The translations under genes and the position numbers were made by a program. A stretch of DNA of 32,526 nucleotides from Bacteroidia bacterium (GTDB lineage: Bacteria; Bacteroidota; Bacteroidia; NS11-12g; UBA955). The stretch lies in NCBI GenBank assembly GCA_025450395.1, contig JANWHK010000079.1:1-32526 (forward strand), written 5' to 3'. Shown here piece after piece: positions 1-32,526 of the stretch; position 1 is the stretch's first letter, and every line of letters starts with the position of its first letter. The notes below the pieces were generated by a model that was given only the letters and a program-made list of their open reading frames with translations, searched no databases and was not told the origin of the DNA.

Positions 1-891
1 ACGAATGCTACCTGGGATGATTTTTGGTTGAATGAAGGGTTTACGGTTTATTTTGAGGAGCGTATCATGGAAAAGATATATGGAAAGAATTATGCGGATA
101 TGTTGTCTGAGATCAGTCTTGAAGAGCTCCATTTAACAATGGATGACCTGATGCGCACAGCCCCGGGGGATACCAAGCTTAAACTGAACCTGAAAGACCG
201 TAATCCCGATGATGGGGTAAGTGATATAGCGTACATCAAGGGTTGTATGTTTTTAAGGATGCTTGAGCAGAAATTCGGCAGGAAAACCTGGGATGCTTTT
301 TTGAAAAGTTATTTTGACCATTTTAAATGGAAGACTGTCACAACAGAACAATTCACAGATTACCTGCAGGCGAACCTCCTGGATAAATATCCAAGGGTAA
401 AGGTCAACTACAAGGAGTGGATATATGAGATTGGACTGCCAAAGAATTCCCCTGTCATCAACAGTGCAGAACTGGCGAGGGTGAAAAAGATGGCTTCTAA
501 TGTGAATACACATAAGCTTGTCAGTTATATTGATACAAGTGGGTTTACAACACACCACTGGATGCATTTGCTGCGCAACCTGGAACCAGATTCCATAAAA
601 AATGTGATGAAGGAATTGGATTCATTGTATCATTTAACAGTGAGCAATAATGCAGAGATACAGTGCGACTGGTACCTTCTGTGTATTACGAACAAGTATA
701 CGGAAGCATATCCATATATAGAAAAATACCTGCTCACAGTTGGTCGCCGTAAATTCCTGAAGCCCATGTATGAGCGCCTTGCTGCTACACCTGAAGGTCT
801 TGATATGGGAAGGAATATATTTTTCAAGGCTGAAAAAAGTTACCACGCCGTTTCACGGAATACATTGAAGTCTATTTTAAAAATGGAATAG
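1..891 (+). CDS. M1 family metallopeptidase / leukotriene A4 hydrolase-like aminopeptidase, C-terminal part (5' end outside window)
   Basis: Frame is open from base 1 (TNATWDDFWLNEGFTVYFEERI...). WLNEGFTVYFEER matches the M1 second zinc-ligand region (NEG(F/L)xxxxE), followed by an LTA4H-type helical C-terminal domain (VSYIDTSGFTTHHWMHLLRNL). Confidence 0.88.
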   Translation, partial: TNATWDDFWLNEGFTVYFEERIMEKIYGKNYADMLSEISLEELHLTMDDLMRTAPGDTKLKLNLKDRNPDDGVSDIAYIKGCMFLRMLEQKFGRKTWDAFLKSYFDHFKWKTVTTEQFTDYLQANLLDKYPRVKVNYKEWIYEIGLPKNSPVINSAELARVKKMASNVNTHKLVSYIDTSGFTTHHWMHLLRNLEPDSIKNVMKELDSLYHLTVSNNAEIQCDWYLLCITNKYTEAYPYIEKYLLTVGRRKFLKPMYERLAATPEGLDMGRNIFFKAEKSYHAVSRNTLKSILKME

Positions 892-943
892 TTATTGAAA
901 TACTAGAAATACTAAAAGCAAAATTATTCCGTTTTATTTATCA

Positions 944-2104
944 ATGTTCAGATACCTCGCTTTATTCATACCATTATCAATAAGTTTATCACCAGGTGTT
1001 TTTGGGCAAAATCATAAATCAAAAGGAATTGTCAAAGCCCCTGTTATCCTACAAAAAAGCCATAAACCGGATACTGCATCTCACGTGATCAAACCCGGTA
1101 TTCCTGCGGGCAATGAAAAACATTTCCAGGAAGTCCAAAGCCGGCTTACAAAACTCCTTGCTGAGAAAAAATTCTCATTGTTCGCTACACAGATGCGAAA
1201 TGCGTTGCACCAGTTTCCCGGAAATAAAAAACTACTTGAACTGAAAAAACAATTTGTCATACAGGATTATCAGTCAAGTGTCTTACACCAGGTCAGGTTG
1301 CCGGATGAAAAATATTTTGAGAAAAAACCGTCCCCGTCCTCTTGCCAACCGGGTATTGTCAATGCATTGGGACATCAATATGTTTTGGGCAGGATTAATT
1401 ATGTCAGGAGGCTTGCAGGTTTGTACGACAGTTGTGTTTTTGACCCGGCACTGAACAGGAGATGCCAGATGGCTTCACTGATGATAGATGCAAACGGCAA
1501 ACTGGATCATGCGCCTAAAAGCAACTGGAAATGTTATACAAAGGAAGGAGCATCGGTGTCGGCAAACAGTAATTTGTCAATGGGATATAACTTTGCGGAT
1601 GCAGTGATGGGCCAGATGGAAGACGATGGTTCAGGAAACGCTGCCTGCGGGCATAGGAGATGGATATTAAATCCTTATAACAACGTCTTCGGTCACGGCA
1701 GTACATTTAATGCCATGACCTTATCCGTATTCGGTGCAGGCGACCCTAAACTGGTCAAAAAAACCGGTTTTGTTGATACGCAGTTTATATGCTGGCCAAG
1801 CGCTGATTTTTTTCCGATTGACCTGGTGCCGGAAAGGTGGAGTTTCTCTCTTGCCAATGCCGATTTTTCGCAAGCTAAAGTGACAGTCATGTTAAACGGA
1901 AAACCACTAAAGGTGAAAATTGAACCAATGAAAGTCGGTTATGCCGTCAATACCCTTGTCTGGACTGTAGCCGAGGTGATTCAGGCGAATCAAGCCTATT
2001 CAGTAAGTATTTCGAGGGTAAAAGTGATTTCAGGCTGGGGCAGGAATGCCTCCGGTAATATGAGAACATATAGCTACCAGGTCATTCCGCTGCAAATTAA
2101 ATAG
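944..2104 (+). CDS. Secreted CAP (SCP/PR-1-like) domain protein
   Basis: N-terminal signal peptide (MFRYLALFIPLSISLSPGVFG). CAP-like motifs: INYVRRLAGL, LNRRCQMASLMIDANGKLDHAP, GHRRWILNPYNNVFGHGS. Confidence 0.75.
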   Translation: MFRYLALFIPLSISLSPGVFGQNHKSKGIVKAPVILQKSHKPDTASHVIKPGIPAGNEKHFQEVQSRLTKLLAEKKFSLFATQMRNALHQFPGNKKLLELKKQFVIQDYQSSVLHQVRLPDEKYFEKKPSPSSCQPGIVNALGHQYVLGRINYVRRLAGLYDSCVFDPALNRRCQMASLMIDANGKLDHAPKSNWKCYTKEGASVSANSNLSMGYNFADAVMGQMEDDGSGNAACGHRRWILNPYNNVFGHGSTFNAMTLSVFGAGDPKLVKKTGFVDTQFICWPSADFFPIDLVPERWSFSLANADFSQAKVTVMLNGKPLKVKIEPMKVGYAVNTLVWTVAEVIQANQAYSVSISRVKVISGWGRNASGNMRTYSYQVIPLQIK

Positions 2105-2109
2105 AATTT

Positions 2110-3513
2110 TCATGATCTTCTGTGCAGCAACGCTACAGATTCCACGTGGTGGGTATGTGGGAACATATCTACTGGCTGTATTTTCGCGACCTTGTAATTT
2201 GTATCCAATAACGCAATATCCCTCGCCTGGGTGGCGGAATTGCAACTGACATAAACAATCCGGTCAGGCAATAATTCATTGATCTTGGCAACAACATCCG
2301 GATGCATGCCATCCCTTGGCGGGTCGGTTATGATCACATCCGGCCTGCCATGTTTCTTTACCAGCTCATCATTCAATATATGTTTCATGTCACCGGCGTA
2401 GAAAGAAGTATTTTCAAGTTGATTGATAACAGCATTTTCCCTGGCATCGCTGATGGCTGATTCAACATATTCAATTCCTACGACCTGGCGGCACTGCCTG
2501 GCTACAAATTGTGCAATGGTGCCGGTTCCTGTATAGAGGTCATACACAGTTTCCTCGCCTTTAAGGCTGGCAAAATCCCTTGTGATCTGGTATAATGTGA
2601 GTGCTTGCCTGGCGTTGGTCTGGAAGAAGGATTGCGGTCTTATCTTGAATACAAGATCCTCCATTTTTTCCTGCAAATATCCCTTGCCTTTATATGTAAT
2701 CACTTCAAGGTCGCTCCAGGTATCATTCTTTTTGCCGTTGATGACATAACACCATTCCGTGACTTCTGGAATTTCAGGAGCCAAAGTCTCAAACATGGCT
2801 TCTATGATTTCTTTCTGGTCCTCATAGACTATCAGGACCACCATCCATTCATTTTCTGAAGTGCAACGCAACATCAGGTTCCTCAGGAACCCGTTTTGCT
2901 GCCTGATATCGAAAAAGGACAGGCCGTGCTGTATACCGTAGGATTTAACCTTGTCCCTGATAAGGTTGGCAAGAGGAGGGGCCAGGTAACAGACTTCAAG
3001 GTCCAGCACCTTGTCGAACATTCCCGGCACGTGGAATCCCAGGGCTGGTATACGTTGCGGGTTGGTCTTGTCGAAATGTTCTTCCCAGGCCTTATTGCTG
3101 AACGTAAATTCGAGTTTATTGCGATAGTGATATACAGCCTCGCTGCCTATGATAGGAAGGAACTCCCCGACATCCACTTTAGCAATTCGCTGCATATCGT
3201 TCTTCACCTGCTCTTCCTTGAATGCGAGTTGGGAGTTGTATTGCACGTGTTGCCACTTGCATCCCCCGCAGGTGCCAAAATGCGGGCACTTGGGTTCGGT
3301 GCGCATTGGGGAAGCGTGTATTAAACGCCTGATTGTACCCTCTGCATAAGATTGCTTTTGTTTTGTCACCCACACATCCGCGATATCCCCCGGCGCAGCG
3401 AAAGGTATGAATATGACCTTCCCATCGTGCCTGGTGACTGATTTCCCTTCAGCAGCTGCTGAGGTGATTTCAATTTGTTCTATTAAGAAGGGTTTTTGTT
3501 TTTTACCGGACAA
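2110..3513 (-). CDS. rlmD: 23S rRNA (uracil-C5)-methyltransferase, RlmD/TrmA family
   Basis: TRAM-like N-terminus, Fe-S cysteines (CPHFGTCGGCKWQHV), SAM site (VYDLYTGTGTIAQFVA), catalytic DPPRDGMHPDV and YVSCNSATQARD. Confidence 0.88.
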   Translation of the reverse strand: MSGKKQKPFLIEQIEITSAAAEGKSVTRHDGKVIFIPFAAPGDIADVWVTKQKQSYAEGTIRRLIHASPMRTEPKCPHFGTCGGCKWQHVQYNSQLAFKEEQVKNDMQRIAKVDVGEFLPIIGSEAVYHYRNKLEFTFSNKAWEEHFDKTNPQRIPALGFHVPGMFDKVLDLEVCYLAPPLANLIRDKVKSYGIQHGLSFFDIRQQNGFLRNLMLRCTSENEWMVVLIVYEDQKEIIEAMFETLAPEIPEVTEWCYVINGKKNDTWSDLEVITYKGKGYLQEKMEDLVFKIRPQSFFQTNARQALTLYQITRDFASLKGEETVYDLYTGTGTIAQFVARQCRQVVGIEYVESAISDARENAVINQLENTSFYAGDMKHILNDELVKKHGRPDVIITDPPRDGMHPDVVAKINELLPDRIVYVSCNSATQARDIALLDTNYKVAKIQPVDMFPHTHHVESVALLHRRS

Positions 3514-3532
3514 AATGTATGGAGTGGGGAAC

Positions 3533-4069
3533 CTATTGTTGGATGACTTTGTTCATGATACTGTTAAATACGGTTGTATCCAGGTATCCTGAGTAAGGTT
3601 CGATTTTGGTATTGTCTGCAAGGGTTTTCCATACATAGGTCATTGGATAACCTGGTATCCTGCCGCCCTTGTTGAGATATTTCGCCAACTGGTCGGAGTT
3701 TAGGGTCTGTTCATTGATGGTGTATGAAGCATTGATTTCAGGATTGAATTTCACGCCGACAAAATACTTGTTCATTTTTTTTACGACATTCGGGTTTTCA
3801 TAAGTCTGTTTATCCATCACCTTGCACCATCCACACCAGTCAGTATAGACGTCGACTACCAGTATCTTCTTTTCTTTTTTTGCTTTGAGATATCCTTCTG
3901 TCATGTTGTACCATTTGATACCATTATGAGCAGTTTCGCCGGTTTCGGTCTTTGCTACCGTTTTTTTAGCAGCTTTCTTTTTGGGTTTAGGTTGTTGTGA
4001 GAAATCAGCGGAACTGATACCTATCACCAGTAAAAGGGCCAGGGAAATAAATAAGATTTTGCGTGCCAT
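3533..4069 (-). CDS. Secreted thioredoxin-family protein
   Basis: Signal peptide (MARKILFISLALLLVIGISSADFS), thioredoxin motif VDVYTDWCGWCKVMD, PGYPMTYVW with cis-Pro region. Confidence 0.85.
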   Translation of the reverse strand: MARKILFISLALLLVIGISSADFSQQPKPKKKAAKKTVAKTETGETAHNGIKWYNMTEGYLKAKKEKKILVVDVYTDWCGWCKVMDKQTYENPNVVKKMNKYFVGVKFNPEINASYTINEQTLNSDQLAKYLNKGGRIPGYPMTYVWKTLADNTKIEPYSGYLDTTVFNSIMNKVIQQ

Positions 4070-4187
4070 GTTGTCTATAAGATTGTTATACTACAAAGCT
4101 ATACAAAAAACAAGCCAAAAAAAACGCCTTTCATCTAAGAGATTTAATTTTCGTCAAAATTGTATAAGAAAACAGGAAAAATTTCGT

Positions 4188-4195
4188 TATTTTTG
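4188..4195 (+). promoter_or_regulatory. Candidate Bacteroidota -7 element (TATTTTTG) upstream of the DUF4175 gene
   Basis: Exact TAnnTTTG match 20 bp before the ATG at 4216. The nearest TTG at 4160..4162 gives a slightly long spacer (25 nt). Confidence 0.4.
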
Positions 4196-4215
4196 TTTGT
4201 AGATTACCCCTGATA

Positions 4216-7200
4216 ATGCCTGATTCCAAAAACATGTTGCACGAAAAGCTGGATGAATTCATCCGGAAATATTATCTCAACCGCCTGTTGCAGGGTTTAT
4301 TGCTGGGTTTAGGTGGTTTACTCGCTTTTTTTATAATGGCTTCCGTGATTGAGTACTTCGGACATTTCGGCTCAGTGATAAGGGGCATATTGTTTTTCGG
4401 ATTTATCATTTTCTCCCTTGTCATTGTATTTAAATTCATAGCTATTCCATTGCTGAAATGGATGAAAGTAGGCAAGGTGTTGTCATACAATAAGGCATCG
4501 GAACTTATAGGCAGCCACTTTCCCGAAATAAGGGACAAACTGCTGAACACCCTGCAATTGCAGGAACAGGCAAATACTTCTGACAGTGACTTGCTGATAG
4601 CCAGTATCAACCAAAGGATCAATAACCTGAGCCCTTTCAGGTTTTCAACGGCCATTGATTTAAAGTCCTCAGCCAGGAAATACGGGAAATATACATTGTT
4701 GCCATTGGCTTTATTATTGGCGATACTCATCTTCCAAAGCAGCATGATCACTAAACCTGTTGACAGGATATTGAGTTATGACCGGCAATTTGTCAAGGAA
4801 GCCCCTTTTGAATTTATACTCAAAACCAGGAACCTGGAGGTATTAAAAAACTCTGACCTGGTGATAGAAATGGAAACAAGTGGCAAGAACCTGCCAGCTG
4901 ATGTTTTTGTGAATATTGACCAGCACCTGATCAAGATGGAGAAGACCGGTAAAAATACCTTCTCATACAGTATGCCCAACCTCACGTCCGATCACCATTT
5001 CTTTTTTTCGGATGGCGAGTACCAATCACTTACATACAATATCAAGGTATTGCCAAACCCGACACTGGTGAATTTCAAGGTGAACCTGATTTACCCAGCC
5101 TATATTAATAAAAAGCCGGAAGTCATTCACAATATAGGCGATCTGACAGTGCCTTTAGGTACAGAGATTGAATGGGTATTCAATACCAAGGACGCCGACA
5201 AGGTCAGTTTCCAATTGGATAATAAAATGATTGAGACCCTGAGAGCAGACAATCATTTTACCGTGAAGCAGAATATCAGGAAAAGTGCCAACTATTACCT
5301 GCAATTGCACAACCAGTATGTAGACAAACGCGACACAATCAAGTATGCCCTTCAGGTGGTTCCTGACAGGTATCCGGGTATAGTTGCAGAACAACAGCCT
5401 GATTCCATTAATCCATTCATTTATTATTTTTACGGAAAAGCCGATGATGATTACGGTATCAGTAAATTGAATTTTGTATATAAAAATGTAACAAAACAGG
5501 ATGGCTTGAAATATTTACCTGTCACCATCGGAAAATCGACGGATGAGATTTTTTATTACATGGTGGACCTGAAAACATTGATAAAGCTTGATGGAGATGA
5601 ATTTGAATATTATTTTGAGGTATGGGACAATGATGGCGTCAATGGTAAAAAATCGTCTAAATCACAGGTATTTAAGACTGTTTCTCCTGACCAGAAGGAA
5701 TTAAGGGCTGATGCCGAAAACAGCAGCAAATCCATAAAAAGCAAGATGCAGGAGGCAATGAAAGAGATCCAGATATTGCAGAAACGCACCAATGAGCTGA
5801 ATAAGGAATTGATGGAGAGTGATAACCTGGATTGGCAGCAACAGCAAAAACTCAAGGATTTTGTCGCGGAACAGAAAAAACTGGAGGCCAAGGTTGAGCA
5901 GTTGAAAAATGAAAACAAGGTAAAGAATGAAAAGGAAAAACAACTGAATCGTGAGGAAGAGGAACTGCTACAGAAGCAGAAGGAACTTGAAAAACTATTC
6001 AATGAGATCATGACCCCGGAAATGAAGGAACTGTTAAAGAAGCTGGAGGACATGATGAGAGAGCAGAATAAGGAAGGCATACAACAACAGCTTGAAAAGA
6101 TGAAGCTGAACAACGAGGATATGAAAAAACAGCTGGACAGGACGCTGGAGCAGTATAAACAGTTGGAAATTGAAAAGAATATCAATGAACAGGTCAATGA
6201 ATTGAATAAACTGGCGGAAAAGCAGGAAGAATTGGCGAAGAAAACCTTAGAGAAATCAGAATCCAATGAAGAATTGAAAAAGCAACAGGATGAGATCAAT
6301 AAGAAGTTTGAAGAGATACAGAATGAGATAAAGAAGATTGAGGAAAAGAACCAGGAACTGGAAACTCCACTTAAGCTGGATGATACCAAAAAGGAGCAGG
6401 AGGATATTAAGGAAAGTCTTGGAGAAAGCAGTAAGAGCCTGGAAAAGAAACAAAATAAGAAAGCATCTGAAAACCAGAAAGAGAGTTCTGATGAGATGGA
6501 GGAGTTGGCCGAAAAGATGAAAAAGTCATTGGAGGAATCACAGGATGAACAGCAGGAAGAGGATTATTATACCTTAAGACAGATATTGGAGAACCTTATA
6601 GAACTGAGTGTTCAGGAGGAAGCCCTCATGCAGCAGATGAAGGACACAAGGACATACAGTCCCAAATTTGTGGAATTAAGTGCCAAGCAAAGGAAACTCA
6701 AGGAAAATGCAAAAATGGTGGAGGATTCACTTCTTGCCCTCAGCAAACGCCAGGTGCAGATACAGAGTTATATCAACAAGGAGATTACCAATATCAACCA
6801 TTACATGGACAAGTCCATACATCACTTTGGCAAAGTGGAGATTTCCGCGGGTGTGGCCCAACAGCAATATGTGATGACGGGATTGAATAACCTTGCAGTA
6901 ATGCTTAGTGAATCTCTCAAACAGATGCAGGAGCAGATGCAGGAAAAAAAGAAAAGCAGTTCCCAGTGTAAAAATCCGGGCAAAAAACCAGGCAAACCGG
7001 GCAAGAGTGGCAAACCGAAGATGGGTGGCATTAAAAAGATGCAGGATGAGATCAATAAGCAGATGCAGGAGATGAAGCAGGGTAAGCAACAGGGGAAAAG
7101 CCCGAGCAGTGAGCAGTTTGCCAGGATAGCCGCCCAACAGGAAGCACTCAGGAGGGAAATGGAAAGATTGGATAAAATGTTGAAGGAGGAAGGCAAACCC

Positions 7201-7536
7201 GGAGCTCTGGGGGATATGGAGAAAACAAGGAAATTAATGGAACAGCAGGAAAAGGATCTGGTGAACAAGCAGATCAATCCTGAAACCATGAAAAGAATGG
7301 AGGAAATTGATACACGCCTTCTGGAGCATGAAAAAGCCGAGCGGGAGCAAAACCAGGATAACGAAAGGGAAGCAGAGCAGGCAAAAGATATCAATAATGA
7401 AATGCCCCCTGCCATTAAAGCATACCTGGAGAAAAAGGCCAGGGAGATGGAATTGTTGAGAAGCGTTCCAAGCGAGTTGTCCCCTTATTACAAGGACAGG
7501 GTGAGGGTATATTTCAAAAAGGTAGGGAACAATTGA
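4216..7536 (+). CDS. DUF4175-like membrane protein with long coiled coil (1106 aa)
   Basis: Two N-terminal hydrophobic segments plus a third near residue 160, a beta-rich periplasmic-like region, then about 500 residues of K/E/Q-rich heptad sequence. Family call is from recall of Bacteroidota DUF4175 architecture. Confidence 0.7.
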   Translation: MPDSKNMLHEKLDEFIRKYYLNRLLQGLLLGLGGLLAFFIMASVIEYFGHFGSVIRGILFFGFIIFSLVIVFKFIAIPLLKWMKVGKVLSYNKASELIGSHFPEIRDKLLNTLQLQEQANTSDSDLLIASINQRINNLSPFRFSTAIDLKSSARKYGKYTLLPLALLLAILIFQSSMITKPVDRILSYDRQFVKEAPFEFILKTRNLEVLKNSDLVIEMETSGKNLPADVFVNIDQHLIKMEKTGKNTFSYSMPNLTSDHHFFFSDGEYQSLTYNIKVLPNPTLVNFKVNLIYPAYINKKPEVIHNIGDLTVPLGTEIEWVFNTKDADKVSFQLDNKMIETLRADNHFTVKQNIRKSANYYLQLHNQYVDKRDTIKYALQVVPDRYPGIVAEQQPDSINPFIYYFYGKADDDYGISKLNFVYKNVTKQDGLKYLPVTIGKSTDEIFYYMVDLKTLIKLDGDEFEYYFEVWDNDGVNGKKSSKSQVFKTVSPDQKELRADAENSSKSIKSKMQEAMKEIQILQKRTNELNKELMESDNLDWQQQQKLKDFVAEQKKLEAKVEQLKNENKVKNEKEKQLNREEEELLQKQKELEKLFNEIMTPEMKELLKKLEDMMREQNKEGIQQQLEKMKLNNEDMKKQLDRTLEQYKQLEIEKNINEQVNELNKLAEKQEELAKKTLEKSESNEELKKQQDEINKKFEEIQNEIKKIEEKNQELETPLKLDDTKKEQEDIKESLGESSKSLEKKQNKKASENQKESSDEMEELAEKMKKSLEESQDEQQEEDYYTLRQILENLIELSVQEEALMQQMKDTRTYSPKFVELSAKQRKLKENAKMVEDSLLALSKRQVQIQSYINKEITNINHYMDKSIHHFGKVEISAGVAQQQYVMTGLNNLAVMLSESLKQMQEQMQEKKKSSSQCKNPGKKPGKPGKSGKPKMGGIKKMQDEINKQMQEMKQGKQQGKSPSSEQFARIAAQQEALRREMERLDKMLKEEGKPGALGDMEKTRKLMEQQEKDLVNKQINPETMKRMEEIDTRLLEHEKAEREQNQDNEREAEQAKDINNEMPPAIKAYLEKKAREMELLRSVPSELSPYYKDRVRVYFKKVGNN

Positions 7537-7537
7537 T

Positions 7538-8200
7538 ATGCCTGTTGTTCTGTGCATAGAAACTTCTTCGCCTATTTGTTCAGTCGCCCTTATCTATCGT
7601 GAAGAAGTAGTTTATAAGGAGAGCCTGAAGGCTCAGGCGCATGCGGAAGTGCTTTCAGACCTGGTTCTGGATTGTTTAAATCAGGCAGGTTTGACTTTTA
7701 AGGACCTCCAGGCAGTCGCCATCAGTGAAGGACCTGGTTCCTATACCGGCCTGAGGATCGGCACAAGTACCGCCAAGGGATTGTGTTTTGCCCTGGGGAT
7801 CCCATTAATAAGTATCAGCACCCTTAAAATAATCGCCCGGGCAGCCCTGGAAAAAGGAGCAGGGAATCTTATATGGCCAATGATAGATGCGCGGCGAATG
7901 GAAGTGTACCACTGTGTATTTGACCAAAAGCTAAATGCCTTGACACAGGTTCAGAACGGTATTATTACAGATATTGACTTTGTACCGGTCATGGTAGACA
8001 GCCAGACCGTCATTTGTGGTGATGGTTCGGCCAAGGCGTCAGATATCCTGAAGCTGCAGCATATTGATGTGCATGCAAATGCTTTAACCATGTGTTATAT
8101 GGCATTGGACGCCTATATGGAGGGTCATTTTGCAGACCTGGTTACGTATGAACCGTTTTATTTAAAACAGGCCAATATCACCGCTCCTAAAACTAATTGA
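7538..8200 (+). CDS. tsaB: tRNA threonylcarbamoyladenosine biosynthesis protein TsaB
   Basis: ILCIETSSPICSVAL, SEGPGSYTGLRIGTSTAKGLCFALGIPLISISTL and WPMIDARRMEVYHCVFD are TsaB hallmarks. Starts 1 nt after the upstream stop. Confidence 0.95.
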   Translation: MPVVLCIETSSPICSVALIYREEVVYKESLKAQAHAEVLSDLVLDCLNQAGLTFKDLQAVAISEGPGSYTGLRIGTSTAKGLCFALGIPLISISTLKIIARAALEKGAGNLIWPMIDARRMEVYHCVFDQKLNALTQVQNGIITDIDFVPVMVDSQTVICGDGSAKASDILKLQHIDVHANALTMCYMALDAYMEGHFADLVTYEPFYLKQANITAPKTN

Positions 8201-8238
8201 CTTTCCAAAACGCCTGTCTTATTCAAGATTGTGGGCAT

Positions 8239-8268
8239 AAAAAAAGCCCTCCAGTATTGGAAGGCTTT
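8239..8268 (-). terminator. Rho-independent terminator downstream of the TSP3/OmpA-like gene (possibly bidirectional)
   Basis: Stem AAAGCCCTCCA/TTGGAAGGCTTT with one mismatch and a 4-nt loop. The A-run at 8239-8245 is a T-run on the minus strand. Confidence 0.75.
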
Positions 8269-8286
8269 CTAAAAGATTTTTATAGC

Positions 8287-9789
8287 TTATTGAAGTTTTA
8301 ATTCAATTGTGTTTTTAACTTCAGTACCAGCATTGTAATTGGTAATGATCCTGTCGCGGGAGATACCGAATTTCTCAGTCAGGAATTTGATGATCTCATC
8401 CATGCAACGTGTATTGGCAGCAGCGTTGTATTTAGAGCTTTTACCTGCAGGGCCGTTAAGTATCAGTTTTTTGTCAGGACATTGTTTCATTTTGTCAACT
8501 ACCATGTATAATTGGGCTTTCACTTCCTTGGTCAGGCAGTTGTTGCCAATTGTTATAGGTGCAAATGATACGTTATCGCAATTGCAGCAAAGTTTGATTT
8601 CAATACCGTTGTTGTCAACCAAGGCTCCTGGTGAAGAGTTTAATTCCCTGTCCCTGTGGTCAGGTACATTGTCACCATCACTGTCTGCAGCAACACCATT
8701 TTCGTCAACAGCAACACCTCTATCGGTGAATGGTTCTTTATCCTGGCAATCAGGCACACCATCCATGTCAGTGTCAACAGCCATACCGTTACCGTATACC
8801 ATACATGAATCAGGTGTATTGTTTTCCTGGTCAAAGCAATTGGATACATGGTCATTATCTGTATCTACACCAAGGCAGTCAGTTTTCTTTTTAACATCCG
8901 CCATTTGGTCATAAATAGATTCAACCGGGCTCAACCAATCATAATGCTGAGGATTCTTCGCTCCGAATTTAAATCCTAAACTAGCACGTAAGAAACCATA
9001 GGAGTCAAACCACCTGTTTTGAAAGATCTGGGTATTGTATACATCAATGTCATCACTTCTCAACCATGTGTGACGGTATTCCAGTCCAAGGTCAAACCTT
9101 CTGCTGAGGTAATGTTTGAAACCAAAACCCATTGGGATGATGAAGTGTCTTCCCTGGTAATCTTCTTCAACTTCTTTACCCAGGTTAGGATTCAAGCTGC
9201 CTTGTCCGAAATAGGAGGTAAGGTAATAGTCGCCTGTAAATAATCTCTGATCCGTGAATTTAGCGTTGGATTTGAAACTGGCCTGGCCAAAACCGAGGAA
9301 CAGATACATCTGTGTTTTACGCAATGGGCGCAGGAAGGAGATATTTCCAAGTGTGAAATGCATTTGTACATTCCAGTCCTGAACCTTGCTTATAAACCTG
9401 AAATTGTCTTTAAACAGGGTTGGAGATTGAAAATCCCTCTGGCCCCTTAATTTGGCGAAGTTATATTCAGCCCTCAAAGCAAAAGTCTGTGAAATCGAGT
9501 ATTTAATATACGGAGCGATATCCCAACCCAATTGCTTTTTGTCAGCATCACCAAAGAAAACGGAAGTACCGGCCATCAGACCTATAGTCCATTTTTTGGC
9601 TCTTCTGTCCTGGTAATAAGCGGCTTGCAGGTATTGACCTGAATCCAGCTTTTTGTCAGACACCCATTTTGTACGAGCGTAAGGGTGGCGTTTCCAATGT
9701 TTTGTAGTATCCTGGCTTGAACTCTGCCCAAATGCTGCTGATAACGTAAGACTGCATAAACCGAGAATTGTTAGTTTTAATAATTTCAT
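8287..9789 (-). CDS. Outer-membrane beta-barrel protein with TSP type-3 (Ca-binding) repeats and OmpA-like C-terminal domain
   Basis: Signal peptide, barrel-like segments, repeats VDTDNDHVSNCFDQ / VDTDMDGVPDCQDKEPF / ADSDGDNVPDHRDRE, C-terminal OmpA-like fold (YNAAANTRCMDEIIKFLTEKFGISRDRI). Confidence 0.85.
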   Translation of the reverse strand: MKLLKLTILGLCSLTLSAAFGQSSSQDTTKHWKRHPYARTKWVSDKKLDSGQYLQAAYYQDRRAKKWTIGLMAGTSVFFGDADKKQLGWDIAPYIKYSISQTFALRAEYNFAKLRGQRDFQSPTLFKDNFRFISKVQDWNVQMHFTLGNISFLRPLRKTQMYLFLGFGQASFKSNAKFTDQRLFTGDYYLTSYFGQGSLNPNLGKEVEEDYQGRHFIIPMGFGFKHYLSRRFDLGLEYRHTWLRSDDIDVYNTQIFQNRWFDSYGFLRASLGFKFGAKNPQHYDWLSPVESIYDQMADVKKKTDCLGVDTDNDHVSNCFDQENNTPDSCMVYGNGMAVDTDMDGVPDCQDKEPFTDRGVAVDENGVAADSDGDNVPDHRDRELNSSPGALVDNNGIEIKLCCNCDNVSFAPITIGNNCLTKEVKAQLYMVVDKMKQCPDKKLILNGPAGKSSKYNAAANTRCMDEIIKFLTEKFGISRDRIITNYNAGTEVKNTIELKLQ

Positions 9790-9827
9790 GTTTGAAAAGA
9801 TTTGTTTTCTTTTAAATAATTAGTGCG

Positions 9828-9859
9828 CAAAAATACAGATAGATAGGTCAAAAAACAAA
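9828..9859 (-). promoter_or_regulatory. Bacteroidota-type promoter of the OmpA-like gene
   Basis: Minus strand reads TTTG-N20-TATTTTTG (CAAA at 9856..9859, CAAAAATA at 9828..9835 on +), about 40 bp upstream of the start codon. Confidence 0.7.
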
Positions 9860-9924
9860 TAGGTAACTTAAAAATAATTTACCCGTTTAAGTGAATAAAC
9901 CTTAAACTACTAGTTATCAGGGGT

Positions 9925-11511
9925 TTATATAACCAATATTTTCCCTCTTGAAGGCCTGAATTCCAGCGAGTTATAAATCAAGGATTCTAGGGAGTTATAT
10001 TTTATTAACATTTCCAGTGCATATGTCTTCCTTTCTTGAACATGATGAAGGTCATAATAAACAGCCTTCATATTTTCGAGTTTTTTGAAATCGTCGTCCA
10101 TTTTTTCAATACGTTTTTCCGACCTTTCCTGTTCGATCTTTTTCAACAGCTTTTCATACGCTTTTCCCTGCTCGACAAGTTCCTTTAAATGCGTGGTTTT
10201 TTCTTCAGCTGACAGGTCCTGTATTTCCTGCCTGAGCGCCATTGATTCCCGTACTTTTTCAAGAAAAATGTCGCTGGTCTTGTCCAATAGGTCTGCCAGA
10301 TCCTTCTTATTCCCTGCCCTGAATAAACTAAGCCCGTCAATCTCCTGTTTATCCAGCCATTTGAAAGATTTTGAAGGGATGATCCAGACACTGGGTCTCA
10401 GCACCAGGTGAGGAGCTGTAATGCGGTTGTATTCAAAGACATTTTTCAGCTGTAACCAGTAATTCACTTCTGCATTGCCGGCGATATAACAAATATTCGG
10501 CAGTATTGTTTCCTGGTAAAGTGGTCTTAGAAGCGCATTGGGACTATAGTTTTCGGGATTGTTTTCGATGTCTGCAATCAATTCTTCCCTTGAAAAAACG
10601 ATATCTGTTTCCAATACATGAAAACGATGGTCCTGAACCGTTATTCTTGATCTTTTGCCTGGACTTAAATAGAATATATTGATATCCCTGCCCTTAAGCT
10701 GTAAACTCAATCCTATTTCTTCCAGCTTTGAACTGAAGGCATTGAAATTTTGTATATTTTCCTGCTCCAGGATTTCCTTCTTGATCTGTGGGATAAACTG
10801 GGTTTTTAAAGCTTTGTTATCACCGTCAATACACACAATTCCATACTTTCCAAAGAGGTAATGGACGATTTTAATACTGGCTTCTGACAAGGTGGAGGAA
10901 TTGTTGTAAAATTGTTCAAGATCGGCCAGTAGTGAGAGGTTTTCTGCATTCAAGGTCACTTTTTGCCTGATGTCTTCTAAGATATTCACTACTTCACGGA
11001 CATGGAACCTTCCTGTTGCCCCACCTTGTTGTGTTTCCCAGTCGAATTGGTGTTGAAAGATCCTTGTGCCTTTTATTTCCTCGAAATCATGGTCCTCGGA
11101 TGCCAGCCAGTAAACAGGTACAAAATTGAGTTCGGGATATAGCGTTTTGTAATGTTCGGCCGCCTTGACAGTAGCAATGATCTTGTGAAGAACGAAGGCA
11201 GGACCAAGAAAGAGATGAAGTTGCTGCCCGGTGGTAACCGTAAAAGTATCCACCCGGTTAAGCAGTTCAATATTTTGGTTCACAAGATGGTCCTGGGGAC
11301 CGTTACCTAGTATAGTATGGTATTGTTTTTTGAGTTCATTGACCAGGACTGACCGTTTTTCTGCGCTGAAATCCTTTTTCCCTTCAATTGCGTCATTTAA
11401 TGAATAATAGGGATGGGAATCGCCAAACAGGCTTTTGAGCTTTTCATCATTATCGGCAAAGGCTTTTGTGGCCGATGAGAGGATATCGATATCAGAGAGT
11501 TTAAACTCCAT
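9925..11511 (-). CDS. bshC: Bacillithiol biosynthesis cysteine-adding enzyme BshC
   Basis: TVTTGQQLHLFLGPAFVLHKIIATVKAAEHYKTLYPELNFVPVYWLASEDHDFEEI, LRPLYQETILPNICYIAGNAEVNYWLQL. Confidence 0.95.
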   Translation of the reverse strand: MEFKLSDIDILSSATKAFADNDEKLKSLFGDSHPYYSLNDAIEGKKDFSAEKRSVLVNELKKQYHTILGNGPQDHLVNQNIELLNRVDTFTVTTGQQLHLFLGPAFVLHKIIATVKAAEHYKTLYPELNFVPVYWLASEDHDFEEIKGTRIFQHQFDWETQQGGATGRFHVREVVNILEDIRQKVTLNAENLSLLADLEQFYNNSSTLSEASIKIVHYLFGKYGIVCIDGDNKALKTQFIPQIKKEILEQENIQNFNAFSSKLEEIGLSLQLKGRDINIFYLSPGKRSRITVQDHRFHVLETDIVFSREELIADIENNPENYSPNALLRPLYQETILPNICYIAGNAEVNYWLQLKNVFEYNRITAPHLVLRPSVWIIPSKSFKWLDKQEIDGLSLFRAGNKKDLADLLDKTSDIFLEKVRESMALRQEIQDLSAEEKTTHLKELVEQGKAYEKLLKKIEQERSEKRIEKMDDDFKKLENMKAVYYDLHHVQERKTYALEMLIKYNSLESLIYNSLEFRPSRGKILVI

Positions 11512-11513
11512 GT

Positions 11514-12824
11514 CTAACAGACTTTTCCTATCAGGTCAAAAGATTCTGCTTCTGTTATCAGGACGTTGGCAAAATCACCAATCCTGACAAAGTTGACAGA
11601 GGCGTCAACCAATACTTCATTATCCACCTCAGGAGAATCAGCCTCAGTTCTTCCGATAAAATAATTGCCTTCCTTGCGGTCGAACAGTACCTTGATAGTC
11701 TGACCTATTTTTTCCTTGTTTTTAGCTAGGGAAATCTCCTCCTGCAAGGCCATCAGTTCTTCGGCCCTTCTTTGTTTTTCGGCAGCCGGAACATCATCTT
11801 CGAGGGTATGGGCATGTGTGTTTTCCTCATGGGAATACGTGAATACACCAAGCCTGTCGAACTTGAAATCCTGTATAAATTGCTTGAGTTCCTCAAAATC
11901 TTCCAGTGTTTCGCCCGGATGACCCACCAATAAGGTGGTCCTGATAGTGATGCCGGGAACCTGCTCCTTTATAGTGTTTAATAATTCGTAAGTCCTTCTT
12001 TTGGTAATGCCCCTGCGCATGATCTTCAAGACATTGTCGGAAATATGCTGGACCGGCATGTCTATATATTTACAGATATTCGCGCTTTGGGCCATCACGG
12101 GCAAAATGTCTTCGGGGAACTGTGAAGGGTAGGCATAATGCAGCCTGATCCATTCAAGGCCTTCTATTTCTGAAACGCTCTGTAACAGGTCTTTCAGTTT
12201 TCTTGTTCCATACAGGTCTATGCCGTAATAGGTGCTGTCCTGGGCTATCAGCATGATCTCCTTTGTGCCGTTTTTAACCAGGTTACGTGCTTCCAGAACC
12301 ACCTGTTCTATGGATTTACTCACGTGTTTACCCCTCATCAGTGGAATGGCGCAAAAGGAACAAGGCCTGTTGCAACCTTCGCTGATCTTCAGGTAGGCAT
12401 AATGCTGGGGAGTGGTTGTCAATCTTTCGCCAATCAGTTCATGCTTGTAGTCCGCTCCGAGGGTATTCAGTAAATTAGGCAGTTCCAGTGTGCCGAAATA
12501 AGCGTCTACCTGGGGAATTTCGAGTTCGAGTTCGTCCTTGTATCTATGTGATAAACATCCTGTAACATAAAGCTTGTCAATCCTTCCGGCTTCCTTTTCA
12601 CCGACATACTGCAGTATGGTATCTATACTTTCCTGTTTGGCATTGTCAATGAAACCGCAGGTATTCACAACGATGATATTGGCATCATTTTTTTCAGACT
12701 CGTGTGTGGCGTCCATGTCATTGCCTTTCAACTGGCTCAGCAGGACTTCACTATCCACCAGGTTTTTGCTGCAACCCAATGTGATGATATTGATCTTGTT
12801 CTGTTTTATGGATTTGGTACGCAT
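11514..12824 (-). CDS. rimO: Ribosomal protein S12 methylthiotransferase RimO (radical SAM, TRAM)
   Basis: ITLGCSKNLVDSEVLLSQL, radical-SAM CNRPCSFCAIPLMRGKHVS, DSTYYGIDLYG, C-terminal TRAM domain. Confidence 0.96.
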   Translation of the reverse strand: MRTKSIKQNKINIITLGCSKNLVDSEVLLSQLKGNDMDATHESEKNDANIIVVNTCGFIDNAKQESIDTILQYVGEKEAGRIDKLYVTGCLSHRYKDELELEIPQVDAYFGTLELPNLLNTLGADYKHELIGERLTTTPQHYAYLKISEGCNRPCSFCAIPLMRGKHVSKSIEQVVLEARNLVKNGTKEIMLIAQDSTYYGIDLYGTRKLKDLLQSVSEIEGLEWIRLHYAYPSQFPEDILPVMAQSANICKYIDMPVQHISDNVLKIMRRGITKRRTYELLNTIKEQVPGITIRTTLLVGHPGETLEDFEELKQFIQDFKFDRLGVFTYSHEENTHAHTLEDDVPAAEKQRRAEELMALQEEISLAKNKEKIGQTIKVLFDRKEGNYFIGRTEADSPEVDNEVLVDASVNFVRIGDFANVLITEAESFDLIGKVC

Positions 12825-12827
12825 TAC

Positions 12828-13793
12828 TTATACTTCAAAAAGGGTATTTACGAATTCTGAAGGGTTGAAGACCTTTATATCATTGATGCCTTCGCCCACC
12901 CCTATATATCTTACCGGTATCTTGAACTGGTCGCTGACACCCAGCACAACCCCGCCTTTTGCTGTTCCGTCAAGTTTGGTCAAGGCCAGTGAAGTGACTT
13001 CTGTTGCAGCTGTAAAGTGCTTGGCCTGTTCAAAGGCGTTTTGGCCGGTCGATGCATCCAATACCAGCATGACATCGTTAGGGGCATAATCCAGCACTTT
13101 TGTCATGACCCGCTTGATTTTACCCAACTCGTTCATCAGGTTGATCTTATTGTGCAACCTCCCTGCCGTATCTATAATGACGATGTCATATTGCTCATCC
13201 CTGGCTTTTTTTACTGCATCATATGCAACTGCTGATGGATCGGTATTCATGCCGTTCGAATAAAAATCACAACCTACGCGCTTGCTCCAGATTTCGAGCT
13301 GGTCGACGGCGCCGGCCCTGAATGTATCACCGGCAGCCAGCAGTACTTTTTTCCCATGTTCAGTGAACTGTTTGGCCAGTTTGCCTATGGTAGTTGTTTT
13401 GCCCACGCCATTTACACCTACTACCATTAAAACATAGGGTTTTTCCTGATTTTCAAGATCAAATGAAACGTCCACTGTTTTTTTGTTCTCCGTAAGCAGC
13501 AGGGTGATTTCATCCCTTAATAATAAATGCAGTTCGTTTGAATTGATGTATTTGTCTATTTTAACCCGTTCTTCTATACGGTTAATGATACGTATAGTCG
13601 TGTCGATTCCTACATCGCTGCTCACCAGGATTTCTTCCAGTTCATCCAGGAAAGACGCATCAATGGTTGATTTACCGGCAAGGGCCTTGCTGAGTTTGCC
13701 AAAAAAGGACTCCTTGGTTTTCTCCAGGCCATTATTGGTTTTATCATTTGGACCAAGGTTCTTGTCTTTCTTGAATAAATCGAATATTGACAT
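12828..13793 (-). CDS. ftsY: Signal recognition particle receptor FtsY
   Basis: SRP GTPase motifs: VVGVNGVGKTTTIGKLA, AAGDTFRAGAVDQL, IIDTAGRLHNKINLMNEL, TKLDGTAKGG. Confidence 0.97.
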   Translation of the reverse strand: MSIFDLFKKDKNLGPNDKTNNGLEKTKESFFGKLSKALAGKSTIDASFLDELEEILVSSDVGIDTTIRIINRIEERVKIDKYINSNELHLLLRDEITLLLTENKKTVDVSFDLENQEKPYVLMVVGVNGVGKTTTIGKLAKQFTEHGKKVLLAAGDTFRAGAVDQLEIWSKRVGCDFYSNGMNTDPSAVAYDAVKKARDEQYDIVIIDTAGRLHNKINLMNELGKIKRVMTKVLDYAPNDVMLVLDASTGQNAFEQAKHFTAATEVTSLALTKLDGTAKGGVVLGVSDQFKIPVRYIGVGEGINDIKVFNPSEFVNTLFEV

Positions 13794-13813
13794 GTATTTA
13801 ATTGATATTGAAT

Positions 13814-13838
13814 AAAAAAGCCCCCGTTTCCGGAGGCT
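13814..13838 (-). terminator. Rho-independent terminator between DUF4295/ribosomal genes and ftsY
   Basis: Minus strand AGCCTCCG-GAAA-CGGGGGCT followed by TTTTTT: 8-bp stem (one G-T) with a GAAA loop and U-run. Confidence 0.85.
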
Positions 13839-13859
13839 GACTTTTATATAAGATTCAAA

Positions 13860-14012
13860 TTATTTGAAATAAGTTTTAGCCACATCTCCGCTAACGATAT
13901 CTTCCTTAAAGGAATAAGCACCGTTTTTAGATTTGACAGCTTTAAAAACTTTTACAAAGTCTTTATTATCTCCCCCTTTTTTCTGCAATGTTGCAACAAC
14001 CTTTTTTGCCAT
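13860..14012 (-). CDS. DUF4295 small basic ribosome-associated protein (50 aa)
   Basis: Minus-strand translation MAKKVVATLQKKGGDNKDFVKVFKAVKSKNGAYSFKEDIVSGDVAKTYFK*. Below the ORF-track length cut-off. Located directly after rpmG, as is typical of Bacteroidota. Confidence 0.88.
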   Translation of the reverse strand: MAKKVVATLQKKGGDNKDFVKVFKAVKSKNGAYSFKEDIVSGDVAKTYFK

Positions 14013-14021
14013 GATGTGTTA

Positions 14022-14204
14022 TTATTTAATTTCTTTGTGAACGGTTACTTTCTTCAGGAATGGATTGAACTTCTTCAATTCAATTCTTTCTGTTGTATTC
14101 TTTTTGTTTTTTGTGGTAATGTACCTGCTCATACCCGGAACATCCGTGTTTTTTTGCTCGGTGCATTCCAAAATGACCTGTATGCGATTTCCTTTTTTTG
14201 CCAT
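14022..14204 (-). CDS. rpmG: 50S ribosomal protein L33
   Basis: [60 protein letters not shown] matches bL33. Confidence 0.95.
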
Positions 14205-14206
14205 GA

Positions 14207-14440
14207 TTATATGCTTCCTTTCTTAAATACTCTGTTTAAAGCCTCAGTGATACCGATTTTATTGATGGTCCTGATAGCTGATGTTGATACTTTCAGCGTG
14301 ATCCACTCACCGGTCTCAGGAATAAAGAACCTTTTTTCCTGAAGATTGGCGTAAAACCTGCGCTTCGTCCTGCGGTTACTATGGGAAACGTTGTTTCCGG
14401 CTAATGCTTTTTTTCCTGTAAGATCACAAACTCTTGACAT
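14207..14440 (-). CDS. rpmB: 50S ribosomal protein L28
   Basis: [63 protein letters not shown] matches bL28. Confidence 0.96.
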
Positions 14441-14462
14441 GATTTTTTTAAAATTGGGAGTG

Positions 14463-14494
14463 CAAAGGTAGGAAGAAGCATAACATATTCCAAA
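14463..14494 (-). promoter_or_regulatory. Bacteroidota-type promoter of the rpmB-rpmG-DUF4295 cluster
   Basis: Minus strand TTTG-N20-TACCTTTG (CAAA 14491..14494; CAAAGGTA 14463..14470 on +), 23 bp upstream of the rpmB ATG. Confidence 0.75.
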
Positions 14495-14598
14495 TGTTTT
14501 TTGATTTTTTATTCAATTGTGTCAATATCTGGTGGATACAGCGGGAAATTGAGTAAAAATCAAGCACTTTTTTATATAGCATGCTGTTAGTCAGGTAG

Positions 14599-14955
14599 CT
14601 ATGGTTTGCAGCCCTCGCTTATCCAGTCTTTTATTTTCTGCAACTCAGCCGCATTGGGTTTGGGATTTCCTGCTGGTGGCATATCTTTCTTCACGAACAG
14701 GCGGTCGTTCAACAGGCCATTGTCAGCCCTCGCTTTCAGTTGGTCATACTTGGACATATCGGTGATGTAGTGATTTTCCTTATGGCAGGCGATGCAATAG
14801 GCGTCGGTCAGCGGCTTGATATCAGCCGCGTAACTGACACTTGTATCTTTGGGTTGATTGACGGTTGCGGGAGCGGGAACAACTGTGGTTTCCGACTTTT
14901 TACATGCGACGAAGGCAAATGCCGACAGGGATGTGATGATGATGAGTCTTTTCAT
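14599..14955 (-). CDS. Small lipoprotein with c-type haem-binding motif
   Basis: Lipobox-like SAFAFVACKK; DAYCIACHKENH (CxxCH); DMPPAGNPKPNAAELQKIKDWISEGCKP, as in cytochrome-c/planctomycete-type domains. Confidence 0.8.
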   Translation of the reverse strand: MKRLIIITSLSAFAFVACKKSETTVVPAPATVNQPKDTSVSYAADIKPLTDAYCIACHKENHYITDMSKYDQLKARADNGLLNDRLFVKKDMPPAGNPKPNAAELQKIKDWISEGCKP

Positions 14956-14959
14956 GGAT

Positions 14960-16258
14960 TTATCGGAGAATAATTTTACCTCTTGTTTTTGTTGAGCCTG
15001 AATGGATGGTATAAATATAAATACCCCTGGCCAATCCCGATGTATTGATCTCGATCAGGGAGCAGTTCTGGCAGGTAGAATTCAGCACGGTTTGTCCTGT
15101 TTCATTCATAAGTGAATAATCGCAGTTTGCAGTTATTTCGGGCAGGCGTATGTTTAACTGATCGCCCGCAGGATTAGGATAAACAAGGATTTCAATGGAT
15201 GGCTTAGGGTTTTTAACGGACAGGTTTATATCGTCGTTGCTGTTTTCGTTGATCACAACAATGCCTTTACTGGTGCTTGCAGTCAATATGCCATCAATGA
15301 CCTGCAGGTTAGTAAACGGACCGTTCTCGTAGTTTAACCCAAAAGTGGCAAACCATGTTTTTCCACCATCTGTTGTTTTATAAATCGTGTTATCGGATAA
15401 AGCATAAGCAGTATCTCCTGAGATAAACAATATGCGGGATATATGGCTGAGTCTCATTTCAGGCATAGTGTGTGTTTGCCAACCATATTGGTATTCAAGA
15501 TGGTAAAACAGGGAATGGTCGTAATAAAAACCACAGCCGGGATAATAAACATTCAATACAAGGTAGATATGATTGTCCACTATTTGGAAATCGCCCGGAA
15601 AAATCATGGACATGGAAACACTGTCTTTACTGAAATCGAATTTTTTAATGAGTGTCCAATGGTTACCATGATCGGTAGACCTAAATATGGAGGGCATATT
15701 ACCATCCGTATTGTTGGTGATCATAAACCAGGTATTTGCATCCAACACATTTAAATTCATGATGACTGAATCGGGCATTTGATGGTGATAGTCGTGCCAG
15801 GTCTTGCCTTCATTTTCAGAAAGGATGATGCGGTCACGTGAAATAATAAACCATTGGTACTCACACAGGTGCAATTTGGAATTATAGTCAACTGACACAT
15901 CTGTTGGGATCTCTGTCCAGGTTCTTCCCTGGTCAGTGGTCCTGAACAAGCTGGACTTGTATGTATTCTCATTTGTATATAATACAGTGAAAATAAAGCC
16001 ATTGTTTTCATCCGAAAACTGAATGTATTGTTGCTGGACATAATTGTTTTTCACGTCCAGTCCAAATGAATCCTTTTGCCATGTCTGGCCCTGGTCGGTT
16101 GATCTATAAATGTACTGAGCAGCGACAGTAAATCTCAAATGCGGGTTGACTATCGCTGAAGCGGCCGAGTTAAGGGAATGGTCCTGGCTTGGTTTCTTCC
16201 ATTCTGCATGCAGCTGGCTTGAAACAAGGGCGATACATAATACAATAAGTTTTTTCAT
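14960..16258 (-). CDS. Secreted Asp-box (BNR/YCF48-like) beta-propeller protein with T9SS type A sorting domain
   Basis: Repeated Asp-box motifs (STDQGQTWQKD, TTDQGRTWTEI, STDHGNHWTLI, TTDGGKTWFAT); C-terminal IEILVYPNPAGDQLNIRLP...GLARGIYIYTIHSGSTKTRGKIILR. Confidence 0.88.
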   Translation of the reverse strand: MKKLIVLCIALVSSQLHAEWKKPSQDHSLNSAASAIVNPHLRFTVAAQYIYRSTDQGQTWQKDSFGLDVKNNYVQQQYIQFSDENNGFIFTVLYTNENTYKSSLFRTTDQGRTWTEIPTDVSVDYNSKLHLCEYQWFIISRDRIILSENEGKTWHDYHHQMPDSVIMNLNVLDANTWFMITNNTDGNMPSIFRSTDHGNHWTLIKKFDFSKDSVSMSMIFPGDFQIVDNHIYLVLNVYYPGCGFYYDHSLFYHLEYQYGWQTHTMPEMRLSHISRILFISGDTAYALSDNTIYKTTDGGKTWFATFGLNYENGPFTNLQVIDGILTASTSKGIVVINENSNDDINLSVKNPKPSIEILVYPNPAGDQLNIRLPEITANCDYSLMNETGQTVLNSTCQNCSLIEINTSGLARGIYIYTIHSGSTKTRGKIILR

Positions 16259-16339
16259 GATACAGGATATTAAATTGTAAGCACAAATTTACGACGATGT
16301 TGAAGCCGGAATGCAGGAGAAAATGTACTTTCTATGGTA

Positions 16340-17167
16340 CTATTTGTACTTTTTCCTGAATTCATTGGGGCTGAGGTCTTCCTGCGATTTAAAGAATTTG
16401 CAGAAATAGGATTCATCCTCGAAATTGAGTTGCCAGGCTATCTCCTTGATGCTGTCATGGGTATTGTATAAGAGCTTTTTGGCTTCGAGGTGAAGTTTCT
16501 GGTGCAGCATCTGCAGGGGAGTTAATCCCGTTAATTTTTTAAGTTTACGGCTAAAGGCAATCTTGCTGTGGTTTTCTTTTTCAAGGAAATCGTCTACCAC
16601 CGTTTTTTCAAGGTAATGATGGCTTAGGTATTCCCTGAATGCAGAAATCGATTCATCCGTTTTCTGGGTGAGCATGGTATCTTTTTTCAGCAGTATGATC
16701 TTGCAGAGTACGGATGCCAGTAAATTGAGAAAATACGACCTGTTGTTTTCGTTTTTAATCAGTTCCCTCAATAAGACATCCAGTTCTTCAAACTCTGTCT
16801 TGTTGAAATGGATAAAACCCGGCTGACTGTAAAATTCCTTGTAATCAATTGAACTGTCAAATTGCTGGAGTTGTGAAAGGTACATGTCGCTGAACGCGAT
16901 GGTAAAACCTTCTGATTTCCTGCTGCGTTCGGAAAGGTGGGTGCTGCTTTTGGCGACTATATGGATAGAACAATCCCTTATTTTTTCCTTCTGGTAATTG
17001 ATGGTATGGAAACCTCCTCCCTTACGGTAAATAAGGAGTTCATAAAAGTCATGTGAATGTGTTTCCTCAATATTGTATTTGGGCGGTTCCGACCAGTGTA
17101 TGACCTTTGCCATGGCTTCATCAATGCCCATTTCCCTGAATGAATGTATGGGTGTCTGGCTGATCAT
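16340..17167 (-). CDS. AraC-family transcriptional regulator with cupin-like N-terminus
   Basis: Start MISQTPIHSF chosen at 17167, giving a 4-bp ATGA overlap with namZ; the ORF track extends to 17224. N-terminal HSHDFYELLIYRKGGG; C-terminal double HTH (SIKEIAWQLNFEDESYFCKFFKSQEDLSPNEFRKKY). Confidence 0.88.
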   Translation of the reverse strand: MISQTPIHSFREMGIDEAMAKVIHWSEPPKYNIEETHSHDFYELLIYRKGGGFHTINYQKEKIRDCSIHIVAKSSTHLSERSRKSEGFTIAFSDMYLSQLQQFDSSIDYKEFYSQPGFIHFNKTEFEELDVLLRELIKNENNRSYFLNLLASVLCKIILLKKDTMLTQKTDESISAFREYLSHHYLEKTVVDDFLEKENHSKIAFSRKLKKLTGLTPLQMLHQKLHLEAKKLLYNTHDSIKEIAWQLNFEDESYFCKFFKSQEDLSPNEFRKKYK

Positions 17168-18336
17168 GGGTACAATAAATATTTTTTTCTCATCTTGAAA
17201 TAATTGTCCAGCCCGGGCTGCCATCCCAGCTTGATTTCTTCAGCACTTTTTCCCGCAATGATTTCTTCCTTGAGCTTAACGGTGCCTGCAAGTTTGTCAA
17301 AAAAATCACTGAAGTATAAAGATTTGTTCTTGCTGAGTTCGTATGATAGGATCAGCCAGTTCAGGTTGATCTCGTGTTCTTTTCTCGCCTTGTTGAGTCC
17401 ATACCATGTCAGGTCAAATCCAACGCAGGGGATACCCATTGACTTTGGTTTTTCAGAGATTCCGGGTATGCTGGCAGGTGTAAAGGCCAGGTTTCCCCAG
17501 TCCAGGGCCGGCGAGCCGAAACACTGGTATGGCTTATCTGTTCCCTGTCCCATGCTTGTCATGGTGCCTTCGAACAGGCCCAGTGAAGGGTATAGATAGA
17601 TGGAACTTTGGGTCTGCAGGTTGGGAGAGGGTCTCACGGGCAAGATATATTCAGTGTTGTGTGTATAGTTTTTACACTTGATGACAGAGAGTTCACATTT
17701 CATGCTTTTATTCAACCAGCCTTCGCCGTTGATCATCTGGGCTATTTCGCCCACTGTGCATCCGTGTACGATGGGGATGGGGTGCATGCCTATAAAACTC
17801 CTGTAGTTCGAATCCAGTATGGGGCCGTCAATATAATGCCCGTTAGGATTGGGCCGGTCAAGCACCATAAAGCGGATACGTTCCTCAGCACACGATTCCA
17901 TGACATAGTGCATGGTGCTGATATAGGTGTAAAAACGGACGCCTACGTCCTGTATGTCAAAAATGACAATATCAATGTCTTTCAGGTCTTCATGTGTTGG
18001 TTTTTTATGGGTTCCATACAAGGAAACGATCTTGACGCCTGTTTTTTCATCCTTGCCGCTGCTGACCAGTGTGCCTGCACTGGCATTTCCCCTGAATCCG
18101 TGTTCAGGTGCAAAAATACACCTGACTTTTACACCCAATTTCAGGAGTGAATCTACCAGGTGGGTGTTCTTTATCAGGCTGGTATTGTTGACGACCAGGG
18201 CCACCGTCTTGTTTTTTAAGAGGGGTAGGTACAAGTCCGTCTGGCATGCTGCAGGAAGGGCCTGGGCATTTATTTTCAGGGTCCAACAGAATGTTGAAAC
18301 CAATAAAATAAGAATGGCATACCTGCTTCGTAACAT
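17164..18336 (-). CDS. namZ: DUF1343 protein, NamZ-like exo-beta-N-acetylmuramidase
   Basis: KTVALVVNNTSLI, FAPEHGFRGNASAG, DIVIFDIQDVGVRFYTYISTM, VLDRPNPNGHYIDGPILD, SPNLQTQSSIYLYPSLGLFEGT are characteristic of DUF1343. Signal peptide present. Confidence 0.9.
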   Translation of the reverse strand: MLRSRYAILILLVSTFCWTLKINAQALPAACQTDLYLPLLKNKTVALVVNNTSLIKNTHLVDSLLKLGVKVRCIFAPEHGFRGNASAGTLVSSGKDEKTGVKIVSLYGTHKKPTHEDLKDIDIVIFDIQDVGVRFYTYISTMHYVMESCAEERIRFMVLDRPNPNGHYIDGPILDSNYRSFIGMHPIPIVHGCTVGEIAQMINGEGWLNKSMKCELSVIKCKNYTHNTEYILPVRPSPNLQTQSSIYLYPSLGLFEGTMTSMGQGTDKPYQCFGSPALDWGNLAFTPASIPGISEKPKSMGIPCVGFDLTWYGLNKARKEHEINLNWLILSYELSKNKSLYFSDFFDKLAGTVKLKEEIIAGKSAEEIKLGWQPGLDNYFKMRKKYLLYP

Positions 18337-18360
18337 GATGCGAAAATAAAGAAAAGAAAA

Positions 18361-18402
18361 GAATTATGAATTATGAGTGATGAATTATGAGTGAGGAATG
18401 TA
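18361..18402. repeat. Heptamer tandem repeat array (6 x 7 bp) upstream of namZ
   Basis: gaattat|gaattat|gagtgat|gaattat|gagtgag|gaatgta, contiguous and in phase. Confidence 0.85.
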
Positions 18403-18406
18403 AAAT

Positions 18407-18438
18407 AAAAAAGCCTTGCGAAATCACAAGGCTTTTTT
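18407..18438 (-). terminator. Rho-independent terminator downstream of the RND permease gene
   Basis: AAAAAAGCCTTG-CGAAATCA-CAAGGCTTTTTT, perfect 12-bp inverted repeat; A/T tails make it potentially bidirectional. Confidence 0.88.
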
Positions 18439-18454
18439 AAAAATGAAAATATGT

Positions 18455-21400
18455 TTAACGATCCAGGTTACCGTAATCCAGTTTTTTCTTCCTGAGCCAA
18501 AGTATAAAACGCAGCACTAAAATGAAGAATGGTATGTACATGGCAATCTTTGGCATTTCAAAATAATCGAGTATGACAGCGGATTTGCGTTTTAGCCTTT
18601 CCGAGATCAGGTACATGCAAGGGATCAATAATAGTGTAAGTGCAGTGGCAAAGGATAGACCGAAAATCATGGTCCAGCTCAGGGGGCCGAAGAAGGCCAC
18701 GCTGTCGCCACCAAAGAAAATATTAGGGTTTAATTCGGTAAACAGGGTTTCAAAATTGATATTCAGGCCGACAGCCAGTGGTATCAATCCCAGGACGGCT
18801 GCCGCAGCTGTCAGTATAACAGGTGTCATACGTGTGCGTCCGGCTTCAAGTGTAGCTTCATAAAGACCCATGCCGCGTTCCCTCGAGTATTCGGCAAACT
18901 CAATCAGCAAGATACCGTTTCGCACGACTATACCGCCCAATGCGACAATACCGATTCCGGTCATGACAATACTCATATCCATCTTGAACACTGAAACACC
19001 TATCAAGACACCTACAATACTCAATAATATTTCTGTTAGTATGATGACAGGTTTGCCAAGCGAGTTAAAAAGTCCAACCAGGACCAGCATCATCAAGCCA
19101 ATCGCAGTCAGCATGGCATTGCCCAAAAAGTTCATGGTTTCTATCTGTTCTTCCTTGTCACCGGAAAACTTCACTTCTACGTTGCCCTTTGGCTTGAATT
19201 CTTTCATGACCTCTTCGACATGGGCAACCACTTCATTCGGATTGAATCCGTCCTTTACATCAGATGAGATGGTGATCACACGCTTGTCGTTTTTCCGCTT
19301 GATGCCCGCATATGTATAGTCGTATGTGATATCGCAAACAGCTGAAAGGGGTACACTCCTGACAACACCATTCATATTCATGTCGCGGTAAGTGATCTTT
19401 AAATTCCTCAGTGTCTCTATATCATCGCGCTGGTCTGCCTGGTAACGCAATTGTATCGGGTATTCATCATCCACATCCCTGAATTTTGAAGCCTCGATGC
19501 CATAAACAGCACCTCTTATCTCCATGGCCAATTGTGAAGTTGACAGGCCTTCACGAAGCGCCCTTTCCCTATCAATATTAAATATGATCTCGGGTTTATT
19601 GCTGACAAAATCTGATTTTAACCCTGAAACACCCTCTATCTTTGAGTTGATCAGGAACTTTTTCAGGTTATCCGCGTTCATCACGAGTTCATCAAAATCT
19701 TCACCTATGATTTCCATGCTGACGGGCTTAGGCGTAGGAGGGCCGCTTTGTTCCTTATTGACCACAATTTCTGCCGCTGGAATATCCCATTTCAGGCCTT
19801 GTAATTGCTGCAGGTATTTGGTGGTGGATTCTCCATGGCGCTCTTCAAATTTAACAAACGATATGGCTATTTTTCCCCTGTTCGGGTATGAGTTCTGGTC
19901 GCCATCGGAAGGATCGGTCACGCCAATGGTCACATTGCTGATCATGGATTCAACGACTTTGTTATTTTTTCCCAGGACACCGTAAACTTTTTCTTCCACC
20001 TTGCGCATGACATCGTTTGTCACCGAAGGGTTGGTGCCCTCGGGCAATTTGACATAGACATAAACATTGTTAGGATCACTACTTGGAAAAAATACAATCT
20101 TGGGGGTCCGGACCGCAAACATGAAAATGGAAAATATAAATAATAGCAGCATGAAGAATAATGGTCTCCATGGTTTGCGCAGACACCAGTCAAGTAATTG
20201 GGTGTAACGTTTCACGAAGGCTGGCCAAATTGTAAACTGCCAGGCCCTGATGGCTTTGTATAACAAGAGGCGGTTCAGTATCATGAAAAGGGCCAGGAAA
20301 ATAACAAAATTACCAATTCCCGGGCTGCCTCCCATGTAGGCAAAAAGCGCTATAACGCCATATAGTAAAAGTCTCAGGCGTGCTTTTTTGGTTAATTTTC
20401 CATATTCCTTGCTTTCTTCCGCATGGGTTTTCATAAAATCAACTGCGAATACCGGGTTGATGATATAGGCCACAAATAATGAGGCTAACAATGAAATGAT
20501 CAATGTGACGGGAAGGTAATACATGAATTTTCCGATGATACCAGACCAGAACGCAAGTGGGATAAATGGTACAAGAGTAGTAATGGTACCCGCCAATACA
20601 GGCATGAACACTTCCCCGACAGCCATTTTGGCTGCCGTCTTGATATCCCGTTTCCCATCATCGAAAAGCCGGTGTGTATTCTCAATGACCACAATGGCAT
20701 CATCCACCACGATACCCAATGCGAGGATAAACGAGAACAGCACTATCATGTTGAATGAAAAGCCGATGCCCGGCATGATCAGGAAGGCTATAAACATGGA
20801 AAGCGGAACGGATAATGCGACAAACAGGGCATTGTTGACACCCATGAAAAACAACAGGACAATGGTCACCAGAATAAAACCAATAATGATGGTATTGATC
20901 AGGTGGTGCAGTGTATCCTTGGTGTCATTGCTTTGATCACCACTTACCGTGATATCAAGTCCTGCAGGGAATTCCTTGGCTTTCATATCGGCAATGATCT
21001 TCTTGATCTTGTCGGAAGCAATAATGAGGTTTTCCCCCGAGCGCTTGATGACATTCAGCGTAATGACATTCTTGCCACTGGTGCTTGAATAGCTTTCCTG
21101 TTCTTTATAACTGTCAACGACCACTGCAATATCCTTGATAAATACTTTGGCTCCAACCTGTGAGGTGACGATAATATCACCTATTTCAGAAGGGGTCTTG
21201 AATTCACTCTTGATGCTCAGGGTCGGTTTCATGCCGTCCAGGCTGATATTACCACCGGACATTGAAATGTTTTCCTGGGCTATGGCGTGTTGAATGTCCC
21301 CAAGGGTCAGTTGGGCGGCTTGTAACTTATAAACGTCCACATTCACCTGTATTTCCCTGTCGAGCGCCCCGATGAGTTTCACCTCGTTCAGTTCTTTCAG

Positions 21401-21919
21401 CCCTTCCAGGCGGTCTTCCAGGCTCTCCGCATATTTTTTCAATTGGTTCAGGTCGTAATTACCTGCAACATTGATATACATGATGGGGAATTCAGAGAAA
21501 GCTATTTCCTTGATCATAGGTTCCTTGGTCAGCACATTGGGCAGGTCTCCCCTCGCTTCATCCACTGCATCCTTCACTTTCTGCTTTGCAACCTCCACCT
21601 TGACCTCCGTGCTGAATTCGACTACCATCACGGATACATCCTGCAAAGATGTACTCGTAAATTTTTTCACTCCTGCAATGGCTTTCAGACGCTTTTCTAT
21701 TGGTTTGGTGATGGTATTCTCGATATTGGTGGGTGAGTTTCCACCATTTATTGTTGTAATGATGAATGTAGGTACGGTAATATCCGGAAAATTTTCCTTT
21801 GGCAGTGCATTATAAGCCGCAATACCTGCAAACGAAATGAATATAGTAATTAAGTATATCGTCATCTTGTTGTCTATCGCCCAACTCGATGGCTTGAATT
21901 CTTTAAATTTATCTAACAT
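18455..21919 (-). CDS. Efflux RND transporter permease (AcrB/HAE-1-like family)
   Basis: 1154 aa; NALPKENFPDITVPTFIITT, GNSPTNIENTITKPIEKRLKAIAGVK, ILALGIVVDDAIVVIENTHR, GIVALGGIVVRNGILLIEFA. Confidence 0.95.
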   Translation of the reverse strand: MLDKFKEFKPSSWAIDNKMTIYLITIFISFAGIAAYNALPKENFPDITVPTFIITTINGGNSPTNIENTITKPIEKRLKAIAGVKKFTSTSLQDVSVMVVEFSTEVKVEVAKQKVKDAVDEARGDLPNVLTKEPMIKEIAFSEFPIMYINVAGNYDLNQLKKYAESLEDRLEGLKELNEVKLIGALDREIQVNVDVYKLQAAQLTLGDIQHAIAQENISMSGGNISLDGMKPTLSIKSEFKTPSEIGDIIVTSQVGAKVFIKDIAVVVDSYKEQESYSSTSGKNVITLNVIKRSGENLIIASDKIKKIIADMKAKEFPAGLDITVSGDQSNDTKDTLHHLINTIIIGFILVTIVLLFFMGVNNALFVALSVPLSMFIAFLIMPGIGFSFNMIVLFSFILALGIVVDDAIVVIENTHRLFDDGKRDIKTAAKMAVGEVFMPVLAGTITTLVPFIPLAFWSGIIGKFMYYLPVTLIISLLASLFVAYIINPVFAVDFMKTHAEESKEYGKLTKKARLRLLLYGVIALFAYMGGSPGIGNFVIFLALFMILNRLLLYKAIRAWQFTIWPAFVKRYTQLLDWCLRKPWRPLFFMLLLFIFSIFMFAVRTPKIVFFPSSDPNNVYVYVKLPEGTNPSVTNDVMRKVEEKVYGVLGKNNKVVESMISNVTIGVTDPSDGDQNSYPNRGKIAISFVKFEERHGESTTKYLQQLQGLKWDIPAAEIVVNKEQSGPPTPKPVSMEIIGEDFDELVMNADNLKKFLINSKIEGVSGLKSDFVSNKPEIIFNIDRERALREGLSTSQLAMEIRGAVYGIEASKFRDVDDEYPIQLRYQADQRDDIETLRNLKITYRDMNMNGVVRSVPLSAVCDITYDYTYAGIKRKNDKRVITISSDVKDGFNPNEVVAHVEEVMKEFKPKGNVEVKFSGDKEEQIETMNFLGNAMLTAIGLMMLVLVGLFNSLGKPVIILTEILLSIVGVLIGVSVFKMDMSIVMTGIGIVALGGIVVRNGILLIEFAEYSRERGMGLYEATLEAGRTRMTPVILTAAAAVLGLIPLAVGLNINFETLFTELNPNIFFGGDSVAFFGPLSWTMIFGLSFATALTLLLIPCMYLISERLKRKSAVILDYFEMPKIAMYIPFFILVLRFILWLRKKKLDYGNLDR

Positions 21920-21951
21920 GATCTGGAGGTTAAAATTGAATAGTTAAGTGC

Positions 21952-23079
21952 TTATTTTATTGTCAAGCTTATTTTATCTCCGTCGTTCACCAGGTCATAC
22001 CCTTCTGTGATCAGCAGGTCACCTTCCTTTAAACCTCCTGATATTTCAGCCATGCCATTGTATTCCTTGCTGATGGTGATTACCTTTTTAACAGCTATGC
22101 CATTTTCTGCCACCATCACAAAACTTTCGTGGGTGCCTTTCTGTATAAATTTGATTGGAACCACTACCTGTGGTTTTGCAGACTGGTAATCATTTATTTT
22201 CAGTTTGGCAACCATGTTCGGATGGTAATTCTTATTGTTGCTCAACAATACCTCTACACCGAAGGTACGGGTCAATGGATTGATTGCACGTGAAGCATAA
22301 TTCACCTTTCCGTTAATGGAATCCTTGATATCGGGGAACAGAACCTGCACTTCATTGCCGGTCTTGACCCTGGAAGAATAGCTCTCGGCTACATCCGCCT
22401 TGACTTTCAGGTTTGAGAAATTGACCACATTAATAGCACTCATGCCGGGCATCACCTGTTGGCCTATCTTGATGTTCACCGCATCCACTGTTCCACTGAT
22501 GGGTGAAATGATCTTGCTCATGCGAACCTGTTCCTGCAGCGTATTCATCTTTTTCTCAAGACTTTCCACAGTGTTTTTTGCCTGCAGGTATTGCATTTCA
22601 GTTCCCACTTTCTGTTTCCATAAATTCTCCTGTTTCCTGTACATGATCCTGGCCAGGTCCAGATTGGTCTGTAAATCCGATAATTGCTGGTGGACAGTGC
22701 TTGCATCAGTTTCCGCCAAAATCTGTCCTGTCCTGACTTCCTGCCCGACCTTTACATGTATCTTGGTGATCATTCCGGGCATCTGGGTTGAGAGGGATAC
22801 ATTTTCGTCAGCATCTACTCTTCCCTGCACCTCTATATAGGTCTTGAATGTGTTGAGTGATATTGGTGTTGCAGCAACATCCAGTTTTTCTTCCTTCTTT
22901 GAAGTATCCAGTTTCTCAATTTCTCCTTCCAGTTTTGCAATTTTGTCATTGACTGATTTTGCTTCTGCCTTGAGTGCCTCCAGCTCTTTCTTTTTTGTTG
23001 CCAGGGTGTCGGTTGTGCCGCTACCGCAAGCGTTTAAAAGTATGGCAGAAATAATGATGATGATAAAGTTCTTATGCAT
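21952..23079 (-). CDS. Efflux RND transporter periplasmic adaptor (MFP/HlyD family) lipoprotein
   Basis: Start MHKNFIIII preferred (23079) over the track start 23115. Lipobox AILLNACGSG; VDADENVSLSTQMPGMITKIHVKVGQEVRTGQILAETD; barrel and MP domains. Confidence 0.92.
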   Translation of the reverse strand: MHKNFIIIIISAILLNACGSGTTDTLATKKKELEALKAEAKSVNDKIAKLEGEIEKLDTSKKEEKLDVAATPISLNTFKTYIEVQGRVDADENVSLSTQMPGMITKIHVKVGQEVRTGQILAETDASTVHQQLSDLQTNLDLARIMYRKQENLWKQKVGTEMQYLQAKNTVESLEKKMNTLQEQVRMSKIISPISGTVDAVNIKIGQQVMPGMSAINVVNFSNLKVKADVAESYSSRVKTGNEVQVLFPDIKDSINGKVNYASRAINPLTRTFGVEVLLSNNKNYHPNMVAKLKINDYQSAKPQVVVPIKFIQKGTHESFVMVAENGIAVKKVITISKEYNGMAEISGGLKEGDLLITEGYDLVNDGDKISLTIK

Positions 23080-23133
23080 GTTTTTTGTTTTATTGATATG
23101 GGATATTTGGAACATTTTTTATTCAGTGTTTGA

Positions 23134-24507
23134 TTATAATTTAATATTCTGGCCTAATGCGATCTGGTAGTCAAGTTTGGCGACCAGCAGGTCGTATACG
23201 GCGCTCAGGTAATTGGTCTGGGTGGTTTTCAGGTCCTGGTTAGCAGTGATGAGTTCAAGGTTGCTGCCGACTCCCTCATTGTATTTGATGGTTGTTACAT
23301 TTAATATCCTGTTTGCCAGGTCGAGGTTTTCCTTTTGTTGTTCAACATATTCAATTGCGCGGAGATATTTTAGCCTTGTTTGCAATACTTCCAGCTTCAT
23401 ACCTTCTTCTGCGAACCTTATCGAGTTTTCTGTTTTTATCTGTTCTATCTTTGCTTTCTGGATTTTGGCATCATTGGCAAAACCTGAGAAGATGGGAATA
23501 TTGAGTTGCAGGGCCCAGAATGCGTTGCCGTACCATGTGCTGTAGTCAATGGTTTCGCCGAAATTGCTCTGCTGGTATGTAAAGGCTCCAGCCAGGCTGG
23601 GGTATTTACCATACTTGTAACGCCTTACATTGTATTGGTTCAGCACGTGTTGTTGTTTTAATATCTGGAAATCGGCACGTGTATCCATATTCAGTTCAGC
23701 GGAGGCGTCTGCGACTATGAATTTGGAGTTGATGTCATCAATATTATCGGTGAGCTTGATGGACTTATCCTGTGAAAGTCCCATTTTCAACTTGAGGAGT
23801 CCAAGTATGATGTTGTACTGATCATTAAGTTTTTGCCTGCTCACCTCTAAGTTGTTGAGTTGTAGCTGCATCCGGTCTACATCGAGAGATTCAGTGAAAC
23901 CCTCTTTGTTAAGTGCTTTTACCTGGCTAAAAGTGTTGTTCAGGGAATTGTAACTTGAATTCAGCAGGTTGATATTTTCCTTGGTTATCAGGGCCAGGAA
24001 ATAGGTCTTGGCAATGTCAATTTTTACATCTGCTTCGGTTTTGGTGGCTATTCTTTTTGAAAGGCCGGTAAATTCTTTTGCGGCTTTGAGTCCAAGTAAA
24101 TATGTGCCATCGAGTATCAGCCATGACAAGTTAAGGGATGATTGTGTGGTATATGTATTACCAACCCTGATGGGTGTAGCCACACCGTTTACGGGGAATA
24201 CAAAGACCGGCTTTTGTATGGCGTCCTGGAATTGCACCAGGCCTCTCACTTGCGGGATGCCTATGGATTTTACCTCCTTTACGGTTTGGTCTGCAATGAC
24301 CACATCCGCGTAGGCGTTTTTGAGCTGAACACTGTTTGCTACAGAGAATTCAAGCGCCTGCAATAACGAAAATGACATGGTATCCTTATCATGTGTCTGG
24401 CCTTTCAGGGAAGTGGAAACAATAAGGGTGAACAATAAAATGAATTGATATATATTCATGGGATTCTGGTTTTTAAATATGCTGTTAAAAGATGCGTGTA
24501 CTTTCAT
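23134..24507 (-). CDS. TolC-family outer membrane efflux protein
   Basis: MSFSLLQALEFSVANSVQLKNAYADV and LNLSWLILDG, repeated helical hairpin, LITANQDLKTTQTNYLSAVYDLLVAKLDYQIALG. A downstream start (MNIYQF, 24459) is equally plausible. Confidence 0.9.
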   Translation of the reverse strand: MKVHASFNSIFKNQNPMNIYQFILLFTLIVSTSLKGQTHDKDTMSFSLLQALEFSVANSVQLKNAYADVVIADQTVKEVKSIGIPQVRGLVQFQDAIQKPVFVFPVNGVATPIRVGNTYTTQSSLNLSWLILDGTYLLGLKAAKEFTGLSKRIATKTEADVKIDIAKTYFLALITKENINLLNSSYNSLNNTFSQVKALNKEGFTESLDVDRMQLQLNNLEVSRQKLNDQYNIILGLLKLKMGLSQDKSIKLTDNIDDINSKFIVADASAELNMDTRADFQILKQQHVLNQYNVRRYKYGKYPSLAGAFTYQQSNFGETIDYSTWYGNAFWALQLNIPIFSGFANDAKIQKAKIEQIKTENSIRFAEEGMKLEVLQTRLKYLRAIEYVEQQKENLDLANRILNVTTIKYNEGVGSNLELITANQDLKTTQTNYLSAVYDLLVAKLDYQIALGQNIKL

Positions 24508-25118
24508 ATATTGGGTTTAATGTCAAGTGTTTTGTTTTTCCGTATATAGTCAATGCCTTCCGGTGTGCAGATAGCCGACAGGTGGTAATTTACAAGGTAA
24601 GCGTATTTTTCCCTGAAAGGAAAACTATTTAAAATGGCCATTTCACTGCTCAGGCAGTGTTCGATAGAGGCCATATAAAAACCTGCGGTCAGATCCACAT
24701 TGAGATTCTTTTTGTATAAATTTTGTGCAATGCCAAGGTTCAGGTTGTCGATAATCTGTTTCTGCATCTGGGTCTCCCTGTGTTGTGTGAAGACCTGGAA
24801 ACTTTCAGGGTGGAATTTTTTCAGGTCAAACAGCAGTCCCGGGTTTAACTCCTTGTGCAGGTTGATCATCATTTCCGCTATTTTCAAGATCTGTTTAATG
24901 GCATTTTCCTCCGACTGGCATACGTTCAGGCATACAGAATCCATGGATTGAAGGTGCAATTCAATGGTTTTTTTAACCAAGTCATCTTTATCAGTGACAT
25001 ACTGATATAGCGTTTTCTTGGACATGCTTAACTCCCGGGCAACATCATCCATTGTAATACTTTTTATGCCGTAACGCATAAACATTCTTTCTGTTGTGTT
25101 GCAAATTTTATCTATCAT
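24504..25118 (-). CDS. TetR/AcrR family transcriptional regulator
   Basis: Start MIDKICNTTERMFMRYGIKSITMDDVARELSMSKKTLYQYVTDKDDLVKKTIE chosen at 25118 (canonical TetR N-terminus); the track start 25220 reads through the promoter. ORF overlaps the tolC ORF start (ATGA). Confidence 0.92.
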   Translation of the reverse strand: MIDKICNTTERMFMRYGIKSITMDDVARELSMSKKTLYQYVTDKDDLVKKTIELHLQSMDSVCLNVCQSEENAIKQILKIAEMMINLHKELNPGLLFDLKKFHPESFQVFTQHRETQMQKQIIDNLNLGIAQNLYKKNLNVDLTAGFYMASIEHCLSSEMAILNSFPFREKYAYLVNYHLSAICTPEGIDYIRKNKTLDIKPNI

Positions 25119-25149
25119 TTCCCTAAAAACGGCAGCGAAATAACAAAAT

Positions 25150-25192
25150 AAACTTTGGAAACAAAAATAATTTACAAAGTTTCCGGCCCAAA
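25150..25192 (-). promoter_or_regulatory. tetR-efflux operon promoter with overlapping inverted-repeat operator candidate
   Basis: Minus strand TTTG-N19-TATTTTTG (25189..25192 and 25162..25169); inverted half-sites AAACTTTG (25150..25157) and CAAAGTTT (25175..25182) flank the -7 element. Confidence 0.75.
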
Positions 25193-25245
25193 TGGATGAA
25201 AGTCTCAATTTTTCGGACAAAATAAACCTTCTATATGATTAAAAT

Positions 25246-25262
25246 ATTAACTATCAGTTAAT
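25246..25262. repeat. Perfect short palindrome ATTAACT-atc-AGTTAAT
   Basis: 7-bp perfect arms with a 3-nt centre, in the divergent tetR/apaG intergenic region. Confidence 0.6.
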
Positions 25263-25362
25263 TTACTTTTAGTGAATAAAAGATGACATATTAAAAATGG
25301 ATTAGTTGGTATTTATTGCTGTTTTTATTCTATAATTGCCCGGACAATATAAAGTAGAGAAA

Positions 25363-25749
25363 ATGAGCCTGCCTATCACGCAAAAAATCAACGTGTATGT
25401 GAAAACTTCTTTTAGCGAGCTGCAAAGCAATGTTGAACTCAATGAATATTTTTTTACCTATCATGTCATCATTGAGAATTTAAGCAATGAAACTGTACAA
25501 TTGTTGTCCCGCAAATGGCAGATAACAGACAGCAATGGTGAGAACAGGTTTGTGGAAGGTGAGGGTGTTGTTGGTGAGCAGCCCGTCATTGAAGCTGACC
25601 AGCAATATGAATATTATTCCGGCTGCCTCTTAAAGACAGGTTTTGGCAAAATGAGGGGATCTTATGTATTTCTCCGCGTGGACGATAATTACCGCTTCGA
25701 GGTGGAGATTCCTGAGTTTCACATGATTTTGCCTTGGGTGTTGAATTGA
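25363..25749 (+). CDS. apaG: ApaG domain protein
   Basis: Start MSLPITQKINVYVKTSF preferred (25363). FFTYHVIIENLSNETVQLLSRKWQITDSNGENRFVEGEGVVGEQPVI...YYSGCLLKTGFGKMRGSYVF is diagnostic of ApaG. Confidence 0.95.
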   Translation: MSLPITQKINVYVKTSFSELQSNVELNEYFFTYHVIIENLSNETVQLLSRKWQITDSNGENRFVEGEGVVGEQPVIEADQQYEYYSGCLLKTGFGKMRGSYVFLRVDDNYRFEVEIPEFHMILPWVLN

Positions 25750-25802
25750 GAGCCGGTGATCAGTAATCAGTAATCAGTGATCAGTGATCAGTAATCGGTG
25801 AG
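25749..25802. repeat. Heptamer tandem repeat array (CRGTRAT, 7 units) preceded by AGAGCCGGT
   Basis: cggtgat|cagtaat|cagtaat|cagtgat|cagtgat|cagtaat|cggtgag at 25754..25802; starts immediately at the apaG stop codon. Confidence 0.9.
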
Positions 25803-25821
25803 GAAGTTCAGTAAACTTTAG

Positions 25822-26688
25822 TTAGTATTTGGGAAATGCCAGCAATCCGCCGGTGTGTATCAACAGTACTTTGTCATTATCCCTGAAGAATTTCTTCAGG
25901 TAAAGATCCCTCACAGCCATCATCATCTTGGCGGTATAAACAGGTTCAAGGTGAATATTCGTTTCAAGTGAAAAGTCCTTGATGAACAGCATCATTTCAT
26001 CATCCATTTTAGCATATTTGCCCCTGTGATATTCGTGAAACACATGCCAGTACCCTTGTGGATACCTGCTAAGCCTTTTGTCAAGGGAATGGTTATTTTT
26101 CAGGGAACTGATGCCTATGACTTTTGTGTCGAGGCCTTTTTCAACCACTGCTTTTACAATTCCTTCCATCGTAGTTCCTGTTCCTAAAGCCAGCACTATA
26201 TAGTCATATTCTTTTACCAGTTCATCAAGTATCTCAGCACATCCTTCAAGGGCCAGCGGATGATCTCCTCCTTCATCCAGGAATACGGCGCCGGGATGAT
26301 GCCGGGCATAGGTCTCAAAAAGCTTGTGTTTATCGCGGTAAGCATCCCTGCTCACATGTTTCAGGGTCATCCTGTTGTCGATACATATATTTTCGTAGAT
26401 GTTGAACTCCCGATCTTCGTCGCCTCTCACGAAGCCATAAGTCGGAATATGAAAATGATTGCCTGCAAATGCGGTAGCGACCAAATGGTTGCTGTAAGCA
26501 CCGCCAAATGTCACAATAGGGCCTTTTCCGTTCTTTTGTACATCGGTAATGAAATACTTGAGCTTGCGCCATTTGTTCCCCGACACAATCGGGTGTATCT
26601 GGTCATCCCTGAGGATGTCTATATGCCTGTTGAAATCAAAGAAGGAACAGGTCAGTTGCTCGGTATGACTGGGTTTGAAGGGTAGCAA
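25822..26688 (-). CDS. PLP-dependent ACC deaminase / D-cysteine desulfhydrase family protein
   Basis: HPIVSGNKWRKLKYFI (PLP lysine), VTFGGAYSNHLVATAFAG, DEGGDHPLALEGCAEI, LALGTGTTMEGIV, HTGGLLAFPKY. Confidence 0.88.
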   Translation of the reverse strand: MLPFKPSHTEQLTCSFFDFNRHIDILRDDQIHPIVSGNKWRKLKYFITDVQKNGKGPIVTFGGAYSNHLVATAFAGNHFHIPTYGFVRGDEDREFNIYENICIDNRMTLKHVSRDAYRDKHKLFETYARHHPGAVFLDEGGDHPLALEGCAEILDELVKEYDYIVLALGTGTTMEGIVKAVVEKGLDTKVIGISSLKNNHSLDKRLSRYPQGYWHVFHEYHRGKYAKMDDEMMLFIKDFSLETNIHLEPVYTAKMMMAVRDLYLKKFFRDNDKVLLIHTGGLLAFPKY

Positions 26689-26728
26689 AAATCTTTAGCA
26701 AATTAAGTGAAAAACATCATACAATTCT

Positions 26729-26736
26729 TACATTTG
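26729..26736 (+). promoter_or_regulatory. Candidate -7 element (TACATTTG) upstream of the DUF4286 gene
   Basis: Exact TAnnTTTG match directly abutting the heptamer array at 26737. No clear -33 TTTG. Confidence 0.45.
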
Positions 26737-26771
26737 CAAATTCATAACCCATATCTCATAATTCATAATTC
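26737..26771. repeat. Heptamer tandem repeat array (5 x 7 bp) in the leader of the DUF4286 gene
   Basis: caaattc|ataaccc|atatctc|ataattc|ataattc; reverse complement resembles the namZ-upstream array. Confidence 0.75.
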
Positions 26772-26777
26772 CTTCAA

Positions 26778-27083
26778 ATGATCATATATAACGTCACATG
26801 CAATATTCCCGAAACCATGGAAGATGAATGGTTGCACTGGATGAAGCACGAGCACATTCCGGAAGTGATAGCAACCGAAAAATTCACGGGTTTCAAGATA
26901 CTGAAACTATTGACAGTGGTGGATGATAATGAAGGAGTGAATTACGCAGTGCAGTATTTCTGTCAGACTTTAGAAGATTATGAAGATTACGCAGAAAACT
27001 TCGCTCCTGCCCTGAAGGCAAAGACCTATAAAAGGTATGGCGACCGGGTTCTCGCGTTCAGGACGTTATTGGAGGAGGTTTGA
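26778..27083 (+). CDS. DUF4286 family protein
   Basis: MIIYNVTCNIPETMEDEWLHWMKHEHIPEVIATEKFTGFKILKLL matches the compact DUF4286 pattern as recalled. Confidence 0.8.
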   Translation: MIIYNVTCNIPETMEDEWLHWMKHEHIPEVIATEKFTGFKILKLLTVVDDNEGVNYAVQYFCQTLEDYEDYAENFAPALKAKTYKRYGDRVLAFRTLLEEV

Positions 27084-27097
27084 TTCTCTACTGATTG

Positions 27098-27137
27098 ATT
27101 CTGTCTTACCGATTACTGATTACCGATTACCGGCTCT
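27098..27137. repeat. Heptamer tandem repeat array (ATYACYG on +, CRGTRAT on -) ending in ACCGGCTCT
   Basis: attctgt|cttaccg|attactg|attaccg|attaccg followed by gctct; inverted counterpart of the array at 25749..25802. Confidence 0.85.
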
Positions 27138-29310
27138 AAAGGTTCTCCATAATATACTCCGTGATCTTCTGCATCAAATGCACCCGGTCCTTGCCTGTTA
27201 CATTGTGTTTATGGCCGGGATATACAAAATAATCCAGGTATGTATTGCCTACATTGACTGAGGTTTTACAATATAACAAGCTGTGTTGCCACAATACCAC
27301 ATCATCGTCACAGCCGTGTATCATCAGGAGTTTATCCTGCAGGCTGTTAACATAGTTCAGGAGGTTGGCATTTTTGTATCCCTCAGGGTTTTCCAGCGGG
27401 GTATCCATATAACGTTCGGTATACATGATCTCATACAAACCCCAGTCTATCACTGGTCCCCCGGCTACTCCAACCTTAAAGACCCCGGGCATACGCGTCA
27501 TCAGGCTGGTGGTCATGAACCCGCCATAACTCCACCCGTGAACTGCAATACGGTTGGCATCCACATAAGCGAATTCCTTCAGGTAGTTGACCCCTGCAAT
27601 CTGGTCCTGCATTTCGAGCTCGCCAAGCTTCCTGTGTGTTGCACTTTCAAAGGCGTGGCCCCTGTTTGAAGAACCCCTATTGTCGAGTGTAAATACAATA
27701 TACCCCTTTTGAGCCATCAGTTGCATCCAGAGATTGCTTCCTGCCAACCATGTGTTGTTCACCATCTGGGCATGGGGTCCGCCATAGACGTATACTACCA
27801 CCGGGTATTTCTTTTTCTTGTCAAAATCAGGAGGTGTGATCATCCTGCAATACAGTACGGTGCCTTCATTGACAATTGGAAAAAATGTGGTTTCACCCAA
27901 TTGATATTCTTCAAGCGGATTCGGGGCATTCAGCAATACCCTGAGTTGCTCACCCTTGTTGGTGTTTTGTGTAATCTTTTTAGGGACTGTCGTGCTGCTT
28001 AAAATATTGAGGAAATGATTGTATGGGGCATTGAAAATGGCTGTATTGGTGCCTTGTTCCGACGATAGTTTTTTTATCTCGTTCGTGCTGATATTTACGC
28101 TGTAAATATGCCTTTCGATCGGACTTTCCCTGGTCGCCTCAAAATATGCGAACTCACCTCTTGGATCTATCCCTATCAGGTTGGTCACCATCCATTTCCC
28201 GCTGGTGAGCTGACTGACCATTTTCCCATTTGTATTGTAAAGATACAAGTGGTTAAAACCGTCCTTTTCGCTTTGCCAGATAAATTTATTGGTCTCATTT
28301 GGCAGGAACATCATGCCGTGTTGCGGTTCAATATATTTTTCATCGCGCTCTTCGAAAAGCATCTTGTCCAGAATGCCCAGTTCAACATTGTACTTATTCA
28401 CGAAACACTGGTTCTGGCCCCTGTTGACAATGGCGATATATACAAAGTCCTCCTCAGGGCTCCAGGTAATATTGGTCAGATACTGTTCTTTTGGCTCACC
28501 CGTTTCCATATACAAGGTCTTTTGGGTTTGCATATCGTATACCCCTAATGTGACATGGTGGCTTTTTGCTCCTGCAATCGGGTATTTTATGTTGTATATC
28601 TGGGCTGGCATCTTGCTAACATCGTAAATGCCATAATCAGTTACCATGCTTTCATCCATCCTGTAAAAAGCCAGTTTGTTGCCTTTAGGACTCCAGAAAA
28701 ATCCCTTGGTAATACCGAATTCATTGCGGTGAACGCTCTGCCCGTAAACTATGCCTTTGCCGCCATCCCATGTGACTTGTCTTGGCCCTTCGGGTGTTGC
28801 AATATAAATGTTGTTGTTCTCGATATAGGCTACATTGTTTTTATTGTTTTCATATTCATGGTGCTCCGCTTTTGAAGACACCGATAAAATATTCCTGAAG
28901 GCCTGGACGGATATGTTGAAGTTTAAATACTGCGTGTCCTTATAGATCTTGAAATTGTCATTGTCTATCCATTCCATGACCGGAAAGGACTTCAAACTCA
29001 TGTTGCTGTTGTATGTCTTTATGGCATTGTTGAGGATGTCAAGGGATAAATTGCTGTCTGTTTTTTGGGTTTCAATATCCACGATATGCAGTTTTGCAGG
29101 TGTGCCGGTTTTAACGTATGAATATTTAGTTCCACCCGGTAACCATTGTAATTGAGACATGCCCTGGGGTCTTAGCGATTTTTTTGTTTCCTGCTGGACA
29201 CTGAGTATTGCTTCTTCCATGGTCAGTATCCGCTTAGCCTGTCCATGCGCGGTCTGGATAAGGCAAACGGCGATAATAAGGGAGATTTTCTTTAATCTTG
29301 TAATGTACAT
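27136..29310 (-). CDS. S9 family peptidase (dipeptidyl-peptidase IV-like), secreted
   Basis: Signal peptide, beta-propeller (FFWSPKGNKLAFYRMDESMVTDY), catalytic VHGWSYGGFMTTSLMTRMP, GCDDDVV, GHKHNV. Confidence 0.95.
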   Translation of the reverse strand: MYITRLKKISLIIAVCLIQTAHGQAKRILTMEEAILSVQQETKKSLRPQGMSQLQWLPGGTKYSYVKTGTPAKLHIVDIETQKTDSNLSLDILNNAIKTYNSNMSLKSFPVMEWIDNDNFKIYKDTQYLNFNISVQAFRNILSVSSKAEHHEYENNKNNVAYIENNNIYIATPEGPRQVTWDGGKGIVYGQSVHRNEFGITKGFFWSPKGNKLAFYRMDESMVTDYGIYDVSKMPAQIYNIKYPIAGAKSHHVTLGVYDMQTQKTLYMETGEPKEQYLTNITWSPEEDFVYIAIVNRGQNQCFVNKYNVELGILDKMLFEERDEKYIEPQHGMMFLPNETNKFIWQSEKDGFNHLYLYNTNGKMVSQLTSGKWMVTNLIGIDPRGEFAYFEATRESPIERHIYSVNISTNEIKKLSSEQGTNTAIFNAPYNHFLNILSSTTVPKKITQNTNKGEQLRVLLNAPNPLEEYQLGETTFFPIVNEGTVLYCRMITPPDFDKKKKYPVVVYVYGGPHAQMVNNTWLAGSNLWMQLMAQKGYIVFTLDNRGSSNRGHAFESATHRKLGELEMQDQIAGVNYLKEFAYVDANRIAVHGWSYGGFMTTSLMTRMPGVFKVGVAGGPVIDWGLYEIMYTERYMDTPLENPEGYKNANLLNYVNSLQDKLLMIHGCDDDVVLWQHSLLYCKTSVNVGNTYLDYFVYPGHKHNVTGKDRVHLMQKITEYIMENL

Positions 29311-29456
29311 ATGGTGTATAAAAATTTGTCAACGGCAAATTTGCTTAAAAAAAAGAATGTTTGCTAATTAATTCGATATGGGTCATTTTCTTCGAAAAAC
29401 TATGTACAATGCGTATATTCTCACATATTTTGATTTGTTTTGTAACCTAATTTAAA

Positions 29457-30296
29457 ATGGCGATGACTGAAACTCAAGATTTACAATCAAAAATAGAAAA
29501 TGCCTGGGATAACCGGGAATTGCTGAAGGAAACGGATACCCAAAAGGCTGTTTTTGCCTTGATTGAGGCGCTTGACAAAGGGCAGATCAGGGTGGCTGAA
29601 CCATCAAGTTCTTCTGCTTCAGGCTGGAAGGTCAATGAATGGGTAAAAAAAGGTGTAATACTGTATTTCCCATTGGCCCAGAATAAAACAGAACAGGTAG
29701 GAGCTTACGAGTTTCATGATAAGATTCCGTTAAAAAAGGATTATGCATCACAAGGTGTAAGGGCTGTGATGGGTTCTGTAGTCCGCTACGGGGCATTCAT
29801 CAATAAGGGTGTCATCGTCATGCCAGGATTTGTGAATATTGGCGCTTATGTAGACAGTGGCACCATGGTGGATGCATGGGCAACGGTAGGTAGCTGCGCG
29901 CAAATCGGTAAAAATGTGCACTTGAGCGGTGGTGTGGGTATTGGAGGAGTATTGGAGCCTATACAGGCAGCCCCGGTAATTATTGAGGATGATTGTTTTA
30001 TCGGCTCAAGGTGTATTGTCGTTGAAGGCGCACATATTGGCAAGGAAGCGGTATTAGGTGCTGGTGTGACCATTACGGGCTCCACAAAGATCATCGACGT
30101 CACAGGACCGGAACCCATAACTTATAAAGGACATGTGCCTCCAAGGAGTGTCGTGATTCCCGGCAGTTATGAAAAGGAATTCCCGGCCGGTAAATTCCAT
30201 GTGCCATGCGCCATGATCATCGGTCAAAGGAAACCCAGCACTGACCTTAAGACCTCGCTGAACGACGCCCTTCGCGAACATCATGTAGCAGTCTGA
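29457..30296 (+). CDS. dapD: 2,3,4,5-tetrahydropyridine-2,6-dicarboxylate N-succinyltransferase
   Basis: Left-handed beta-helix hexapeptides: VMPGFVNIGAYVDSGTMVDAWATVGSCAQIGKNVHLSGGVGIGGVLEPIQAAPVIIEDDCFIGSRCIVVEG. Confidence 0.96.
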   Translation: MAMTETQDLQSKIENAWDNRELLKETDTQKAVFALIEALDKGQIRVAEPSSSSASGWKVNEWVKKGVILYFPLAQNKTEQVGAYEFHDKIPLKKDYASQGVRAVMGSVVRYGAFINKGVIVMPGFVNIGAYVDSGTMVDAWATVGSCAQIGKNVHLSGGVGIGGVLEPIQAAPVIIEDDCFIGSRCIVVEGAHIGKEAVLGAGVTITGSTKIIDVTGPEPITYKGHVPPRSVVIPGSYEKEFPAGKFHVPCAMIIGQRKPSTDLKTSLNDALREHHVAV

Positions 30297-30301
30297 AATA
30301 A

Positions 30302-31381
30302 ATGAATATTGGTTTTGATGCAAAGAGGTATTTCCACAACCGTACAGGTTTAGGAAATTACAGCCGTGACCTGGTAGATACACTTTGCCATCAGTTTCCA
30401 GAAAACCGTTATTTTTTATTCGATAAAAATCCCTCCACACTTGATTTGCCCGCAAATACCATCGCTGTGGTGCCTTTGGGAAACAAATTCCTCTGGCGTG
30501 AGTTTGGTATGAGACAGGATGTCAAACGTTTTAAGCTCGATGTGTTCCACGGGTTAAGCAATGAATTGGCCTGGGGAAAATGGCCGGCTTCTGTCAGGAG
30601 AGTGGTCACCATACATGATGTTATCTTTAAATTGTTCCCTGAACACTATGAAGGGATTGACAGGATGATTTACGATAAGAAAACCGGACATGCTGTAAAA
30701 ACAGCGGATGTCATTGTAGCTACAAGTCATGCCACTGCAAAAGACCTTGTGAAATATTATCACGTGGATGAGAAAAAACTCAGGGTTGTATACCAGACCT
30801 GCGGTGCCGTGCACTGGAAAAATTATACCGAGCAGGAAATCACGGATTTCAGGAACAGACGCCAGTTGTTTCAACCCTTTATCTTATATGTCAGCAGTTT
30901 CGAGACCCGTAAAAACCACCTGGTCTTATTAAAGGCATTTAAGTCACTTGATGATAAAAAGGCAAGACTTGTGCTAGCTGGCCGACAAAAAGAAACTTTT
31001 AAGGATTGTGCAAGGTTCATAAGAGAGAATGGCCTGGAAAATCAGGTTCTGATCCTGAATGATATCAGCAATGCGGAGTTACCTTTATTATACAGGAGTG
31101 CCCAATCCTTTGTTTATCCAAGCATGGTAGAGGGTTTTGGTATTCCACTGATAGAGGCGGCCTGTGCCGGCTTGCCTGTTGCTGTAAATGATATAGAGGT
31201 TTTCAGGGAAATTGCACCCGGTGGAACCTCTTTCTTTGATTTGAACAGGATTGAAACCCTGGTCTTGGCGATGAAGGAATTGATACTGAAAACCAGGCAG
31301 GACTATACAGATCATTTAAAGACATTCACCCCGGATTTTGCAGCGGGGAAAATGATGAAAATTTATAAAAATGAAATTTAA
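30302..31381 (+). CDS. Glycosyltransferase (GT4-like, family 1 domain)
   Basis: FDAKRYFHNRTGLGNYSRDLVDTL, VVTIHDVIFKLFPEHY, SSFETRKNHLVLLKAFKSL, YPSMVEGFGIPLIEAACAGLPVAVNDIEVFREIA. Confidence 0.93.
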   Translation: MNIGFDAKRYFHNRTGLGNYSRDLVDTLCHQFPENRYFLFDKNPSTLDLPANTIAVVPLGNKFLWREFGMRQDVKRFKLDVFHGLSNELAWGKWPASVRRVVTIHDVIFKLFPEHYEGIDRMIYDKKTGHAVKTADVIVATSHATAKDLVKYYHVDEKKLRVVYQTCGAVHWKNYTEQEITDFRNRRQLFQPFILYVSSFETRKNHLVLLKAFKSLDDKKARLVLAGRQKETFKDCARFIRENGLENQVLILNDISNAELPLLYRSAQSFVYPSMVEGFGIPLIEAACAGLPVAVNDIEVFREIAPGGTSFFDLNRIETLVLAMKELILKTRQDYTDHLKTFTPDFAAGKMMKIYKNEI

Positions 31382-31393
31382 AAAAAAACTTAT

Positions 31394-31401
31394 TATTTTT
31401 G
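31394..31401 (+). promoter_or_regulatory. Candidate -7 element (TATTTTTG) upstream of the dual PPIase gene
   Basis: Exact TAnnTTTG match 31 bp before the ATG at 31433. Confidence 0.45.
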
Positions 31402-31432
31402 GCACAAAGATTGAGTTAACAAACGAGTATTT

Positions 31433-32526
31433 ATGAAAACGTTAAAAATGATATATGCAGCCTTACTGATAAGCGCTGTCTGCATGACCATCGAAACCTT
31501 CGGCCAGGCATCGGCTAAGCCCAAGACTGCAAGTCCTAAAGCCAAGACAACAACAAAGGCGACAACAACAAAAGCCAAGCCTAAACCAAAACCCGCACAA
31601 ACCCCAAAAACAGGAAATAGCAATATGAATAAACTTGAAGATGGCCTTTATGCCAAAATGACCATTACAACAGGAACGGTTTTAATTAAATTGTTTCCGG
31701 ACAAGGCCCCCCTCACCGTATGCAATTTTGTAGGATTAGCTGAAGGAAAAATCAAGAATACAGGCAAAGCTGCAGGCGTTCCGTTTTTTGATAACATGAA
31801 ATTTCACAGGGTGATCAGTATTGCAAATGGTGATGGCCAGGATTTTATGATACAGGGAGGAGATCCCCTTTGCAACGGTACCGGCGGTCCCGGTTATGCA
31901 TTTCCTGATGAATTTGATGAAACATTGCATCACGATGCACCGGGTTACCTCTCTATGGCGAATTCTGGACCGGCCACCAATGGCAGCCAGTTCTTCATCA
32001 CCATCGTGCCAACACCCTGGCTGGATGGAAAACACACCATTTTTGGCAAAGTGTTACAGGGACAGGAATTTGTCAATACAACAAAAACAGGTGATGGCAT
32101 CCTCAAGGTGGAAATTATCAGGCAAGGTGAGAAGGCTAAAAAATACGTTGCAAACCAGGAAACATTTGATAAGCTGAAGGCAGAAAAAGCGAAAAAAGCA
32201 GAAGAAGCGGCTAAGAAAGCGAAAGAAACTGCCCAAAAGGATTTTGACAACCTGGTTAAAACCAAATATCCGGAAGCCATTAGAACTGCCAGCGGACTTT
32301 ATTATGTTGTAGTACAGGAAGGAACCGGCAATCAGGCTACAGCCGGAAAAAATGTAAAGGTGCATTACGCTGGGGCATTGGTGAATGGCCAGGAATTTGA
32401 CAATTCCTATAAACGCAACGAACCATTGGCGTTCAAGGTGGGTGTCGGGCAGGTCATCCCGGGATGGGACGAAGGCATCAGCCTGATGAAGGAAGGTTCA
32501 AAATACAAACTGATCATACCTTATTA
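31433..32526 (+). CDS. Dual-domain peptidyl-prolyl isomerase: cyclophilin followed by FKBP domain (3' end outside window)
   Basis: My translation: [49 protein letters not shown]...; cyclophilin [130 protein letters not shown]. Missing from the ORF track because it has no stop in the window. Confidence 0.93.

Follow-up and report, generated by a model that had tools for sequence, protein, structure and literature searches.

The window analysed here, a stretch of 32,526 nucleotides, is contig C79 of a single MAG (2.46 Mb in 211 contigs, 68.5% complete), and its Por secretion-tail, DUF4286 and BshC domains are consistent with Bacteroidota. The region of interest runs from apaG to the gene of a DPP-IV-like peptidase that faces it, with two ordinary genes between them and short tandem heptamer arrays in the gaps (Table 1). 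One of the enclosed genes, encoding the ACC-deaminase-like protein, was present in 35 of the 39 genomes searched, the source genome counted.

Table 1. Genes and repeat arrays of the window.
Feature	Position	Strand	Basis or remark
Heptamer array in an intergenic gap, GAATTAT/ATGAATT family	18361..18399		Tandem Repeats Finder
apaG, 128 aa	25363..25749	+	C-terminus LPWVLN, same as in congeners
RATYRGT heptamer array, sense after apaG	25747..25802	+	sequence read, Tandem Repeats Finder, inverted-match comparison
PLP-dependent ACC-deaminase/D-cysteine-desulfhydrase-like protein, ordinary gene	25822..26688	-	
Third heptamer array, separate family (ATTCATA/CATAAYY on +, RTTATGA on -)	26743..26771	-	Tandem Repeats Finder
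DUF4286 protein, 101 aa, ordinary, conserved	26778..27083	+	
DUF4286/DPP-IV stop-codon spacer, 52 bp, plus DPP-IV stop	27084..27138	-	sequence, congener comparison
DPP-IV-like S9 peptidase	27136..29310	-	C-terminus MQKITEYIMENL, same as in congeners

The array downstream of apaG consists of a degenerate lead-in, AGCCGGT, followed by six units (GATCAGT, AATCAGT, AATCAGT, GATCAGT, GATCAGT and AATCGGT), and the last base of the apaG TGA codon is the start of the lead-in. At the opposite end, the minus strand of the DUF4286/DPP-IV spacer reads TAG, AGCCGGT, AATCGGT, AATCAGT, AATCGGT and then continues as degenerate sequence. Tandem Repeats Finder called period-7 arrays at 25759-25796 and 27106-27132, and the two arrays share an inverted match of 33 nt with 88% identity (25746-25778 and 27108-27140). 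Their outer ends, AGAGCCGGT, form a perfect 9-bp inverted match (25749-25757 and 27129-27137) that has one base (A) in common with the apaG TGA and two (AG) with the DPP-IV TAG, and the inner mismatches are transitions. The preliminary description had reported inverted heptamer arrays at 25749-25802 and 27098-27137 with these outer ends, transitions-only inner differences and overlap with the stop codon of each outside neighbour; sequence, period-7 calls and alignment of the two arrays agree with it on all of these points. The third array that it had mentioned is also present, 6 bp upstream of the DUF4286 start with its purine-rich strand running outward from the gene, and belongs to a different family. 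AGCCGGT is a degenerate version of the unit that keeps the register of the array (RRCCGGT-RATYRGT), and an RRCCGGT lead-in precedes many other arrays across the genome; AGAGCCGGT was rejected as a recombination end on these grounds.

Gene order and the orthologous site in congeners

The order TetR(-), apaG(+), ACC-deaminase-like(-), DUF4286(+), DPP-IV(-) is common, in whole or in part, to at least six congeners. Extended by dapD and a glycosyltransferase gene, it is found with the same relative orientations in G013, G008, G010, G009 and G005; the order is partly kept in G001, G003 and G016, and in G012 the ACC-deaminase-like gene has been relocated. No RATYRGT arrays were found at the orthologous congener loci. 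In G008, G010, G009 and G005 the stop codons of the DUF4286 and DPP-IV genes are directly adjacent (0 bp, e.g. TAGCTA), whereas 52 bp separate them here, and the C-termini of the DUF4286, DPP-IV and apaG proteins are unchanged relative to the congeners. The DNA was therefore added exactly between the two stop codons, while the two genes stayed in place. Loss in four relatives, instead of gain here, would be a less parsimonious reading of the same sequences.

The closest relative by its ACC-deaminase-like protein (G013, 68% identity) has almost no arrays in 70 kb. It carries about 1.3 kb between DUF4286 and DPP-IV (L129, 10678-12020), compared with 0 bp in the four other congeners.

These comparisons bear on the proposal of the preliminary description that the arrays bound an invertible or transferable two-gene cassette. 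The inverted pair, with its perfect 9-bp match at the outer ends, speaks for such a cassette, but array-free congeners keep the gene order and orientation, the same array is found singly at many unrelated loci, and no site-specific recombinase or transposase domain was detected among the window genes tested, in agreement with the earlier remark that the window lacks a recombinase. The orientation of the enclosed segment is the same across the congeners. A clean presence or absence of the segment was not seen either, as both genes stand in the same order in relatives. The cassette reading is effectively refuted, since nothing indicates movement or inversion of the two enclosed genes, and we assign it next to no probability. 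The synteny comparison that the preliminary description had proposed thus gave a collinear order that speaks against the cassette and leaves standing its more conservative alternative, the same 3'-flanking element placed behind two genes, which is strongly supported genome-wide. The inverted appearance of the pair arises because each array takes its orientation from its own gene, and apaG and the DPP-IV gene are convergent. Such a pair is not unique to the window, since other loci carry two or three of these arrays, one more inverted pair included. This second RATYRGT pair lies at L097 (4007-4020 and 4484-4497); its arrays are spaced by 477 bp within one convergent gap, and no gene was called between them.

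Families, size and placement of the arrays across the genome

A RATYRGT pattern of three units (20-mer) gave 53 overlapping matches at 26 sites of at least three units in the source genome, and its reversed control gave 0. This listing, which the preliminary description had also called for, reveals single arrays to be widespread, against the cassette and in favour of a 3'-flanking element. RATYRGT arrays were absent from the 38 relatives searched, 16 congeners among them. Other heptamer families occupy the same gaps: a TACGAYN 27-mer has 68 sites in the source genome and 0 in 16 congeners, TTGTAAN has 52 matches here and 0 among 58 further members of the family, and KACGARG, RTTATGA and GAYAATK are also present. 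Across 225 kb of contigs picked without regard to RATYRGT (the unselected contigs), period 7 accounted for 36 intergenic arrays, as against 0-2 at periods 5, 6 and 8-13; only 2 heptamer arrays in these contigs were coding. Convergent gaps are preferred: of 35 arrays, 19 lay in convergent, 14 in tandem and 2 in divergent gaps, while convergent gaps make up about 22% of intergenic bases.

Repeats of other kinds were also seen. The gaps at L076, L077, L085, L089 and L091 contain another repeat of about 10 bases (GTGGGAACCGG, GGGAGCAGT) beside heptamer arrays, and those at L069, L149, L152, L153, L154 and L094 contain dispersed 50-180 bp repeats without heptamer structure, for example GAACCACGTCATGGCGAAT...ATGTGGCCATCTG. 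Contigs filed as viral (L286, L288, L295, L305, L309, L316, L321, L334, L351 and L356; 57-63% GC) carry 8-23 heptamer arrays per 5-12 kb, many of them RATCRGT.

The most frequent array lengths are 26-32 nt, with a median of 29 nt or 4.14 units, that is, about four. In TACGAYN arrays the second unit is TACGACA in 26 of 28 cases, variants hold preferred positions, and shared four-unit words exceed all 2000 within-array shuffles; the corresponding signal in RATYRGT is weak, being reached by 28 of 2000 shuffles. Some sequences of about 45-90 nt are found again in other gaps. Block copying is favoured over independent slippage, because loci share the order in which unit variants follow one another. 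Plain simple-sequence repeats that arise by replication slippage, with polymerase geometry favouring heptamers, and are tolerated only outside genes would account for tandem 7-mers that occur almost solely in intergenic DNA in many phyla, and for the way in which units grade into one another inside single arrays. Two papers attribute the idea of polymerase geometry to Mrazek 2007 (PMC4679880, PMC4692102). But slippage predicts decaying lengths, in contrast to the observed four-unit peak, it predicts no orientation relative to genes, and it predicts neither a recurring unit order between loci nor the octamers of one congener (below). We regard it as quite improbable.

The placement of the arrays relative to genes is strikingly strict. 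Counted without regard to family, the purine-rich strand runs outward from the nearest gene, within 12 bp, in 18 of 18 cases in the unselected contigs and in 53 of 54 at array loci; at array-free gene boundaries it is outward at 13 of 39 stops and 31 of 64 starts. One strand of RATYRGT contains stop codons in every frame while the opposite strand is free of them, and some RATYRGT arrays themselves supply the stop codon, which biases the orientation count for this family; a recount was therefore needed. It was confined to arrays wholly clear of the gene, at 0-25 nt, with a separate tally for arrays that are stop-free on both strands, and, on home-made gene calls like all the orientation figures, it gave 11:0 in the unselected contigs and 42:2 at array loci (9:0 and 36:2 at stops, 2:0 and 6:0 at starts). 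The stop-free arrays gave 4:0 and 15:1. With a cruder gene caller the polarity in the unselected contigs was weaker (14:6), so the precise ratios vary with the gene calls. In a test for which the prediction was fixed first, 40 further stretches with TACGAYN sites, independent of the unselected contigs, contained 31 arrays at most 30 nt away from a gene end; all 31 were oriented outward, 30 of them at stop codons and mostly 2-9 nt past the stop. Stop codons inside the arrays were rejected as the full cause of the orientation, since TACGAYN and KACGARG are stop-free on both strands.

The choice of stop codon is changed in genes followed by TACGAYN arrays. TAA is used in 9 of 47 such genes, compared with 253 of 450 genes that lack these arrays (p=1e-6); the base after the stop is G in 26 of 47 compared with 101 of 450 (p=5e-6). 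Typical junctions are TAG followed by GGGAATG and TGA followed by GGAATG. When all array-bearing convergent gaps were pooled, no clear stop-codon shift was observed. The TACGAYN junctions suggest that the purine-rich leading end of the element supplies part of the stop codon.

RATYRGT is found in many phyla, and heptamers dominate there, with 160 arrays compared with at most 13 at other periods. Orientation as a general rule across phyla is unsupported: other heptamers in these species gave 17:19, and the RATYRGT count of 26:7 is biased.

Relation to published repeats and proposed origin

The STRR heptanucleotide repeats of cyanobacteria (Calothrix) resemble those of the source genome in that a single genome contains several dispersed families of tandem heptamers. 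Like REP/BIME and MITE-type repeats, the arrays described here are dispersed, non-coding and near gene ends; unlike these, they are tandem heptamers. Hairpin folding is not consistent from array to array, and neither terminal inverted repeats nor target duplications were observed. The closest description is that of the GGGAATC and GGGGA(T/C)T repeats of Xanthomonas and Nostoc, which are intergenic, have a period of 7 with four units preferred, lie on the sense strand near stop codons and antisense upstream of ORFs, form opposite-strand convergent pairs and are rare between divergent genes (Rehm 2015, PMC4692102). The arrays of the source genome share the tandem 7-nt structure, the almost wholly intergenic location, the four-unit size, and the sense placement near stops and antisense placement before starts. 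They differ from the G-rich Rehm family in comprising several families, with no GGG in the RATYRGT, TACGAYN and TTACAAN units, and in being species-private, the orthologous sites of the window being array-free in the congeners compared, while 90% of the Rehm repeats lie between the same ORFs in two species (PMC4692102). Rehm 2015 ties the preference for four units to G-quadruplex formation and reports that no role in regulation was found (PMC4692102). Because the arrays here fit that description except for the G-tracts, quadruplexes are not the common cause. TAACTGA direct repeats occur in Beggiatoaceae, Cyanobacteria and, in similar sets, five Bacteroidetes (MacGregor 2015, PMC4679880). They lie mostly just upstream of start codons in the Beggiatoa genome; in Bacteroidetes, close relatives have shorter gaps without the repeats, and other heptamers occur alongside (PMC4679880). 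The present arrays resemble these as intergenic heptamers in short sets, with several heptamers together, but have the unit RATYRGT and lie mostly just after stop codons, not before starts. The feature is a sequence-diverse, species-private version of a repeat type that has been described before but lacks an explanation.

Two readings of the placement at stop codons have to be weighed, of which we favour block-copied, near-neutral DNA. The main rival is that the arrays are functional 3'-end elements, in which sense arrays act as a protein-binding or a termination or stability element and are selected to lie a few bases past the stop. The tight spacing, sense strand and roughly four units across several families are in agreement with such a function, as is the higher frequency of transcript starts and stops reported in Xanthomonas for quadruplex-forming repeats relative to control repeats (PMC4692102). 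Against it, the same genes in congeners lack arrays, and several unrelated unit sequences would need one common function. An Rfam search matched no conserved RNA family, and in RNA folding the longer window array (25747-25800) beats all 200 shuffles (z -3.6) while the shorter reaches z -1.2. Where hairpins resembling intrinsic terminators are visible, they lie between stop and array (L088 and L163, identified by eye), and those arrays may be untranscribed. We consider the functional explanation unlikely, if a serious contender; a role of the arrays in the mRNA 3' region is possible.

Each copy consists of about four 7-bp units on the sense strand directly after the stop, with the purine-rich strand leading off the gene. 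This much is observed; the favoured reading of block-copied, near-neutral DNA goes further. Judging by the resemblance between loci, copies would spread as blocks between gene ends and not by slippage site by site. They may persist at stops where the purine-rich leading end completes a TAG or TGA without lengthening the protein, and the DNA past the stop could thus be overwritten or extended harmlessly. Taken together, it is fairly probable that the two window arrays arose independently as copies of a post-stop repeat that is dispersed, species-private, block-copied, filtered at stop codons and nearly neutral. A survival filter at stop codons does not alone account for the rarity of reverse copies 10-60 nt downstream, which may point to targeted insertion or function.

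The congener G012 carries octamers (GTTAAGTY, GCTGAAAW) with 66 matches in its own genome and 0 in 16 other genomes of the genus; its intergenic arrays number 26 at period 8 and 8 at period 7. The period-8 arrays, observed at L138, L404 and L424-L440, have a median of about four units. We think it distinctly unlikely that a copy-in process sets four-unit sense repeats at stops, with the unit sequence and length reset in each species (7 in the source species, 8 in G012). Such a process, if real, would point to a dedicated writer that keeps a fixed register, which sets it apart from slippage and from ordinary transposition. A reverse transcriptase was rejected as the writer, there being no PF00078 match in the 68.5% complete genome.

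Heptamer repeats are common and unexplained among bacterial tandem repeats, and in the literature their four-unit size and location at stop codons have been put down to G-quadruplexes. The same size, placement and strand in families incapable of forming quadruplexes, together with octamers in a congener, call for a more general cause. A single genus here includes one species heavily loaded with arrays, a close relative with almost none and another species with octamers, which would make the origin of such repeats directly testable by strain comparison.
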